A stretch of 64,000 nt of DNA from Thermocrinis minervae (GTDB lineage: Bacteria; Aquificota; Aquificia; Aquificales; Aquificaceae), in NCBI RefSeq assembly GCF_900142435.1, contig NZ_LT670846.1, positions 62,001 through 126,000 of the forward strand, given 5' to 3'. Shown in pieces: positions 1 to 64,000 of the stretch. The stretch's first letter is position 1; every line of letters begins with the position of its first letter. The position numbers were made by a program, and so were the translations under genes. The notes beneath the pieces were generated by a model, which searched no databases, was not told the origin of the DNA, and worked only from the letters and a program-made list of their open reading frames with translations.

Positions 1-1845
1 AAGAACTTTCTCCCATACGTTCAAAGACCAAAACCCTATAGAATGCAAACTTACCTGCGCATAGATCACAGGGCAAGAGTAGGCCTTGAACTCACAGAAA
101 GTTACGAAGGTCACAAGGAACACTCTCTCTTTGGTATCCTTGACAGAACCATAACCCCCATGGGAAGAAGACTTCTCAAGTTCAACATACTACATCCTTA
201 CAGCAGCTTGGATGCTATACTCAAAGTCCAGGATGCTGTTGAAGAGCTGATCCAAAAAAGACACGTGCTTAAGACGTTAAGGGAACTCCTGGATGGCATA
301 CACGACCTTGAAAAGCTTGTATCACGCATAAGCGGTAATATGGCAACACCCAGAGACCTTGTACATCTCAAAAAAGCCCTCTACTCAGTCTATCAGATAA
401 AGGACCTAGTAGATAGAGAGTTAAGCTCAGAGTTCTTCAAGGAGCTATACTTTGCAGACACGCTCCATTTAGCCCAAGAGATAGACAGGGTACTCGTTGA
501 TGACCCACCCTTGCACGTAAAAGAGGGGGGGCTCATAAAAGACGGTGTTAGTAAGGAACTTGATGAACTAAAGTCAGTAAGGGACAACTCAGAAAGTATC
601 CTAAAAGAGTACGAAGAAGAACTAAGAACCTTAACAGGCATAGGAAGCCTAAAGATAGGCTACAACAAGGTAATGGGTTATTACATAGAGGTTACAAAGC
701 CAAACCTCAAGTTTGTACCTTCGTACTTTAAGCGCAGGCAAACCTTAAGCAACGCCGAAAGGTTCACAACAGACAAACTTATAGAGTTAGAAGAAAAGAT
801 AATGGCAAGTCAAAAGAAGATAGAGCTTATTGAGTACGAACTCTATTCACAACTGAAGGCCCATATCCTATCCTACATAGAAGACATAGCAAAAAACGCG
901 AAAGCTATAGCCCAGCTTGATTACGTTCAATCCTTAGCTACCATAGCCATAGAAAAGGATTGGACTAAGCCAAGAATGGTTGAAGAAAAGGTCATACATA
1001 TAGAAGGCGGAAGACATCCGGTCATAGAAAGCTTCGTTAGGGATTACGTACCCAACGATACACACATGGATGAAGAGAGTTTTATGATGGTCATAACAGG
1101 TCCCAACATGGCAGGGAAGTCTAGCTACATAAGGCAGGTGGCCCTTATCACCATATTGGCCCATATGGGTTCTTTTGTACCTGCCAAAAGTGCTACCATA
1201 GGTCTGGTGAGCTCTGTGCATACACGCATAGGCTCGGGTGATATGCTTGCCTTGGGTGTTTCCACCTTCATGAACGAGATGCTAGACGTAGCAAGCATGC
1301 TAAACACTGCAGACGAAAGAAGCCTTCTGATACTTGACGAGCTAGGTAGAGGAACTTCCACATACGACGGAATAGCCATCTCTAAGGCCATCCTTGAATA
1401 CATACACGACAAATTAAAGGCTAGAACCTTGGTGGCAACCCATTACACAGAACTGACAGAGCTGGAAGGAAAGCTTAAAGGGCTGAAGAACTATCACATG
1501 GCAGCCATTCAGGAGGATAAAGACGTGCGGTTTCTATACGTACTCAAAAGAGGTCCCTCAAACGGTAGCCTTGGTGTATACATAGCCCAGATGGCAGGCC
1601 TACCAGAGGAGATAGTATCAAAGGCGCATCAGTACTACAGTATGCTGGCTACAAAGTCCGAAGTTCCTACACTCGAAGAAGTCTACCAGAAGAGCATTCA
1701 GATGGAGCAAGTGGAGAAGCTCCAACGGATAGCGGAGAAGTTAAAGAGTGTAGACGTTGCAAACCTAACACCTCTCCAAGCCCTCCTATTACTGGCTCAG
1801 TTAAAAGAGGAACTACTTATAGATAAAGAGCACTATCTTCTTTAG
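1..1845 (+). CDS. mutS: DNA mismatch repair protein MutS, 3' part (5' end outside window)
   Basis: MutS binds mispaired or looped-out bases and uses ATP to start mismatch repair. The frame is open from base 1, so the gene starts upstream; about 614 codons are present, missing the mismatch-recognition domain and part of the connector. What remains is the core/lever and clamp helices followed by the ATPase domain. Walker A (GPNMAGKSS) is encoded near 1099 and the Walker B/signature segment (LDELGRGTSTYDG) near 1333. GRGTS and the clamp mark MutS1 rather than the Smr-type MutS2. The 3' end runs 33 nt into the convergent small gene on the minus strand. ATG 43 is an internal Met, not the start. 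Confidence 0.95.
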   Translation, partial: KNFLPYVQRPKPYRMQTYLRIDHRARVGLELTESYEGHKEHSLFGILDRTITPMGRRLLKFNILHPYSSLDAILKVQDAVEELIQKRHVLKTLRELLDGIHDLEKLVSRISGNMATPRDLVHLKKALYSVYQIKDLVDRELSSEFFKELYFADTLHLAQEIDRVLVDDPPLHVKEGGLIKDGVSKELDELKSVRDNSESILKEYEEELRTLTGIGSLKIGYNKVMGYYIEVTKPNLKFVPSYFKRRQTLSNAERFTTDKLIELEEKIMASQKKIELIEYELYSQLKAHILSYIEDIAKNAKAIAQLDYVQSLATIAIEKDWTKPRMVEEKVIHIEGGRHPVIESFVRDYVPNDTHMDEESFMMVITGPNMAGKSSYIRQVALITILAHMGSFVPAKSATIGLVSSVHTRIGSGDMLALGVSTFMNEMLDVASMLNTADERSLLILDELGRGTSTYDGIAISKAILEYIHDKLKARTLVATHYTELTELEGKLKGLKNYHMAAIQEDKDVRFLYVLKRGPSNGSLGVYIAQMAGLPEEIVSKAHQYYSMLATKSEVPTLEEVYQKSIQMEQVEKLQRIAEKLKSVDVANLTPLQALLLLAQLKEELLIDKEHYLL

Positions 1846-2070
1846 ATCCTTATCTTCTTTTATAACGCATATATGGGTAGACTCTTCCAGTCTGTCTGTT
1901 AGCTGACCGCTTTTTCTGTTTATAAAGTAAACTTTATCGTCCGCGTGTTTGTCTTTACTAAACTCTTCTCTTTTGAACACCTTTACTTCAAAAGGCATAC
2001 CTCTATAACCATAGAGCAAACCCACTATTAGAGCTAGGGCTTTATCTCCTTTAAGATTCAAGTTCTTCAT
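1813..2070 (-). CDS. Small hypothetical protein downstream of ftsZ
   Basis: An 85-residue protein I do not recognise. Its ATG overlaps the ftsZ stop by 4 nt (ATGA), so it is very likely translated with ftsZ as the last gene of the ftsQ-ftsA-ftsZ run. It is rich in Lys and Asp, has no membrane segment or Cys motif, and looks like a small alpha/beta protein (hydrophobic KALALIVGLLYG near residues 10-21). Its 3' end overlaps the convergent mutS end by 33 nt. The strict coupling to ftsZ supports a real gene; a role in division is only suggested by position. Confidence 0.6.
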   Translation of the reverse strand: MKNLNLKGDKALALIVGLLYGYRGMPFEVKVFKREEFSKDKHADDKVYFINRKSGQLTDRLEESTHICVIKEDKDLKKIVLFIYK

Positions 2071-3146
2071 AGCTTTCTCTTTCTTCTTAGGTATGCAGGG
2101 ACATCTTCTACCTCGGGTTGAACTGCCTCTATCTGAGATTCTGGTACAACTTTCTTAACATCCTTTACTTCTGGCTTTTTAACTAGCTTCAGATGTTGTG
2201 ACTGGACATTTTCAAAATCTGTAGCCACTATAGCTACACGCATAAAGCTTTCTTTGTTTTCCTCTAAAACGGCACCGAATATAATGAGAGCATCGTCAGC
2301 AGCAACACTCCTTATCCTGCTCATAGCCTCATCTATATCTCTGAAGGGTATATCCTCGCTTACCCAGAAGGTTACAAGCAGGCGTCTGGCTCCTTCTATG
2401 CTGTTGCCTTCTAGCAGAGGGCTGGTTATAGCCTGCTCTATTGCGTACTCCTTCCTTGAGTCTTTGCTTGTTTCGCCTATACCTATAAGCGCTAGACCAC
2501 CTTTTTCCATGATAGTCTTAACGTCTGCAAAGTCTACGTTTATAAGTGCCGGAGTTACAACTATACCGGTTATACCTCTAACAGCCTTAGATAGTACATC
2601 GTCTACCATCTTAAAGGCTTCCTTTATACTCAGGTTTCTGTCAGACAACTCTGCGAGTTTTTGGTTGTTAACCACTATGTAAGTATCTACAACGTCTTTT
2701 AGTCTTTCTAAACCCTCCTCGGCTACCTGCATCCTCCTTGGGCCTTCAAAAGCGAAAGGTTTTGTAACAACAGCAACTGTAAGTATACCCATCTCCTTCG
2801 CAGCTTCTGCTATGATGGGTGCAGCACCAGTACCAGTACCACCACCAAGACCTACAGCTAAGAAGAGCATATCCGTGTTTCTCAGTATCTCTCTTATCTT
2901 GTCAATATCCTCTAAAGCTGCCTGTTCCCCAACCTCAGGCTTTGCTCCAGCTCCGAGACCCTTCGTGACCTTTTCTCCTATTTGTATCTTATTGGGAACT
3001 TCAAGCTTGGTAAGATGCTGAACATCTGTGTTTATGACAAAAAGCTCAACGCCTTCTATACCATCAAGGTACATACGGTTTACAGCGTTAGAACCACCTC
3101 CACCAACACCAAAAACCTTTATCCTCGTCGGGTTAAGACTTTCCAT
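2067..3146 (-). CDS. ftsZ: Cell division GTPase FtsZ
   Basis: FtsZ is the tubulin-like GTPase that polymerises into the division ring. The 359-residue protein shows the N-terminal nucleotide-binding stretch VGGGGSNAVNRM (about residues 14-25) and the tubulin signature GGGTGTG at 101-107. The T7-loop region and a long C-terminal linker follow. It ends in VPAYLRRKRKL, which resembles the conserved FtsA-binding tail. Length is close to the family norm. It lies 10 nt after ftsA and overlaps the next small gene by 4 nt, so ftsQ, ftsA, ftsZ and the small gene form one transcription unit. Confidence 0.98.
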   Translation of the reverse strand: MESLNPTRIKVFGVGGGGSNAVNRMYLDGIEGVELFVINTDVQHLTKLEVPNKIQIGEKVTKGLGAGAKPEVGEQAALEDIDKIREILRNTDMLFLAVGLGGGTGTGAAPIIAEAAKEMGILTVAVVTKPFAFEGPRRMQVAEEGLERLKDVVDTYIVVNNQKLAELSDRNLSIKEAFKMVDDVLSKAVRGITGIVVTPALINVDFADVKTIMEKGGLALIGIGETSKDSRKEYAIEQAITSPLLEGNSIEGARRLLVTFWVSEDIPFRDIDEAMSRIRSVAADDALIIFGAVLEENKESFMRVAIVATDFENVQSQHLKLVKKPEVKDVKKVVPESQIEAVQPEVEDVPAYLRRKRKL

Positions 3147-3156
3147 GTTTCACCCC

Positions 3157-4395
3157 CTATATTACATCCTTTAGGAAAGACTTTATCTTCTCTAAAATAC
3201 TACCCAGTAAAGAATTTCTTGGTACATCCATCTTCACTTCCCCACTAGACAACAGCCCACTCGGATTTTTATGACACACCTTCAAAAGACCCACGGCCGT
3301 AGCATAAGCTGGATCACTTATCTTTTCCTTTAAACCTACCACTCCGTAAGGATAGCCTATCCTTACTGGCATATCAAAGTGCCTTTCAAGAAACTCTTTA
3401 ATGCCATAGAGCTTAGCGCATCCACCAGTTATAACTATACCAGCATTTGCAGCTTCTAGGCTAGCTCCACGCGAAGTTATTATATCCGTCAACCTCTCCA
3501 TGATCTCTTCAAGTCTTATCTGGATAACCTCCGCAAGCTGTCTCCTTTCTATGGTCGTCTCCTTTTCCTCACCCCTAGGCTTTATCTTTATCCTTTCAGT
3601 CTCACTCACCATATCGTAAAGAGCACATCCATACTCTATCTTAATCCTCTCAGCTTGCTCGGTGGTTACCTTTAAAAAGTGGGCTATATCCTTGGTTATG
3701 TTCAACCCTCCCATAGGTATGCTTGCGGTTATGTAAGGAGCTCCTTCTAAGAACAGTGTAAAATCTGTGAGTCCTGCTCCCATGTCTATGAGAAGCACCC
3801 CTTCTTCCTTCTCCTCCTGTGTCAAAACAGCTTCCGCAGATGCGAGTATACTCACATACCTGTCTACAAGACCTAATCCTGCGGATTGAAGGACCTTTTC
3901 TAAGTTTCTTATGATGGTACTGCTTAGCTTTACAACGTGAAGCTCTACGCTAAGCCTCGAACCATAGAGACCAACTGGATCTATTATACCTTCCTGGTCG
4001 TCAAGAGTGAACTTGCGCGGTATCTGTGCCACTACCTCGTACCCTTCCTCCCTGGACCTAGTTATAGCTCTCTCTATAAGTCTTTCTATGTGTATTCGAT
4101 CTACCTCCGTTGGTTGTGGTGATAAGCTTATAGTATCCCTTTCATTCTGACTCTTTAAGTCTGGCCCAGATAGGGCTAAGCACACAGAAGACACCTTAGA
4201 AGAAAGCATCTCCTGCACATCTTTGCGTACTAAGCTGACAGAGTTTACAGCGAGGTCAAGTCTTTTTACAAAACCTCTTTCTATCCCTTTAGACTGCGTT
4301 TCACCTATTGCTATTATGTTTATGTCGTTATAAGTATCGATTTCCCCAACTAATAAAACTACCTTACTTGTACCAACATCTAACGCAGCAATCAT
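3157..4395 (-). CDS. ftsA: Cell division protein FtsA
   Basis: FtsA is the actin-like ATPase that ties FtsZ filaments to the inner membrane. The 412-residue protein starts directly with the phosphate-1 motif (AALDVGTSKVVLLVGE). It has the SHS2/1C region (residues about 80-170), the second phosphate and adenosine motifs (LIDMGAGLTDFTLF; VITGGCAKLYGI), and ends in a basic amphipathic helix (LLGSILEKIKSFLKDVI) that fits the membrane-targeting sequence. Its ATG overlaps the ftsQ stop as ATGA. Confidence 0.97.
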   Translation of the reverse strand: MIAALDVGTSKVVLLVGEIDTYNDINIIAIGETQSKGIERGFVKRLDLAVNSVSLVRKDVQEMLSSKVSSVCLALSGPDLKSQNERDTISLSPQPTEVDRIHIERLIERAITRSREEGYEVVAQIPRKFTLDDQEGIIDPVGLYGSRLSVELHVVKLSSTIIRNLEKVLQSAGLGLVDRYVSILASAEAVLTQEEKEEGVLLIDMGAGLTDFTLFLEGAPYITASIPMGGLNITKDIAHFLKVTTEQAERIKIEYGCALYDMVSETERIKIKPRGEEKETTIERRQLAEVIQIRLEEIMERLTDIITSRGASLEAANAGIVITGGCAKLYGIKEFLERHFDMPVRIGYPYGVVGLKEKISDPAYATAVGLLKVCHKNPSGLLSSGEVKMDVPRNSLLGSILEKIKSFLKDVI

Positions 4396-5114
4396 TTTGA
4401 GTTCAGCCCTTCCTTTAATATCACCATATCCTTTAAGGTTAAATCTACAGTCGAACCTGTCATACTCATATTATAAACCCTACTCAAAGACCCAATAATC
4501 TGTTGATCTATTTCCCAAATAGGTGGTAATATAAACTTATTCCCCTTTTCTGAATAGAGTACAGTTTGGATATCACTAAGATAAATTTCCTTCAAACCTT
4601 CTCCCATCACTGAAATAAGACTGTTTATATTCTTAAAATAGTCTTTCACTATAGAAACATCGTAGGTATAAATGTATGGATATGTGATAGGAATGTAGGG
4701 GTTTTGGAAAAGATTGCCCTTCTGATCTACATAAAAAACCTTATCCTGGTAGAATACGGTAAAGTATGGTTTCCTCTCTTTTAAGTAAATTTCCAAGTAT
4801 GCACCTTCTTTTGTGATAAGCCTTCTTATGTCTAGCTCCTCCACGGCATTAAAAAAGCGAGAGTTTATTGCAGATTTTAGTCCATCGGAACTCATATAAA
4901 GCCAGTTGCCCTTATAACGCTGAACTACTATTTCAGATATTGCCGATGGGGGTATATAAGTGGTTGAAAGGACATTTATACCTCTTACCTTAAAAAAAGG
5001 AAGATAACCTATTAAGTATGGAAGAAAGTAACCGACCATAGCCATAGTGCTGATCCAAAAAATTATGATCATGTAATCAACATATTGTCCCGCCTTCCCC
5101 CTTTTAGCTTTCAC
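4392..5114 (-). CDS. ftsQ: Cell division protein FtsQ/DivIB
   Basis: A 240-residue bitopic protein: short basic cytoplasmic tail, one membrane helix (about residues 14-38), then a periplasmic POTRA-like segment (PFFKVRGINVLSTTYIPPSAI) and the FtsQ beta domain. FtsQ links early and late divisome proteins. Position immediately before ftsA and ftsZ is the classic order. The start is a GTG at 5114-5112 with no clear Shine-Dalgarno site. A strong -10 lies only 10 nt upstream, so the mRNA probably has a leader of a few bases. Sequence conservation in the family is low, so the name rests on topology plus context. Confidence 0.88.
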   Translation of the reverse strand: MKAKRGKAGQYVDYMIIIFWISTMAMVGYFLPYLIGYLPFFKVRGINVLSTTYIPPSAISEIVVQRYKGNWLYMSSDGLKSAINSRFFNAVEELDIRRLITKEGAYLEIYLKERKPYFTVFYQDKVFYVDQKGNLFQNPYIPITYPYIYTYDVSIVKDYFKNINSLISVMGEGLKEIYLSDIQTVLYSEKGNKFILPPIWEIDQQIIGSLSRVYNMSMTGSTVDLTLKDMVILKEGLNSK

Positions 5115-5124
5115 AGCTTTTAAA

Positions 5125-5130
5125 ATTATA
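5125..5130 (-). promoter_or_regulatory. Extended -10 promoter of ftsQAZ
   Basis: On the minus strand the sequence reads TGGTATAAT, an extended -10, with TATAAT at 5130-5125. The expected start point lies about 3-5 nt before the GTG of ftsQ, giving a nearly leaderless transcript. No good -35 is visible. The same TGGTATAAT occurs at the divergent ccsA promoter. Confidence 0.6.
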
Positions 5131-5205
5131 CCATTGTACTCTGAATAAACGATCCCTTTTATTAATTCACCAGCTGATACAAATTTCCTTTTGCGTATAG
5201 TTCTG

Positions 5206-5214
5206 TGGTATAAT
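5206..5214 (+). promoter_or_regulatory. Extended -10 promoter of ccsA-ccsB
   Basis: TGGTATAAT is a perfect extended -10 (TATAAT at 5209-5214). No convincing -35 is present at 17 bp. A transcript from about 5221 would carry a 25-nt leader with the Shine-Dalgarno site GAAGGAGG at 5232-5239. Confidence 0.6.
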
Positions 5215-5245
5215 CAAGATCATACACTTTTGAAGGAGGAAAGGT

Positions 5246-6547
5246 ATGAACCTCTACGAGTACGAGGCATATGAGAAGATATTCAAAAAGTACAACATAC
5301 CAACTCCCAAATGTATGTTTGCAGACCACATAAACGACCAGCTGGTGGAGTTTGTCAGAGAACTTGGCCAGTGTGTAGTAAAGTCACAGGTACTCGTAGG
5401 TAAGAGGGGTAAGGCAGGTGCTGTAAAGGTATGCAAAAGCCCTGAAGACGCTCTTGAAACCGTTGAAGCCCTCCTCAAATACCCAGTCTATGGTGAAATG
5501 CCAGTAGGCGTGCTCGTCTGTGAAAAGGCCAACATCCTTAAAGAGCTTTATGCTTCAATAACCTACTCCACAGAAGTTAGAGCTCCTGTTGTTACCCTAA
5601 GCTTGGAAGGTGGTATGGATATAGAAGAAGTGCCACCAGAGAAAGTGAAGAGCTGGGAGATAAACCCACTTAAAGGTCTTTATCCTCACATGGTTAGAAA
5701 CTACCTGCTTGAGCTTGGTTTCCCTCAAGAGTACATGGGAGTTCTGAGAGAACTCTCAGAAGTAATAGCCAACATGTACAGGGCCTTCTGGGAAGCAGAA
5801 GCAAGGCTGTTGGAGATTAACCCCCTTGCTATATGCCAGGTGGGTGACAAACAGAAGGTGTTGGCCCTTGACGCTGTGGTCACTATAGACGACGATGCAT
5901 CTGTACCACCTGCCAAGATATACGGTGTTAGGACAGCACTAAAAAGACCTCCAACGGAAAGGGAAATAGAAGCATCCCTGATAGACAGGGATGACCACAG
6001 GGGTAAGGCAGGTTCTTACGTGGAGATGGATGGAGACATAGCCATGATGACCTTTGGCGGTGGTGGTTCCACGGTTACCATAGAGACCACTTATGCAGTA
6101 GGTCTTAAACCTGCCAACTTTACAGACATAGGTGGAAACCCACCGGCAGAAAAGATGTACAAGATAACCAGGATAATCCTTTCTAAGCCCGGCATAAGGG
6201 GTGTGCTGGTGTGTGGGGGTACAGCAAACAACACGAGGATAGATGTAACCTTAGGTGAAGGTGTCGCTAATGCAATAAGAGACCTATATAAGGAAGGTAA
6301 GCTTGACCCTAACTGGATATGGGTGGTAAGGAGGAACGGACCAGAGGCAGAAAAAGGACTCAGAATGCTCTACGAAGCCTTCAAGGAGTGTGGTGTTAAG
6401 GGTGAGATATACGACTCTTCACTACCTTTGACAGAAGCCCCCATCAGGCTCAAAGAGCTCCTAGATCTGTGCGCTAAAAAAGTTCAGAAGCAAGAAGAAG
6501 AAGATAGGCCTTTGACGGAAGAACAGGCTTCTGATCTTGGAATATAA
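5246..6547 (+). CDS. ccsA: Citryl-CoA synthetase large subunit
   Basis: Together with CcsB this enzyme converts citrate, CoA and ATP to citryl-CoA, the first half of citrate cleavage in the reductive TCA cycle of Hydrogenobacter and Aquifex. The 433-residue protein has an N-terminal ATP-grasp domain (about residues 1-240) like SucC, and a C-terminal CoA-ligase domain with FGGGGSTVTIETTYAVGL and DIGGNPPAEKMYK. It is clearly longer than ordinary SucC (about 385) and close to the 46-kDa CcsA of H. thermophilus. A very good Shine-Dalgarno site precedes ATG 5246. ccsB follows directly. A succinyl- or malyl-CoA ligase is the alternative, but length and lineage favour CcsA. Confidence 0.88.
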   Translation: MNLYEYEAYEKIFKKYNIPTPKCMFADHINDQLVEFVRELGQCVVKSQVLVGKRGKAGAVKVCKSPEDALETVEALLKYPVYGEMPVGVLVCEKANILKELYASITYSTEVRAPVVTLSLEGGMDIEEVPPEKVKSWEINPLKGLYPHMVRNYLLELGFPQEYMGVLRELSEVIANMYRAFWEAEARLLEINPLAICQVGDKQKVLALDAVVTIDDDASVPPAKIYGVRTALKRPPTEREIEASLIDRDDHRGKAGSYVEMDGDIAMMTFGGGGSTVTIETTYAVGLKPANFTDIGGNPPAEKMYKITRIILSKPGIRGVLVCGGTANNTRIDVTLGEGVANAIRDLYKEGKLDPNWIWVVRRNGPEAEKGLRMLYEAFKECGVKGEIYDSSLPLTEAPIRLKELLDLCAKKVQKQEEEDRPLTEEQASDLGI

Positions 6548-6557
6548 GGAGGTTGAC

Positions 6558-7574
6558 ATGAAGGGAACAGTGTACCTAAACGAGAACACTAGGGTGTTGG
6601 TGATAGGTATCACGGGTAGAGAGGCATCACAGGTAGTTACCGAATCTGAAGCACTTTACCCAGGTTACATAGTAGCTGGTGTAACGCCTGGTAAGGGTGG
6701 GTCTCAAGTTGCAGGAAAACCCGTATATAACACTGTAAGGGAAGCCCTAGAGAAACATCCTGAAATAAACACAGGGCTGGTTTACGTGCCACCTGCTTCT
6801 GTGAAAGACGCTGTAATAGAACTCATAGATGCAGGTATAAAGCTCATATACATAGTCACCGAGCATGTACCCATTAGAGATACTGTTTACTTCTACCACT
6901 ACGCCAAAGAGAGGGATGTGATAATAGTAGGTCCCACCTCCTTGGGATGCATGATGCCCGTCTTGCCTGCTAGGATAGGGGCCATAGGTGGAAAGAACCC
7001 ATCCATAGCTTATGCTCCTGGTGGCCTTGTGATACTTTCCAAATCGGGTGGACTCACCACGACTACAGCTGAAATGTTCAAGCGGAGAGGATGGGGTGTT
7101 TACATGGCCCTCGCCCTTGGTGGTGACGTCATATCCTGCACAACCTTCGCTGATGTTCTTGAAAAGATAGCCGATAACCCTAACGTAAAGGGTGTTATCA
7201 TACAGGGTGAAGTGGGTGGTTCTTACGAAGAGAAGGCTGCTGAAACTATACTAAGACTCTACAAAGAAGGAAGGTGGAACAAACCAGTAGCTGCCTTCGT
7301 AGCCGGTAGATTCCAAGAGAAACTAGAGGGTGTATCCTTTGGACATGCAGGTGCTATAGTAGAGAGGGGTAAAGGAAAGGCCACGGACAAGATAAAAGCT
7401 TTTAGCGAAGTGGGAAAGGAAACAGGCCTTGTAAAGGTGGCTGAGTTTTACCACGACCTTGTAAATTGCATAGAGGAATTAGGAGTGCCAAGAGACTTTG
7501 AAGATACTACACCAGAAGGAAAGGTAAAACCACTGTACTCAACCATAGACGAAAACTGCAACTTTGTAGGTTAA
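6558..7574 (+). CDS. ccsB: Citryl-CoA synthetase small subunit
   Basis: This 338-residue partner of CcsA resembles SucD/the alpha subunit of acyl-CoA synthetases. It has a CoA-binding Rossmann domain (VIGITGREASQV near residues 16-27; VAGVTPGKGG). A flavodoxin-like ligase domain follows with the phosphohistidine motif GHAGAIVERGKGKATDK. The start is set at ATG 6558 because AAGGAGG (6546-6552) sits 5 nt upstream; an earlier in-frame ATG at 6537 would lie inside ccsA and lacks a site. The ccsA stop and this ribosome-binding site overlap, so the subunits are translated in tandem. Confidence 0.88.
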   Translation: MKGTVYLNENTRVLVIGITGREASQVVTESEALYPGYIVAGVTPGKGGSQVAGKPVYNTVREALEKHPEINTGLVYVPPASVKDAVIELIDAGIKLIYIVTEHVPIRDTVYFYHYAKERDVIIVGPTSLGCMMPVLPARIGAIGGKNPSIAYAPGGLVILSKSGGLTTTTAEMFKRRGWGVYMALALGGDVISCTTFADVLEKIADNPNVKGVIIQGEVGGSYEEKAAETILRLYKEGRWNKPVAAFVAGRFQEKLEGVSFGHAGAIVERGKGKATDKIKAFSEVGKETGLVKVAEFYHDLVNCIEELGVPRDFEDTTPEGKVKPLYSTIDENCNFVG

Positions 7575-7579
7575 AGAGA

Positions 7580-8440
7580 TCAAGCGGAGAGGAGCCTGTA
7601 GGGTCTTAGCTCCTCTCCCTCCAAAAGGCCAACACCTATAAACTCGTTTCCTTGATAAAGCCTTACAAAAGCTCTTGTATTACCAGGTGAGACACGGAGC
7701 TTTCCCCCCTTTTTTATCCTTTCTCCTTCCTTCACTGAAAGCTTTACCTCCTGCATAAAGTAAAGGGCCTGGTCTATGGGTATGAGGATCTTACTTATGT
7801 CTTCAAGCCTTAAAAGCTCCTCAAGGCTTATAGCATCCTCTACCTTGAAATTACCTATCCAGAGTCTTCTTAGATCTTCAAGATACGCACCGCAAGATAG
7901 GAACATGCCAAGATCATAAACCAAACTTCTTATGTAAGTACCGCTTGATACCTCGTAGAGTATCTTAAGGTATGGAAGTTTGCATTCTAAAAGCTCTGCC
8001 CTGTAAACTTCTACCTGTGATGGCTTTAGACTAGGAGTTTTACCTTCCCTTGCTAGCCTATAAGCCCTTACACCGCCTACCTTCTTAGCAGAGTATGGAG
8101 GTGGTATCTGCTCCAACTTACCCACAAACTTGTCTACGGCTTTTTTTACATCATCACAGCTTACCTTTACAGGTCTCTCCTCTACAATCTTTCCATCCGC
8201 ATCGTATGTATCTGTTATCTTTCCAAGGACAGCTGTAGCCAAATAACCTTTAGGAAGTATGTGGAAGAACTGGGAAAATTTAGTGGCCTCTCCTACTAAG
8301 ACCAGTAATAGCCCTGTAGCTATGGGATCAAGCGTCCCCGTATGACCCACCTTTAGTGCAAACCTGTCTTTAATAGCGTTAAGAACATCCGTTGAAGTTA
8401 ACCACTTTGGCTTATCTACGAGTAGTACGCCTGAAGACAT
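7580..8440 (-). CDS. truB: tRNA pseudouridine-55 synthase TruB
   Basis: TruB makes pseudouridine 55 in the T-loop of tRNAs. The 286-residue protein begins GVLLVDKPKWLTSTDVL. It carries the catalytic motif HTGTLDPIATGLLL (Asp of TLDP is the nucleophile) and the later family motifs PPYSAKKVGGVRAYRLAREG and SSGTYIRSLVYDLG. A short PUA-like C-terminal part follows. The start overlaps the sigma-factor stop by one base (TGATG), so it is coupled to that gene. The 3' end faces ccsB with only 5 bp between. Confidence 0.96.
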   Translation of the reverse strand: MSSGVLLVDKPKWLTSTDVLNAIKDRFALKVGHTGTLDPIATGLLLVLVGEATKFSQFFHILPKGYLATAVLGKITDTYDADGKIVEERPVKVSCDDVKKAVDKFVGKLEQIPPPYSAKKVGGVRAYRLAREGKTPSLKPSQVEVYRAELLECKLPYLKILYEVSSGTYIRSLVYDLGMFLSCGAYLEDLRRLWIGNFKVEDAISLEELLRLEDISKILIPIDQALYFMQEVKLSVKEGERIKKGGKLRVSPGNTRAFVRLYQGNEFIGVGLLEGEELRPYRLLSA

Positions 8441-9366
8441 CAGCTAAGATAGTCTTTTAGATGCTTTTTGATAGCCATATTTCTAAGCTTTCTAAGGGCT
8501 CTGGTCTCGAGCTGTCTTACGCGTTCCCGTGAGATGTTTAATATCTCTCCTATTTCCCTCAGAGTCTTTGGCTCTTCTCCCCTCAGACCAAACCTGAGCT
8601 CTATAACTCTCCTTTCCTTCTCTGGAAGCTTATCTAAGAGTTCGTTTATCTCTTTCTCCAAAGTCTCCATTATTATCTTCTCTTCCACATCCTCCGTTCC
8701 ATGCTTGCTTAAAAAGTCTACAAAGAAGGTATCTTCTTCCTCTCCAACAGGTGCGTCCAAAGATAGAGGAGCTCTGTATACTTGCATATACTTTTCCACA
8801 TCCTGTGGGCTTATCTTATAACCCTCCTTCTTTATGCGTTCTTCTATCTCCTCTGGCGTAGGTTCTCTCCCAAGCTCCTTAGAGAGTTCTTTATGAACTA
8901 CCTCACGTGTGTACTCGTAAGCTACCTCCTCAGGAGTTGGTTCGCGCTCAAGTAGTCTGTAAAGTCTGCTGTAGATACTGTTTATCCTGTTTATAAGGTG
9001 GGCCTGCTTTAAAGGTATGCGTACAGCACCTGTCTGCTGTGCCAAGGCCTGCATTATGGCCTGCCTTATCCACCATACTGCGTATGATATGAACTTAACG
9101 CCCCTGTCTGGGTCAAACCTCTTTGCAGCTTCTACAAGCCCTTGGTTCCCAGCTTCTATTAGCTCCGAAAGAGGTAACCCGTAGCCCGTGTACTGTTTTG
9201 CTACACTTATGACAAACCTAAGGTTAGACTCCACCAACTTCTTAAAAGCTTCCTGATCCCCTTCCTTTGCCCTTCTTGCTAACTCCTTTTCCTCCTCAGG
9301 GCTCAGGAGGGGTATGTTAGCCACCTTCTTTAAGTATTGGTTGATGATCTCTTGCTCGGCGTCCAT
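8440..9366 (-). CDS. Sigma-70 family RNA polymerase sigma factor (group 2, RpoS-like)
   Basis: This 308-residue sigma factor starts with a region 1.2 segment (INQYLKKVANIPLLSPEEE). It has a complete region 2 (NLRFVISVAKQYTGYGLPLSELIEAG; FDPDRGVKFISYAVWWIRQA), region 3, and region 4 with the helix-turn-helix LREIGEILNISRERVRQLE. It lacks the acidic region 1.1 and non-conserved insert of a housekeeping RpoD. This points to a group 2 factor such as the rpoS-annotated gene of Aquifex. It sits between htrA and truB, 4 nt after htrA, so it is co-transcribed with a periplasmic protease. Confidence 0.85.
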   Translation of the reverse strand: MDAEQEIINQYLKKVANIPLLSPEEEKELARRAKEGDQEAFKKLVESNLRFVISVAKQYTGYGLPLSELIEAGNQGLVEAAKRFDPDRGVKFISYAVWWIRQAIMQALAQQTGAVRIPLKQAHLINRINSIYSRLYRLLEREPTPEEVAYEYTREVVHKELSKELGREPTPEEIEERIKKEGYKISPQDVEKYMQVYRAPLSLDAPVGEEEDTFFVDFLSKHGTEDVEEKIIMETLEKEINELLDKLPEKERRVIELRFGLRGEEPKTLREIGEILNISRERVRQLETRALRKLRNMAIKKHLKDYLS

Positions 9367-9370
9367 GGCA

Positions 9371-10798
9371 TTACCTCAAATTTAACACAACATACATATT
9401 GCTATCTCCTCTCCTTACAAGCAAAAGCACCTTATCCTTACCGGTAGACTTTGCTTTTTCTATAGCCTGCTTAAAATCATCCACACTAGATATATTTGCG
9501 TTATTGACAGAAAGTATTATATCTCCAGGCCTAAGCCCGCTTTGATAGGCAAGACCACCAGGAGTTACTCCTGTCACCAAAACTCCCCTGACTCCTAACC
9601 TTGCCTGTTCTGTAGGTGTAAGGTCTCTTAGAGCAAGCCCTAAGTCACCACCTTCTTCACTAGCTCTGGCAGTTTCTTTTTCTTCTGGCATCTCACCAAC
9701 GCTTACCTTTACCTGGAGTTCTTTACCTTGTCTTATCACCTTCAAGACCACTTCAGTACCCGGTGTAGTTCTCATTATCCTCATCTGTAGATCTCTCACA
9801 TCTTTAACAGGCTGTCCATCCACGGCAACTATCACATCTCCTATCTGAAGGCCTGCCTTTTGAGCTGGGCTGTTTGGAGCTACTTGGGCGATTATTGCAC
9901 CTTCCTTTACTCCTATAGTCTCTGCTATATCAGGCGTAACATCTTGTATGACAACTCCTATGTATCCCCTCTGGACCTTTCCCTTTTCTATAAGCTGGCT
10001 TGCTACCCACTTAGCTAAGTTTATGGGAACGGCAAAGCCAAGGCCTTGACCTTCTGCAAGTATGGCCGTGTTTATACCTATCACCTCCCCTCTTATGTTG
10101 ACCAAAGGTCCTCCAGAATTACCTGGGTTTATAGGAGCATCCGTCTGGATAAAGCTTTCATATTGAAGTATACCTATCGACCTCTTAAGGGCAGAGATTA
10201 CACCAAATGTAACTGTTCTCTCAAGACCGTAAGGATTACCTATGGCTATGACAAGCTGGCCTACCTTCAGTTTGTCCGAATCCCCAAGCCTGGCTATCCT
10301 AGACTGTGGATTTTCTATACCTTTAGCGGATACCTCTATAACAGCTATGTCCGTTTTTGGATCAGTACCTACTATTCTAGCTTCCCTTTCAGTGTGTTCA
10401 TCCAGCTTTACCCTCAGCTTTTTAGCATTCTGCACCACGTGGTTGTTGGTAAGTATGTAGAACTTATCGCCGTGCATACCTATTATCACACCTGAGCCAA
10501 GTGACCGTCTTTCCTGTGGTATCTGGAAGGGAAAAGGTACTGGGAAAGGAAAATCCTCGTCAAAGGGTGATACTTTAACTTCCTGCGTTGCAAATATAGT
10601 AACAACAGAAGGGGAGACAGTTTCTACCAGCTCGGTAAGTTCCTTCTCAAACTCTTCCAGAACCTTGCCTTGGAAAGGAGGTGATGACTGAGACTGACGA
10701 AAGATCTCCTCAGAAACAGGCTTTGCCTTACATCCAACTATGGAAAGGGTAAAGAGAAGAAAAGCCATAAAGAGTGTCATTTTTAACCACCTCCTCAT
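9371..10798 (-). CDS. htrA: HtrA/DegP-type periplasmic serine protease, lipoprotein
   Basis: This is a quality-control protease and chaperone for misfolded envelope proteins. The chosen ATG 10798 overlaps the bioC stop as ATGA and gives a signal peptide with an Arg/Lys start. A lipobox (SIVGC) follows, so the 475-residue protein is probably membrane anchored. The trypsin-like domain has His in TNNHVVQ, Asp in DPKTDIAVIE and Ser in NPGNSGGPL, all intact. Two PDZ domains follow (VQRGYIGVVIQDV; GDLGLALRDLTP). An upstream ATG at 10813 would add five residues. Confidence 0.94.
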   Translation of the reverse strand: MRRWLKMTLFMAFLLFTLSIVGCKAKPVSEEIFRQSQSSPPFQGKVLEEFEKELTELVETVSPSVVTIFATQEVKVSPFDEDFPFPVPFPFQIPQERRSLGSGVIIGMHGDKFYILTNNHVVQNAKKLRVKLDEHTEREARIVGTDPKTDIAVIEVSAKGIENPQSRIARLGDSDKLKVGQLVIAIGNPYGLERTVTFGVISALKRSIGILQYESFIQTDAPINPGNSGGPLVNIRGEVIGINTAILAEGQGLGFAVPINLAKWVASQLIEKGKVQRGYIGVVIQDVTPDIAETIGVKEGAIIAQVAPNSPAQKAGLQIGDVIVAVDGQPVKDVRDLQMRIMRTTPGTEVVLKVIRQGKELQVKVSVGEMPEEKETARASEEGGDLGLALRDLTPTEQARLGVRGVLVTGVTPGGLAYQSGLRPGDIILSVNNANISSVDDFKQAIEKAKSTGKDKVLLLVRRGDSNMYVVLNLR

Positions 10799-11454
10799 AC
10801 TGTCACCTCGCATGAAAAGAATAATACTTTAAAAGTTGGATTGTCAACAAGCTCAACCAACCTTTCCAACTCCTTTCGTGAAGGTTTTACACTCCCAGCG
10901 CATGGATTGTAAGAAGTGCCAGTATAGTGGAAAAATTTAAGAAGGTCCCAACCTCTAAAAGGTATGGGTACCTCCATAATCATCTTAGTCCTTATCCTAA
11001 AGTGAAGCTCCAAAAGCTTTAGAAGGTGTTCAGTCTCTGGAAAAGGAAAACCAAACTGCGGAAGGCTACCTTTTACAGGGATAGAAGCCAAGAATCTTCT
11101 TCTTACAACCCTCTTTATCTCTGGAATGACTCTATCCAAGTCCATCCAATGAAGGGAGAAATTACTTATTACAGTCCCAAAGCTTTTATCTCTGAAAGGA
11201 AGCTCTTCACCCTTACCGAGAACAGCAATCCCACCCTTTTGTTTGTACACCTTTAGCATTCCTACGGCTATATCCAAGCCAACTACATCCTTTGAAAGAT
11301 CTTTCAATGTGCCCGTACCACAGCCAAGATCCAAAATAGGAGTCTCCAATTCTTCTTCCAAAGAAAGCAGCATATGGGCACACTCCCTTTGAGGAATTGC
11401 CCATTCTTCATACGTACTACTAGCTCTTGAGAATCTTGTGGACAATATACTCAT
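10795..11454 (-). CDS. bioC: Malonyl-ACP O-methyltransferase BioC (probable)
   Basis: A 219-residue SAM-dependent methyltransferase. Motif I is ILDLGCGTGTLKDL and the post-I acid is VVGLDIAVGML. The N-terminal FSRASSTYEEWAIPQRE and the later SNFSLHWMDDL-like segment (seen as SNFSLHWMDLD) resemble BioC, which methylates malonyl-ACP to start pimelate synthesis. The neighbour upstream looks like BioH, the matching methyl esterase, which strengthens the name. Its 5' end overlaps bioH by 35 nt. ATG 11499 is an alternative start but would overlap more deeply. Confidence 0.75.
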   Translation of the reverse strand: MSILSTRFSRASSTYEEWAIPQRECAHMLLSLEEELETPILDLGCGTGTLKDLSKDVVGLDIAVGMLKVYKQKGGIAVLGKGEELPFRDKSFGTVISNFSLHWMDLDRVIPEIKRVVRRRFLASIPVKGSLPQFGFPFPETEHLLKLLELHFRIRTKMIMEVPIPFRGWDLLKFFHYTGTSYNPCAGSVKPSRKELERLVELVDNPTFKVLFFSCEVTV

Positions 11455-12031
11455 ATCCTGCCGGAAAATGACCTCCTGGGAAGGTGTATAATTTAGCATC
11501 CTTCAGTAGATTGTAAAGAGAAAGCATACATCTTATGGGAACAATAGGATCATAAGAACCATGCAACAGATAAACCTCGGCTCTTATGTATGGCAGATGC
11601 TTCCGAAGGTCAAGCTCCACATAATCCTTAAGCATGGCTTCAAGAACATCCAAAGAAACAGAATCTTGGAACTCTCCGTAAGCCCTTCTCCTGAACTCGG
11701 ACAGAAAGGCTTCCCTTTCTTTCTTTAGTCTTAAGAAGAATCCCCTTATTTCCTTTTTATCCCAGCATTCTCCAAAGTATGCAGTAGCACCTATCAAGAT
11801 AAGCCTTTTTACCTTTTGAGGAAAGAGCAAAGCTATAAGCATACTAAGGGAAGCTCCTAACGACCAACCAACCAACACAGAGTTTCTGTTCAACGATAGG
11901 CCTATCCTTGTAGCTAAATCATAAAAGTCCTTATACTCAGCGTTGCCTTTGCCATGACCAGGAAGGTCAAGTTTATGACCTACAAAACCATAAAAGACCT
12001 TGGAGGAAAAACCCCATCCGTGGATAAAGTA
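11420..12031 (-). CDS. bioH: Pimeloyl-ACP methyl ester esterase BioH-like hydrolase; start codon unclear
   Basis: An alpha/beta hydrolase of about 203 residues. The oxyanion motif HGWGFSSKVF is at its N-terminus, the nucleophile elbow is GWSLGAS, the acid follows HGSYDP and the catalytic His is in GGHFPAGYEYI. HGWG and GWSLG are typical of BioH, which frees pimeloyl-ACP from its methyl ester; bioC follows. Oddity: between the tRNA-Arg 3' end and HGWG there is no in-frame ATG, GTG or TTG. The frame stays open through both tRNA genes to a GTG at 12163, which cannot be a sensible start. The listed 5' limit is the first codon after the tRNA. Confidence 0.72.
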   Translation of the reverse strand, partial: YFIHGWGFSSKVFYGFVGHKLDLPGHGKGNAEYKDFYDLATRIGLSLNRNSVLVGWSLGASLSMLIALLFPQKVKRLILIGATAYFGECWDKKEIRGFFLRLKKEREAFLSEFRRRAYGEFQDSVSLDVLEAMLKDYVELDLRKHLPYIRAEVYLLHGSYDPIVPIRCMLSLYNLLKDAKLYTFPGGHFPAGYEYIVHKILKS

Positions 12032-12105
12032 CGGGTCCGGAGGGACTCGAACCCCCGACCTGGGGATTAGAAATCCCCTGCTCTGTCCAGCTGAGCTACG
12101 GACCC
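12032..12105 (-). tRNA. tRNA-Arg (anticodon UCU)
   Basis: A full cloverleaf: acceptor GGGTCCG/CGGACCC, anticodon loop TTTCTAA with TCT, T arm GGTTCGAGTCC, discriminator G. CCA is not encoded. Its 5' base (12105) directly follows the last base of the upstream tRNA-Pro (12106), so there is no spacer. The bioH reading frame continues into it. Confidence 0.95.
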
Positions 12106-12178
12106 TCGGGGCGACAGGACTTGAACCTGCGACCCCCGGCTCCCAAAGCCGGTGCTCTACCACCTGAGCTACACCCCG
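12106..12178 (-). tRNA. tRNA-Pro (anticodon UGG)
   Basis: Acceptor CGGGGTG pairs with CGCCCCG, with one G-U pair. The anticodon loop is TTTGGGA with TGG, the T arm GGTTCAAGTCC and the discriminator A. CCA is not encoded. It is the first transcribed gene after the promoter region at 12190-12215 and abuts tRNA-Arg with zero spacing. Confidence 0.95.
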
Positions 12179-12189
12179 TATATAGATAT

Positions 12190-12215
12190 TTTATACCAGA
12201 CACGTTGAGAATCAA
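12190..12215 (-). promoter_or_regulatory. Promoter of the tRNA-Pro/tRNA-Arg/bioH operon
   Basis: On the minus strand TGGTATAAA forms an extended -10 (hexamer at 12195-12190), with TTGATT at 12215-12210 as a possible -35, 14 bp away. A perfect 5-bp inverted repeat GTTGA/TCAAC (12204-12216) overlaps the -35. The start point falls a few bases before the tRNA-Pro 5' end. Confidence 0.5.
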
Positions 12216-12242
12216 CATTCCCCTCTAAAAGAAGGCTTTACT

Positions 12243-13412
12243 TTACATTCCTGGTAACCTTGGAATTTTGCCAAGCTTTGATAGTTTATAGTAAACACCC
12301 CAACCTTTTTTCATCCAATGACCTATTATGGGTAAAGGTATTAACATCGCTCTTTTATTATCCCTATAGGCAAGCGCGCCTCCGTTTCCCATATCCATTA
12401 AACACAAGATGTTAATATGCTCTACATACGTTTTGGGATTTCCTTTTTCTAAACCTTCTCTTAAAGCTATGTTAAATGCTGTATTTCTTGCCATTACTTC
12501 AGCTATATGTCCTTGTTTTGCTTTCCATTCTGGACCTTCTAATGCTACACAATCGCCTATGGCATATATATTCTCACAATCTTTTACTCTGTTATCCCTT
12601 TCAATAAGAATAAATCCGGCTTCCGTTTTCGGTAAATTACCATTTTTTATAGCTGTATGTCCTTCTCCAGCAGGTACAAACAAAGTTAGGTCACTATCTA
12701 TCTTTGTTCCATCCTCAAAAACAATACCATCAGGTAAAAACTCAACGATCTTTTTGCCAGTTATAGATTTTATATTCAATCTTTTAAACATCATATCCAT
12801 CATTTTTAAAGCTGTTTCACCAAGTCTCTCACCTGGTTTTGGCATTGGTGCAAAAAATATTAGCTCAAAATTATCCCTTACTTTTAACTTTCTCAAGTAA
12901 TGATCAACATTAAATAAGATTTCAAATACTGGACCTCCTCTAACAGCCTCTTTAGCTTTAGGATTTCCGCCGAAACCAAACGCAAGCTTTCCAGATCTTT
13001 TAGTATTTATTATTTCATTCAACTTCTCTGTGTATGAGATAATTTCTTGAGGATTACCACATATGGAGTAGGTATATTCTAGACCTTTATGCTTTAATTT
13101 TTCTTGACCGATAGCTACAATTAGGTAATCAAAATCTTTTCTTTCTCCACCTTTTTCTAGTATAAAACCATCTTTATTCACTTCAATAACTTTATCCTTT
13201 ATGAATTTAAAACCATGAACTCTTGAAAGTTCTTCTATAGGTATTATCACATCGTTGAAGTTTTTCTCTCTTGTAGGCAACCAAATAGATATGGGATATA
13301 TAAACAAGTAATCTCTATCCGAGATTAACTCAACATCAAAGTTATACTTTCTCAAGAATATGGCAGCTTCTATGCCAGCTATTCCACCACCCAAAACAAC
13401 TATCTTCTTCAT
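12243..13412 (-). CDS. Sulfide:quinone oxidoreductase-family flavoprotein
   Basis: A 389-residue FAD enzyme of the SQR/FCC family, probably oxidising sulfide and passing electrons to quinone at the membrane. The FAD motif is VVLGGGIAGIEAA at the N-terminus, a second Rossmann half follows, and YAIGDCVAL is the second FAD contact. An amphipathic/hydrophobic C-terminus (LIPLPIIGHWMKKGWGVYYK) could bind the membrane. Cys118 and Cys337 fit two of the three classical SQR cysteines. The central one, normally in a CxGPxxE-like motif, is Gly here (RGGPVFEI, about 158-165), so it is not a standard type I SQR. It is visibly more AT-rich than its neighbours. Confidence 0.78.
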   Translation of the reverse strand: MKKIVVLGGGIAGIEAAIFLRKYNFDVELISDRDYLFIYPISIWLPTREKNFNDVIIPIEELSRVHGFKFIKDKVIEVNKDGFILEKGGERKDFDYLIVAIGQEKLKHKGLEYTYSICGNPQEIISYTEKLNEIINTKRSGKLAFGFGGNPKAKEAVRGGPVFEILFNVDHYLRKLKVRDNFELIFFAPMPKPGERLGETALKMMDMMFKRLNIKSITGKKIVEFLPDGIVFEDGTKIDSDLTLFVPAGEGHTAIKNGNLPKTEAGFILIERDNRVKDCENIYAIGDCVALEGPEWKAKQGHIAEVMARNTAFNIALREGLEKGNPKTYVEHINILCLMDMGNGGALAYRDNKRAMLIPLPIIGHWMKKGWGVYYKLSKLGKIPRLPGM

Positions 13413-13612
13413 TGCTTCAAACCTCCTATGTGAGGAATAAAAGAATCTTTAATAAAATTATATGTGTTTTCTATAAAAGTCCAGTCTTTATCTTTTAACT
13501 TTGCAAGGTTAAAAACTTAGATATATTCGACAAACAGTTAGAACTTGGAAAACAGATTTAAAAATGGTACTTTTGCCGCTTCTCGATATCTAGAAAGAGA
13601 AATGCGGTTTAG

Positions 13613-13640
13613 ACTAATATTTATTAGGACTAATATTTAG
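13613..13640 (+). promoter_or_regulatory. Palindromic operator-like repeats upstream of the RHH gene
   Basis: ACTAATATTTA occurs twice, at 13613-13623 and 13629-13639, 16 bp apart. Within these lie two perfect palindromes, CTAATA-TT-TATTAG (13614-13627) and CTAA-TAT-TTAG (13630-13640). The second runs into the ribosome-binding site AGGAGGG. This is the layout expected of an autoregulated ribbon-helix-helix operator. Confidence 0.55.
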
Positions 13641-13651
13641 GAGGGTTGAGC

Positions 13652-13846
13652 TTGAAGAAGAGAAAGTCCAAGAAAAGAAAAAAGAAACCATCTAAAGACC
13701 TCATAAAGACAACTATTAGCCTGCCTTTAAACCTGTGGAAGGAACTAAAGCTGGAAAGTATAGAAAAGAGAAAAACGCTTGGAGAGTTAATAACTGAAAA
13801 GCTAAAGAGATTAGAAAGACTGGAAAAGAAAGCGAGGCTTATTTAA
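13652..13846 (+). CDS. Small basic ribbon-helix-helix DNA-binding protein
   Basis: A 64-residue protein with a Lys/Arg-rich tail (KKRKSKKRKKK) followed by a CopG/Arc-like pattern. The beta strand is IKTTISLPLNLW, then helix ELKLESIEKRKTLGELI and a second helix TEKLKRLERLEKK. TTG 13652 is preferred: AGGAGGG (13639-13645) is 6 nt upstream, while the earlier TTG at 13646 directly abuts the site. Its 3' end overlaps cas2 on the other strand by 4 nt. The palindromes just upstream suggest self-repression. It could also act on the cas operon, but nothing in the sequence proves that. Confidence 0.65.
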   Translation: MKKRKSKKRKKKPSKDLIKTTISLPLNLWKELKLESIEKRKTLGELITEKLKRLERLEKKARLI

Positions 13847-14124
13847 ATTAAATTGTCCGTAGGGTCTGAAGAATTGGTGATTATCTCCCTTCTGTAATGA
13901 AAACTTTCCTCAAAAGTGTATATGATCACAGAATCCTTATACAAGTCTACCACTTGTAATATTTCATACTTTAACCTTTCTAAAGAAGACTGGGTTATAT
14001 TCCCCTCAAAAACAGACTTCTGTATATGATGTAGGTATTTTTTGGCTATCTTTCTAACTTTGTTGAGCCTTTTTTGACCCTCGGGATCATCCGTAGCAAC
14101 ATCGTAGACCATTATGACTCTCAT
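13843..14124 (-). CDS. cas2: CRISPR-associated Cas2
   Basis: Cas2 is the dimeric core of the spacer-integration complex. The 93-residue protein starts MRVIMVYDVATDDPEGQKRL, with the conserved Asp at residue 8. HIQKSVFEGNIT and a second strand VIIYTF complete the ferredoxin-like fold. It is the last gene of the cas operon; its ATG overlaps cas1 by 4 nt. Confidence 0.96.
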   Translation of the reverse strand: MRVIMVYDVATDDPEGQKRLNKVRKIAKKYLHHIQKSVFEGNITQSSLERLKYEILQVVDLYKDSVIIYTFEESFHYRREIITNSSDPTDNLI

Positions 14125-15071
14125 ACCAAGCTTCCATAGTAGAGAGGAGCGTAGACTTCTTCCTCTAGAAGGTGCCTTATAAGCTTGAAGAGCTCAATTC
14201 TTATGAGCTCTCTGTGAGATACGTTCCGTTTTAGCTTTCTGTGTCTTACTGTGCTCTCTAAAAGATTATCAAACTCCTTGACAAACATCCTTCTACCTTC
14301 AGGATTTAGATAAGTCATGTTAAGGTCATGGTTGAAGTGTTCTATAGTTATTTTGTTGCTCTTTAAAAGTTTGATTATAAGCATATCTGATAGGATGGGT
14401 TTGAAAACTTCTGCTACATCTAATGCCAAAGAAAACCTCTTAGTAGACGGCTCGTGGAGATAGCTTATGGTGGGGTTTAGGTGAGTGTAGTATATCTCAC
14501 CAAGAACCTTAGCGTAAACTAAGGAGTTTGCAAAGGAAATGAGTGCGTTTAAGGGGTTGTGTGGCGGTCTTTTTGTCCTTCTCTCGAGCTCAAGTCCTAC
14601 CTCTTGGGAAAGCTTCTCGTAACATAGCTTTCTAAAAGCTCCTTCTACCTGCATTACTTCAGCTATACTTTTTGCATCATTTAGCTTTTGTATGTAGCTT
14701 TGAGAGTCTAGGGAGTACACCCAAGATAGGTTCCTTATGCTTCCTTCTACGAAAGCTTTAGCCAGATATAACCTTTTACGTTCCTGAAGATAGTGTTCAG
14801 CTTGCTTTACCAAGAGATAACCAGAAACGTGCGTTTCCCTTGGATAGTAACTACCCATATAGTAACCATAGTAGCTAAAAACATGAAGACATACACCTTT
14901 CTCAGATAAAAACTTTAAAAGCTTAGTATTCAAGGAAAGCTCACATATGACAAATATCTCATCAACGTCTTCTATGGGGATTTCTTTTCTTGCGTTTGAG
15001 TTTTCAAAGAGAAGAGAGTTTTCATGTCGCGAAAGGAAGCCATCGCTCAGTAGGTAATAAACCCTACCCAT
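14121..15071 (-). CDS. cas1: CRISPR-associated Cas1 integrase, type I-B class
   Basis: Cas1 is the metal-dependent integrase that inserts new spacers. From ATG 15071 the protein is 316 residues and begins MGRVYYLLSDGFLSR, the usual N-terminus for type I-B Cas1. The catalytic Glu lies in VEGAFRKLCYE (about residue 143). The catalytic His lies in YLHEPSTKRFSL (about 206), with the acidic residue shortly after in LDVAEVFKP. An ATG at 15092 would add seven residues inside cas4 without family support. It overlaps cas4 and cas2, giving the order cas4-cas1-cas2. Confidence 0.96.
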   Translation of the reverse strand: MGRVYYLLSDGFLSRHENSLLFENSNARKEIPIEDVDEIFVICELSLNTKLLKFLSEKGVCLHVFSYYGYYMGSYYPRETHVSGYLLVKQAEHYLQERKRLYLAKAFVEGSIRNLSWVYSLDSQSYIQKLNDAKSIAEVMQVEGAFRKLCYEKLSQEVGLELERRTKRPPHNPLNALISFANSLVYAKVLGEIYYTHLNPTISYLHEPSTKRFSLALDVAEVFKPILSDMLIIKLLKSNKITIEHFNHDLNMTYLNPEGRRMFVKEFDNLLESTVRHRKLKRNVSHRELIRIELFKLIRHLLEEEVYAPLYYGSLV

Positions 15072-15567
15072 AGCAGAACTCTTCGTAGGCACACTTTTTA
15101 CAGTAGGGCTTTACCTCTAAAGGTGGGGGCTTTGGCATAGAGAGTATTTTCTCTATACCCTCTAATATCTTTTTTAACTCTTCCTGATCCTCTTCCGAGA
15201 AGTACACCCTCAGGACCTTTCTTTGTTTTGGGTAGTGAAGTATACCGTAAGAGACCTTTACCGACATATTACTCAGATAGTACATGTAATACTTGACTTG
15301 CCAAATGTGAGCTTCCTCCAAAGCCCTTGAGAGTTTTATCTCATGCACTACCAAACCTTCCTCTGTAGTGTAAAAGTCTATGCTTACGTTTTCATCCGAA
15401 TAGTCTTCTTCATCCTTAAAGCTTGTCTCATCTAAGAATTTTCCTAGGCTTACTCTTTCCGAAAAGTGCTCCATAGAAATGCCCTTTGAAAAAAGCCACA
15501 ACTTTCTTTTACATACCACGTAATAAACTACCTGTATGCCTTTAAACTTTAGCTCTTTTAAGTTCAA
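15064..15567 (-). CDS. cas4: CRISPR-associated Cas4 nuclease
   Basis: Cas4 is an iron-sulfur RecB-like nuclease that trims prespacers and checks the PAM. The 167-residue protein has Cys19 (VVCKRKLWLFSKG) near the N-terminus, the nuclease strand VVHEIKLSRALEE, and the C-terminal cluster YCKKCAYEEFC. This gives the four cysteines expected for a 4Fe-4S cluster. Its ATG overlaps the cas3 stop as ATGA. Confidence 0.93.
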   Translation of the reverse strand: MNLKELKFKGIQVVYYVVCKRKLWLFSKGISMEHFSERVSLGKFLDETSFKDEEDYSDENVSIDFYTTEEGLVVHEIKLSRALEEAHIWQVKYYMYYLSNMSVKVSYGILHYPKQRKVLRVYFSEEDQEELKKILEGIEKILSMPKPPPLEVKPYCKKCAYEEFCYG

Positions 15568-17762
15568 AGTACGTTGTCTATGCTACCCTTTTCCTCTTTC
15601 GATGGCTCCCAGTAACCTAGCTCTTCATCGTAGTAGCCAGAAAGCCAGTACATTCCCCTTAGTTCCTCTATTTGTCTTATGCGAGCTTTTACTGCGTACC
15701 TAGGTACACTAAAGGTATAGCCAAGGATATCTGAAAATACCCTAAGTCTTTCTAGGATATCACGCGAATCCCTATAGATTTTAATAAGTTCCTCTACTTC
15801 CTCTCTGTACTTTTCAGGTATTACAGTTACAGAGTCTATATCTCTAAAAAGACCCATAGCTTTTTCTTTTTTAAAAGTTTCTCCCATGCTCCAAAGGCTT
15901 TTGATATACCTTTTAGCTTCCCTATATTCATCTAAATATTTTTTGTCTTTATATTCCAGTAGCTCATAGACTTCTTCAACAAGCTTAAATTTCTCCTCTT
16001 CGGATATTATCCCTTCCCTCAATTTCTCTTTTGTGAGCTCATACAAACTTCTTCTGTACACCGGTCCTATACCAGAGCAATCCTCCGTAAAGATGTAGAC
16101 ATTTGGTTTGTCAACAGGTTTTAGACTTCTTCTGTTTACCCTTCCCATCCTCTGTATGAGAGAGTCGGCCGTGGATAGCTCTGTCAGTAAAATGTCTGCA
16201 TCGAGGTCTAGGGAAACTTCTGCTATCTGTGTACATATCCAAATACCCTTTTCTGTACTATCAAAGAAAGATCTTATTTCCTTTTCTTTTTCCTTTCTTA
16301 CGTTCCAAGTGTAGTAAGAATGCAAAAGATTTAGATTTTCAAAGCCTTTTTCTTTCAATTTCTCAAATAGATCTATGGCTCTTCTTCTTGTATTTACTAC
16401 CACAAGGACCTTACCTTCAGAAGACAGTCTTCCGATGAGTTCTATAGCATAGTCTGAGAGTATGCTATCCCTTATAAGCTTTAGATGATGCCTGTCCCTT
16501 GGATAGAAGAACTTTTCCTCCAGGTAATTTAAATCTTTAAGGTCTTCCCTTACAAAACTCGGAAGTGTAGCTGTCATCACTAAAAACTTACCGCCTATCT
16601 CCTGAGCTTTCTGCAATGCCATGACTAGATAACCCAAGGTAAAAGGCTCAAAGAGTTGAAGTTCATCCACTACAACCCCGGAATAGGAGAAAAGAGCGTA
16701 GTATTTTTCAAAACCCTTAAACCTAAACACAAAGGGAAAGAGCTGGTCTGGCGTGGCCACTATAAGAGGCTTGGCGAAGTTCCTAGTGAGGAATATATCG
16801 TAGATAATAGAGTAGGGATCCGTATTCCTTCTAATATCATCTGTATTCCTTCTAAAATTATCAAGGTTTTCTAAAAGGTAGACGCTAGCTGTGGAGTGTA
16901 AAAGCCCTATATCTTCCTCTCCGAAAACTTCTTTAGCTCTTTCGTATATGGCGTTTACAGATGTTCTTATTGGAACTGTAAAGAAACCCTTCCCTTCAAG
17001 GTAGATAAAACCTGCCTCCGTTTTACCCATACCTGTGGAAGCTAAAAGCAGTAGGTTTTTGTCCCTGTTTTCTAGCACCCACCTTTGCATATGGTTTAAG
17101 TCAGACCCTTTTTCTTTGTTTAAGTAATCTCTGACACATTTAGGCGTATTCTCTAGTCTTTTCACTTCTACCTTTTCCACCTTTGAACTACTTGCGTGAT
17201 CTATCCTTAACAAGAACCCTTTGAGAAGTAAGTAAAACTTTCTCCAATCTTCTAAACGCTTGAGGATATCCTCCTCAGATTGGATTAGGACTTTCTTGTG
17301 GTAGGACTCAAGCTCTAAATTCAAACTTTTTAAAGCTTTTATTACATCTTGTTCACGATAATCTGAAGGAGAGTACTCATGATGGTGGACTATTGCTAGG
17401 GCTACCAACGTTTTTATTGGATCTTCCAGATCTTTTGGAAGAAAGGCAGGGGAAAGAAGGTTGTGTCTTACCTCTGGCTCTTTTGCACGTTTGAATTCAG
17501 GTGCACGTTTGAATTCAGGATTTCCTAGCTTCCCCTGAAAGGCAGGGTAGATTTTACCGTAATCGTGATACTCGCAGGCAAGCTCAAGGGCTTTCCAGAA
17601 AAGGTCCCTTTTATCCTCTGGAAGGTTATTCTCTATCAGGCTACCAAACAGTTCTCTGAGATTGCGTAGGTTTTCAAGCAGTGTATCAGTGTGATCCCTT
17701 ATGGATGTGCCATCAGACTTAGCCCACAGCTTCTTCAGTTGAGACTCAAGATTGTGTATCAC
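15564..17762 (-). CDS. cas3: CRISPR-associated Cas3 nuclease-helicase
   Basis: Cas3 is recruited by Cascade to unwind and degrade target DNA. The 732-residue protein has an N-terminal HD nuclease (EYHDYGKIYPAFQG; IVHHHEY). A superfamily 2 helicase follows: Walker A ASTGMGKTEAG, motif II VVDELQLFEP, motif III MTATLPS, motif VI QRMGRVNRR. The start is GTG 17762, overlapping the upstream small gene by 17 nt. Oddities: an exact 18-bp tandem duplication (17484-17519) repeats PEFKRA in the HD domain. A 21-bp imperfect one near 16821-16862 repeats an RRNTD unit. Both keep the frame, so the enzyme should be functional. Confidence 0.94.
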   Translation of the reverse strand: MIHNLESQLKKLWAKSDGTSIRDHTDTLLENLRNLRELFGSLIENNLPEDKRDLFWKALELACEYHDYGKIYPAFQGKLGNPEFKRAPEFKRAKEPEVRHNLLSPAFLPKDLEDPIKTLVALAIVHHHEYSPSDYREQDVIKALKSLNLELESYHKKVLIQSEEDILKRLEDWRKFYLLLKGFLLRIDHASSSKVEKVEVKRLENTPKCVRDYLNKEKGSDLNHMQRWVLENRDKNLLLLASTGMGKTEAGFIYLEGKGFFTVPIRTSVNAIYERAKEVFGEEDIGLLHSTASVYLLENLDNFRRNTDDIRRNTDPYSIIYDIFLTRNFAKPLIVATPDQLFPFVFRFKGFEKYYALFSYSGVVVDELQLFEPFTLGYLVMALQKAQEIGGKFLVMTATLPSFVREDLKDLNYLEEKFFYPRDRHHLKLIRDSILSDYAIELIGRLSSEGKVLVVVNTRRRAIDLFEKLKEKGFENLNLLHSYYTWNVRKEKEKEIRSFFDSTEKGIWICTQIAEVSLDLDADILLTELSTADSLIQRMGRVNRRSLKPVDKPNVYIFTEDCSGIGPVYRRSLYELTKEKLREGIISEEEKFKLVEEVYELLEYKDKKYLDEYREAKRYIKSLWSMGETFKKEKAMGLFRDIDSVTVIPEKYREEVEELIKIYRDSRDILERLRVFSDILGYTFSVPRYAVKARIRQIEELRGMYWLSGYYDEELGYWEPSKEEKGSIDNVL
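17484..17519 (-). repeat. Exact 18-bp tandem duplication inside cas3
   Basis: TGCACGTTTGAATTCAGG occurs at 17484-17501 and again at 17502-17519. It adds six residues (a second PEFKRA) to the HD domain of Cas3 without changing the frame, and looks like a recent slippage event. Confidence 0.9.
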
Positions 17763-18051
17763 CCTTAATCCTCCCGTTCAGTCCCATCACGAAGGCGTAG
17801 GCTATACGGTTAAAGGCTTTATCTGTCAGAACGTCCTTAAACACATCAGGTATAGGTTTTTCAACTTCAAGGAAAGCCCTTATAAGGTTTTGACAGAAGG
17901 CATCTATATCCTTCCTCCTTATAGACTCCAGGAGCTTGTAGGTTATCACTTCTATCTTTTTGCTTGCCCTTTCCGGTCCTAAAGAACTTTCGTACTCCTT
18001 CCTTAACTTAGAGCCTTCCCAATAAACCACATTGATCTTGTTAATATCCAT
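17746..18051 (-). CDS. Stand-alone Cas8-C-terminal paralogue, candidate Cas11 small subunit (copy 2)
   Basis: A 101-residue helical protein clearly related to the last 80 or so residues of the Cas8 two genes upstream. Its block QNLIRAFLEVEKPIPDVF (54-71) matches QTLIRAYIDIDKEIPKVL of Cas8 at 9 of 18 positions. VYWEGSKLRKEY and FNRIAYAFVMGL also have counterparts. The C-terminal domain of Cas8 in type I-B complexes is the small-subunit (Cas11) part, so this is probably a dedicated Cas11-like subunit lining the Cascade belly. It overlaps both neighbours (11 and 17 nt), so expression is operonic. Confidence 0.72.
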   Translation of the reverse strand: MDINKINVVYWEGSKLRKEYESSLGPERASKKIEVITYKLLESIRRKDIDAFCQNLIRAFLEVEKPIPDVFKDVLTDKAFNRIAYAFVMGLNGRIKGDTQS

Positions 18052-18364
18052 GGCTTACACCTCCAAGGAGTTTTTCTCTTAAGCCTTCCAAAAAGGCATG
18101 AGCTATCTTCTTAAGACTTCTAAAGTAGATAGCATCTAAGAAAACTGGAGAGAGTGGCCTTTTTATCTGCATGTACATCCTAACCACGTTTTCACAAAAG
18201 CTATCCAGACAATCCTTCTGTAAACACTCTTCTAACACTTTGTACATACTTTCTAAAGCCTCTTTTGAATTACTTTCAAACCTACATATCCAAGCTTCAC
18301 CTACCCTAAGGCCCTCTCTATAAGCCCAAGCTATGTACTTTTCAAGAAGTACCTCGTCCCTCAT
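18041..18364 (-). CDS. Stand-alone Cas8-C-terminal paralogue, candidate Cas11 small subunit (copy 1)
   Basis: A 107-residue helical protein, more diverged than its neighbour but with the same plan. It has AYREGLRVGEAW, then YKVLEECLQKDCLDSFCENV, then VVRMYMQIKRPLSPVF (60-75) and KKIAHAFLEGL. It aligns without gaps to the adjacent 101-residue protein and to residues about 390-466 of Cas8. It starts at ATG 18364 inside the cas8 end (23-nt overlap). I infer a Cas11-type role; whether the two copies are interchangeable or occupy different positions cannot be told from sequence. Confidence 0.68.
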   Translation of the reverse strand: MRDEVLLEKYIAWAYREGLRVGEAWICRFESNSKEALESMYKVLEECLQKDCLDSFCENVVRMYMQIKRPLSPVFLDAIYFRSLKKIAHAFLEGLREKLLGGVSHGY

Positions 18365-19772
18365 CCGTAACAGCCCCCAACCCTATTAGAAAAGAGTAGG
18401 CAGTCCAATTAAACCCTTCCTCTGTGAGTCCATGGATAAGCACTTTGGGTATTTCCTTATCGATATCAATGTAGGCTCTTATGAGCGTCTGATAGAAGAG
18501 GTCTACGTTACGCATTCTGACTGCTTCGAAGAGATTGAGGGATATAGCATTAAGTTTTTCCTTATCGTACGATTTTCCTAAGCTTTTTCCTTCCTTGTAC
18601 ACCTTCTCTATGGGCTCGTCTAAATTCTTTCCATCATTGTTTAGACTTTCTTGAAACTTAACAAAGTAGATAAGGCCTGCTGTACTTTTTAGCCCAGCTC
18701 CCACCTTTTCCAACGTTTGCACATTCACCTTCGTGTAGGTGTTCTTGTGGAAAAATCCTGATAGAAGTTTTAGTAGAAACTCGTACAAAGATCTTTCCGA
18801 GTAGATGTAGTCCAAGAAAAACCCCAATACACTCTCAAGGAATTTGGGATAACTATCTATCCTTTCATTCAACACTATTGCTACCTTTGGTGGAATGCTA
18901 AAGGAATGGATGTTAGCTTTGGCGTTACCAACAAGTTCTATCTCTACTATATAGATATTTTTCAGAGTCCATTCGATCTTCCTACCTTCTAACTCTTTTA
19001 AATATTCAGTAAATAGCATCTTAAGGTATTTTGTAGAAATTCCCTTCTCCCCCTTTAAAATGGTGTTCATATCGTATGTTTTTTTCAGATCGGGCATGTA
19101 CACAAAAGTGTACTTCTTATTCCCAGTAGGTAAAAAACCAAAGATGGAAAAGTACAAGAATATCTCACATTCTGGACATAGGTACTGATTGCTCCGTCCG
19201 TTATAGAAAAAGTTCTCCACCGTCTTGGGGCTGGCAGAAAGAGGAGTAAAATTGGTAGCATCAAAAACTTTAACTTCTTTATTTTTTATGTAAGCTTTTC
19301 TTTCTCCACAGAAGAAGCACGTTTTATCAGAAGTTTTATAGCTTCTAATAGTGTCAAACTGTTTCTTTATGAAATTGGCTATAGCTTGTTTGGCATCCTT
19401 GTAAAGTTTCTCCGTATCCTGGGATATCTCTATCTGTACTTCCTGTGCTTTGCTTGCACTACTTGGGTTAGCTAATGGACTGTTAGAGTAGAAGCTTTTT
19501 AACTTACTCAAAACTAGAGTGTTATACACGTTTATAGTGCTTTCCTTTTTTTTCTGTCTCTCCTTCTCAATGATATCTTTTAATTTTTCTACAGTGATAT
19601 CCTTAAGCAGATACTCAGCGTAGTAATCTGCCAAACGTTCAAAAACATCTTCAGGAACATCTATTCTGTTTCCCTCGATAGGGACAGAATTTTTAACATT
19701 CTCAAGCACCCTTAAAAGCCCCACACCAGCTGCAGCTGTGAGCCAGTCGTTTACATAGAAAACTATACCCAT
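18342..19772 (-). CDS. cas8b: Type I-B large subunit Cas8 (Cst1-like, CXXC-CXXC)
   Basis: This is the large subunit of the type I-B Cascade, which recognises the PAM and supports the R-loop. The 476-residue protein has the paired zinc-binding motifs CFFC (152-155) and CPEC (199-202) that define the Cst1 family. A C-terminal helical domain (about 390-466) is duplicated as two separate genes downstream. It starts at ATG 19772, overlapping cas5 by 10 nt. Cas8 proteins diverge quickly, so the family name rests on the CXXC-CXXC pattern and on position next to cas5 and cas7. Confidence 0.85.
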   Translation of the reverse strand: MGIVFYVNDWLTAAAGVGLLRVLENVKNSVPIEGNRIDVPEDVFERLADYYAEYLLKDITVEKLKDIIEKERQKKKESTINVYNTLVLSKLKSFYSNSPLANPSSASKAQEVQIEISQDTEKLYKDAKQAIANFIKKQFDTIRSYKTSDKTCFFCGERKAYIKNKEVKVFDATNFTPLSASPKTVENFFYNGRSNQYLCPECEIFLYFSIFGFLPTGNKKYTFVYMPDLKKTYDMNTILKGEKGISTKYLKMLFTEYLKELEGRKIEWTLKNIYIVEIELVGNAKANIHSFSIPPKVAIVLNERIDSYPKFLESVLGFFLDYIYSERSLYEFLLKLLSGFFHKNTYTKVNVQTLEKVGAGLKSTAGLIYFVKFQESLNNDGKNLDEPIEKVYKEGKSLGKSYDKEKLNAISLNLFEAVRMRNVDLFYQTLIRAYIDIDKEIPKVLIHGLTEEGFNWTAYSFLIGLGAVTDEGRGTS

Positions 19773-20407
19773 AGGAAATCTCCCTCCTCATCCACAAAGA
19801 CTTCACCTTCTATGTAGGAACCATTAGGATAGTAGTAAACTGTCTGCCAAGTCCACTCTCCCTTTGAAATGGTGTCTTTCCAGAAGGATGGTATTCTAAA
19901 GGCTATACCTGAGCCACTAAACACCTGCTTGTATCTTTCAGGAACGTAAGCGGAGAGCTTTATATCCTGATTCTCCATAGCTCTCTCTTGGTAGCTTACT
20001 ATCTTCACATCCTTTACCATTACTGGATACTCACCACCGCCTAGGAAGAGGTAAGTGCTTGGATTCTTTAAGGACCTTTCAAACTCTACGAGGAGATCCC
20101 TTTGCCCGACTATATGGATAACACATTCAAGCTCAAACAGTTTTGGCACCTCTATAGGTAAAACCTCAAGTAACTTATCCTTTCTGTTGTACTTTCTGAA
20201 CCTTATGTAGTCCCTGAATATACTTTTGTAAGTACCTTGTACAGATATGCTAAACTTCTCACCCTGCCATCTTCTGCCTGCTGCAGTGTAAAGCAAGCCT
20301 ATTATGGTAGAGTAAGTAGGAAGAGGATAAGTCTCTATACCCTTTAGGGAGAAAGGCGTTTTAAAGGTAGCGCAGGGAGAAAAGAGTCTAAACTTAAGAC
20401 ACTCCAT
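19763..20407 (-). CDS. cas5: CRISPR-associated Cas5
   Basis: Cas5 is the RAMP subunit that caps the 5' handle of the crRNA. The 214-residue protein has the typical Cas5 N-terminus (LKFRLFSPCATFKTPFSLKG), the motif TYPLPTYSTIIGLLYTAAGR, and a glycine turn LFLGGGEYPV. It lies between cas7 and cas8 with overlaps of 14 and 10 nt. The overall form fits Cas5t of Cst-type I-B systems. Confidence 0.92.
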   Translation of the reverse strand: MECLKFRLFSPCATFKTPFSLKGIETYPLPTYSTIIGLLYTAAGRRWQGEKFSISVQGTYKSIFRDYIRFRKYNRKDKLLEVLPIEVPKLFELECVIHIVGQRDLLVEFERSLKNPSTYLFLGGGEYPVMVKDVKIVSYQERAMENQDIKLSAYVPERYKQVFSGSGIAFRIPSFWKDTISKGEWTWQTVYYYPNGSYIEGEVFVDEEGDFLWV

Positions 20408-21362
20408 AGTGCTTCCTCACCTGAGCTTTTAACCTCTCCAGGGCATCACCTATGGAAGTAGCACCTAAGTTTTTTATGTCCTCTTCGTTACCAAATACAC
20501 CTGCGTGAAGACCTATGACCACATTATCCCTGTCTTCTTCGGGAACTAGCTTTTTGGCATCTTCCAGCCTTCTTGTGTCCAGGAAAAGTTTTCCATTTTC
20601 CTCTACAGCATGGACGCCTTTTATAAAGAAGGGATGTTTTACCTTGAATACTCCTCCTACTACAAATACTGGAGAAAGATCTTCCCACCTTCCCCTTATC
20701 TGTCTGTTTAGGGTAAAAACTATGTCAAGAAGGTCTACTACTCTCTTAGCGCGTTCTTCTTTAGTAAGTACCTCTTCCTTTTTTTCTACCAAGCCACCTT
20801 CCTCCCAAACTCCTACCCTGTCAAGGTCAACTGTAAGGGTATAGACATAATGCGAAGTATGTTCTTCGTTGTTGGCTATAGCTTGAGCATCTTTTTTCTC
20901 TATATGCTTTATGTACCTGTTATAGGCGTCTATGTTGTTGAGAAAGTTCACATCTCCCTTGAAAGGTGAAATAGAGAAGGCATAGGTGAGCTTCACGGGT
21001 GAGGTTCTCTTTACACTGTCACCATACGATAGTTCATAATCAAAATTGGTAAACAACCCTCCAAAGAGATCAAACTCGTGGTAATCTTTTACTAGCTTTT
21101 TTCCAAAGTTGTCTACGTTTAGCTTGTTATTCTCTAAGTTATCTTCCACGTAATTCTTGATAAGACTATCCATTAGCTTCCAGCCCTTTTCCTCTTTACC
21201 CTTCCTGCGTATGTCGTATTTGAGAGCCTTGTCAGACACATATGTTAACTGGGTGCCGTCTCCCAAAGAGACCTTCTTAAGCACAGACACGTTACCTATG
21301 TTCTCTCCGTAGTTGAGACTCATAGCTTTAGCTGTTATTACCGTAAGTGTAAAACCACCCAT
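20394..21362 (-). CDS. cas7: CRISPR-associated Cas7 (Cst2/DevR family)
   Basis: Cas7 is the repeated backbone subunit that coats the crRNA. The start is ATG 21362 because AAAGGAGG lies 8 nt upstream and the protein then begins MGGFTLTVITAKAMSLNYGE, the usual Cst2 opening. It has 322 residues. RAMP features include TYAFSISPFKGDVNFLNNID, TSHYVYTLTVDLDRVG and the late strand FVVGGVFKVKHPFF. It is the first effector-complex gene after the Calp module and the only one in the operon preceded by a real gap (58 nt). Confidence 0.92.
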   Translation of the reverse strand: MGGFTLTVITAKAMSLNYGENIGNVSVLKKVSLGDGTQLTYVSDKALKYDIRRKGKEEKGWKLMDSLIKNYVEDNLENNKLNVDNFGKKLVKDYHEFDLFGGLFTNFDYELSYGDSVKRTSPVKLTYAFSISPFKGDVNFLNNIDAYNRYIKHIEKKDAQAIANNEEHTSHYVYTLTVDLDRVGVWEEGGLVEKKEEVLTKEERAKRVVDLLDIVFTLNRQIRGRWEDLSPVFVVGGVFKVKHPFFIKGVHAVEENGKLFLDTRRLEDAKKLVPEEDRDNVVIGLHAGVFGNEEDIKNLGATSIGDALERLKAQVRKHYGVS

Positions 21363-21420
21363 AGTTAAACCTCCTTTCACTATGTATAAACTCCCAAAAC
21401 TTACCTTTTCTGACACGACC
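21363..21420 (-). promoter_or_regulatory. Only intergenic gap in the defence operon; possible internal promoter of cas7
   Basis: All other junctions from hisIE to cas2 abut, overlap or are a few bases apart, but calpL and cas7 are 58 nt apart. On the minus strand the gap holds TATACA (21388-21383), a possible -10, followed by the strong ribosome-binding site AAAGGAGG. No clear -35 was seen. A promoter read by CalpS is a guess. Confidence 0.3.
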
Positions 21421-22833
21421 TTAAGACTCCCTTAAATCTCTTAAAAACTCAATGTCTAGCACTTTCTTGTAGGTGCCTTGCTCATAGTTGTATATGCTTC
21501 CGGGGTTGTAGTGTCCGAACGCCACACCTACTAGGAATGCTATAGGTACTGGACAGGAGAAGAAGAAGTGGAATCTCTTTATCGTTGCTGTTTTAGCTAC
21601 TTCCTGTATGGCTCCGGCGATTTCCCTGGCTATGTCTTTGAAGTTTTCTACTGGAAGGTTTCCACCGCCTTGAGTTTCTATCACAAGGTAAGTGGCGTTA
21701 GTTAAAGGCAAGCTATTGAGCTGTACAGAGTGATGAGCGAGGTTTATAACCACGGCTACTTCTTCACCACTGCCTGTTACTGTGTAGTTTATAAGTCTTG
21801 GATTTCCACTCAGTCTTTCTTTTATGTACCTCACATTATCCACTACTATGGGACGGTAAGCATTGTTTTGGAAGTGGTATATGGTAAAAGGCTTGAAGCT
21901 TCCGTGTAGGATTCCCAGTGCGAAAGCCAAGGCTGCGGGTCCCCTTATGGCTATATGAAGATGGAAACCTCCAAGAACACTTCCTATATGCTTGAGTCTT
22001 GAATAAAACTCTTTACAGACTTCTTGCCATCTTTGGTCTTTGATCTGGCCAGTCCAAAGCACGGGCTCTATACCAAAAGTTTCAAGGTATGCAAGCTCAA
22101 GGTTAAGGTCTTCGATCTGTAGATTTCTTGTAAAGTCCTTCAGTTCGTCCTGGTGTTTTTCTGAAGATGTTATGAGCATAGGAATATGGTGTATGTCCTT
22201 GTTTAGCCAGTTTAAAAGGCTCTTTAGGTCAGGCTTTGGAAGCTTGGCAGGGTCTACGAGTATATAGCCTTCTCTAGCAGCTATCTTCTTCTTCTCTTCT
22301 ATGTGATTAGCCCGTAGTATCCTTCCATCTTGGCTTAGCTCTCCTGTGAAGAGTACACCTTCAGGGATGCGTTCAGACATAAGGCTAACGGCTAGAGGGA
22401 GCTGGAAGCTCTTTCCTGTAAACTCCGTATCATAGAAGACTGCAAAGCCAGAGCCTACTATCTTTTTAAGCCTTTGGTGTTTTTCTTTTCCTACGTTGGT
22501 CACAACCTTAGAAAGGCCTTTTACGGCTATGCCTCTCACGATCTTGCCTGGGCCGCCTGTTAAATCTACAACCGGGAATTTGACCTCTATAGGGTCTCCT
22601 ATCAGAAACTTATGCGTATCATCCTCAGAGAGTCCGAGGACTTTCTTTAGAACTTTCCACTCCGGCCTCTTCCCATGCTTCTTGATGTACGATATTAGCT
22701 CATACTGCTTGAAGGGGCTCAGAGTCCAAAAGTCCTCAAAGATCTCCGTAAGCTTGTCATCCAACTTACCCTCTTCAAGCAGCACCTTGAAGTGGGCGTC
22801 TCTGATCTCCTCATAATTCCATCTCTTACTCAT
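21421..22833 (-). CDS. calpL: CalpL: SAVED-domain Lon protease of the CRISPR-Calp signalling module
   Basis: CalpL is a soluble protease that, in the known Sulfurihydrogenibium system, binds cyclic tetra-adenylate through SAVED, oligomerises and cleaves CalpT. From ATG 22833 (GAGGAGA just upstream) it has 470 residues. The Lon-like domain shows GKSFQLPLAVSLMSE with the likely nucleophile Ser142, then VLFTGELSQDGRI and HIEEKKKIAAREG with the partner Lys near 182. The C-terminal SAVED domain shows two similar halves, FHLHIAIRGPAALAFALG (about 290) and FHFFFSCPVPIAFLVG (about 421). Both catalytic residues look intact. It overlaps calpT by 8 nt. Here it sits in a type I-B operon with no Cas10. 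Confidence 0.86.
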   Translation of the reverse strand: MSKRWNYEEIRDAHFKVLLEEGKLDDKLTEIFEDFWTLSPFKQYELISYIKKHGKRPEWKVLKKVLGLSEDDTHKFLIGDPIEVKFPVVDLTGGPGKIVRGIAVKGLSKVVTNVGKEKHQRLKKIVGSGFAVFYDTEFTGKSFQLPLAVSLMSERIPEGVLFTGELSQDGRILRANHIEEKKKIAAREGYILVDPAKLPKPDLKSLLNWLNKDIHHIPMLITSSEKHQDELKDFTRNLQIEDLNLELAYLETFGIEPVLWTGQIKDQRWQEVCKEFYSRLKHIGSVLGGFHLHIAIRGPAALAFALGILHGSFKPFTIYHFQNNAYRPIVVDNVRYIKERLSGNPRLINYTVTGSGEEVAVVINLAHHSVQLNSLPLTNATYLVIETQGGGNLPVENFKDIAREIAGAIQEVAKTATIKRFHFFFSCPVPIAFLVGVAFGHYNPGSIYNYEQGTYKKVLDIEFLRDLRES

Positions 22834-23671
22834 GACTCTCCTCACATGACTCCACTGAGAGGTACTTTTCCAAAACTTCAATTTCAGCTCTTATACCTTC
22901 CGGCAGCTCAATTTCTATACAGTAATCGGCTACACCTCTAAGGATAACCTTGTCCAAAATCTTCACTTCTACGCAGCCTGCTACTAGGTCTTCTGTGGGG
23001 TATATGTAAAGCTTCCCGCCTTCTATAACTCCCAGATAGTTCTCCCCTCTTATCGACTTTCCGATGGAAGATGCCGCAAGGCTAAGCATCGCTTCCTTAT
23101 CCATTTGCTTTATCTTTTCCAAAGCTTCTTTGAAAGCTGTAAGATCTATAAACTTCGGATACTCTTCTTCCTGCTGATATTCTTGAACCTCCACGTGGTA
23201 AAAGAGGGAAGATGTGTTCAAATCAGCGAATCTTTTGGCAAAAAGATCGATAAACTTGTCCGTCCATTTACCCCAACCCTTAAGTTTTTTACTATCCGCA
23301 AATTGATAGATCTTTTCTACCTCCTGCTTGTTCTTCAGTTCAAACAGTACCAGGGAATGCTTTTCTAGAAGCTCCCTTCTTGCATAGACCCAGAATGGGA
23401 GTGGTGCATAGTAGTGTTTCTTATGGTGGATTACAGGTGGGTTTAATGGCAGGAGCATGGTGAGGAGTGAGGTTAGTGGTACAACTATAAAGAGGTCTCT
23501 TTCTACTTCTTTGACTACCAGGATCTTCTCCTCTGCTGGAGTTAGCCATTCTCTTACTTGTCCGACTTCTACTTTCTGCCTGTTTCCCTCTTCCACGGTT
23601 AACAGATCATCCACTTTTACTATACTTCTGTACAGCTTGTAGATTTTCTCTTGCTCCTTTTCCACGTCCAT
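22826..23671 (-). CDS. calpT: CalpT: MazF-like anti-sigma protein, probable CalpL substrate
   Basis: In the described system CalpT is a MazF-fold protein of about 33 kDa that holds the sigma factor CalpS and is cut by CalpL to set it free. This 281-residue protein lies exactly between calpS and calpL and has the right size. A MazF-like stretch LFIVVPLTSLLTML (about 60-73) is visible. The C-terminal third (KLYIYPTEDLVAGCVEVK onward) would be the sigma-binding fragment. I assign it mainly by position, length and this weak fold signal. ATG 23671 is chosen; GTG 23674 is adjacent and in frame. Confidence 0.75.
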   Translation of the reverse strand: MDVEKEQEKIYKLYRSIVKVDDLLTVEEGNRQKVEVGQVREWLTPAEEKILVVKEVERDLFIVVPLTSLLTMLLPLNPPVIHHKKHYYAPLPFWVYARRELLEKHSLVLFELKNKQEVEKIYQFADSKKLKGWGKWTDKFIDLFAKRFADLNTSSLFYHVEVQEYQQEEEYPKFIDLTAFKEALEKIKQMDKEAMLSLAASSIGKSIRGENYLGVIEGGKLYIYPTEDLVAGCVEVKILDKVILRGVADYCIEIELPEGIRAEIEVLEKYLSVESCEESHE

Positions 23672-23677
23672 CACGTT

Positions 23678-24328
23678 TTAGTCCTCACTATTTTTATAAC
23701 TACGATAGTTACAAACTTCTGACAGTAATCTTTCTACGATCATTTTTAACTCACTCTCGGAAAGCCGGTACTCAAGGATTTTGTTTATCTTCTTCTTTGT
23801 CCTTTCCCAGGTTTTGTAAACATTGTCTTTAGAGATGCCCTTTAGTTCTTCTACATCGCCATAAAGATACTTCCGAAGATAATAACAGAGCACCATCTTT
23901 TCCCTGTCAGATAGACTACTGACTATAAGGTTGTAAGTTTGGTCTAACTCTACCTGAGAGTCTATTCCTTTATAGTAAGGGGTAAGACTTTGAACATCCA
24001 CAACCTCTGCCCGCTGCTCATCAAGGGATATACTTAGAAGATTTTTATCGTACAAATCCAGAAGTGTATTTTTTATCATGATACCTATGTAGGATATTTT
24101 TAGTTCTTCTTTTCTTAAAAGTTCAGCTTTTTTCGTGAGTATCTTGTATTTGATCTCAGAAGCAACATCTTCTACCCAGTCTTCTCCTAAGAACTTTCGC
24201 ATAGTTTCTTCCATCCCCGATGATCTACTAATTCTGATTATCAAGTTCTTTAGATAAACTTCAGCCTTTTTATACTCTTTAGGATCATCACCAAGTAGCT
24301 TAGATATAAGATCCTTTGCATCTTTCAT
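23678..24328 (-). CDS. calpS: CalpS: ECF-like sigma factor of the Calp module
   Basis: A 216-residue sigma-like protein. Residues about 22-105 resemble sigma region 2 (WVEDVASEIKYKILTKKAELL; ISYIGIMIKNTLLDLYDK). Residues about 145-195 resemble region 4 (SLSDREKMVLCYYLRKYLYG, then KGISKDNVYKTWERTKKKI as the helix-turn-helix). In the known module, CalpS is inactive while bound to CalpT and joins RNA polymerase after CalpT cleavage. Its ATG overlaps the upstream gene as ATGA, and calpT begins 6 nt after its stop. Confidence 0.8.
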   Translation of the reverse strand: MKDAKDLISKLLGDDPKEYKKAEVYLKNLIIRISRSSGMEETMRKFLGEDWVEDVASEIKYKILTKKAELLRKEELKISYIGIMIKNTLLDLYDKNLLSISLDEQRAEVVDVQSLTPYYKGIDSQVELDQTYNLIVSSLSDREKMVLCYYLRKYLYGDVEELKGISKDNVYKTWERTKKKINKILEYRLSESELKMIVERLLSEVCNYRSYKNSED

Positions 24329-24789
24329 ACTCTTTTATCCTCAAATGAAACTACACAGTTCTCCTCAATGTATTTGTCGATTATATCCAAATCTTTACAA
24401 TATCCGCATCCTATAAAGTTGAATACGCCACTTTTTAGTCTATAACCTGTTATCCTTTTCCTATGTCTGTCATAAAAGAGGTATGAATTACGCTTGATCC
24501 ACTTACATTCCGAGGCTGTTTTAACACATGCACCTAAATCAATGTTTGTATCCTTGTCTTTGTAAAACTTCTTAGTGGTTAGGAAAAATACAATCAAATA
24601 TTCACCCTGTTCTACATACACGAATGGCCTTCGCTTGTTTGGATCCTTCATGTATCCAAGGTCCGTTTTTAGTAGATCTTCTAAAAGTTTCAAATTCTGT
24701 GGATCTACAAACCCCAGGAATTTAAAATTTTTAATAAGCTTATGTCCCTTTGTCTGAAATATTAAGCCAAAGTCAAACCCCTCGCTCAC
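24325..24789 (-). CDS. Unknown 154-residue protein between cas6 and calpS
   Basis: I do not recognise this protein. It starts at GTG 24789, overlapping the cas6 end by 17 nt, and overlaps calpS by 4 nt, so it is made with the Calp module. NKRRPFVYVEQGEYLIVFFL followed by TTKKFYKD recalls the opening strands of MazF/PemK-fold proteins. CalpT is also MazF-like, so a second MazF-fold member is possible but weakly supported. It contains a GCGYCKDLD element and five cysteines in all, which could bind a metal. It has no membrane segment. Confidence 0.55.
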   Translation of the reverse strand: MSEGFDFGLIFQTKGHKLIKNFKFLGFVDPQNLKLLEDLLKTDLGYMKDPNKRRPFVYVEQGEYLIVFFLTTKKFYKDKDTNIDLGACVKTASECKWIKRNSYLFYDRHRKRITGYRLKSGVFNFIGCGYCKDLDIIDKYIEENCVVSFEDKRV

Positions 24790-25474
24790 ACCTGTCTACC
24801 TCCAGGTAGCCAAAACCCTGTCCTGTCCTAACACCAAGGCCACACTGGTAGACAAACTTTAGCAGCTCCTCAGACTCCGTTTCTATTCTAAACCTGCCCA
24901 AGAAGGCTGGAATGTTACCACCATAATGCTTTACTTGTTGTGGCTTTATCTCCACAGGTACAAACTTGAACTCCTTTACCCTTGGTATGTATCCTTTTAT
25001 GCTGGCAAACCTCTTTAGCGTGTTTTCCAAAAGGGACTCGTTAAAAAGATCATCAGCTGGTAGTAGGTACTTACCTGCCTCGGAAATCCTCTGTACTACC
25101 ACAGGAGAAAGGGTCTTAAAGCACCCATTCACCTTTTGTTCCCTCTCCTCCTTTATGCTTTCTATTATAAACTTTCCCGTGCCTATTGGGTGCATATATA
25201 GAGATTCCTTTAGCCTAGCCATGGAGATGTAAAACCTTACAGCTAGTACGCTATAGCATGTGGAAAACCTGAAGTTAATTTTCTGAACGTTTTTAATTAG
25301 CTTGTCTTCAAAAATGGCATCTTGGAAAAAGACTGCAAAGGTATAAGCCCTAGGACTACTTCCTTCAAACTCTTCAGGTCCTAAAGCCTTTTTCAGAAGG
25401 GCTATAAATCTACTTCTGTAGTCTACAGATACTGTGGCGGGTTCCAAGCTTCTCAGAACAACTAAAAACCTCAT
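24773..25474 (-). CDS. cas6: CRISPR-associated Cas6 endoribonuclease
   Basis: Cas6 cuts the CRISPR precursor transcript within the repeats to make crRNAs. The 233-residue RAMP protein begins MRFLVVLRSLEPATVSVDYR. The MHPIGTGKFIIESI segment is in the middle, and it ends with the glycine-rich loop CGLGVRTGQGFGYLEV that marks Cas6. Its ATG directly abuts the hisIE stop (TAG then ATG, no base between), so the cas operon is transcriptionally fused to hisIE. Confidence 0.93.
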   Translation of the reverse strand: MRFLVVLRSLEPATVSVDYRSRFIALLKKALGPEEFEGSSPRAYTFAVFFQDAIFEDKLIKNVQKINFRFSTCYSVLAVRFYISMARLKESLYMHPIGTGKFIIESIKEEREQKVNGCFKTLSPVVVQRISEAGKYLLPADDLFNESLLENTLKRFASIKGYIPRVKEFKFVPVEIKPQQVKHYGGNIPAFLGRFRIETESEELLKFVYQCGLGVRTGQGFGYLEVDRCERGV

Positions 25475-26089
25475 CTACTTAAACCTTTTAGAGAGCTCCC
25501 ACAAAACCTCTTCTATGTCTACTCCCCAAACGGTCAAGGAAAAAATAAGAGAATACAAAAGGTCAGCACATTCGCTTACAACCCGCTCCTTGTCGGAGTT
25601 TTTGAGAGCTATAAGAAGTTCTACTGCCTCCTCTCCAAACTTCTGGAAAACCCTGTCCGGACCTTCCTTGTACAACTTTGCTGTGTAAGAACCTTCAGGT
25701 AATGTTTCTATCCTTTCCCTTATGACATCCTGTAGCCTTGCTAGGACTTCAAAGGGTAGAATCCTGTTTACATGCTTTCCTTCTTTATCCCTAAAAAAGC
25801 AGTTCCTTTCTCCTGTGTGACACGCTTTATCCTTTTCCTGGTGAACTATATACAGGAGTGCATCCTCATCGCAATCTACTCTGACTTCCAAGACTTTCTG
25901 TAATTCTCCTGACGTCTCTCCTTTCTTCCATACCTTGTTTCTTGAGCGGGAAAAGTAGTGAGCATAGCCTGTCTGTAGTGTTTTCTCTATGGCCTCTTGA
26001 TTTGCCCAGGCGAACATCCTCACCTCCCCAGTCCTTACATCCTGAGCTATGACAGGAATCAGACCTTTCTCGTTGAACTTGAGTTCCAC
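25475..26089 (-). CDS. hisIE: HisIE: phosphoribosyl-AMP cyclohydrolase / phosphoribosyl-ATP pyrophosphatase
   Basis: A bifunctional enzyme for steps 2 and 3 of histidine synthesis, 204 residues. The HisI half (1-115) has [40 protein letters not shown] and HTGERNCFF, including the zinc-binding Cys and His. The HisE half (about 118-204) has [27 protein letters not shown]. The start is GTG 26089. A shared promoter lies in the 20-bp gap to the divergent SDR gene. It is the first gene of the transcription unit that continues into cas6. Confidence 0.95.
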
Positions 26090-26109
26090 AGCAGGTATAT
26101 TTTACCTCA
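26090..26109. promoter_or_regulatory. 20-bp symmetric bidirectional promoter, hisIE/SDR
   Basis: The gap between two divergent GTG starts holds the inverted repeat AGGTA-TATTT-TACCT. Rightward -10 TATATT (26096-26101) ends 8 nt before the GTG at 26110. Leftward -10 TAAAAT (26104-26099) ends 9 nt before the GTG at 26089. Both transcripts would be leaderless or nearly so. Confidence 0.55.
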
Positions 26110-26844
26110 GTGAAGACGGTACTTATCACAGGCATAAGAAGGATAGGCTTTGAGATAGCCAAGTACCTTTTAGAGAAAGGTTACGATCTTATAGTCTACT
26201 ACAAGGAATCCTCGGACAAGGCAAGAGAGCTAGAAGGATACGCCAGAAAGTTGGAAAGGATATTCCAAGCCTACAAGGTAGACCTAAATGACTTGGAGTC
26301 CGTAAGCAGGATTACCAAGGAGGTAACCGAAAAGTTTGCTCCCGATGCTTTCATACATGTAGCCGGTCCTTATTTCCCCACACCTTTTAAGGAATTATCT
26401 CTTGAGGCTCTTCATCTTCACTTTACCCCCACCGTTGAGGCCTTCCTTGAAATCTCAAAAATTCTCTCAGAGGGTTTTTTGAAGAAGGAGGGTCAGGTAA
26501 AGGGAAGGATAGTAGCCTTTGGAGATTGGGCGGTGGACACACCCTATAAAAACTACGTCGCTTATTTTGTCTCAAAGGGAGCTCTGCATACGGCTGTCAA
26601 GGTGTTAGCCAGGGAGCTCGCTCCTCATGTGCTTGTAAATTGCATAGCCTTGGGCCCTACTCTAAAGCCCGACGACTTTACTCAGGAAAGATGGGAAGAC
26701 TACATAAGAAGAACTCCCCTTAAAAGATCCGTATCCCTCAAGGACGTAGTAGAACTTACCTACTTCCTTATGAACGTGGAAAGTATGACAGGCGAGATAA
26801 TAAACCTCGACTCTGGGAGGCATATAGCAGGTGAATGTGGATAA
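26110..26844 (+). CDS. SDR-family oxidoreductase, pteridine reductase (FolM)-like
   Basis: A 244-residue short-chain dehydrogenase. The nucleotide motif ITGIRRIGFEIA has the RRIG variant common in pteridine reductases. HVAGPYF replaces the usual NNAG, and the catalytic pair is YVAYFVSKGALH (Tyr and Lys). MTGEIINLDSG closes the fold. A role in reducing a pterin is plausible because queC, another GTP-derived pathway gene, follows with overlap, but substrate cannot be read from sequence. The start is GTG 26110, probably leaderless. Confidence 0.78.
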   Translation: MKTVLITGIRRIGFEIAKYLLEKGYDLIVYYKESSDKARELEGYARKLERIFQAYKVDLNDLESVSRITKEVTEKFAPDAFIHVAGPYFPTPFKELSLEALHLHFTPTVEAFLEISKILSEGFLKKEGQVKGRIVAFGDWAVDTPYKNYVAYFVSKGALHTAVKVLARELAPHVLVNCIALGPTLKPDDFTQERWEDYIRRTPLKRSVSLKDVVELTYFLMNVESMTGEIINLDSGRHIAGECG

Positions 26845-27436
26845 AGTAGGAGTACTTTTTAGCGGAGGAGTAGAAAGTACAACCCTTCTCTATATGTACC
26901 TTAGGAAAGGGTTTTTGGTATATCCCTTCTACGTCAAGAGTGGTATGCTATGGGAAAACCTTGAGCTGGAAAACGCTGCAAACCTTTGGGTTTACACAAA
27001 GAGGCTATATAGGAACCTCATGGCTATAAAGATTGTGCCATACAAACAGTCTAACTTTTTGAAGGTTCCAACCTCCGAGGAGGAGCTATTTATACCAGCC
27101 AGGAACCTGTCTATCATAGTAGCAGTAGCTCCTTTCCTTAGGATGAAAGGTATAAAGACACTCGCTATAGGGAGTCTTGGAGCTTACCCTTTTCCAGACA
27201 ATAGTCTGGATTACCTAAAGAAGGTACAGGAGCTTCTAAGTATAGGTATGGCCTTTTCTGTAAACATAGAAGCTCCACTTTTTGGTATGGATAAAAGGTA
27301 TATTGTAAAGAGTTACAAGGATATAGTACCCTATTACCTTACCCTATCCTGTGCAAACCCAAGAAGGATAAAGGGTAAGATAACTCCGTGCGGAAGATGC
27401 ATAAAGTGTTTAGAAAGATTTCAAGCTTTCGATTGA
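26831..27436 (+). CDS. queC: QueC-like 7-cyano-7-deazaguanine synthase
   Basis: A PP-loop ATPase of 201 residues. QueC turns carboxy-deazaguanine into preQ0 for queuosine synthesis. The PP-loop is FSGGVESTTLLYM. FIPARNLSIIVAVA and the late zinc site (SCANP followed by CGRCIKC) match the family. It is somewhat shorter than typical QueC (about 220-230). The start overlaps the SDR gene by 14 nt (GTG 26831; GTG 26837 also possible). It ends 16 nt inside the convergent ydcH. Confidence 0.8.
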   Translation: MNVDKVGVLFSGGVESTTLLYMYLRKGFLVYPFYVKSGMLWENLELENAANLWVYTKRLYRNLMAIKIVPYKQSNFLKVPTSEEELFIPARNLSIIVAVAPFLRMKGIKTLAIGSLGAYPFPDNSLDYLKKVQELLSIGMAFSVNIEAPLFGMDKRYIVKSYKDIVPYYLTLSCANPRRIKGKITPCGRCIKCLERFQAFD

Positions 27437-27654
27437 AGATTCTTTTGAAACTCAGCTATCTTCTTCTCCATCATATCTTTGTGGTATAGTTTTTCTTTTT
27501 TTAGCTTTTCTATTTCCATCTCAAGTTCGTGAGTCATGGGATGGTGCTTTTCTAGCTTTGCTATCTCTTTATCTAAATCTCTGTGTTTTTCGTAATGGTA
27601 GGCAAAGTCCTTATCTTCCTTTAGCAACTTTTCAATTATCTCTTCTCTTGTCAT
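27421..27654 (-). CDS. YdcH/DUF465-family coiled-coil protein
   Basis: A 77-residue, highly charged helical hairpin protein: FAYHYEKHRDLDKEIAKLEK, then MEIEKLKKEKLYHKDMMEKK. This matches the small DUF465/YdcH family, whose function is not settled. Its ATG overlaps the upstream membrane-protein stop as ATGA. Confidence 0.8.
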   Translation of the reverse strand: MTREEIIEKLLKEDKDFAYHYEKHRDLDKEIAKLEKHHPMTHELEMEIEKLKKEKLYHKDMMEKKIAEFQKNLQSKA

Positions 27655-28073
27655 GATAGATCCTCCTCCTTTGGTCTTAGTAGGTATAAGTTTAACATAG
27701 ACAGCAAATAAGCTAAGACAAGGTTGGAAAGACTAGCAAAGACTATGTAGAGTATAAAGGATATGAAAAAGGGTAAAGATGCTAAAACGAACATCCAGAA
27801 GTATCTTCTTGTAGCCGTATAGCTCCAGTAAGGATCCTTGTCAGCCACTATGGGGAAAAACCTTCTTTTAAGGAAAAGGGAAATAGAAACGCAGAGCAAA
27901 AAGAGTAAAAAAGTGAGCGCATTAAGGTAGATTACAAGCTTTAAAGGCAAAGGTATAGAAAAGAAGGGATATAGAACAAGACAGCCGAAGAATAATAGAC
28001 CAACAAAAGCTACATAGGCAAAGAAAAATTGTTTTACCCTTCTTCTATAGACTACTCTTAAATCTGTACTCAT
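27651..28073 (-). CDS. Small integral membrane protein of unknown function
   Basis: A 140-residue protein with a basic N-terminus (RVVYRRRVKQ), four predicted membrane helices and a charged C-terminus (LLRPKEEDLS). I set the start at ATG 28073. The open frame continues upstream only as antisense to motA, which is real. No family was recognised. It is translated with ydcH and shares a 28-bp divergent gap with motA. Confidence 0.6.
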   Translation of the reverse strand: MSTDLRVVYRRRVKQFFFAYVAFVGLLFFGCLVLYPFFSIPLPLKLVIYLNALTFLLFLLCVSISLFLKRRFFPIVADKDPYWSYTATRRYFWMFVLASLPFFISFILYIVFASLSNLVLAYLLSMLNLYLLRPKEEDLS

Positions 28074-28101
28074 TATTACCGAGAAATATAAAATATAACC
28101 C
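28074..28101. promoter_or_regulatory. 28-bp divergent promoter, membrane protein/motA
   Basis: Rightward TAAAAT (28089-28094) ends 7 nt before the motA ATG, predicting a leaderless transcript; motA has no Shine-Dalgarno site. Leftward TATATT (28090-28085) lies 11 nt before the other ATG. The two -10 elements overlap. Confidence 0.5.
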
Positions 28102-28848
28102 ATGGATATACTTACAATAGTAGGCCTGATAGGCGGTTTTGCCTCACTGCTCATAGGTGCAGTACTAAAAGGAGCAAGTATACCCTTCCTGATACAACCG
28201 TCCGCCTTTGTGATAGTCGTGCCTACTACCCTTTTCGCAAGCTTGATAACTGTCCCACTTCCGAAGTTCTCCAAGATAATTGAAGGTCTTAAGATGGCCT
28301 TTGGAACTTCCAAAGAAGATCTTCTACAGGTAAAGGTACAGCTTGTCGAGTTAGCTAATGTAGTGAGGAGAGAAGGTATGCTAGCTTTGGAGACAAAAGC
28401 TGATGAAATAACTAACCCCTTTATCAAAAGGGCTGTAGATCTAATGGTTTTGGGAGTAGAAGAACATGTTCTTGTAGAAAGCTTGGAATCCGAAATAGCC
28501 AGAGTAGAAGAAGATTATGAGATAGCAATAGAATATTGGAAAACAGCAGCAGAGAGCGCACCTACCTTTGGTCTTGTCGGTGCTGTGTTTGGACTTATGA
28601 AGGCTCTAAAGAGTCTCGATAATGCTAACGAACTTGCTCATGGTATCTCTGCCGCTTTTGTTGCTACAGTATACGGAATATCTTTTTCCTACCTTGTCTT
28701 TGGCCCTATCTCAAAGAAGATAAAGGTAAAATCCAAAGAAGAAATCTTGAAGATGCAGATGGTCCTGGATGCATGTAGGATGATGATCAGAGGTGAAAAT
28801 CCAAGGCTTATAGAGGAGAAGTTGAACAGCTACGTAGAGGTTAAGTAA
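28102..28848 (+). CDS. motA: Flagellar motor stator protein MotA
   Basis: MotA is the five-subunit ring of the stator ion channel. The 248-residue protein has the four membrane helices of the family (about 4-22, 28-50, 150-175, 185-205). The signature AESAPTFGLVGAVFGLMKAL contains the functionally important proline. The cytoplasmic loop has charged residues that would touch the rotor. motB begins on the last base of its stop codon (TAATG). Confidence 0.94.
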   Translation: MDILTIVGLIGGFASLLIGAVLKGASIPFLIQPSAFVIVVPTTLFASLITVPLPKFSKIIEGLKMAFGTSKEDLLQVKVQLVELANVVRREGMLALETKADEITNPFIKRAVDLMVLGVEEHVLVESLESEIARVEEDYEIAIEYWKTAAESAPTFGLVGAVFGLMKALKSLDNANELAHGISAAFVATVYGISFSYLVFGPISKKIKVKSKEEILKMQMVLDACRMMIRGENPRLIEEKLNSYVEVK

Positions 28849-29585
28849 TGGCGAGAAAGAAAAAGTGTCCCGAGGAAGTTTCAGAGAAATGGGCAATACC
28901 TTACGCCGACTTCCTCACACTCCTCCTGTGTCTCTTCATAGCTTTGTTTGCAATGGCTCAGGCTGGAAAACAGGCTGCTGTAGAGTACGCTCAGGCCTTT
29001 GCAAGAGCCTTCGGTATGAGGCTGGTACCTTTTCAAGAGACACTACCCAAGCAGATCCTCCCACAACCTGTAGTACCACCAGCTAGACCAACGGAAAAGG
29101 GGCTAAAGCTCCAGAGGCAGCTTGAAGAACTCCATGAGATGCTTCAGAAGATGGGATTGGAGGGTGAGTTTAAGGTCTCTTACGAGGTTATAGGCATAAG
29201 GCTTATACTACAGGAGAAACTCCTCTTTGACAGTGGTTCTGCCACCATAAAGCCTGAGTTCTATCCCATACTTGACAAACTTGTTGAAATATTAAACAGC
29301 CTTCCAAACCCCATAGAGGTAGAAGGACATACGGACAATATACCCATCTCCACTGACCTGTACCCTTCCAACTGGGAGCTTTCAACAGCCAGAGCTAGCG
29401 CTGTAGTACGTTACTTCATAGCTAAGGGTATATCACCGAGCAGGTTAAAAGCTGCAGGTTACGCAGACACAAGACCTATAGCTCCTAATACTACACCCGA
29501 AGGTAGAGCCCAAAACAGAAGGGTTGAGATAGTCATACTCAACATAAAAGGTTCTGAGCTTACCCAGCAGACACCTCAACAGTAG
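28848..29585 (+). CDS. motB: Flagellar motor stator protein MotB
   Basis: MotB supplies the ion-carrying Asp and the peptidoglycan anchor of the stator. The 245-residue protein has one membrane helix with PYADFLTLLLCLFIALFAMA (the Asp is in YADF). A linker follows, then an OmpA-like domain with VEGHTDNIPI and NWELSTARASAVVRYFI. Ion type (proton or sodium) cannot be decided. Its 3' end overlaps the convergent aminotransferase by 26 nt. Confidence 0.94.
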   Translation: MARKKKCPEEVSEKWAIPYADFLTLLLCLFIALFAMAQAGKQAAVEYAQAFARAFGMRLVPFQETLPKQILPQPVVPPARPTEKGLKLQRQLEELHEMLQKMGLEGEFKVSYEVIGIRLILQEKLLFDSGSATIKPEFYPILDKLVEILNSLPNPIEVEGHTDNIPISTDLYPSNWELSTARASAVVRYFIAKGISPSRLKAAGYADTRPIAPNTTPEGRAQNRRVEIVILNIKGSELTQQTPQQ

Positions 29586-30609
29586 CCAACACAGACTGTA
29601 TGATGTAATCTACTTGCTCCTCGGTAAGGTATGGATGGACAGGTATGGAAAACACTTCTCTTCTAAACTTCTCTGCCCTATCCAACGGTAGATGCTCAGC
29701 GTTTCTTAGTTCACTTAGAAGGTACGTGTAATAAACTCTTGAGTCTATACCTGCCCTCTTAAGATCCTGGATTATCTTGTCCCTCTCTGGATGGCGCAAG
29801 GTATAAAGGTGATAAACATGATAAGCTCCTTCTCTTTCGGTGGGTACCGCAAAGTGATTTTTAAAGGCTTGGTTGTAAATCTGCGCCCACGCTCTTCTTG
29901 CTTTGTTCCTTTCGTCGAGGTACTTTAGCTGTATGCTACCTATAGCAGCTTGGAATTCTGTAATCCTTACGTTAAAAGCAGGATGCTCTCCAAAATCTAT
30001 CCACTTCTTTACCTCATTAGCAAGCTTTTCATCCTTAACAGCTATAGCACCGCCTTCCCCCATAGGTACGTTCTTGGAAGCATAGAAGCTAAAAGCCGCC
30101 ATATGGCCTATAGAGCCTGCCTTCTTTCCCTTAAACTCGGCACCGTGTGCCTGTGCTGCATCTTCCAAAACATAAAAGCCATACTTTTCAGAAAGGTACA
30201 TTATGCTTTCCATGTCAGCGGTCTGACCGTAAAGATGTACAGCTATGGCCACCTTCGGTCTGTACCTTTTTACTGCATCTTCTAACTGTCCAGGGTCCAT
30301 GGTGTAGTACTCGTCCACATCCACAACCACAGGAATACCACCAGCTAAGAGAACAGCATCTATGGTAGCCATAAAACTTAAAGCAGGAACTACCACCCTC
30401 TGACCTTCAACACCCAGAGCCTTGAGTGCTATAAACAGAGCTACGGTACCAGAACAAACGCTGTACACATGCTCCACACCTAGGTAGCTTGCAAACTCTT
30501 CTTGAAACCTTTGGGTCCATTTACCCCTGGTGATCTGTCTACTTTCCAATATCTCCAGCAGGGCCTGTTTTTCCTCTTCAAAAAACCTTGGTTCTATAAT
30601 GTTTATCAT
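29560..30609 (-). CDS. DegT/DnrJ/EryC1/StrS-family PLP aminotransferase
   Basis: A 349-residue fold-type I aminotransferase of the sugar-modifying family. It has CSGTVALFIALKALG near the N-terminus, the Asp pocket YVLEDAAQAHGA, and the PLP-binding Lys in SFYASKNVPMGEGGA. These enzymes usually convert keto-sugars to amino-sugars for surface glycans. No other sugar-nucleotide genes are adjacent, so the substrate is open. The predicted start point is at the ATG (leaderless), from the shared 20-bp promoter. Confidence 0.88.
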   Translation of the reverse strand: MINIIEPRFFEEEKQALLEILESRQITRGKWTQRFQEEFASYLGVEHVYSVCSGTVALFIALKALGVEGQRVVVPALSFMATIDAVLLAGGIPVVVDVDEYYTMDPGQLEDAVKRYRPKVAIAVHLYGQTADMESIMYLSEKYGFYVLEDAAQAHGAEFKGKKAGSIGHMAAFSFYASKNVPMGEGGAIAVKDEKLANEVKKWIDFGEHPAFNVRITEFQAAIGSIQLKYLDERNKARRAWAQIYNQAFKNHFAVPTEREGAYHVYHLYTLRHPERDKIIQDLKRAGIDSRVYYTYLLSELRNAEHLPLDRAEKFRREVFSIPVHPYLTEEQVDYIIQSVLATVEVSAG

Positions 30610-30629
30610 CCTTTAAAATATACCATATC
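30610..30629. promoter_or_regulatory. 20-bp symmetric bidirectional promoter, degT/ppiD-like
   Basis: Rightward TAAAAT (30614-30619) ends 10 nt before the ATG at 30630. Leftward TATATT (30622-30617) ends 7 nt before the ATG at 30609. The core TTTAAAATATACC is almost the same as in the hisIE/SDR gap. Confidence 0.55.
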
Positions 30630-31952
30630 ATGTACTCTTTAATACACAAGCATAAAAGGCTGGTAGCTCTTTTGGTAGGTTTAGCTTCCTTTAGCTTCTT
30701 CCTATGGTTGTTTTTCCAAGGAGGGGTAAAAGAGTTTTTCTCCAGCAGTAGCTGTGTTGCAAAAGTTAACTCGGAATGTATAAGCCTTAGGGATTACAGA
30801 AGGGAGCTTATGCGCTACTCTAGATTCCTTGAGGACAAAAACCTTGAACAAAGTGTGAAGAAAACGGTGCTTGAAAGCCTTATAGTTCAAGAATTACTCT
30901 ATCAAAAGGCAAAAGAACAAGGACTGCTAGCAAGTCCTATGGAGGTAAAAGAGGTAATAAGTTCAGATCCGAGCTTTCAAGAAAACGGAACCTTTAACCT
31001 CCAAAAGTACAAAGACACCCTTCTTAAAGTAGGTATGGAGCCTTACGAGTACGAAGAGTACATAAAAAGGCTTCTAAGCATACAGAAACTCCTAAGACTC
31101 ATATCCAACGCCGTCTACATGACACCAGTGGAGGAAGAGATCAATATAAAGGTACACTCTACCCTATTGTCTGGAAGGCTTTACCTCATAACACCTCAAA
31201 CAGTACGCATAGACTATAAACCTTCAGAAGAAGAGATACTAAACTACTACAAACAACACCAAGAGGAATTCAAGTCAGAACCTACTAAGGTGATAAGAGT
31301 TTGGAGAGTAAAAGACAAAAAGGTGGCCCAGAGTATATACGAAGATTTAAAGTCTGGAAAGGAAGTACAGGGTTTTGAAGAATTACAGCTACCAAAGGAC
31401 AGTCAAAGGCTCAGCCAAAACCTTCTTGGAGAAGTACAGAAACTATCTCAGAAGGGACAGTTCACCTTTACCAGAGAAGGAGAGGATTACGTAATCATCA
31501 AGCTCGAGGATGTTAAGGAAGGAACCCAGGATTTTCAAGAGGTAAAACAGAAAGTAGCTGAGAGGCTTTTCCAAGAAAAGTTAAAGGATCTGCTAAAGCA
31601 AAAAGCTGAGGAGTACACCAAACAACTAAAAGCTTCAAAGGAGATAGATCTAAGGTTCCTCAGCTTCTCTAAGGCTTCTATATCTCAAATATCTTCTATA
31701 CTCAGACTTAAGGACAAAGATGTAGTAGAATTAATCTTCTCTAAGGAAAAAGTGTTTGGTCCTTATGAGATGTTAAACGGTTACGGTGTAATAGTTGTAG
31801 AAAACAGAGAACAGAGCATTCCGAAGGATAGAGATGCTATAATAAAGGAAGTACTCAGCCTCAAATCTGAAAGCGTGATAGACAGGTACATAGACTACCT
31901 GCGCAAAAACTCCAAGATAAGCATAAACAAGGAGCTTTTGGGAATTGAGTAG
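30630..31952 (+). CDS. PpiD/SurA-type periplasmic folding factor
   Basis: A 440-residue inner-membrane-anchored protein with one N-terminal helix (about 10-30). A SurA-N-like domain follows (VAKVNSECISLRDYRREL; LESLIVQELLYQKAKEQG), then a PpiC-like region and a helical C-terminus. This layout fits PpiD, which helps envelope proteins fold. The parvulin domain looks shortened or degenerate, so isomerase activity is doubtful. Confidence 0.72.
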   Translation: MYSLIHKHKRLVALLVGLASFSFFLWLFFQGGVKEFFSSSSCVAKVNSECISLRDYRRELMRYSRFLEDKNLEQSVKKTVLESLIVQELLYQKAKEQGLLASPMEVKEVISSDPSFQENGTFNLQKYKDTLLKVGMEPYEYEEYIKRLLSIQKLLRLISNAVYMTPVEEEINIKVHSTLLSGRLYLITPQTVRIDYKPSEEEILNYYKQHQEEFKSEPTKVIRVWRVKDKKVAQSIYEDLKSGKEVQGFEELQLPKDSQRLSQNLLGEVQKLSQKGQFTFTREGEDYVIIKLEDVKEGTQDFQEVKQKVAERLFQEKLKDLLKQKAEEYTKQLKASKEIDLRFLSFSKASISQISSILRLKDKDVVELIFSKEKVFGPYEMLNGYGVIVVENREQSIPKDRDAIIKEVLSLKSESVIDRYIDYLRKNSKISINKELLGIE

Positions 31953-31979
31953 AATATTTGACCTGTATGGAGGGTAGGT

Positions 31980-32777
31980 ATGATAGGAAAATTGGTCAGG
32001 CTTGAGAGGATAGTAAACAGAAACACCGGTAAAACTGTCATAGTGCCTATGGACCACGGAGTAAGCTCGGGTCCAATAGAAGGCATAGAGGACATAAGAA
32101 AAGCCGTTGAGGATGTAGCACAGGGTGGAGCGGACGCAGTAGTGTTACACAAAGGTATGGTAAAGGTAGGGCATAGGGGAAAAGGCAGGGATATAGGCCT
32201 GATAATTCACCTTTCAGCTTCCACAGACTGGGCACCTACTAAGAACGACAAAGTACTTGTATGTACGGTGGAAGAAGCCATAAAGCTCGGTGCTGATGGC
32301 GTGTCCATACATGTAAACATAGGTGCAGACCTAGAAAGGGAAATGCTCAAAGATTTTGGTTACGTTTCCAAAGTTTGCGAAGAATGGGGAATGCCACTTC
32401 TGGCCATGGTGTACGGAAGAGGTAAAGACATGAACCAGTATGATCCAAAAGTGGTAGCCCACTGTGCAAGGTTAGGGGCCGAACTGGGTGCAGATGTGGT
32501 AAAGGTACCTTACACAGGAGATCCAGAAAGTTTTGCAAAGGTAGTCCAAGGCTGTCCAATCCCAGTAGTCATAGCCGGTGGTCCAAAGATGAAGTCCCAC
32601 CTGGAGGTTCTACAAATGGTCTACGGTGCCATACAGGCAGGCGCTAAAGGCATATCCATAGGAAGGAATGTATTCCAGGCAAAGGATAGAGTAAAAATGA
32701 CAAGAGCTCTATGCAGGATAGTTCACGAGAATGCAACTGTAGAAGAAGCTCTCAAGGAGCTTGAACAAGGGGGATAA
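31980..32777 (+). CDS. Class I aldolase of the DhnA family (FBP aldolase or ADH synthase)
   Basis: A 265-residue TIM-barrel Schiff-base aldolase. It has [13 protein letters not shown] near the N-terminus, [12 protein letters not shown] in the middle, and the likely catalytic Lys in [23 protein letters not shown] and [10 protein letters not shown] are the phosphate-binding turns. Relatives are archaeal-type class I fructose-bisphosphate aldolases and 2-amino-3,7-dideoxyheptulosonate synthases; sequence alone does not choose. A good ribosome-binding site (GGAGGG) precedes ATG 31980. fabI follows on the last base of its stop. Confidence 0.8.
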
Positions 32778-33598
32778 TGATGGGGCTACTTGAAGGGAAA
32801 AAGGCACTCATCACCGGTGTGGCCAACGAGAAGAGTATAGCTTACGGTATAGCCAAGGCGTTTAGAAGGGAAGGTGCAGAGCTAGCTTTTACCTATGCCA
32901 ACGAAAAACTCAGAGATAGGGTTAAAGAAATAGCAAAGGGACTGGGGTCTGAGCTTGTGTTTGAATGCGATGTTTCAAAAGATGAGCATATAACAGCCCT
33001 TAAAGATTGGCTCTCAAGGGAATGGGGACAGTTGGACATACTGGTTCACTCCATAGCCTATGCACCAAAGGAAGAGTTTAAAGGTGGACTAATAGACACA
33101 TCAAGAGAAGGCTTTAGGATAGCCATGGACATATCGGTATACTCACTAATAGCTTTAACACGAGAGCTTCTACCACTTATGGAAGGTAGGCAAGGAAGCA
33201 TAATAACCCTTTCTTATTACGGTGCCGAGAAGGTAGTACCCCACTACAACGTGATGGGTGTTGCAAAAGCAGCTCTAGAAGCAACCGTAAGGTATCTAGC
33301 TTACGACGTGGCAAAGTATGGACACAGAGTAAACGCCATATCTGCTGGACCTGTGAAAACATTAGCAGCTTACAGCATAACAGGGTTTCACCTTCTCATG
33401 GAACACACTACCAAGGTAAACCCCTTCGGAAAAGCTATAACCATAGAGGATGTAGGTGATACTGCAGTCTATTTATGCAGCGATTGGGCTAGAGCCGTAA
33501 CGGGTGAGGTTATACATGTGGACAACGGGTACCATATAATGGGAGTGTTTGGTAGGGAGGAGGAGATAAAAAAAGAGGTATTTGGTAAACAGAGTTGA
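32777..33598 (+). CDS. fabI: Enoyl-ACP reductase FabI
   Basis: FabI does the last reduction in each round of fatty-acid synthesis. The 273-residue SDR-like protein begins LLEGKKALITGVANEKSIAY, with the FabI-type nucleotide site. It has HSIAYAPKEEF and LSYYGAEKVVPHYNVMGVAK with the catalytic Tyr-x6-Lys, and ends with GEVIHVDNGYHIMG. The start is ATG 32777 or the next codon, ATG 32780. The gene is coupled to the aldolase upstream. Confidence 0.95.
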   Translation: MMGLLEGKKALITGVANEKSIAYGIAKAFRREGAELAFTYANEKLRDRVKEIAKGLGSELVFECDVSKDEHITALKDWLSREWGQLDILVHSIAYAPKEEFKGGLIDTSREGFRIAMDISVYSLIALTRELLPLMEGRQGSIITLSYYGAEKVVPHYNVMGVAKAALEATVRYLAYDVAKYGHRVNAISAGPVKTLAAYSITGFHLLMEHTTKVNPFGKAITIEDVGDTAVYLCSDWARAVTGEVIHVDNGYHIMGVFGREEEIKKEVFGKQS

Positions 33599-33600
33599 GC

Positions 33601-33606
33601 TATAAT
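33601..33606 (+). promoter_or_regulatory. Likely -10 of rpsA
   Basis: A perfect TATAAT lies just after the fabI stop (33598), about 27 nt before ATG 33633. The start point would be near 33614, leaving the ribosome-binding site GGAGGAGA in a short leader. No clear -35 is seen. Confidence 0.5.
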
Positions 33607-33632
33607 ATAAAGTCTGATCTTTGGAGGAGAGT

Positions 33633-35204
33633 ATGGACGAGTTTGAAAAGCTACTTGAAAAAAGCTTAGAGATAAAAACACTGCGGAAAGGGCAAGTTGT
33701 TAGCTGTAAAGTGGTCAAGGTAGATGAACAGAATGTATACGTGGATATCGGCTATAAGACAGAAGGCATAATCCCAAGGGAAGAGTTGTCAGAGGTCAAG
33801 GAAGGTGATAAGATAAAAGCTGTAGTAGTAAAACTCCCCAAGGGTGCACAACCCATACTTTCCTATCAGAAGTATGTTAAGGAAAAGTTGTACGCTTATC
33901 TGAAGCAAGCCTATGAGAAGAAAAGGTTTGTTTCAGGTATTGTAGTAGAAAAGACCGATGAAGGTTTTTGGGTAAATGTAAAGGGTGTAAAGGTACTGCT
34001 ACCTGTAAAAGAGGCAAGCAGACGCACAAAGGTCGGTAAGAGGGTAACGATACAGATAACATCTATGGATAATAACACTATAGTCGGTTCTGAAAGACCA
34101 TACTTAGAGCTGTTGGAAAAAAGAAAGAAAGAGAGGATACTTAGTAAAATAAAAGTGGGGGACGTAATAGAAGGTAGGGTTGTAAAGATAGATCCAGATA
34201 AAGGTATAACCCTCCTTATAGGAGGTGTTCTAAGGGCGTTCCTTCCTAAAGAGGAACTCTCCTGGGGAAGAGACAAAAATCCATACAACTATGCAGAAGT
34301 GGACGAAAGGCTAAAGGTAAAGGTTATCAGGATACCTAAGGACAAAGAATTCATCTTTGTAAGCTTGAGACAACTCAAAGAAAATCCGTGGGAAAAGATC
34401 AAAGAAACCATAAAGAAAGGCGATATACTGAATGTCAAACTCCTAGAGCAGACAGATAAAGGTTTTATAGCTGAGGTCGTTGAAGGTGTAGAAGGGTTTA
34501 TCCCTAAGGAAGAGGTCCCACAGGAAGAGTTTACCTTCAAAAAAGGCGCTGAAGTTAAGGCTCTGGTTCTAACCTTTGAGCCCGAAAGAAGACGTCTTAT
34601 TCTGAGTGTCAAAAGAGCGCTACCTAAACCTTGGGAAGAGTTTCTTAAAGCTAATCCCGTTGGTAGTAAAGTAAAGGGTGTGGTAGAAAAGATAGAGGGC
34701 TCGACAGCTATAGTCAGGTTGACAGACAAGGTGATGGGAATAATACATAGACAAGACCTGAGCTGGGTTAGACTCCCAAGGATGGAAGAAGCACTCAAAG
34801 AAGGAGAAGAGAGAGAGTTTGCAGTTCTTGGTGTCGAAGGAAAGTACATAAAGCTAGGCATAAAACAACTCACTCCTAACCCTTGGGATATAGTAGCTCA
34901 AAAGTACAAGGTGGGTGATAGACTAACTCTTAAGGTAAAATCCCGCCATCCCTTCGGTGTATTCCTAGAACTGGAAGAAGGTATAGACGGCCTCCTGCCT
35001 ATCTCTGAGATACCTAAAGGTGTAGAGCTTAAGGAAGGAGACGAGGTACAGGTAAGGATAGTAGAGATACAACCCGCCGAGAGAAAGCTAACTTTCAGCA
35101 TGAAGGAAGAAGACACAAAGGGTAAGGAGGAGATAATCTCTACTACGGGAAGTACAAGCGGATTTACTCTAGGAGAGATACTCAAAAAGAAGATGAAACT
35201 ATGA
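33633..35204 (+). CDS. rpsA: 30S ribosomal protein S1
   Basis: S1 recruits mRNA to the small subunit. The 523-residue protein contains six S1/OB repeats. They begin near GQVVSCKVVKVDEQNVYVDI, GIVVEKTDEGFWVNVKG, GDVIEGRVVKIDPDKGI, GDILNVKLLEQTDKGF, GSKVKGVVEKIEGSTA and GDRLTLKVKSRHPFGVFLEL. ATG 33633 follows GGAGGAGA closely; a TTG at 33621 is inside that site and is rejected. Six repeats suggest a full-length RpsA. An HU-like gene overlaps its stop by 4 nt. Confidence 0.94.
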   Translation: MDEFEKLLEKSLEIKTLRKGQVVSCKVVKVDEQNVYVDIGYKTEGIIPREELSEVKEGDKIKAVVVKLPKGAQPILSYQKYVKEKLYAYLKQAYEKKRFVSGIVVEKTDEGFWVNVKGVKVLLPVKEASRRTKVGKRVTIQITSMDNNTIVGSERPYLELLEKRKKERILSKIKVGDVIEGRVVKIDPDKGITLLIGGVLRAFLPKEELSWGRDKNPYNYAEVDERLKVKVIRIPKDKEFIFVSLRQLKENPWEKIKETIKKGDILNVKLLEQTDKGFIAEVVEGVEGFIPKEEVPQEEFTFKKGAEVKALVLTFEPERRRLILSVKRALPKPWEEFLKANPVGSKVKGVVEKIEGSTAIVRLTDKVMGIIHRQDLSWVRLPRMEEALKEGEEREFAVLGVEGKYIKLGIKQLTPNPWDIVAQKYKVGDRLTLKVKSRHPFGVFLELEEGIDGLLPISEIPKGVELKEGDEVQVRIVEIQPAERKLTFSMKEEDTKGKEEIISTTGSTSGFTLGEILKKKMKL

Positions 35205-35506
35205 CAAAGGACCTGTTAGCTTCCAAGCTTTTTCAAAAGCTACAGGGTAAAAACATATCTAAGAGAAAGGCAAAGAAGATAGTAAGGGCTATATTTGAAG
35301 AGATAAAGGGCGGTCTTCTTAAAGATGGTGTGGTAAAAATATCCTCTTTTGGTACCTTTAGACTAAAAAGTTATAAGGCCAAGACAGTAAAGCTTCCCAC
35401 AGAGGGTAAACAAGTTTACATACCACCAAAGGAAAAAGTAACCTTCATACCTAGCAAAAAGCTGATAGGTAGATTGAACATAGGCGTAAAGAAGGTTAAA
35501 ATTTAA
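35201..35506 (+). CDS. HU/IHF-family DNA-binding protein
   Basis: A 101-residue nucleoid protein with the HU plan: helices KLFQKLQGKNISKRKAKKIV, the turn VKISSFGTFRLK, then the DNA-binding arm and IPSKKLIGRLN. The arm contains IPPKEKVTF rather than the canonical RNP motif, so it is a divergent member. The start overlaps rpsA as ATGA, so it is made with S1. Confidence 0.88.
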   Translation: MTKDLLASKLFQKLQGKNISKRKAKKIVRAIFEEIKGGLLKDGVVKISSFGTFRLKSYKAKTVKLPTEGKQVYIPPKEKVTFIPSKKLIGRLNIGVKKVKI

Positions 35507-35513
35507 TCTATCC

Positions 35514-35586
35514 CGGGGTGTGGCGCAGGCGGTAGCGCGCTGGCATGGGGGGCCAGAGGTCACGGGTTCAAGTCCCGTCACCCCGA
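35514..35586 (+). tRNA. tRNA-Pro (anticodon GGG)
   Basis: Acceptor CGGGGTG pairs with CACCCCG, with discriminator A. The anticodon loop is ATGGGGG with GGG, the stem CTGGC/GCCAG and the T arm GGTTCAAGTCC. CCA is not encoded. It starts 7 nt after the HU-like stop, so it is probably cut out of the rpsA transcript or has a promoter inside that gene. Confidence 0.94.
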
Positions 35587-35609
35587 TTTTTACTATGGAG
35601 AGGCCAAAG

Positions 35610-36197
35610 ATGAAAGAAGACCTGTCTTCTCTTGCTCTTAAAACCTTCTTAAAGGCTGTGGAGATCCTGGGTGGTTTTGAAGAGCTCATCCAAAGGGACA
35701 GGTTAGACTGGTTGTCTCCTATACTCAAGGCCTGCTATGTTATAGTCCTAAGCGAGGAAGGACAGAAAGGGGAAGAAGAGATAGCTGAGCTGTTAAAGCT
35801 CTCCAAGCAGACTATTAGGAACATACTCAACTCTGGTGTACACCTACTTCAGTTGGATCAAGTTAAGGACATAAAACCCCAAACATCAGGTGCTGTTGCT
35901 AAGTTAGCTTACAAGCTCGTTAAAGATGGCTACGAAGAGTCTAAACTTTTGGAAGAATGCTCCTTTATGGTGGCCTACGCCCTGGATGTACCTTGGGCTT
36001 ACCTTCTCCTTAGAAGGATAAGGGGTGTTGAGTATCCTCTGAAAGATCCTAACAGCATAGTGGACAAAGTGGATGGCATAGTCATAAGAGGCAGACCGGC
36101 CAGGGACGTGCTCATGGAAATAGACTACCCCGTGAAAAGTCCTGTAGAGTTGCTAAGAAGGATAAAGGAAAACCTAAAGATGCATGGTCTGGAGTAG
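35610..36197 (+). CDS. Helix-turn-helix protein of unknown role
   Basis: A 195-residue, mostly helical protein. Residues about 55-78 (EEIAELLKLSKQTIRNILNSG) form a clear helix-turn-helix. The rest (SFMVAYALDVPWAYLLLRRI; DGIVIRGRPARDVLMEI) is not recognised. ATG 35610 is preferred because GGAGAGG lies 7 nt upstream; ATG 35595 is possible, and the longer open frame runs through the tRNA. tamB begins 3 nt after its stop. Confidence 0.65.
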   Translation: MKEDLSSLALKTFLKAVEILGGFEELIQRDRLDWLSPILKACYVIVLSEEGQKGEEEIAELLKLSKQTIRNILNSGVHLLQLDQVKDIKPQTSGAVAKLAYKLVKDGYEESKLLEECSFMVAYALDVPWAYLLLRRIRGVEYPLKDPNSIVDKVDGIVIRGRPARDVLMEIDYPVKSPVELLRRIKENLKMHGLE

Positions 36198-36200
36198 CCT

Positions 36201-39200
36201 TTGAAGTACGTAGGCTACTTCCTACTCCTTATCCTTTTCCTCTACTTTACTCTTGTAAAACCCTACACCATCGCCAGAGGTATAGATTACGAGGTTACAG
36301 GTCTGGAGCTGAATCTAAGAGAACTAAAGCTTGGGATAAAAACCTTTTACATCTACTTCCCCTATAAAGATGGCGTGTGGTTTGTAGGGATAGAAGGGTT
36401 AACTTGGAATAGGGGAGTTATAAGAGTAAGGGATACGTCTGTAGTAGAAGTTTCATCAGTGACTGCTCAAAAACCCTTTGACTTCGACTTTTCACAATTG
36501 ATAAGGCTTTCTAAAAGCTTAAAGGTATACGCAGACAAGGTTTACTTTTCAAGCACAAGTATACCTTACAAAGAGAGTATAACAGTCTTTGTAGGAAGAT
36601 CTTCCTTGGAAAAGGGTAAGCTAAAAAGCCACGAATGGACTGATGTCTACTATACAAAAGAGGGTCAAGTACACCACTACATGGTATTCGTGTATAACTC
36701 GCATGCAGAAGGGGGAACCTTCTTCGTGGATAGGGCATACCTCGTCGGGGATGGGTTTTACGCACAGCTTAAGGCTAAGTGGGAAGGGAAGAAGGGTAAC
36801 TTTGAAGGAAATGTCACTGTAACAGGCTATGAAGGCAGGTACTTTACCCTCAGCCCTGTTCTTTTATACATAAAGGGTGATATTAGCTACACCTACATAA
36901 AGGCGTACCTTGAAGGTTTTGCAGATATGCTAACAGTACGCAGTACATCCTTTAAAGGACTTAGGGCAGAGGGTCAGTACTCATGGAAATGGCACAAGGA
37001 AAACAAGCTAATAGGAGAGATAAAGACGGAAGTTTCTAAAGCTCTGGTTTACTATGACCTTCAACAAGAACTCCTAAAAGCAGACCTGCAAAAGATTCCT
37101 ATACAGGAAGCCAACCTTTCGGCCATAGCAGATGGTAGTATAGAGTGGTACATAAGGAGAAAGTTCCTACACCTTAAAGCTTTTTCAGACGTTATAACTT
37201 ACAAGGACTTAAAGTTATTAGGAAGTCAGTTAGAACTGATCCTGGATTACTCGAGGGGTCCATCTGCTTCTGTTAAGTTTCTTTCTATATCACCAAATGC
37301 TACCTTTTCAGGAAACTTCTACAGTGGGTACCTCCAGGGTAAGTTAACCCTTGTAGACTATCCTTTAAAAGAGCAGAACTTTAGTTCTCTTGTTTCTTAC
37401 GATGGGCTTTTGTATTATAAGGATGGTAAGGTAGCACTTGATGGTTATGGAATGCTTTCACAGACTAGTTATGAAAGTACCTCTTTGGGGAATTTTGTTT
37501 ATAAGCTACAGCTTGACGGAAAAAACTACCATATAGAGCTACGTTCTCTAGGATTGGAAATCTTTGGTTCAGGAAACTTAGAAGAAAAGTCTTTTAGTGG
37601 ATGGGCAAGCCTTAAACAGTACAACTTGAACTACAAAGAAAGCAATTTGGAAGCCCTTACTGGACAGCTTCAAATAGACTACCTTAACGGTCTGCAGAGT
37701 CTAAAAGGGAACATAAGCGGTGCTTTTCAGAAAGATAAGATTAGTTCAAGATTTTCACTTTACGTGGACATAATAGATAACCATAAGGGTAACTATCTCC
37801 TGAGGCTTGAAGACGTAAAGGCCTATGGTCTTGAATTTTCTGGTGGTACTGTTAAAGGTACACTGCAGGATGGAAACGTTGAAGGCACTTACAACCTGGT
37901 AGAAGGGCTTGAAGGAGAATTTCGCTACACTAAAGATGGTCACCTCTACGCCAAGGGTAGTTACAAGGGTGAGGTAAAGGGTATCAATCTGAACCTTGAG
38001 TACTCCCTAAAACAGTGGAGAGACTCCAGCAGCCTTGTTCTATCAGGGTTTGGCAAGTACGCCAACTTCAGCTTTCCTGTAAAGGTAAGGTCAGATGTAC
38101 AGAAGGAGTCTGTAGGGGCTATAGTCGAAGGCTTTAGCACCCATGTGAGTCCTTTCCTCCTGGAGTTTAAGGGCCTTAAGGTGGCCAATTCTATGGTCTA
38201 CTTTGAGGGGGCTTATCTGAAGCTTCAGGATAGGACTGTTCTGACCCTTTCAGAAGGTGTCTGGAGACTGGATATAAAGAACAAAAAGCTGGAACAAGAG
38301 CAGGGTATAAAGATGACGGGTGTTTTAAACGGTGGATTAAAGATATCCTACGAGGATAATCTTAAGATAGACTCGGAAGGTCAGGCAAACCTGCAGGAGC
38401 TGTTTTCCATGATAAGGAGCAGACTTCCTATCTACCTTGAGGGGAGACTCAGCTACACCCTTACATGGGGCAAAGATATAAAGATGCTAAAGGTTTATTC
38501 TCCAGGGATACTTACCATAAGGTCAAGGTACTTGGCCATTCCACTTGAGGGAAGCTTAAACCTATACTACGACGGAAGGTTAAAAGGAGAAGGAAGGTTT
38601 GCAAACGGAAAAGCCTTAGCCACGCTTAACTTTCAAGGTGATGAAAAAAAGGCACACATTCTTATGGACATAAAAAAACTTCCTGTGCTCTACAGGGATA
38701 AAAGGATAAGATACATGGGTAACTTGGATGCAAACACTCAAATGAACACAGATTATAAAACATTAAAAATTGCTGGCATGCTAAGCTTTGACGGAAACTT
38801 ACTGATCGGTAAAGATAAAACTCCAAGCCAAGCTCAAAAGCCTAAAGAGTACGAAAGAATAACCCTAAACCTATCCTTGAAGTCAAAGGATGCCATAAGG
38901 ATAAACATCCCAGAAGGCTATGTTTATGCAAACGTAGACGGAGAAATCTCTGGAACCCTCTACGAACCAAGTTACAAGATAAACCTCAGCCTAGCTGGTG
39001 GACAGCTAAACTACTTTAACAAGGCTTTCTATGTCAGGTTTGGAAAGGTGGAGCTTACTGAAAAAGCAACGAATCTTAACGTTAACCTATTGACCCCCAT
39101 GAACGAGTACGACGTCATAATAGATATACTGGGAAACGCTAACTATCCTAAAATAAGCCTAAGGTCTGACCCACCAAGAAACCAAAGGGAAGTGCTTACA

Positions 39201-39566
39201 TCCCTGGTCCTAGGTGGCACTTCTGGAGAAGGTCTCTTTTCCTTAACAGGAGCTCTCCTCTCATATACTCCAGAGCTTGAAAGCTTACTAAATACCGTCA
39301 ACAGAGCGGTAGGAAGCGGCCTAAAATTGAATGTATCTCCTAAAGTGGGTACTTCTGGTGAGACTGGAGTATCTGTTAAAGTCTCTAAGGATGTATCCGA
39401 AAGGGTTGGAGTAGAGTATCAGCAGAGTACATTAAAGGATCCAAAGGAGAGCTTTTACGGCGCAAACCTAACCCTTACACCATACAGTTCAGTAGGTGGC
39501 AGGGTATATCCTAACGATGGGAAGGAAGTGAGAGTAAGGTTCAGAAAAAAGTTTGACCTAAGGTAA
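36201..39566 (+). CDS. tamB: TamB/AsmA-like envelope bridge protein (DUF490)
   Basis: A 1121-residue protein with an N-terminal membrane anchor (YVGYFLLLILFLYFTLVKP) and a very long beta-rich body. The conserved TamB C-terminal domain (about 930-1121) includes ATNLNVNLLTPMNEYDVIID, RNQREVLTSLVLGG and a final RVRFRKKFDLR. TamB-type proteins span the periplasm and help lipid transport or outer-membrane protein assembly. No TamA/BamA partner is adjacent. The start is TTG 36201 with GGAG upstream. Confidence 0.82.
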   Translation: MKYVGYFLLLILFLYFTLVKPYTIARGIDYEVTGLELNLRELKLGIKTFYIYFPYKDGVWFVGIEGLTWNRGVIRVRDTSVVEVSSVTAQKPFDFDFSQLIRLSKSLKVYADKVYFSSTSIPYKESITVFVGRSSLEKGKLKSHEWTDVYYTKEGQVHHYMVFVYNSHAEGGTFFVDRAYLVGDGFYAQLKAKWEGKKGNFEGNVTVTGYEGRYFTLSPVLLYIKGDISYTYIKAYLEGFADMLTVRSTSFKGLRAEGQYSWKWHKENKLIGEIKTEVSKALVYYDLQQELLKADLQKIPIQEANLSAIADGSIEWYIRRKFLHLKAFSDVITYKDLKLLGSQLELILDYSRGPSASVKFLSISPNATFSGNFYSGYLQGKLTLVDYPLKEQNFSSLVSYDGLLYYKDGKVALDGYGMLSQTSYESTSLGNFVYKLQLDGKNYHIELRSLGLEIFGSGNLEEKSFSGWASLKQYNLNYKESNLEALTGQLQIDYLNGLQSLKGNISGAFQKDKISSRFSLYVDIIDNHKGNYLLRLEDVKAYGLEFSGGTVKGTLQDGNVEGTYNLVEGLEGEFRYTKDGHLYAKGSYKGEVKGINLNLEYSLKQWRDSSSLVLSGFGKYANFSFPVKVRSDVQKESVGAIVEGFSTHVSPFLLEFKGLKVANSMVYFEGAYLKLQDRTVLTLSEGVWRLDIKNKKLEQEQGIKMTGVLNGGLKISYEDNLKIDSEGQANLQELFSMIRSRLPIYLEGRLSYTLTWGKDIKMLKVYSPGILTIRSRYLAIPLEGSLNLYYDGRLKGEGRFANGKALATLNFQGDEKKAHILMDIKKLPVLYRDKRIRYMGNLDANTQMNTDYKTLKIAGMLSFDGNLLIGKDKTPSQAQKPKEYERITLNLSLKSKDAIRINIPEGYVYANVDGEISGTLYEPSYKINLSLAGGQLNYFNKAFYVRFGKVELTEKATNLNVNLLTPMNEYDVIIDILGNANYPKISLRSDPPRNQREVLTSLVLGGTSGEGLFSLTGALLSYTPELESLLNTVNRAVGSGLKLNVSPKVGTSGETGVSVKVSKDVSERVGVEYQQSTLKDPKESFYGANLTLTPYSSVGGRVYPNDGKEVRVRFRKKFDLR

Positions 39567-39568
39567 GG

Positions 39569-39574
39569 TATAAT
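39569..39574 (+). promoter_or_regulatory. -10 of the NIL-thiL-dprA operon, predicted leaderless
   Basis: TATAAT at 39569-39574 lies just after the tamB stop. The start point expected 7 nt downstream is the ATG at 39581 itself. No Shine-Dalgarno site is present, so the first mRNA is probably leaderless. Confidence 0.55.
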
Positions 39575-39580
39575 AGCTAC

Positions 39581-39823
39581 ATGAACTCCATAAGGCTTCA
39601 GCTTATATATCCAGAGGAGAAGGTAAAGGAACCTCTCCTGTGTATGGTCTGTAAGAACTTCGACGTGGTGGTAAACATAAGGACTGCAAAGGTGAGTCAA
39701 ACTACAGGCATACTTACCGTGGAAATAGACGGGCAAGAAGAGGAGATAAACAGGGCCATTGAGTTTTTGGAGTCTGCGGGAGTGATAGTCCAACCCATAG
39801 AAGGCCAGATATTCACAGAATGA
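39581..39823 (+). CDS. NIL-domain protein
   Basis: An 80-residue ferredoxin-like fold protein consisting of one NIL domain (RLQLIYPEEKVKEPLLCMVC, then GILTVEIDGQEEEINRAIEF). NIL domains are often the ligand-sensing tail of methionine ABC transporters or ferredoxins; here it stands alone. Its stop overlaps thiL as ATGA. Confidence 0.82.
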   Translation: MNSIRLQLIYPEEKVKEPLLCMVCKNFDVVVNIRTAKVSQTTGILTVEIDGQEEEINRAIEFLESAGVIVQPIEGQIFTE

Positions 39824-40740
39824 GAATCTCTGAGCTTGGAGAGTTTGGCCTTATAGAGAGACTAAAAAACCTACTAGGGGAGAACATTATAGGAGACGAT
39901 ACGGCCTGTGTGAGCTTAGGTGATGTAAACCTCCTTCTTACCTGTGACCTCCTTCTAGAGGACAGACATTTCAAGAGTTTCTTTCCACCTGCCTCCTTAG
40001 GGTGGAAGGCCATAAGCGTAAACGTCAGCGACGTGTGTGCCAACGGTGGGACACCTAAGTGGGCCTTGGTTTCCCTTATGGTACCAGACTTTGAAGTGTC
40101 CTACATAGAAGAACTCTACGAGGGTATAAAAAGGGCTTGCGAGTTTTACGGATGCAGGGTAGTGGGTGGAAACGTAAGCAGATCGGATAAAGTGGGAATA
40201 GACGTATTTATGGTTGGCATAGCTCAGAGGTTTGTAGGTAGGTCTACAGCCAAAGTAGGAGATGGGGTTTTTGTTTCAGGAACTCTTGGAGACTCTCGGG
40301 CGGGGCTTGAACTACTCCTTATGCAGAAAGACTATTACGAGTCCTTTGAGCTAAGGCTCATAGAAAGGCATCTGAGGCCAACGGCTAGGATAGACTATGT
40401 TAAACACATCACCAAGTATGCGAACGCCAGCATAGATATAAGCGATGGGCTCTCCTCTGAGCTATGGCATATATCCAAAAGGAGCGGTGTAAAGATAGTG
40501 GTAGAAAAAAGAAGAATACCTCTGTCTAAAGAGCTTCTTCTTTTTTGTGAAAAGTACGGAAAGGATCCTTATGACTATGCCCTGAATGGTGGAGAAGATT
40601 ATCAGCTTCTGTTTACACATCCTGTTCACAGACAGAACCCTTTTCTTGACATGACGCAGATAGGTGTGGTGGAAGAGGGGCAAGGTGTTTTCATAGACGG
40701 TGAGCCTTTGAAAGCCCAAGGCTACAAACACTTTGGGTAG
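39820..40740 (+). CDS. thiL: Thiamine-monophosphate kinase ThiL
   Basis: ThiL phosphorylates thiamine monophosphate to the active cofactor. The 306-residue protein begins MRISELGEFGLIERL. It has GDDTACV, DLLLEDRHF, NVSDVCANGG, VGGNVSR and DISDGLSSEL, the set of Asp and Gly motifs that bind Mg-ATP. It is close to normal length. The start is coupled to the NIL gene; dprA follows one base after its stop. Confidence 0.95.
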   Translation: MRISELGEFGLIERLKNLLGENIIGDDTACVSLGDVNLLLTCDLLLEDRHFKSFFPPASLGWKAISVNVSDVCANGGTPKWALVSLMVPDFEVSYIEELYEGIKRACEFYGCRVVGGNVSRSDKVGIDVFMVGIAQRFVGRSTAKVGDGVFVSGTLGDSRAGLELLLMQKDYYESFELRLIERHLRPTARIDYVKHITKYANASIDISDGLSSELWHISKRSGVKIVVEKRRIPLSKELLLFCEKYGKDPYDYALNGGEDYQLLFTHPVHRQNPFLDMTQIGVVEEGQGVFIDGEPLKAQGYKHFG

Positions 40741-40741
40741 A

Positions 40742-41755
40742 ATGGAAAAGCTCTACACTTGGTTAAAGCTCAAGGCAGTAAAGGGCCTGGGTGAAAAGAG
40801 TATAAAGAAGCTCTATCGACACTTCAAAAATCCAGGACTTGTCTTTGAAGCAGACTTAAAGATCCTAGAGCAACTTGTAGGACACACACGTGCAAAGAAC
40901 ATCAAGAGTAAGACCTTTTCCTTCGATCCAGAAAATGTGGTAAAGGTGGTAGAAAAAGAAGGAATAGGCTGGACAACCCTGGACATGAAAGATTACCCTA
41001 AGCTTCTCAAGGAGATAGAGGATCCACCCCCTGTTCTCTTCTACGTTGGCAACCTAAGGGACATCCCTCTGGTAGGAGTAGTAGGGACAAGAAACCCGGA
41101 TATCTACAGCGTAAGCTTTACCAAGGAAATTGTCCAGGGTATTGTTTCCTTGAATTTCGGTGTTGCATCGGGTGGAGCAAAGGGCATAGATTACCTGTCC
41201 CACAAATTTTGCGTAGAAGCCGGTGGCTACACGGCATGCTTTTTAGGCATGGGTGTGCTGAAAGCTCCCGAACACCTTAGGAAAACGGTGTTAAAAGAGG
41301 GTGTACTCATGTCTGAGTTTCTTCCAGAAGAGGAACCTGCAGAGTACACTTTCGTAAGGAGGAACCGGCTCATAAGTGGATCTTCCCTTCTCCTTTTGAT
41401 AATAGAAGCTGGAGAGAAAAGTGGAGCTCTTATAACAGCAGAGTTTGCCCACAGACAGGGTAGACCTATCTTCGCTCACATAGGTGTAGGTAAAAGCCCA
41501 AGATGGAAAGGATGCGTAAAGCTTGTGAACGAAGGAATAGCAAAAGCCTTCTCCGACCTTTCCGACTTAGGCCTGAACCTTCAGAGCAAAAGATTGCCTG
41601 AAGATGACCTTATAAGCCTGCTTGTATCACCTAAGACCTTTGAAGATCTTCTTACGCTAACTGGCATGGACCCAAGGTCCCTCATGAACAAACTCACCCT
41701 TTACGAGATAGAAGGTAAGATAAGGAGGAACGGAAGTTACTACACAATCGCCTAA
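40742..41755 (+). CDS. dprA: DNA processing protein DprA
   Basis: DprA loads RecA on incoming single-stranded DNA during natural transformation. The 337-residue protein has an N-terminal helical part (KAVKGLGEKSIKKLYRHF) and the Rossmann-like DNA-binding domain. Motifs are VVGTRNPDIYSVSF, GVASGGAKGIDYLSH and RRNRLISGSSLLLLIIEAG. A winged-helix C-terminus follows. ATG 40742 is preferred over an in-frame TTG at 40733 that lies inside thiL. With pilT and pilC in the same window, it fits a transformable cell. Confidence 0.94.
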   Translation: MEKLYTWLKLKAVKGLGEKSIKKLYRHFKNPGLVFEADLKILEQLVGHTRAKNIKSKTFSFDPENVVKVVEKEGIGWTTLDMKDYPKLLKEIEDPPPVLFYVGNLRDIPLVGVVGTRNPDIYSVSFTKEIVQGIVSLNFGVASGGAKGIDYLSHKFCVEAGGYTACFLGMGVLKAPEHLRKTVLKEGVLMSEFLPEEEPAEYTFVRRNRLISGSSLLLLIIEAGEKSGALITAEFAHRQGRPIFAHIGVGKSPRWKGCVKLVNEGIAKAFSDLSDLGLNLQSKRLPEDDLISLLVSPKTFEDLLTLTGMDPRSLMNKLTLYEIEGKIRRNGSYYTIA

Positions 41756-43197
41756 GAGCCTTTTATCGGTATACGGTACTTCTTTATCCTGTAGTCTAGC
41801 TGTCTTAAGGTAAGCCCCAAAAGTTTAGCAGCCCTTGACTTTACGTAGCCTGTTTTTTCCAAAGCCTTGATTATCTCTTCCCTTTCTGTACTTTCCACAA
41901 AGGAAGGCAAGTTCTTTAGCTTTTCCTTCGTGTCTTCTGAGAAAAGATATGAAGGAAGGTCCTTTGGTGTTATGAGTCCATCCTTGAGTATAACGAGCCT
42001 TTCCACTGTACTTTCTAGCTCTCTCACGTTACCAGGCCAAGGATACTCCATGAGTACATCCATCGCCCTTGTGTCAAACCCTACTTTTTTGTTGTAACGT
42101 TTGTTAAAGAGTTGCAAAAAGTGATCTACAAGCACGGGTATGTCTTCCTTTCTCTCCCTTAGAGGTGGTACGTGTATAGGGAAAACGCTCAATCTGTAAT
42201 AGAGATCTTCCCTAAAAAGTCCATCTTCTACTAGCTTTTTAAGATCTTTGTTTGTAGCAGATATGATGCGTACGTCAACCTTTATGGTATGTTCCCCACC
42301 CAATCTTTCTATCTCCTTTTCCTGGACTACTCTTAAAAGCTTTGGTTGTAAAGAAAGAGGCATGTCTCCGACTTCATCAAGAAAGACTGTTCCACCTTCT
42401 GCCAACTCAAACTTGCCCTTTTTGGAAGTGTATGCACCAGTGAATGCTCCACGCTCGTAACCAAAAAGCTCAGCTTCTAGGAGAGTTTCTGGTATGGCAG
42501 AACAGTTTATGGTAACAAAGGGTCTATTCTTCCTTGAACTTTGAAAGTGTATAGCCTTCGCAATGAGACTTTTACCAACGCCACTCTCTCCCGTAATGAG
42601 TACGTTCACGTCCGTCTTTGCCACCTTGAGTATAAGCTCTATTAGGTTCTTTACAGCTGGAGACCTTCCTATGATGCCCTCCAGGCTGTACTTTTCCTGC
42701 AGCACTTTGGTAAGCTCTTCTTTTTCTTCCTCCCACTCCTTCTTTTGCTCCTGCATCCTTTCATCCAGCTTGTACGCCATACCTAACATGGTACAAACTA
42801 TGAGAAGCATCTCCAGAGCACTTTCTACACTATCCTTTGGACCAAGTTCCTTGTACAAGGAAAGTACACCTATCACTTCTCCACCAACCTTTATGGGAAC
42901 TGAAAAGAAGCTTTCTGATCCTTCGGAAAGGAACATAGGTATACCATTCTTGTAAACCTTGTCCCATATATCCTCTCTTTTAACTTCCTTCTTCCAAGAT
43001 CCAAAGGATGCTACAACCCTAAGAGACTTTATGTTTTTATCGTAAAGGGAAATAAGACCCCTGGATATGTTCCAGAAGGAGTATAGAACTTTGAGTACGT
43101 CCAGAGAGGCCTCCTCAAAGCTTTGACCCCTGCTTAGTACTTTTGCCACTTCGTTGACTATACCTATCTCCTTGATGGAGACCTCTCTTTTGGCCAT
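41752..43197 (-). CDS. Sigma-54-dependent activator, NifA-like (GAF-AAA+-Fis)
   Basis: A 481-residue activator with an N-terminal GAF domain (about 10-150), a coiled-coil linker and an AAA+ domain. Motifs are TGESGVGKSLIAKAIH, FGYERGAFTGAYTSKKG with the sigma-54-contacting GAFTGA loop, and GTVFLDEVGD. It ends in a Fis-type helix-turn-helix (SRAAKLLGLTLRQLDYRIKKY). This layout fits NifA, though no nif genes are in the window and other GAF activators share it. The start is ATG 43197, overlapping the UPF0114 stop as TGATG. Confidence 0.88.
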   Translation of the reverse strand: MAKREVSIKEIGIVNEVAKVLSRGQSFEEASLDVLKVLYSFWNISRGLISLYDKNIKSLRVVASFGSWKKEVKREDIWDKVYKNGIPMFLSEGSESFFSVPIKVGGEVIGVLSLYKELGPKDSVESALEMLLIVCTMLGMAYKLDERMQEQKKEWEEEKEELTKVLQEKYSLEGIIGRSPAVKNLIELILKVAKTDVNVLITGESGVGKSLIAKAIHFQSSRKNRPFVTINCSAIPETLLEAELFGYERGAFTGAYTSKKGKFELAEGGTVFLDEVGDMPLSLQPKLLRVVQEKEIERLGGEHTIKVDVRIISATNKDLKKLVEDGLFREDLYYRLSVFPIHVPPLRERKEDIPVLVDHFLQLFNKRYNKKVGFDTRAMDVLMEYPWPGNVRELESTVERLVILKDGLITPKDLPSYLFSEDTKEKLKNLPSFVESTEREEIIKALEKTGYVKSRAAKLLGLTLRQLDYRIKKYRIPIKGS

Positions 43198-43661
43198 CAC
43201 TGACCTTCCTTAACCTTGTAATAAAAGATAAGTGCGAATATGACTATACCACCAGCTATCCCAAAAAGGAGAGTATCCACCGGTTTCTGCCAGGAGACGA
43301 AATTTTTGGTGAAGGTTATAGCTAGTATAAGTACTATAACGCTTGAGAGCTTAGCCTTAAGGTCATCAATGCTTTCTATCCTAAGCCACTCTGGAATGCT
43401 TTCTATCTTTTCAACAAAGAGTTCATAAAGACCCACCGCAAAGATATAGAGTACTACAGAGAGAAGATATATGTCCATAATCGATATAAATTTTGTAGCC
43501 AAGACTGTTGAGTCTAATTCTCCAAAAGCTGTAAGAGCCTTGTAGATAGTCTCTATGAGCAGATAAACACCGTACAGCGCAAGGATCACAGAACCAATAA
43601 AAAGGCTTAGGGAAGGTATCAGGGCTACAAATCCACCCATCCGAAGGATCTTCTTTATCAT
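43197..43661 (-). CDS. UPF0114/YqhA-family membrane protein
   Basis: A 154-residue protein with three to four membrane helices. It has the family pattern FISIMDIYLLSVVLYIFAVG followed by LYELFVEKIESIPEWLRI and DLKAKLSSVIVLILA. Function is unknown. It overlaps the protoporphyrinogen oxidase gene by 4 nt (ATGA). Confidence 0.85.
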   Translation of the reverse strand: MIKKILRMGGFVALIPSLSLFIGSVILALYGVYLLIETIYKALTAFGELDSTVLATKFISIMDIYLLSVVLYIFAVGLYELFVEKIESIPEWLRIESIDDLKAKLSSVIVLILAITFTKNFVSWQKPVDTLLFGIAGGIVIFALIFYYKVKEGQ

Positions 43662-44959
43662 GATAGATATTTTAGGACTTTTTGGGCAACCTCCTTTGAA
43701 TTCCTGATACAGTCAGCTACGGACACACCCCTAAGGTAATTGCCTGTAAGGAAGAGGCCAGGGTTTTCCTTCTCTATAAGATCTGCAAGCTCGTAGAACC
43801 TTCCGTAGCCCAAAGTGTACTGGGGAATACCACGCTTCCATTTGGTTATGTTGATTATCTGCGGTACCTGGCCGAGTATTTCTTTTATCTCCGATTGAAC
43901 TATCTGGGCTATAAGATCGTCCTCATAGTCTACTATCTGAGGATCTGTTGACCCACCTAGATAGATAGTGAGTAGCTCCATCCCTTCTGGAGCTCTTCCA
44001 GGGAAAAGCTGCGAAGAGAAGACAGCTCCCAAAATCCTCTTCTTCTCTACCCTTGGCACCAAAAAGCCAAAGCCCTTAGGAACCGTACCCTCCTTTACTA
44101 CAGCATGCACCACCACCACGGGGGCATAGTATACCTTGTCAAATTCCTGGGCTACGCTCCAAGATATATCCCTAAGGAGATATCCCAGAGACCAAGCTGG
44201 GGATGCTATTACTACAGCCCTAGCTTCATACTTACCTTCCTTCGCGTCCACTAGGTATATCCCTTCCTTCTTCCTAATCCTTAAAGCCACATTTTCACTT
44301 TGGACGGCCAAGTTTTTAGAAAGCTCCTCAATGAGGGTTTTGTTTCCACCTTTGAAGGATATGAGTTTACCGCTAGGTCCCAAGGCTTTTAGTTTTATGG
44401 CGCCCTTTATAAGGCTTGTATACTTCTGCTCAAGCTCGTAAACCTTTCTAACGGCGTACTTTACAGAGAGCTCCTTTGGATCCCCTGCATACACACCCGA
44501 TACAAAGGGGGCAACTAGGTAATTTAAGAATTCTTCACCAAGTCTCCTTCTAACAAACTCAGCTATACTCTCTTCCGTCTTTACAGACTTGGGAACGAAA
44601 GGCTCCTTTAGTAATCTAAGCTTTCCAGAAATAGAAAGGAGAGGCGAGGTGAGAAACTCCAAAAGGCTCATGGGTATAGGGATTAGCTTTCCCTTCTTGT
44701 ACACGTACCTGTTCTTTGAGACAACACTGGCATACTCGGGAGATATGCCCGCATCTTTTAGAAATTCCTCCACTTCTCGATCCGCCAGGATAGTCTGAGG
44801 ACCAAGCTCGCATAAGAATCCATCTTTGAGGATAGTCTGTATGTTACCACCCAGCTGCTCTTCCTTTTCAAGCACAAGGACTTTAACACCTACCTTGTTC
44901 AAACGGTATGCTACAGAAAGCCCCGATATGCCAGACCCTATGACTATAACATCCTGCAT
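43658..44959 (-). CDS. hemG: Oxygen-dependent-type protoporphyrinogen oxidase (HemG/HemY family)
   Basis: A 433-residue FAD enzyme that makes protoporphyrin IX for heme. It begins DVIVIGSGISGLSVAYRL. The FAD-binding VLEKEEQLGGNIQT, PFVSGVYAGDPKELSVKYA and the C-terminal LFLTGNYLRGVSVADCI match the PPOX family. ATG 44959 is chosen: it follows a -10 by 10 nt. ATG 45007 would add a non-conserved tail over the promoter. Confidence 0.9.
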   Translation of the reverse strand: MQDVIVIGSGISGLSVAYRLNKVGVKVLVLEKEEQLGGNIQTILKDGFLCELGPQTILADREVEEFLKDAGISPEYASVVSKNRYVYKKGKLIPIPMSLLEFLTSPLLSISGKLRLLKEPFVPKSVKTEESIAEFVRRRLGEEFLNYLVAPFVSGVYAGDPKELSVKYAVRKVYELEQKYTSLIKGAIKLKALGPSGKLISFKGGNKTLIEELSKNLAVQSENVALRIRKKEGIYLVDAKEGKYEARAVVIASPAWSLGYLLRDISWSVAQEFDKVYYAPVVVVHAVVKEGTVPKGFGFLVPRVEKKRILGAVFSSQLFPGRAPEGMELLTIYLGGSTDPQIVDYEDDLIAQIVQSEIKEILGQVPQIINITKWKRGIPQYTLGYGRFYELADLIEKENPGLFLTGNYLRGVSVADCIRNSKEVAQKVLKYLS

Positions 44960-45020
44960 AGGGTTTATAATTATATTCTCTGGAGAATTAGGAAGCTTTA
45001 AAATCATAAAGGGGGAAGTT
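44960..45020. promoter_or_regulatory. Divergent promoter with palindromic -10, hemG/pilT
   Basis: TATAATTATA (44966-44975) is its own reverse complement and gives a perfect -10 in each direction. Leftward transcripts would start about 3 nt before the hemG ATG. Rightward transcripts would carry a leader of about 43 nt with AGGGGGAAG before pilT. Confidence 0.6.
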
Positions 45021-46109
45021 ATGACTCCTGCACAGACGTCTGAAGTAAAACTCGTTGAAATACTTTACAAGGCTGTAAGACTAAACGCCTCGGATGTTCA
45101 TCTAACACCAGGTGTTAGACCATGCGTCAGGATAGACGGGAAGATACAGCAGCTTATGGAATACCCTGTGCTCACCCCTGAGGTTACCCAAAAGCTCGCC
45201 TATTCGGTCATGTCAGACAGGCACAGGAAGGAGCTTGAGGAAAAGGGACAGGTAGACTTTTCTTTCGGGGTTAAAGATGTGGGAAGGTTTAGGGCAAACG
45301 TCTTCTTCCAGAGGGGTTCTATAGCCTGCGTCTTCAGGAGGCTCCCTTACAAGGTTATGTCAGTAAAAGAGTTAGGTCTTAGTGAGAAGGTCCTTGATCT
45401 ATGTCACAAAAGTATGGGTCTTGTGTTAGTCACAGGCCCTACGGGATCCGGCAAGACCACCACACTGGCGGCACTCATCAACTATATAAATGAAAACTTC
45501 CACTACCATATAATTACCATAGAGGATCCCATAGAGTACGTCTTCCAACACCGAAAGAGTATAGTAAACCAAAGGGAGATAGGAGAAGACGTTGACTCTT
45601 TTGCTGCAGCTCTAAGGGCAGCTCTCAGGGAGGACCCGGATGTTATCCTTGTAGGAGAGTTAAGGGACTTGGAGACCATAGAAATAGCTCTAAGGGCGGC
45701 AGAAACAGGACACCTGGTTTTTGCTACACTACACACCAACACGGCTATATCCACTATAACCAGAATAGTGGATGTCTTTCCTCCAAACCAACAGGAACAG
45801 GTAAGGATTCAGCTCTCCTTTGTACTTCAAGGTGTCATATCCCAAAGGCTTGTGCCCAAGATAGGTGGTGGCAGAGTTTTAGTCTACGAGTACTTGGTAC
45901 CCAATACAGCTATAAGGAACCTAATAAGGGAGAACAAGCTCCAGCAGATTTACTCTTTGATGCAGACGGATCAGGCAAACACGGGCATGCAGACTATGAA
46001 CCAGTCTTTAGCTTACCACTTTAGGGTAGGTAACATAACCTACGAGGATGCTATGAAGTACTCTCCAGATCCAAAAGAGCTTGAAAGGATGATAGGTGTG
46101 AGGAAGTAA
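45021..46109 (+). CDS. pilT: Type IV pilus retraction ATPase PilT
   Basis: PilT powers pilus retraction for twitching and DNA uptake. The 362-residue protein has Walker A TGPTGSGKTTTLAALINY, the Asp and His boxes (DPIEYVFQH; HLVFATLHTNTA) and Walker B VILVGELRD. The C-terminal AIRNLIRENK motif is needed for retraction. ATG 45021 follows AGGGGG; the longer frame upstream is antisense to hemG. pilC starts one base after its stop. Confidence 0.95.
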   Translation: MTPAQTSEVKLVEILYKAVRLNASDVHLTPGVRPCVRIDGKIQQLMEYPVLTPEVTQKLAYSVMSDRHRKELEEKGQVDFSFGVKDVGRFRANVFFQRGSIACVFRRLPYKVMSVKELGLSEKVLDLCHKSMGLVLVTGPTGSGKTTTLAALINYINENFHYHIITIEDPIEYVFQHRKSIVNQREIGEDVDSFAAALRAALREDPDVILVGELRDLETIEIALRAAETGHLVFATLHTNTAISTITRIVDVFPPNQQEQVRIQLSFVLQGVISQRLVPKIGGGRVLVYEYLVPNTAIRNLIRENKLQQIYSLMQTDQANTGMQTMNQSLAYHFRVGNITYEDAMKYSPDPKELERMIGVRK

Positions 46110-46110
46110 C

Positions 46111-47331
46111 ATGCCAAAGTTTAAGTACAGGGCGGTATCTCCTGATGGATCTTTAGTGGAGGCGGAGGGTGAATATCCGAATCAGGAGGCACTCATAGCA
46201 GACTTACAGACAAGAGGTTACTCCGTAGTAAGGTTCACTGAAGTTGAAGCTGAAAAGAAAAAGGGTATAGAGATACGCCTTCCTTTCGGTGGTATCAGCG
46301 ACAGGGACATATCCATATTCTGCCGGCAGTTGGGAACCATGCAACGGACAGGCGTGGACATAATAACAGCCCTGAACATACTCCTTGAGCAGTTTCCAAA
46401 CAAGTCTATGAAGAACGCCCTAAGGGAAGTCATAAGGATGATAAACGAAGGAATGGACCTTTCGAGCGCCCTCAGGAAATTTCCCAACGTCTTTCCCGAG
46501 TTCGTGGTAAACCTGGTCAGGGTAGGGGAGGAGAGTGGAAACCTGGACGTAGCTCTCTTAAGGGCTGCAGACTACTACGAGAAGATAGCGATGATAAAGG
46601 GAAAGATAAAGAGCGCCTCCTTTTACCCAGTGTTCGTGGTGGTAGTAGCAACTCTCATAGTGACGGGTATCCTATACTTCCTCGTCCCTACCTTTGCCCA
46701 GATATACGAGTCGTTGGGTGGAGAACTCCCGCTACCCACTCAGATGCTTATAGCAGCGTCTAACTTAATAAGACAGAGCATACTTAAGGTCTTTCTTATC
46801 CTTGTAGTAATAACTTTTGGCTTTAGATACCTCTACGCAAACGTCTACCAGTTTAAGCGTTCCGTTCATGGACTACTTCTAAGACTTCCTAAAATGGGTG
46901 ATTTGTTCCTAAAGAGCGCCATGGCAAGGTTTGCCAGAACTCTGGCAACACTTTATACAAGCGGTGTCAGTATAGATAAGGCTCTTGAAATAGCAGGAAA
47001 GGTAACAGGCAACGTACTCATAGAGGAGGCTCTTGACTCCGCAAAAGTTGCTGTTACAGAGGGTAAATCTCTTTATAAAGCCTTAGAGCAGACCAAATTC
47101 TTCCCCCCTATGGTTGTAGCTATGGTGAGGATAGGTGAAGAAACAGGTGCCCTTGATCAGATGCTCGATACTATAGCCAACTTCTACGAAGATGAATTCG
47201 ACAGAGCTGTAGAAGGTATGATAAAGCTTATAGAGCCTATGCTTATGGTCTTCATAGGTGGTGTTGTAGGACTTATACTCATAGCTCTGTATCTGCCTAT
47301 CTTCAAGCTTGGAGAGCTTATCAAGGGATAA
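46111..47331 (+). CDS. pilC: Type IV pilus platform protein PilC (GspF family)
   Basis: This is the inner-membrane platform of the pilus machine. The 406-residue protein has two GspF repeats (FCRQLGTMQRTGVDIITALN; FARTLATLYTSGVSIDKALE) and three membrane helices. An N-terminal cytoplasmic domain begins FKYRAVSPDGSLVEAEGEYP. It is paired with pilT. tRNA-Arg on the other strand begins 5 nt past its stop. Confidence 0.94.
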   Translation: MPKFKYRAVSPDGSLVEAEGEYPNQEALIADLQTRGYSVVRFTEVEAEKKKGIEIRLPFGGISDRDISIFCRQLGTMQRTGVDIITALNILLEQFPNKSMKNALREVIRMINEGMDLSSALRKFPNVFPEFVVNLVRVGEESGNLDVALLRAADYYEKIAMIKGKIKSASFYPVFVVVVATLIVTGILYFLVPTFAQIYESLGGELPLPTQMLIAASNLIRQSILKVFLILVVITFGFRYLYANVYQFKRSVHGLLLRLPKMGDLFLKSAMARFARTLATLYTSGVSIDKALEIAGKVTGNVLIEEALDSAKVAVTEGKSLYKALEQTKFFPPMVVAMVRIGEETGALDQMLDTIANFYEDEFDRAVEGMIKLIEPMLMVFIGGVVGLILIALYLPIFKLGELIKG

Positions 47332-47336
47332 TAAAG

Positions 47337-47410
47337 CGTGCCCGGGGGGACTTGAACCCCCGACCTAGGGCTTCGGAGACCCTCGCTCTATCCAGCTGAG
47401 CTACGGGCAC
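47337..47410 (-). tRNA. tRNA-Arg (anticodon CCG)
   Basis: Acceptor GTGCCCG pairs with CGGGCAC, with discriminator G. The anticodon loop is CTCCGAA with CCG, and the T arm GGTTCAAGTCC. CCA is not encoded. Its first base is also the last base of the TAG stop of the spoVG-like gene, so it must be processed from, or overlap, that mRNA. Confidence 0.94.
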
Positions 47411-47649
47411 TACAGGAGGTTTTCTTTATAATAGTCTACTACTACCCTCCTTATACTATCAAGGAGGTCCCTGGATACTATTTCCACATGTTCAGGCATC
47501 TGTACAAAATAACCACCGTGTTTGTTTTCTAAAAGTTTTATCCCCTTTATCAACACTTTATCGAAGAGTAGAAGATCGACATATGCTAGTAACCTAGGTC
47601 TTTTTACAGATACCTCAAAGGGATAAAACTTTATGAGCTTGATGTCCAT
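47410..47649 (-). CDS. spoVG: SpoVG-family RNA/DNA-binding protein
   Basis: A 79-residue beta-alpha protein with the SpoVG pattern: DIKLIKFYPF, LLAYVDLLLFDKVLIKGIKL, and the flat strand GGYFVQMPEH. SpoVG proteins are small regulators that bind nucleic acids. Its TAG stop shares one base with tRNA-Arg. It overlaps def by 19 nt. Confidence 0.82.
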   Translation of the reverse strand: MDIKLIKFYPFEVSVKRPRLLAYVDLLLFDKVLIKGIKLLENKHGGYFVQMPEHVEIVSRDLLDSIRRVVVDYYKENLL

Positions 47650-48149
47650 GCCCTTTGAAGCTTTGCATACTTCTCCAGAGCCAACCTCCTCTTTACTCCC
47701 TTCACTCTGTCTATGAAGGTTATGCCTTCAAGATGGTCAAGCTCGTGTTGAAAGACTATGGCGGGAAAACCCTCCAGAGTGTACTCCACCTCTTTTCCTT
47801 CCAGATCCAAAGCCTTTAGATAAACCCTTGAAAATCTCTCAACCTCTAGGCTTATGCCCGGGAAAGAAAGGCAACCTTCTTTGTATACGATGTTGCCTTC
47901 CGCATGCACAAGCTCGGGGTTTATCAAAACCAACTTCAGGGGTTGTGAATCCTTTCTGGGCGTTGTGTCTATGACCATAATCCTCAATGGAACACCTATC
48001 TGGTTTGCAGCAAGTCCTACTCCCTCCTCATGGTACATGGTGTCAAACATATCTTGGACCAAGTTGTAAATCTCTTGGTCTATATCTTGCACCTTTTGGG
48101 TAGGCGTCTTAAGGATAGGATGTGGGTACTTTAACACTTCCCTTATCAT
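47631..48149 (-). CDS. def: Peptide deformylase
   Basis: This enzyme removes the formyl group from new proteins. The 172-residue enzyme has all three motifs: GVGLAANQIG, EGCLSFPG with the metal Cys, and QHELDHLEG with the two metal His and the catalytic Glu. It is the gene before spoVG in the copA-dj1-rlmI-def-spoVG-tRNA run. Confidence 0.97.
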   Translation of the reverse strand: MIREVLKYPHPILKTPTQKVQDIDQEIYNLVQDMFDTMYHEEGVGLAANQIGVPLRIMVIDTTPRKDSQPLKLVLINPELVHAEGNIVYKEGCLSFPGISLEVERFSRVYLKALDLEGKEVEYTLEGFPAIVFQHELDHLEGITFIDRVKGVKRRLALEKYAKLQRAWTSSS

Positions 48150-48197
48150 AGAGGATTATTCTAAGCCTCTACTGGACCAATTGCAAGCTGTTAATGG

Positions 48198-49373
48198 TCA
48201 TAAGACTTCCACGTAAACACCCTTAAGGTAGAGGGTGTTGGGCATCTGAAGTATCCATGGGTGGTCAAGGTCCTGTATACTTTCCCCCACTACCCTAACT
48301 ATCTTTTTGGCATCTTTGGCTGCATCCAGAAGGGCTTTAAGAAGGTGATCTCTTGTTATGTGGAAAGAGCAGGAGTATACAGCCAAGTATCCACCAGGTT
48401 TAGTTATGTGAAGCCCTCTAAGGGCAAGCTCTTTGTAACCTCTCATGGCGTTTGGAACAGCTGCTTTATTCTTTGCAAAGGAAGGAGGATCTATTACTAC
48501 TATGTCAAACTTTTGACCTTCTTGATGCATTCTTTTAAGGAAATCAAAGGCGTTGTCCACCACCCACTGTATGCCTTCTAGAGAGTTTATCTCTGCGTTC
48601 CTCTTGGCCGTTTCGATGGCACCCTCTGAGAGGTCCACACCTATCACCTCTCCAGCTCCTGCCTTTTTCATGCTTAAGGCAAACCCACCTGTGTGACAGA
48701 AAACGTCAAGACACCTGTCCCCAGGTTTTACCAGACTCCTTATCATCTTCCTTGCGTACCTCTGATCTAAGAAAAAGCCCGTCTTCTGTCCACGTGGTAT
48801 GTTTACTATAAACTTAAGGTCATGCTCCCATATTATTACCTCTTCGGGGACATATCCGTATATGGTACCCTCCTCTGCTGGTATACCCTCTATGTACTTG
48901 GCTGAGTCACTCACCTTCTCGTATATACCTTCGGGTTTTAATATGTCTATGAGAGCATTTATCACCCAGTCCCGTAAGGTATGCATACCGTAGGTAGTAA
49001 ACTCTACAACTAGATAACGGTCGTACACGTCTACTACAAGACCTGGTAGAAAGTCACCCTCCGAGTGTATGAGCCTATAAGCGTTACTGTTTATTGAAAG
49101 CTTCTTCCTGTATTCGTATGCCTTTTGTATTCTCTCCCTAACGAGTCTTTCAGATATCTTCCTCTCTTTGTCAAAAGAGAGTATTCTTACAGTGATGGTA
49201 CTGTCAGGGTTTATGTAGCCATAACCTATGAACTTACCCGCATAGTCTCTTACTACTACTAGCTCACCCTTTTGGGGTTTCTTAGAGTAGGATATTATCT
49301 CTTGCTTGTAAACCCAAGGGAAGCCGCTTCGTAGCTTATCTTCGACTCCTTGGGCTACCCTTACATGAATCAT
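48198..49373 (-). CDS. rlmI: RlmI-like 23S rRNA cytosine-C5 methyltransferase
   Basis: A 391-residue protein with an N-terminal PUA domain (HVRVAQGVEDKLRSGFPWVY). A Rossmann methyltransferase domain follows: DVFCHTGGFALSMKKAGAG, VIGVDLSEGAIE and VIDPPSFAKNK. This is the RlmI/YccW layout, which modifies a single cytosine in 23S rRNA. Its ATG overlaps the DJ-1 gene stop as ATGA. Confidence 0.87.
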   Translation of the reverse strand: MIHVRVAQGVEDKLRSGFPWVYKQEIISYSKKPQKGELVVVRDYAGKFIGYGYINPDSTITVRILSFDKERKISERLVRERIQKAYEYRKKLSINSNAYRLIHSEGDFLPGLVVDVYDRYLVVEFTTYGMHTLRDWVINALIDILKPEGIYEKVSDSAKYIEGIPAEEGTIYGYVPEEVIIWEHDLKFIVNIPRGQKTGFFLDQRYARKMIRSLVKPGDRCLDVFCHTGGFALSMKKAGAGEVIGVDLSEGAIETAKRNAEINSLEGIQWVVDNAFDFLKRMHQEGQKFDIVVIDPPSFAKNKAAVPNAMRGYKELALRGLHITKPGGYLAVYSCSFHITRDHLLKALLDAAKDAKKIVRVVGESIQDLDHPWILQMPNTLYLKGVYVEVL

Positions 49374-49918
49374 TCATACTCTACAAGCATCCTGCTAGCT
49401 ATCTCTTTAGCTTTCTCTTTACCCAACAGTCTCTCCACAAGCTTTAAGCCAAAGAGAAGGGCCGTACCTGGCCCTTGACTGGTTATGACGTTTTCATCCT
49501 CTACCACCTTCTCATCCACGTAAAGGGCGGGCTTTATCTCATCCTTGAGGGCTGGATACACAGTAGCCTTCTTCCCTTCAAGGGTTCCAAACTTGGCCAG
49601 CGCGGTGGGGGCTGCGCATATGGCACCTATGAGCTTTTTCTTCTCCTGCATTTTCTTTATAAGATTTTCCACCCTTGGATCCTGCTTTAACTTTTCAACA
49701 CCACCAGCACCACCAGGAAGTATGACAAGATCAAGCTCGTCTGGGTTTAGATCATCAATAGACACATCTGGCACTATCCTCACGTTCCTGGCACTTGCCA
49801 CGGGTTCCTTAGAAAGCCCAGCTATAAGCACATCTATACCTGCACGCCTCAGAACATCTATGGGAGCTACTGCCTCTACCTCTTCGTAACCTTCTGCTAG
49901 TATTATGGCCACTTTCAT
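49370..49918 (-). CDS. DJ-1/PfpI-family protein
   Basis: A 182-residue flavodoxin-like protein starting MKVAIILAEGYEEVEAVAPI, the DJ-1 signature. The nucleophile elbow has Cys in LIGAICAAPTALAKFG, and the acidic residue Glu lies in LAEGYEE. Members act as deglycases, chaperones or oxidative-stress proteins; which one applies is not visible. It is 8 nt downstream of copA. Confidence 0.88.
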   Translation of the reverse strand: MKVAIILAEGYEEVEAVAPIDVLRRAGIDVLIAGLSKEPVASARNVRIVPDVSIDDLNPDELDLVILPGGAGGVEKLKQDPRVENLIKKMQEKKKLIGAICAAPTALAKFGTLEGKKATVYPALKDEIKPALYVDEKVVEDENVITSQGPGTALLFGLKLVERLLGKEKAKEIASRMLVEYE

Positions 49919-49926
49919 GTATATTA

Positions 49927-51945
49927 TTATAAGCTTCTTACAGAGTTAAGTACCACACTAAGGGAAGACACTGCCATAAGAAGCCCAGCAAACTCAGGCT
50001 TTAAATACAGTCCGTAGCTAGATAAAAGCCCTGCACCTATAGGTATGGCCAGAGTGTTGTAGACAAAAGCCCAAAAGAGGTTCTGCTTTATCCTTCTGTA
50101 AGTAGCCTGGGATAGCTCAAAGAGATAGCTCAGAGAGCCAACACCCCCCAATAGGACCACGTCGCATACCCTTTTAGTAAAGTCTGCAGCGCTGCCCACG
50201 GCTATTGCTACATCTGCCCTACTCATCACGGGAGCATCGTTTATACCATCACCCACATAGGCGCACCTAAAGCCCTGCTTTTGGTAACCTTCAAGAAGCG
50301 AGAGCTTTTCTTCTGGCAAAAGCCTGCAGTGGTACTCTTCTATGCCTACCTCCTGAGCTATCTTCTGAGCCCTGTCACAGCTATCGCCTGTGAGCATAAG
50401 CACCCTAAGACCCTTTGCTTTTAGAAAGTCTACAGCCTCTTTTGCCTTTGGGTCTATGCTTGTCTCAAAGTCAAAAACAGCAAGCACTCTATCTCCTTCC
50501 TTTAGGACCACCCTACCATCTTCTGACCTTCCCAAAAAGTACTCACCACACAGTACACCTACACCCGCCATTTCCTTACATCCTTCGAAGGACTTAGGCT
50601 TTAGACCAAGGCTTTCACAGTATTCGGCTATGGCTTTGGAGTACGGATGGTTAGAGTTGTTTGCTATAGAATAGGCTAGCTCAAGAGCATCCTCCGAGAA
50701 GGTTTGGAGGCTTACAACACGTGGAGTTTGCTGAGTTAGTGTGCCTGTCTTGTCAAAGAGTACCATGTCTACCTTGGGTATCCTTTCAAACACCTCAGGG
50801 TTTTTAACGAGAAGACCTCTCTTGTAGCACCTTAAAAGCCCTACGGTTGTAGCCAAAGGTACGGCTATGCCAAAGGCGCAAGGACAAGAAACTACAAGAA
50901 CAGCAAGAGAGAACTCCACAGCCTTCTGAAGATTTCCCGTCTTCCAAAGCCATAAGACAAAGACTACAAGAGCTAAAGAAACTACAAACTGTACAAAGTA
51001 GTGAGAAACCCTGTCAGCAAGAAGATGTACCCTGGGTTTCTTCTTAAGGGTTTCCTCCACAAGTCTTATGAGCATAAACACGTAGCTCTGGTTTGCTGGC
51101 TTTTGGACCTCCCCCACTATCCTTCCAGTTACTACGAGACTGCCAGACAGCACTGTCTGACCCTCCCTTTTGATAACAGGTACACTCTCGCCCGTTATCA
51201 GAGATTCATCCACCTCTGCAGAACCTTCCTTTACCACAAGATCAACGGGCACCATCTCACCCGACTTTACCACCACAAGGTCACCCTTAAAGACAGACCA
51301 TAGGTCTACAAAAACCTCCTGACCCTTTTCTAGAACTCTCACCTTGGAAGTCTGAAGACCAAAGAGAAGTTTAAGGTCTTTAACGGCCCTCTCCTTTACC
51401 TTGTCCTCTATAAACTTACCAAGTCTTACGAAGGTTATCAGAAAGGCCGAGGTCTCAAAGAAGGGACTGCCTGACAGAAGCCCAAAGGTGGCAAGAACGC
51501 TGTAAAGATAAGCAGAAGTACTACCCAAGGACACAAGAAGATCCATGTTGCCCACACCGGCTTTCAGGGAACCCCAGGCAGACCTGTAGAACTTGTAACC
51601 ACCTACCACCTGAACTATACCAGCAAACACCATCTGGAGTAAGTGACTCCAAGGGCTATGGTAGAACATAAGACCCATGATTGCGAAACTGAGAATACTG
51701 CAGAGTACAAGGATCTCTTTATCCTTATTCTTTACCTCGTACTCCACTACTTTGTAGCCAAGACCCTCTATTACCTGCCTTATGCTATCAAGGTCTATAA
51801 GGTTCTCATCGTACTCTACGTACACCCTACCGAGTTCAAAAGAGACGTTTACATCTTTTACCCCGCCCATCTTGCGCAGGGTAAGTTCTATAGTCCTGGC
51901 GCAGTTTACGCAGGTCATTCCTTCCACTCTGAGCGTAGACTTCAT
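49927..51945 (-). CDS. copA: Copper-type P1B ATPase CopA
   Basis: This pump exports copper(I). From ATG 51945 it has 672 residues. It has one N-terminal metal-binding domain with [12 protein letters not shown], eight membrane helices with the CPC metal site in [16 protein letters not shown], the TGES actuator loop, the phosphorylation site DKTGTLTQ, and [16 protein letters not shown]. Longer upstream frame is antisense to lepA. The -10 TATTCT ends 6 nt before the ATG, so the mRNA is probably leaderless. Confidence 0.93.
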
Positions 51946-51969
51946 AGGTATAGAATATCTTATTTTTCT
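51946..51969. promoter_or_regulatory. 24-bp divergent promoter, copA/lepA
   Basis: Rightward TAGAAT (51951-51956) lies 13 nt before the lepA ATG. Leftward TATTCT (51957-51952) lies 6 nt before the copA ATG. The two hexamers overlap almost completely. Neither gene has a Shine-Dalgarno site in the gap. Confidence 0.5.
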
Positions 51970-53754
51970 ATGGACCTGAGCAAGATAAGGAACTTCTCCA
52001 TAATAGCTCACGTGGATCATGGTAAATCTACCCTCGCAGACCGCATACTTGAGTTTACAGGCATGGTCTCCAGAAGAGAGCTCAGAGAGCAAATGCTTGA
52101 TACGTTGGACATAGAAAGGGAAAGGGGTATAACCATAAAGCTCCAGGCCGTAAAGATAAAGTACAAAGACTACACTTTGCACCTAATAGACACGCCTGGG
52201 CACGTGGACTTCTCCTACGAAGTATCAAGGGCTTTGGCAGCATGCGAAGGAGCCCTGCTTTTGGTGGATGCCACTCAAGGCATACAGGCCCAGACGGTTG
52301 CCAACTTCTGGAAGGCTGTAGAGCAAGACCTAGTGATAATACCCGTCATAAACAAGATAGACCTACCTTCAGCCGATCCTGAAAGGGTAAAAAGGCAGAT
52401 AGAAGAGGTCTTGGGTATACCAGGAGATGAAGCCATACTAGCCTCTGCCAAGGAAGGTATAGGCATAGAAGAAATACTCAAGGCAATAATAGAACGCATA
52501 CCACCCCCTAAGGGAGATCCAAAGGCTCCTTTAAAAGCTCTCATCTTTGACTCTTACTACGACCCATACAGGGGGGCTGTTGCCTTCGTGAGGATAGTGG
52601 ACGGAGAAGTAAGACCTGGTATGAAGATAAGGCTCTTCTCTACAGGTAAAGAGTTTGAAGTGACCGAAGTAGGTGCGCAGATGCCTAAGATGACAAAGCT
52701 TGAAAAGCTCTCGGCGGGAGAAGTAGGGTACATAGCCGCATCCATAAAGGATGTAAGGGACATAAGGATAGGCGATACAATAACCGACGCTAAGAACCCA
52801 GCAAAGGAACCAGTACCTGGCTTCAGGCCCGTAAAGCCTATGGTGTTTGCCGGCATATACCCTTCCGAAGGGTACACCTACGAGGAGCTAAGGGATGCCC
52901 TGGAGAAGTATGCTATAAACGATGCCGCCATAGTGTACGAACCAGAGACGTCCCCAGCCCTCGGTCTTGGTTTTAGGGTGGGCTTTTTAGGCCTTCTACA
53001 CATGGAGATAGTACAGGAGAGGTTAGAAAGGGAGTACGGAGTAAGCATAGTAACCACAGCACCGAGTGTTGTATACCGAGTAAGATTAAAAAATGGTCAA
53101 GTTAAGGAGATCAAAAATCCTTCTGAACTTCCCGAAAACATGGGGCTCGTAGAAGCCATAGAAGAACCTTACGTCCTCGTAACCATAATAGTACCAAAGG
53201 ACTTTGTGGGAAACGTGATAAACCTATGCCAGGAAAAGAGGGGTATACAGAAAAGGTTCCTGTACCTTGATCCAAACACGGCCATGTTGGAGTATGAAAT
53301 GCCTCTAAGTGAGATTATCATGGACTTTCATGATAAGATAAAGGGCGTTTCAAAGGGTTATGCTTCCTATGATTACGAGTTTATAGGATACAGGGAGGAA
53401 GATCTCGTTAAACTTACTGTCTTCATAAACAACGAGCCAGTGGATGCACTGTCCTTCATAGTCCACAGGGATAAAGCCTACAGAAGGGCAAGGCAGATAG
53501 TGGAAAAGCTTAAAGAAGTAGTACCTAGGCAGCTCTTTGAGGTGAAGGTTCAGGCAGGAATAGGAAACAGGATAATAGCATCCGAAAGAATACCACCCCT
53601 AAGGGCAAACGTCACCGCCAAATGTTACGGTGGGGACGTAACCAGAAAGAAGAAGCTCCTTGAAAAGCAAAAAGAGGGTAAGAAGAGACTAAAGCAGTTT
53701 GGAAAGGTGGAGCTACCACAAGAAGCCTTCTTGACTGTCCTCAAAGTGGACTAA
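51970..53754 (+). CDS. lepA: Elongation factor 4 (LepA)
   Basis: A ribosome-bound GTPase of 594 residues. It has [20 protein letters not shown] with the G1 loop, [34 protein letters not shown], and the EF-4-specific C-terminal domain ([20 protein letters not shown]). ATG 51970 is the family start. It has no ribosome-binding site and would carry a leader of about 7 nt. Confidence 0.97.
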
Positions 53755-53878
53755 AATTTTATAAGGGGGAGTACAGTTGTGAGCAAGGTCTTTTTTACCC
53801 TTTAGGGTTGTCTACGAGCTTTGTCCTTCACATTTTCTTAAAAAAAATACTAAAATATAAAAAGTGGAGGGTTGGAGT

Positions 53879-54253
53879 ATGCAGGGTTTAGAAAAGTTAT
53901 ATACAGATGTTGATTGGTATATAGCGCAACACATCCTGTACGTAAAAAGATTGAGGACTGCCATTAGAAATGGTAAGCCTTTTGAGCATAAGGATTGTCA
54001 CAGTTGCGATTTTGGAAGAATGTTTGATACAGAAATAATACCCATAAAGAATAAACTCCCCTCAGAAATTAGAAACATAGTCGAAGAAATTGAAAGAATA
54101 CACTGTGAGTTTCATGAAGTGTCCATGCAGGTGGATACTACTAACTTAAAACCAGAAGATGAAACTATATTAAAGCAGCTAAATGAACTCTCTACGGAAC
54201 TTATCAAACTCCTTCAACTGCTACTGAGATTAAAACATACTATTAATCATTAA
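53879..54253 (+). CDS. Stand-alone CZB-domain zinc-binding protein, copy 1
   Basis: A 124-residue helical protein made of little more than a chemoreceptor zinc-binding (CZB) domain. An early His (AQHILYVKRLRTAI), KDCHSCDFGRMF with the Cys, and IHCEFHEVSMQVD with two His give the expected zinc ligands. CZB domains usually sit at the end of chemoreceptors or diguanylate cyclases and sense zinc or hypochlorite; here the domain is free. ATG 53879 follows GGAGGG. A -10-like TAAAAT lies at 53851-53856. Confidence 0.75.
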   Translation: MQGLEKLYTDVDWYIAQHILYVKRLRTAIRNGKPFEHKDCHSCDFGRMFDTEIIPIKNKLPSEIRNIVEEIERIHCEFHEVSMQVDTTNLKPEDETILKQLNELSTELIKLLQLLLRLKHTINH

Positions 54254-54328
54254 CAATACTCCCTAATTTCCGTAAAGGTCTTCTTTTTTTGAACCTTTCA
54301 TTAAATTTTCATATAGTGAGCCGTAATA

Positions 54329-54350
54329 TATATTAGAAGTATATTAGAAG
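54329..54350 (+). repeat. Two exact 11-bp tandem repeats upstream of the second CZB gene
   Basis: TATATTAGAAG occurs at 54329-54339 and 54340-54350, running straight into the ribosome-binding site GAAGGAGG. It could be a regulator site or a slippage-prone promoter spacer. Confidence 0.7.
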
Positions 54351-54364
54351 GAGGTAAGAACGCG

Positions 54365-54733
54365 ATGCATCGGCTTGAAAACTTGGTTGCGGATTTGGAC
54401 TTATACATATCCCAACATGCCATATACATAAACAATCTTGAACGTGCCATCGAGGAAGGTAAACCCTTTGAACGCAAGGACTGCCACAGTTGCAGCTTTG
54501 GAAAAAAGTGGGACACAGAAATAGTACCAGCAAAACAAAACTATAATGAAGAAATAAAAGCTTTACTCGACGAGATAGAAAAAGTTCACTGCAAGTTTCA
54601 TGAATTATCCATGCAGGTGGATCCCACTAACCCAAAACCAGAAGATGAGAGAATTATAGATGAGATGAAGGATCTGTCTGCACAACTCATACAACTACTC
54701 CTAAAATTAAAAAGGCTAGTCAAAAAAGATTAG
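54365..54733 (+). CDS. Stand-alone CZB-domain zinc-binding protein, copy 2
   Basis: A 122-residue paralogue of the preceding gene, sharing long identical stretches such as GKPFE-KDCHSC-FG, DTEI and FHE-SMQVD. All candidate zinc ligands are kept: His in SQHAIYINNLERAI, Cys in CHSCSFGKKW, and two His in VHCKFHELSM. The pair arose by tandem duplication. It has its own ribosome-binding site and so may be transcribed separately. Confidence 0.75.
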   Translation: MHRLENLVADLDLYISQHAIYINNLERAIEEGKPFERKDCHSCSFGKKWDTEIVPAKQNYNEEIKALLDEIEKVHCKFHELSMQVDPTNPKPEDERIIDEMKDLSAQLIQLLLKLKRLVKKD

Positions 54734-54734
54734 T

Positions 54735-57547
54735 TCAGAAGTAGTATCTTAAAGCTGCCTTAGTCATATAAGCTCTGTAATCGGCGTTGAGGTCTCCACG
54801 AAAGCTAAGCTCAAGTTCTGCCCCCTTCCTCAACTCAAACCTCACACCTATATCTCCAATCAACGTAGTCTTCCCTATTTTCTTACTAAGCCTATACTCA
54901 GGAGAATCTTGCATATAGCTGATCGCTGACAGCCTATTACCACCAAAAGCCTGCTCAAGCCTTACATGCCCATAAAGTATAGTCTTGGTGTTGCCCATCT
55001 TAGAAGTAGTAGCTCCATACAGTCCAACAAGACCCTTTACAAACCCTACACTGTCTGTCTTGTAGTAACGGTTCCACGCAGGATTTGCAGGAACCTCAGT
55101 ATGAAAGTCATCAGAGGTGTAATAGGTGTAAGCAAGCCCAATCTCAGGAGCTATTGTGTACTTCTCTTTGTTAAATACATATCCCCCTGCTAGCTCTGTG
55201 TCAAATCCCCAACTCTTATAGTTCGCATGCTCATAAAGTTCATAATAAAGCCCTGTAAATCCCCTATAATCATGATTTGCTCTGTGGGCAATGGCTGTAA
55301 ACCTTGCATACCACGGCTTAGGAGTATATGACAGAGCAAGACCTCCAAAGTATATGCTTTGGTACTCTTTCTGTGGTCCATTAACCTTAAAGTAAAGGTC
55401 TGCCTTGCTGTATCCTGCAAACACACCAGCAGCAAGCTTTTCAGTGATCTTCCCACCTACACCAAGAGCTAAACCATAAGCATAAGCATCAAAACCTAGG
55501 TCATCAGCATCTAACTTAGTATAGAGTGGTAAAACAAAAACATTCCTATCACAAGTCGTCCTAAGAGGGTCTTTAGAAGACTGGCTCACATCTTCTCTTG
55601 GCATACAGAAAGGCAAACCACCAGGTGTGTAACCTAAAATAGTCTTGCCAAAAACTTGAGAAATGATAGAAGATCCTACATATCCTACTGTTGTGGCAAA
55701 ACTTGGTGATACCATTGGTGTTGTATTAGTAGTATTTGTTGGAACAGGTTCATAGGTAAATATGACAGCAGCGTGTTCTCCGTTATCGGGACCAACCCAT
55801 TTTACCACTATTTCGGGGTTTGTCCATGTTTTTTTAAGTCCGCCAAACTGACCTAATACAGTCCCACCATCGTTATGAATTAGGTAGTAGGGTGTATTAA
55901 ATTTAAGATTCCTTGAGTCTTTATATACTACAAGTGTAGCGTTGTTAAGGTCAAGAGTTGAATTAGGACCTACATATATGGGTCTCTTGTCCAAGTTGGT
56001 ATTAGAGTCTGGTGAAGGGTCTATTCCAGGAGATCCAAAGACTAGAGAAAAGTCTCCTTGAAGTTTAACACTTGAGTTTTCAATCTTAAGGGTTCTTACA
56101 CTACCCAAATTTTGAACAGATAGCTCAAAGTAGATAGGTTCAGGATTGCTAATGGTTACGTTCTTAGAATCCTTCACATAAATACCGTATATGTCATTAG
56201 CCGTTGTAGCAGTTATATTTAAGGATGTCTTACCTGTATTGTTTAGAGTTGAGCCGTTTGCATTTTCAAGCAGGAAGGCACCCACACTATTTACTGTTGA
56301 ACCTTTATCACCAGTAACTTTTATGGATACGTTTCCTTGGTTGTTTATAGTTTGTGCATATCCACCCAAGGAAAACACAGCACCAACTATATCTGATATC
56401 CCTACCTGAGCATTATTACCTGTAGCGCTACCAGCTGAAGCATCAATGTTTATGTTTCCAGAGTTTGTATAATTTCCTAAAGTGGCTGTTTTAGTGCCTA
56501 AAGCAGAGTTAACATATACTTCAGTGTAAGTACCGTACAAACCCTGTATGGATACTTTAGAGTTGTCAGCACTTGCATTACCAGCAGATGCAGTAACGTT
56601 TATACTACCAGAGTTAGTAAAGTCTCCCAGATTGCCAGTTGCATTACCGGAATATGAAATAGTATTAATACCTTATATAGACACCGCGGATATCCTTATC
56701 ACCTACAGACCTATTCCCACCACCAATACTTACAGTAGAACCTATTCCGGTTGCATTTCCTGCAGATACTTGGACTGATATAGTACCAGAGTTTGTGAAT
56801 TTCCCTATACTGGTAGTGGCATTATTACCAGGACCAGTAGACCGAGCATTGCCATAAACATCAACACTTCGAATACGCTTAAGGTTAACAGATGAGTTGC
56901 TACCACTTGCATCTCCAGCAGATACAGTAATAGATATATTCCCAGAGTTAGTAATATCTCCTATTGTAGTTTTTGCATCTCCTGAATCTGAGCTAGCATA
57001 AATGGCAATCAGCAGATATTTTAGTTAAAATCTGCCCTGTTGTATCGTTTGTAAAAGTTCCAAAATTATATATTACATTACCTGATGTAACGCCTGGTAT
57101 AGTAGCTGAGTCTTTATAAATAGAAAAAGCTAATATACTGTTTATATTTGCACTCAAGTTATTACCTATCGCATCTCCTGCTGTTGCATCAGCTTCAATT
57201 ACACCACTATTTATAGATGATTGAAAAATTAAGTGATTATATAGAGCAAAACCTGCCATATACTGAATAAACGTATTTAAATTCACAGCATTTCCCACCT
57301 GACCTATAGCACGAAGCACACCTGTAGATGTATTTGTAAAATTATCATAATCACTATTACTAAAAGTAGCATTAGGATCACCATATACAAATTGAACCTG
57401 CTGATCATCTCCTTTAATCTGCTGGCTTTGTTTTGTAGTTGAATTTGTATAATCAGCAGCATAAGCAGGTACGATTGAAGAAAGCACAGAAACACCCAGT
57501 AAAGGCACAAGAGCCATAGACCTCTTAGCCAACTTCCTCTTCTTCAT
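54735..57547 (-). pseudogene. Autotransporter with signal peptide and beta-barrel, interrupted by two frameshifts
   Basis: The parts form one gene of about 936 codons. The 5' part (57547-56993) starts with a basic Sec signal peptide ending VPAYA. The middle (about 57000-56680) continues in the next frame. The 3' part (from about 56670) carries the rest of the passenger and a C-terminal beta-barrel (about 280 residues) ending in YYF, typical of type V secretion. Removing one T near 57012 (GATTGCC) and one A near 56680 (ATATAAGG) restores a single frame through matching passenger repeats. It may be a decayed gene, an on/off variant or carry sequence errors. Confidence 0.75.
56410..56985 (-). 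repeat. Passenger-domain repeats of the autotransporter
   Basis: Four modules about 150 bp apart share the protein pattern G-(D/K/N)-(F/I/Y)-TNSG-x-I-x-(I/V)-x-(V/A)-SAG-x-A-(S/T). Examples are GDITNSGNISITVSAGDASG and GNYTNSGNINIDASAGSATG. They run across both frameshifts, showing that all frames belong to one gene. Confidence 0.75.
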
Positions 57548-57585
57548 GATACCCACTTAAAGCTATATATTTTTTATTTTTTATT

Positions 57586-58041
57586 TTATGTCCTTTGAAG
57601 ATCCTTTAGCTCTCTTGCGGCTGCATAGAGGATGGCTTGACATACTACCTCATCCTTTACCTTTGCCGTTCCCTTCATCTTGGATAGGGTTTTCTTTAAG
57701 GATATGACCTCAAGCTCCATGTAAAGCTGGTCTCCTGGGTACACGGGTTTTTTAAACCTTGCCTCATCTATGCCAGCAAAAACTACCGCGTATTTTCCAA
57801 TCTCTAGGTTTAGGGATTTAATCATCAGGATACCACCTACCTGGGCCATAGCCTCCAGGATGTAAACACCCGGCATGAGAGGAAACCCAGGGAAGTGACC
57901 TTGGAAAACAGGTTCGTTCATGGACACGTTCTTTATACCTACAATCCTTTTGCCGAGTTCAAGCTCTAGAACGCCGTCCACTAGAAGTATGGGATACCTG
58001 TGAGGAAGTATCTCCATTATCTCTTTTATGCCTAGCACCAT
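57586..58041 (-). CDS. fabZ: 3-hydroxyacyl-ACP dehydratase FabZ
   Basis: FabZ dehydrates 3-hydroxyacyl-ACP in fatty-acid synthesis. The 151-residue hot-dog protein has [17 protein letters not shown], the catalytic His in [20 protein letters not shown], and the later [20 protein letters not shown]. It lies 8 nt after hypC and is not next to fabI, which is 24 kb away. Confidence 0.97.
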
Positions 58042-58049
58042 CCAGTGTA

Positions 58050-58277
58050 TTATAACTCTTCCTGGATAAGGTCTTCAAAGAGTTGTAAACTTTCTTGAGC
58101 CTCTTGTGGTGTGAGTTTACCTATAGCAAAACCTACGTGTACTAATACATAATCACCAACGTTTACATCTTCTTGCATGAGTTCTAAAGAAACTATCCTT
58201 TTAGCTCCGAAGACTTCCACCAGGGCTGTAGCGTTATCATAGATTTCTACAACACGTGAAGGTATTGCAAGACACAT
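58050..58277 (-). CDS. hypC: Hydrogenase maturation chaperone HypC
   Basis: HypC carries the Fe(CN)2CO group to the NiFe-hydrogenase large subunit. The 75-residue protein starts [12 protein letters not shown], with the obligatory Cys as residue 2. An OB-like barrel follows ([17 protein letters not shown]). ATG 58277 is fixed by that Cys; the longer frame upstream overlaps the divergent CDF gene. No other hyp gene is in the window. The -10 TATATT ends 7 nt before the ATG, so it is predicted leaderless. Confidence 0.94.
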
Positions 58278-58307
58278 GCCTAACAATATAATTCTAACAT
58301 TATCAAG
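58278..58307. promoter_or_regulatory. 30-bp divergent promoter, hypC/CDF transporter
   Basis: Rightward TATAAT (58287-58292) would start transcripts about 9 nt before ATG 58308. Leftward TATATT (58290-58285) overlaps it and gives a leaderless hypC mRNA. Confidence 0.55.
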
Positions 58308-59168
58308 ATGCAAGTAGAAAAGTCTTTAAAGCTCTCCCTTCTGGTAGTGTTAGGGTTTGCCTTTGTTGAACTCGTAAGCGGTTTGTATACTAACAGCCTA
58401 GCTCTTATATCCGACGCCGGACACATGTTTACAGACAGCTTTTCCATACTTGTAGTCCTTTTTTCCTCCTTGCTTGCCAAGAGTGAAGCCAACACTAGAA
58501 GACCCTTTGGCTTTAAAAGGCTGGAGGTCCTTGTAACACTCTTCAACAGCCTCATGCTCTTGTTTCTCGTTGGTTTTTTAGTATACGAAGGGGTCTTACG
58601 TATGATAACACCTCAACCCATAAAAGCAGAGGAGACCCTTGCGGTAGCTACACTTGGCCTATTGGTAAACCTACTTGTAGGCTACCTTCTCCATGAACAT
58701 TCCAAAAGCAGTGCAAGCATTAAGTCTGCCTTTTTGCATGTAGTGTTCGATGCCATAGGTTCCCTTTCGGCCATAATTTCAAGTTTGTTGGTACTCTTCT
58801 TTTCCCTGCAAGTGGCCGATGCCGTGGTGGGTTTTGTACTCTCTCTCCTCATACTGCCTCAGGTTTACACTATCGTAGCTGAATCTTTGAGGATTCTGAT
58901 GCACTTCTCGCCAAAGGATGTACCAAGCCAGAAGCTTATACAGGATATATTGAAGATAGACGGAGTTATAGATATTCATAGCTTCCATCTTTGGTCCATT
59001 AAACCTCAAGAACACGTTCTTACAGTACACTTGGTCTTGGAAGACATCTCCAAAGCCTACGACGCGGTAAAGAATGTTAGAAAGCTCCTGGAAGGCTATG
59101 GCATAAAGGAGCTAACCGTGCAGGTGGAACCAGCTGGTAAGGAATGTCCATCCAAACAGGAGGTTTAA
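58308..59168 (+). CDS. Cation diffusion facilitator, CzcD/ZitB-like
   Basis: A 286-residue metal/proton antiporter exporting zinc or related ions. It has six membrane helices. The transport sites are in SLALISDAGHMFTDSF (HxxxD) and HVVFDAIGSL. The cytoplasmic ferredoxin-like domain ends near LTVQVEPAG. The His-rich loop of some CDF proteins is absent. The nearby copA and CZB proteins suggest a local interest in metals, but they are not co-transcribed. Confidence 0.92.
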   Translation: MQVEKSLKLSLLVVLGFAFVELVSGLYTNSLALISDAGHMFTDSFSILVVLFSSLLAKSEANTRRPFGFKRLEVLVTLFNSLMLLFLVGFLVYEGVLRMITPQPIKAEETLAVATLGLLVNLLVGYLLHEHSKSSASIKSAFLHVVFDAIGSLSAIISSLLVLFFSLQVADAVVGFVLSLLILPQVYTIVAESLRILMHFSPKDVPSQKLIQDILKIDGVIDIHSFHLWSIKPQEHVLTVHLVLEDISKAYDAVKNVRKLLEGYGIKELTVQVEPAGKECPSKQEV

Positions 59169-59172
59169 CAAC

Positions 59173-59652
59173 CTGCTCTGCTACATAGCCTTTGGAAGCA
59201 ACGTAGGCGACAGGATTTCCTACATACTCAAAGCCTTGAACCTCCTTACAGAGGTAGGAAACATCAAGAAAGTATCTACCCTGTATGAGAGCCCACCCTG
59301 GGGCTACGAAAAGCAGGATCCCTTTATAAACGGTGTGATAGAATTTGAAACAAGCCTAAAGCCTATAGACCTTCTTCACTTTTTGAAAAAAGTGGAGAAA
59401 AGGACAGGAAGGATAGAAAGGTTCAGATGGGGACCCAGAGAGATAGACCTAGACATACTTTTGTACGAGGACTATGTGATAATGCTTTCCTTTCTTAGGA
59501 TACCCCACATGTACCTCACAGAAAGAGATTTCTTTCTGGTTCCCTTGTTAGAGATAAACCCAGACCTTGTTCACCCTATAAGCAAGAGGCCACTCAAGCA
59601 TTACCTTGAAGGGTTAAACATAAACCTAAGACCGTATGCATGCATCACATAA
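59173..59652 (+). CDS. folK: HPPK, 6-hydroxymethyl-dihydropterin pyrophosphokinase; probable CTG start
   Basis: FolK activates the pterin for folate synthesis. The frame encodes YIAFGSNVGDR near the N-terminus, STLYESPPWGYEKQDPFING and RFRWGPREIDLDILLYED with the two Mg-binding Asp. The first in-frame ATG/GTG/TTG (TTG 59236) would cut off the essential GSN motif. AGGAGG just before the CDF stop lies 9 nt upstream of CTG 59173, which gives a 159-residue protein of normal length. It overlaps nothing and leads into the pel genes. Confidence 0.85.
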   Translation: MLCYIAFGSNVGDRISYILKALNLLTEVGNIKKVSTLYESPPWGYEKQDPFINGVIEFETSLKPIDLLHFLKKVEKRTGRIERFRWGPREIDLDILLYEDYVIMLSFLRIPHMYLTERDFFLVPLLEINPDLVHPISKRPLKHYLEGLNINLRPYACIT

Positions 59653-59678
59653 ACATCACACAGAGGGTTTAAAGAAGT

Positions 59679-59687
59679 TGTTATAAT
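59679..59687 (+). promoter_or_regulatory. Extended -10 promoter before pelC
   Basis: TGTTATAAT (TATAAT at 59682-59687) stands 19 nt before ATG 59707. A start point near 59695 would leave a leader of about a dozen bases with part of GGGAGG. No good -35. Confidence 0.5.
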
Positions 59688-59706
59688 TGTCAATGGGAGG
59701 TAGAGT

Positions 59707-60189
59707 ATGAAGGTTAGGTTCGTAATGTTACTTTTTTTAGTACTCCTAACATCCTGTGCTACAGTCATAAACAGAGAAGCTAGTATAAGTTTACCAAAGG
59801 ATAAAACTTATTACCTTCTTCCTTTTGTTAACTATACAGAAAGTCCAAAGGCTGGGATGAAGGTTCAAAGTATAGTAGCAGGAGTTCTTCAGAGTAAGGG
59901 TTATAAGGTAGTCCTCGTACCTACGGAAGAAGAACTAACGGATGAAAAAAAACTGGAAGAGCTTTATACCAAGACAAAAGGCAAAAAGGGCATAGCGGTA
60001 CTGGGTACTGTTAACGAATGGAGGTACAAAACAGGAATAGACGGCGAGCCAGCCGTTAGCATAACCCTGAGGTTCGTAGACATGGAAACCGACAAACCCA
60101 TTAACTCTATGGTACTTTCCAGGTCAGGCTGGTCCTATGAATCTTTAGGCGTAGTAACGCAGAGGATCTTAAACAAAGCCATAGAATGA
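59707..60189 (+). CDS. pelC: PelC-like outer-membrane lipoprotein
   Basis: A 160-residue lipoprotein with a signal peptide and lipobox LLTSC (Cys17). The body has YYLLPFVNYTESPKAGMKVQ and GIAVLGTVNEWRYKTG, the pattern of PelC. PelC forms a periplasmic ring under the outer-membrane exporter of Pel polysaccharide. pelD starts within its stop (ATGA), and the rest of the order, D-E-F-G, confirms the name. Confidence 0.85.
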   Translation: MKVRFVMLLFLVLLTSCATVINREASISLPKDKTYYLLPFVNYTESPKAGMKVQSIVAGVLQSKGYKVVLVPTEEELTDEKKLEELYTKTKGKKGIAVLGTVNEWRYKTGIDGEPAVSITLRFVDMETDKPINSMVLSRSGWSYESLGVVTQRILNKAIE

Positions 60190-61391
60190 TAAAACATATT
60201 CTGAACTTTATAGATTCTGCCGTTTTCTACTCCGCTGTCCTTTTCTTACTTTACACTACCTTTAAACAGGATTTTGTTAACATAAAACCAAACCTCTATC
60301 TCCTTTTTTATACTTTTCTGATCCTTTATAAGGGTTTACCTTCAGCAGTATCTGGAGTTGTGGTATACAGTTTTTTCTACTATTACATTTTTGGTAATCT
60401 ACCTTTAACATCTTTGCTATACGAATACCTTACCTTTGGCTTAGTCTCCGTGTTCTTTCACTTTCTTTTTTCAAACAGACTAAATTACCAAAAAGAAAGG
60501 GCAGACTTACTGGCGGATAAACTCAACGAAGTACTCAGAGAGTTTTACATATTAAAAGTATCTTACGAACAGGTAGCTAAAAAGTACGTTCTTCATATGC
60601 CTCTTAGGGATATCTTGCAGAGTATAAGCAAGGATATTTTGAACAGTAGTACTGTAAATAGGAGAGATTACCTGTTTGACAGGTTAAGGGATATACTTTT
60701 TGATGAATTTTCTGTCAAATCCTTTGCCATATATGATGCAGAACAGAATTTGCTTTTTAAGACAGAAAAGTATGAAGAAATAGACGATGTACTGCTTAAC
60801 GAAGTCTTCAATAGACTAAAAACCGTCCCGAGTATAGTAAAAGCCGCGGATGTTAAAGTGGAAAAGGAGGGTTTTTTGGCTGCTATTCCAGTAATAAGAG
60901 ATAAGGATTTAGAGATGGTGCTTGTAATACAAAGGATGGATTTTAAGGCTTATAATCTGGAAAACTTACAGCTGATAGCCATTGTTCTTTCATACATATA
61001 CCATATGTTCATAGAGGATAAATATGTTTACTTTACGGAGTGTACTCCGGACTTCAACGGAAGTATAAAGGCTGCTATGGAACTCATGAAAAGTTTAGGC
61101 ATTAAAAGCTATCTCGTGTACATAGAAAACAAGGGTTTAACCAAGGAAGTTTTTGAGGATATCTACGAGTACATATCAAGAAGAACCAGAACATTAGACA
61201 AAATCTGTATAGACAAAGATAAAATCATGGTGCTACTCTTCTTAACTGAGCTTGCTGGTACTGAAAGATACATCGAGAAGATACGGTCGGACATAGAAAA
61301 AAACTTTGTTCCTCAAGTCTTGGAACACCTGTCTTTTAAGATTGTACCTTTGACGTTTGTTGAAGAAAAAAGCTATGCAGTATCAGGATAA
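60186..61391 (+). CDS. pelD: PelD-like c-di-GMP receptor, inner membrane
   Basis: A 401-residue protein with about four N-terminal membrane helices, a coiled coil and a GAF domain (about 160-275). A degenerate GGDEF domain completes it. The GGDEF active site is lost (CIDKDKIMVLL in its place), but an RxxD pair survives just before it (RTLD in RRTRTLDKI), matching the inhibitory-site residues that let PelD bind c-di-GMP. This would switch on polymer synthesis when c-di-GMP is high. The GAF/GGDEF call is from pattern, not alignment. Confidence 0.8.
   Translation: MIKHILNFIDSAVFYSAVLFLLYTTFKQDFVNIKPNLYLLFYTFLILYKGLPSAVSGVVVYSFFYYYIFGNLPLTSLLYEYLTFGLVSVFFHFLFSNRLNYQKERADLLADKLNEVLREFYILKVSYEQVAKKYVLHMPLRDILQSISKDILNSSTVNRRDYLFDRLRDILFDEFSVKSFAIYDAEQNLLFKTEKYEEIDDVLLNEVFNRLKTVPSIVKAADVKVEKEGFLAAIPVIRDKDLEMVLVIQRMDFKAYNLENLQLIAIVLSYIYHMFIEDKYVYFTECTPDFNGSIKAAMELMKSLGIKSYLVYIENKGLTKEVFEDIYEYISRRTRTLDKICIDKDKIMVLLFLTELAGTERYIEKIRSDIEKNFVPQVLEHLSFKIVPLTFVEEKSYAVSG

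Positions 61392-64000: not shown

What the first reader, a model, noticed from the sequence alone, without database searches (positions are those of the whole stretch)
21421..24789. A complete Calp protease-sigma-factor module embedded in a type I-B CRISPR operon with no Cas10
Seen: calpS, calpT and calpL lie in order between cas6 and cas7, all overlapping or nearly so, in an operon whose other Cas genes are type I-B. Known: the CalpL-CalpT-CalpS system was described from a type III locus, where Cas10 makes cyclic tetra-adenylate that activates CalpL. No polymerase/cyclase gene of the Cas10, CD-NTase or Pycsar kind is visible in this window. Inference: either the module is driven in trans by a type III system elsewhere, so that one alarm signal tunes type I-B expression through CalpS, or it senses a different second messenger. 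Either way, it would link RNA-sensing immunity to transcription of a DNA-targeting system.
Basis: partly seen in the sequence, partly recalled or inferred. Interest (0 to 1): 0.95.

Follow-up and report, generated by a model that had tools for sequence, protein, structure and literature searches.

The report
Calp alarm module inside DNA-targeting CRISPR operon
A set of genes that turns a CRISPR alarm molecule into a gene-expression response sits inside a DNA-targeting CRISPR operon, while the only recognisable enzyme that could make the alarm lies about 268,000 bases away on the same chromosome, so the two CRISPR systems are probably wired together across the genome.

Summary
On the minus strand, cas6, an uncharacterised gene (X), calpS, calpT and calpL run without gaps into cas7-cas5-cas8b-cas11-cas11-cas3-cas4-cas1-cas2 of type I-B. 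CalpL keeps the Ser-Lys dyad and the key SAVED residues. The CalpT C-terminal model's best match among solved structures is CalpT10.

The apparent lack of Cas10 is only local. The complete 1.37-Mb genome has one type III-B locus, 268 kb away: cmr1-cas10-cmr3-6 plus a membrane CARF protein. Cas10 has an intact GGDD motif. The genome's only detected Cas6 is in the I-B operon and all five CRISPR arrays share one repeat, so the two systems depend on each other. No CBASS SMODS cyclase was found.

Relatives explain the layout. Thermocrinis-like Aquificaceae carry X-calpS-calpT-calpL-cas6-cmr1-6-CARF-cas7-cas5-cas8b-cas3 as one cluster. Here the cmr block is elsewhere and Calp abuts cas7. No other Calp locus among those read has this junction, though Calp apart from Cas10 recurs.

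That CalpS regulates type I-B is unsupported. X lies just upstream of calpS in 41 of 42 Calp loci and has four invariant cysteines: a probable undescribed fourth Calp part.

The parts
24773..25474 (-). cas6, the only Cas6 detected in the genome; directly follows hisIE
   Evidence: TIGR01877 1.1e-30, above cut-off; single genomic hit
24325..24789 (-). X: 154-aa protein of unknown function with an RP motif and four invariant Cys (C88, C95, C128, C131); probable fourth gene of the Calp module
   Evidence: Homologue directly upstream of calpS in 41 of 42 Calp loci; invariants in a 30-sequence alignment; the Sulfurihydrogenibium homologue is PADLOC C3a162 'unknown function'
23678..24328 (-). calpS, ECF-like sigma factor; overlaps X by 4 bases
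   Evidence: PDLC01153 1.3e-36, the same family as prototype CalpS; TIGR02937 1.9e-07, below cut-off
22826..23674 (-). calpT, anti-sigma factor and protease substrate; C-terminal domain is CalpT10-like
   Evidence: PDLC01140 3.8e-33, PDLC01048 1.1e-10; Foldseek rank 1 = 8b0u_C CalpT10, probability 1.00, TMt 0.75, from a model built without the prototype sequence
21421..22833 (-). calpL, Lon-SAVED protease; ORF can extend to 22881; four bases before cas7
   Evidence: PDLC01159 1.2e-126; SAVED PF18145 2.8e-19; 8b0r/7qda CalpL 3e-29; S158, K197, H336, R351, K354, H384 conserved
20394..21416 (-). cas7 (Cst2/DevR, type I-B)
   Evidence: TIGR02585 1.3e-51, TIGR01875 1.3e-66
19763..20407 (-). cas5 (Cas5t, type I-B)
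   Evidence: TIGR01895 3.9e-46
18342..19772 (-). cas8b1 (Cst1); its C-terminus resembles the two small proteins that follow
   Evidence: TIGR01908 3.6e-37; blastp
18041..18364 (-). small Cas11-like protein a (107 aa)
   Evidence: PDLC02050 C-terminus 1.2e-07; blastp to Cas8b C-terminus 2e-08
17746..18051 (-). small Cas11-like protein b (101 aa)
   Evidence: Cas11b PDLC01193 4.5e-06; blastp to Cas8b C-terminus 3e-20
15564..17762 (-). cas3 (HD + helicase)
   Evidence: TIGR01587 3.6e-75, TIGR01596 1e-20
15064..15567 (-). cas4
   Evidence: TIGR00372 2.9e-30
14121..15092 (-). cas1
   Evidence: PDLC01335 1.1e-123
13843..14124 (-). cas2
   Evidence: PDLC01749 8.1e-28

Best explanation
This is a genuine and apparently intact Calp signalling module (X-calpS-calpT-calpL) that has ended up inside the type I-B operon of an Aquificaceae chromosome. 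It most likely works as the prototype does. The single III-B Cmr complex, encoded about 268 kb away and loaded with crRNAs from the shared arrays, recognises phage RNA; its Cas10 makes a cyclic oligoadenylate, most likely cA4. The cA4 binds the CalpL SAVED domain, CalpL oligomerises and its Lon domain cuts CalpT, freeing CalpS to redirect RNA polymerase. CalpL also destroys the cA4 and so resets itself. The layout comes from shuffling of an ancestral composite III-B/I-B cluster: the cmr block is elsewhere and Calp abuts cas7. Shown: gene content, intact active-site residues, Cas10 with GGDD on the same chromosome, one Cas6, one repeat family, and the composite architecture in relatives. Inferred: cA4 as the product, CalpT cleavage, CalpS release, and which genes CalpS controls.
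For: All three Calp genes match their families. CalpL aligns with SsCalpL and AcrIII-2 structures and keeps Ser158, Lys197, His336, Arg351, Lys354, His384. The CalpT C-terminal model's best PDB match is CalpT10. III-B locus at genome 352055-358175 with cmr1, cas10, cmr3-6 and an adjacent TM-CARF gene; Cas10 reads YAGGDDILAF. Only one Cas6, one CalpL and one Cas10 were found. Five arrays, one repeat. Relatives carry X-S-T-L-cas6-cmr-CARF-cas7-cas5-cas8b as one cluster, and G000 CalpL, Cas10 and Cas7 group with those genomes. CalpL and Cas10 co-occur across 136 Aquificota genomes: 48 both, 8 CalpL only, 26 Cas10 only, 54 neither, Fisher p 4e-10.
Against: No biochemistry: the messenger made by this Cas10 is unknown. 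The CalpL/Cas10 association test ignores phylogeny. Eight draft genomes have CalpL without a detected Cas10, so Calp may not always need it. Tree support for placing G000 CalpL and Cas10 with the composite clade is moderate (85/83 and 81/86), and the order of rearrangement events is not resolved.
Confidence: 0.8

Rival explanations
1. The module is a bridge: cA4 from III-B releases CalpS, and CalpS directly raises transcription of the I-B operon (including its own genes and the shared Cas6), a positive feedback from RNA sensing to DNA targeting.
For: CalpS lies in the same gap-free operon as I-B genes; the I-B operon holds the only Cas6 detected, which III-B also needs.
Against: No ECF-type promoter was identified. 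In relatives the first Calp gene is preceded by sigma-70-like TATAAT boxes (20 of 46 exact, 4.8 expected in shuffles), which suggests vegetative expression. In at least eight genomes Calp lies with 9 kb or more of downstream sequence and no cas7/cas5/cas8b, so I-B linkage is not needed.
Confidence: 0.12
2. The module senses a different second messenger and is independent of Cas10.
For: Eight draft Aquificota genomes carry CalpL with no detected Cas10.
Against: This genome has Cas10 with GGDD and no SMODS nucleotidyltransferase; CalpL keeps the residues linked to cA4 handling. All single-contig genomes with full CalpL in the survey carry Cas10.
Confidence: 0.06
3. The module is a non-functional leftover after the cmr genes moved away.
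For: It is separated from Cas10.
Against: All four genes are full length with conserved catalytic residues, tightly packed in the operon, and Cas10 is still in the genome. Separated but intact Calp modules recur in relatives.
Confidence: 0.05

Closest known systems
CalpL/CalpT/CalpS of Sulfurihydrogenibium sp. YO3AOP1 (Rouillon 2023; Binder 2024, PMC11417357; survey genome G099 by its size and CalpL sequence, my identification)
   Same: Same gene order X-calpS-calpT-calpL; same Lon Ser-Lys dyad and SAVED residues; same CalpT10 domain. The prototype is also followed by cmr genes, a TM-CARF gene, then cas6-cas8b-cas7-cas5-cas3.
   Different: Here calpL is followed directly by type I-B cas7, and the cmr/cas10 block is about 268 kb away. 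CalpL identity is about 25%.
Composite Calp + III-B + I-B clusters of Aquificaceae (survey genomes G051, G058, G061, G063, G023)
   Same: Same modules, and the same block order inside each module.
   Different: In those genomes cas6-cmr1-cas10-cmr3-6-(CARF) lies between calpL and cas7; here cas6 precedes X and the cmr block is elsewhere.
Inter-locus cOA signalling between type III loci (Hoikkala 2024, PMC11229360)
   Same: The idea that a cyclase locus activates effectors encoded elsewhere in the genome.
   Different: That survey looked for effectors within type III loci and inferred sharing between type III loci; here the effector module sits in a type I operon.

Membership tests
Calp system | Lon-type Ser-Lys protease domain in CalpL | tested here: met
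   S158 and K197 align with SsCalpL S152/K193 and are invariant in 51 sequences
Calp system | C-terminal SAVED domain with residues linked to cA4 handling (H345, H392, R361, K364 of SsCalpL) | tested here: met
   SAVED PF18145 2.8e-19; H336, H384, R351, K354 conserved; functional roles from PMC11417357
Calp system | CalpT with CalpT10-type C-terminal domain | tested here: met
   Foldseek rank 1 8b0u_C, probability 1.00, TMt 0.75; sequence profile alone weak, 0.09
Calp system | MazF-like N-terminal domain of CalpT | tested here: inconclusive
   Model confidence low (pTM 0.37); no MazF among the listed matches
Calp system | CalpS, an ECF-family sigma factor | tested here: met
   PDLC01153 1.3e-36, same family as the prototype; TIGR02937 only below cut-off
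Calp system | Encoded in a type III locus with Cas10 | tested here: not met
   No cas10 in the operon; Cas10 about 268 kb away. An observed context rather than a mechanistic requirement: several other genomes also have Calp apart from Cas10
Calp system | cA4-dependent cleavage of CalpT and release of CalpS | not testable with these tools
   Needs biochemistry
Type I-B CRISPR-Cas (Cst/Tneap) | Cas7/Cst2, Cas5t, Cas8b1/Cst1 with Cas3 and Cas6 | tested here: met
   All above curated cut-offs
Type III-B CRISPR-Cas (in trans locus) | Cas10/Cmr2 plus Cmr1, Cmr3-6 | tested here: met
   PADLOC matches for all six genes at genome 352055-358175
Type III-B CRISPR-Cas (in trans locus) | Intact GGDD cyclase motif in Cas10 | tested here: met
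   YAGGDDILAF in the translation
CBASS | SMODS/CD-NTase cyclase | tested here: not met
   No PF18144 match in the genome

The most novel reading that the evidence does not exclude
Calp is a four-part, relocatable signalling cassette (with the uncharacterised four-cysteine protein X as an active component) that here converts a III-B RNA alarm into transcription of the type I-B operon in which it is embedded, so that RNA sensing by one CRISPR type amplifies DNA targeting, crRNA processing and adaptation by another.
Probability: 0.12. Interest if true: 0.75.

Novelty: new variant of a known kind. Interest (0 to 1): 0.42.

Why it matters
It gives a clean case, in a complete genome, where a cOA effector lies outside every type III locus and is encoded in the operon of another CRISPR type. 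A survey restricted to type III loci would miss it. It makes trans-acting cOA signalling directly testable, and it points to X as an overlooked Calp component and to a concrete operon in which to look for CalpS targets.

Tried and rejected
Searched viral contigs, phages and plasmids with CalpL: no relatives. A broad CalpL alignment was too diverse to scan genome contigs; a narrower one found 11 Aquificota loci. Tested whether X is a paralogue of CalpT or CalpS by profile-profile comparison: no. The structure model of X was poor (pLDDT 48) and its fold search meaningless, so my first guess that X has a MazF/PemK-like fold is unproven. Promoter-like sites across the operon are no more frequent than in shuffles, so no CalpS or operon promoter could be called.

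Full report
Observation. The minus-strand operon reads hisIE, cas6, X, calpS, calpT, calpL, cas7, cas5, cas8b, two Cas11-like genes, cas3, cas4, cas1, cas2. Junctions are tight: cas6/X overlap by 17 bases, X/calpS by 4, calpS-calpT are 3 bases apart, calpT/calpL overlap, and calpL-cas7 are 4 bases apart. Family matches are far beyond chance.

Are the Calp proteins intact? CalpL aligns with the SsCalpL structures (8b0r, 7qda; 3e-29) and with the viral SAVED protein 9r8s (1e-44). Across 51 CalpL sequences the Ser-Lys dyad is invariant, and positions equivalent to SsCalpL H345, R361, K364 and H392, studied by mutation in PMC11417357, are kept. A model of the window's CalpT, built without the prototype sequence, has CalpT10 of 8b0u as its best structural match (probability 1.00, TM-score 0.75 on the target), although the model as a whole is weak. 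CalpS falls in the same PADLOC family as the prototype CalpS.

Where is the cyclase? The genome is one contig of 1,367,821 bases and the window is 62001-126000 of it. It holds one Cas10 (353167-355059) inside a complete cmr operon, followed by a membrane CARF gene. The palm motif reads GGDD. No SMODS cyclase was found. The cmr locus has no cas6; the only Cas6 detected is in the I-B operon, and all five CRISPR arrays share one repeat. III-B therefore probably depends on this operon for its crRNAs, as Calp depends on III-B for its signal. This mutual dependence is inferred from gene content.

Why this layout? In 136 Aquificota genomes, full-length CalpL occurs in 56 and strong Cas10 in 74, together in 48 (odds ratio 12.5, p 4e-10, uncorrected for phylogeny). 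Of 54 CalpL-bearing loci read, 30 have type III genes within 8 kb, and seven of these also have I-B genes in the stretch; none has cas7 directly after calpL. In G058, G061, G063 and G023 the order is calpL-cas6-cmr1-cas10-cmr3-6-CARF-cas7-cas5-cas8b. In G025 the cas6-cmr-cas7 cluster is intact and Calp stands alone on another contig. Trees of CalpL, Cas10 and Cas7 place this genome with the composite-cluster genomes at moderate to good support. The window's arrangement is thus a reshuffled composite: the cmr block is elsewhere, and Calp occupies the place between cas6 and cas7. Whether Calp was inserted or the cmr block excised cannot be decided. Calp distant from Cas10 also recurs in closed genomes G036, G037 and G097, so the trans arrangement is not unique; the direct Calp/I-B junction is, among the loci read.

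Promoters. The sequence just before X in relatives is enriched for TATAAT (20 of 46 exact; shuffles mean 4.8, maximum 11). The rows are related to each other, so this is indicative only. It suggests constitutive expression of the sensor module rather than CalpS autoregulation. Nothing found here shows that CalpS acts on type I-B genes.

X. A homologue lies directly upstream of calpS in 41 of 42 loci, including the prototype locus. Four cysteines and an Arg-Pro pair are invariant in 30 sequences. No Pfam family matches; the prototype's version is PADLOC 'C3a162, unknown function'. I found no mention of a fourth Calp gene in the papers held, but the original 2023 Nature paper is not held here, so this is not proof of absence.

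Verdict. Observation confirmed; the in-trans reading is supported; the different-messenger and I-B-tuning readings are not. Interest is moderate: a new arrangement of a known system with a plausible conserved extra component.

Noticed in passing
window 24325-24789: X, a four-cysteine protein of unknown function, is a near-constant neighbour of calpS in Aquificota; some genomes (G053, G056, G057) carry two copies in tandem.
   Followed up: partly
window 17746-19772: Cas8b C-terminus and the two small proteins that follow are homologous to one another (blastp 2e-08 to 3e-20), giving three small-subunit-like domains in one I-B operon.
   Followed up: partly
survey genomes G024, G041, G042, G043, G072, G074, G093, G119: Draft genomes with CalpL but no detected Cas10; either assembly gaps or Calp used with another signal.
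   Followed up: partly
L130:5369-6115 (and the same place in G037, G038, G047): A membrane CARF protein lies directly upstream of X in stand-alone Calp loci, so Calp may travel with its own CARF effector.
   Followed up: partly
genome 358114-359151 (L003:18114-19148): Membrane CARF protein following cmr6, a second likely cOA effector next to the III-B locus.
   Followed up: partly
L131:7646-8313: calpS is split into two ORFs in the closed genome G037, a possible frameshift or sequencing error.
   Followed up: no
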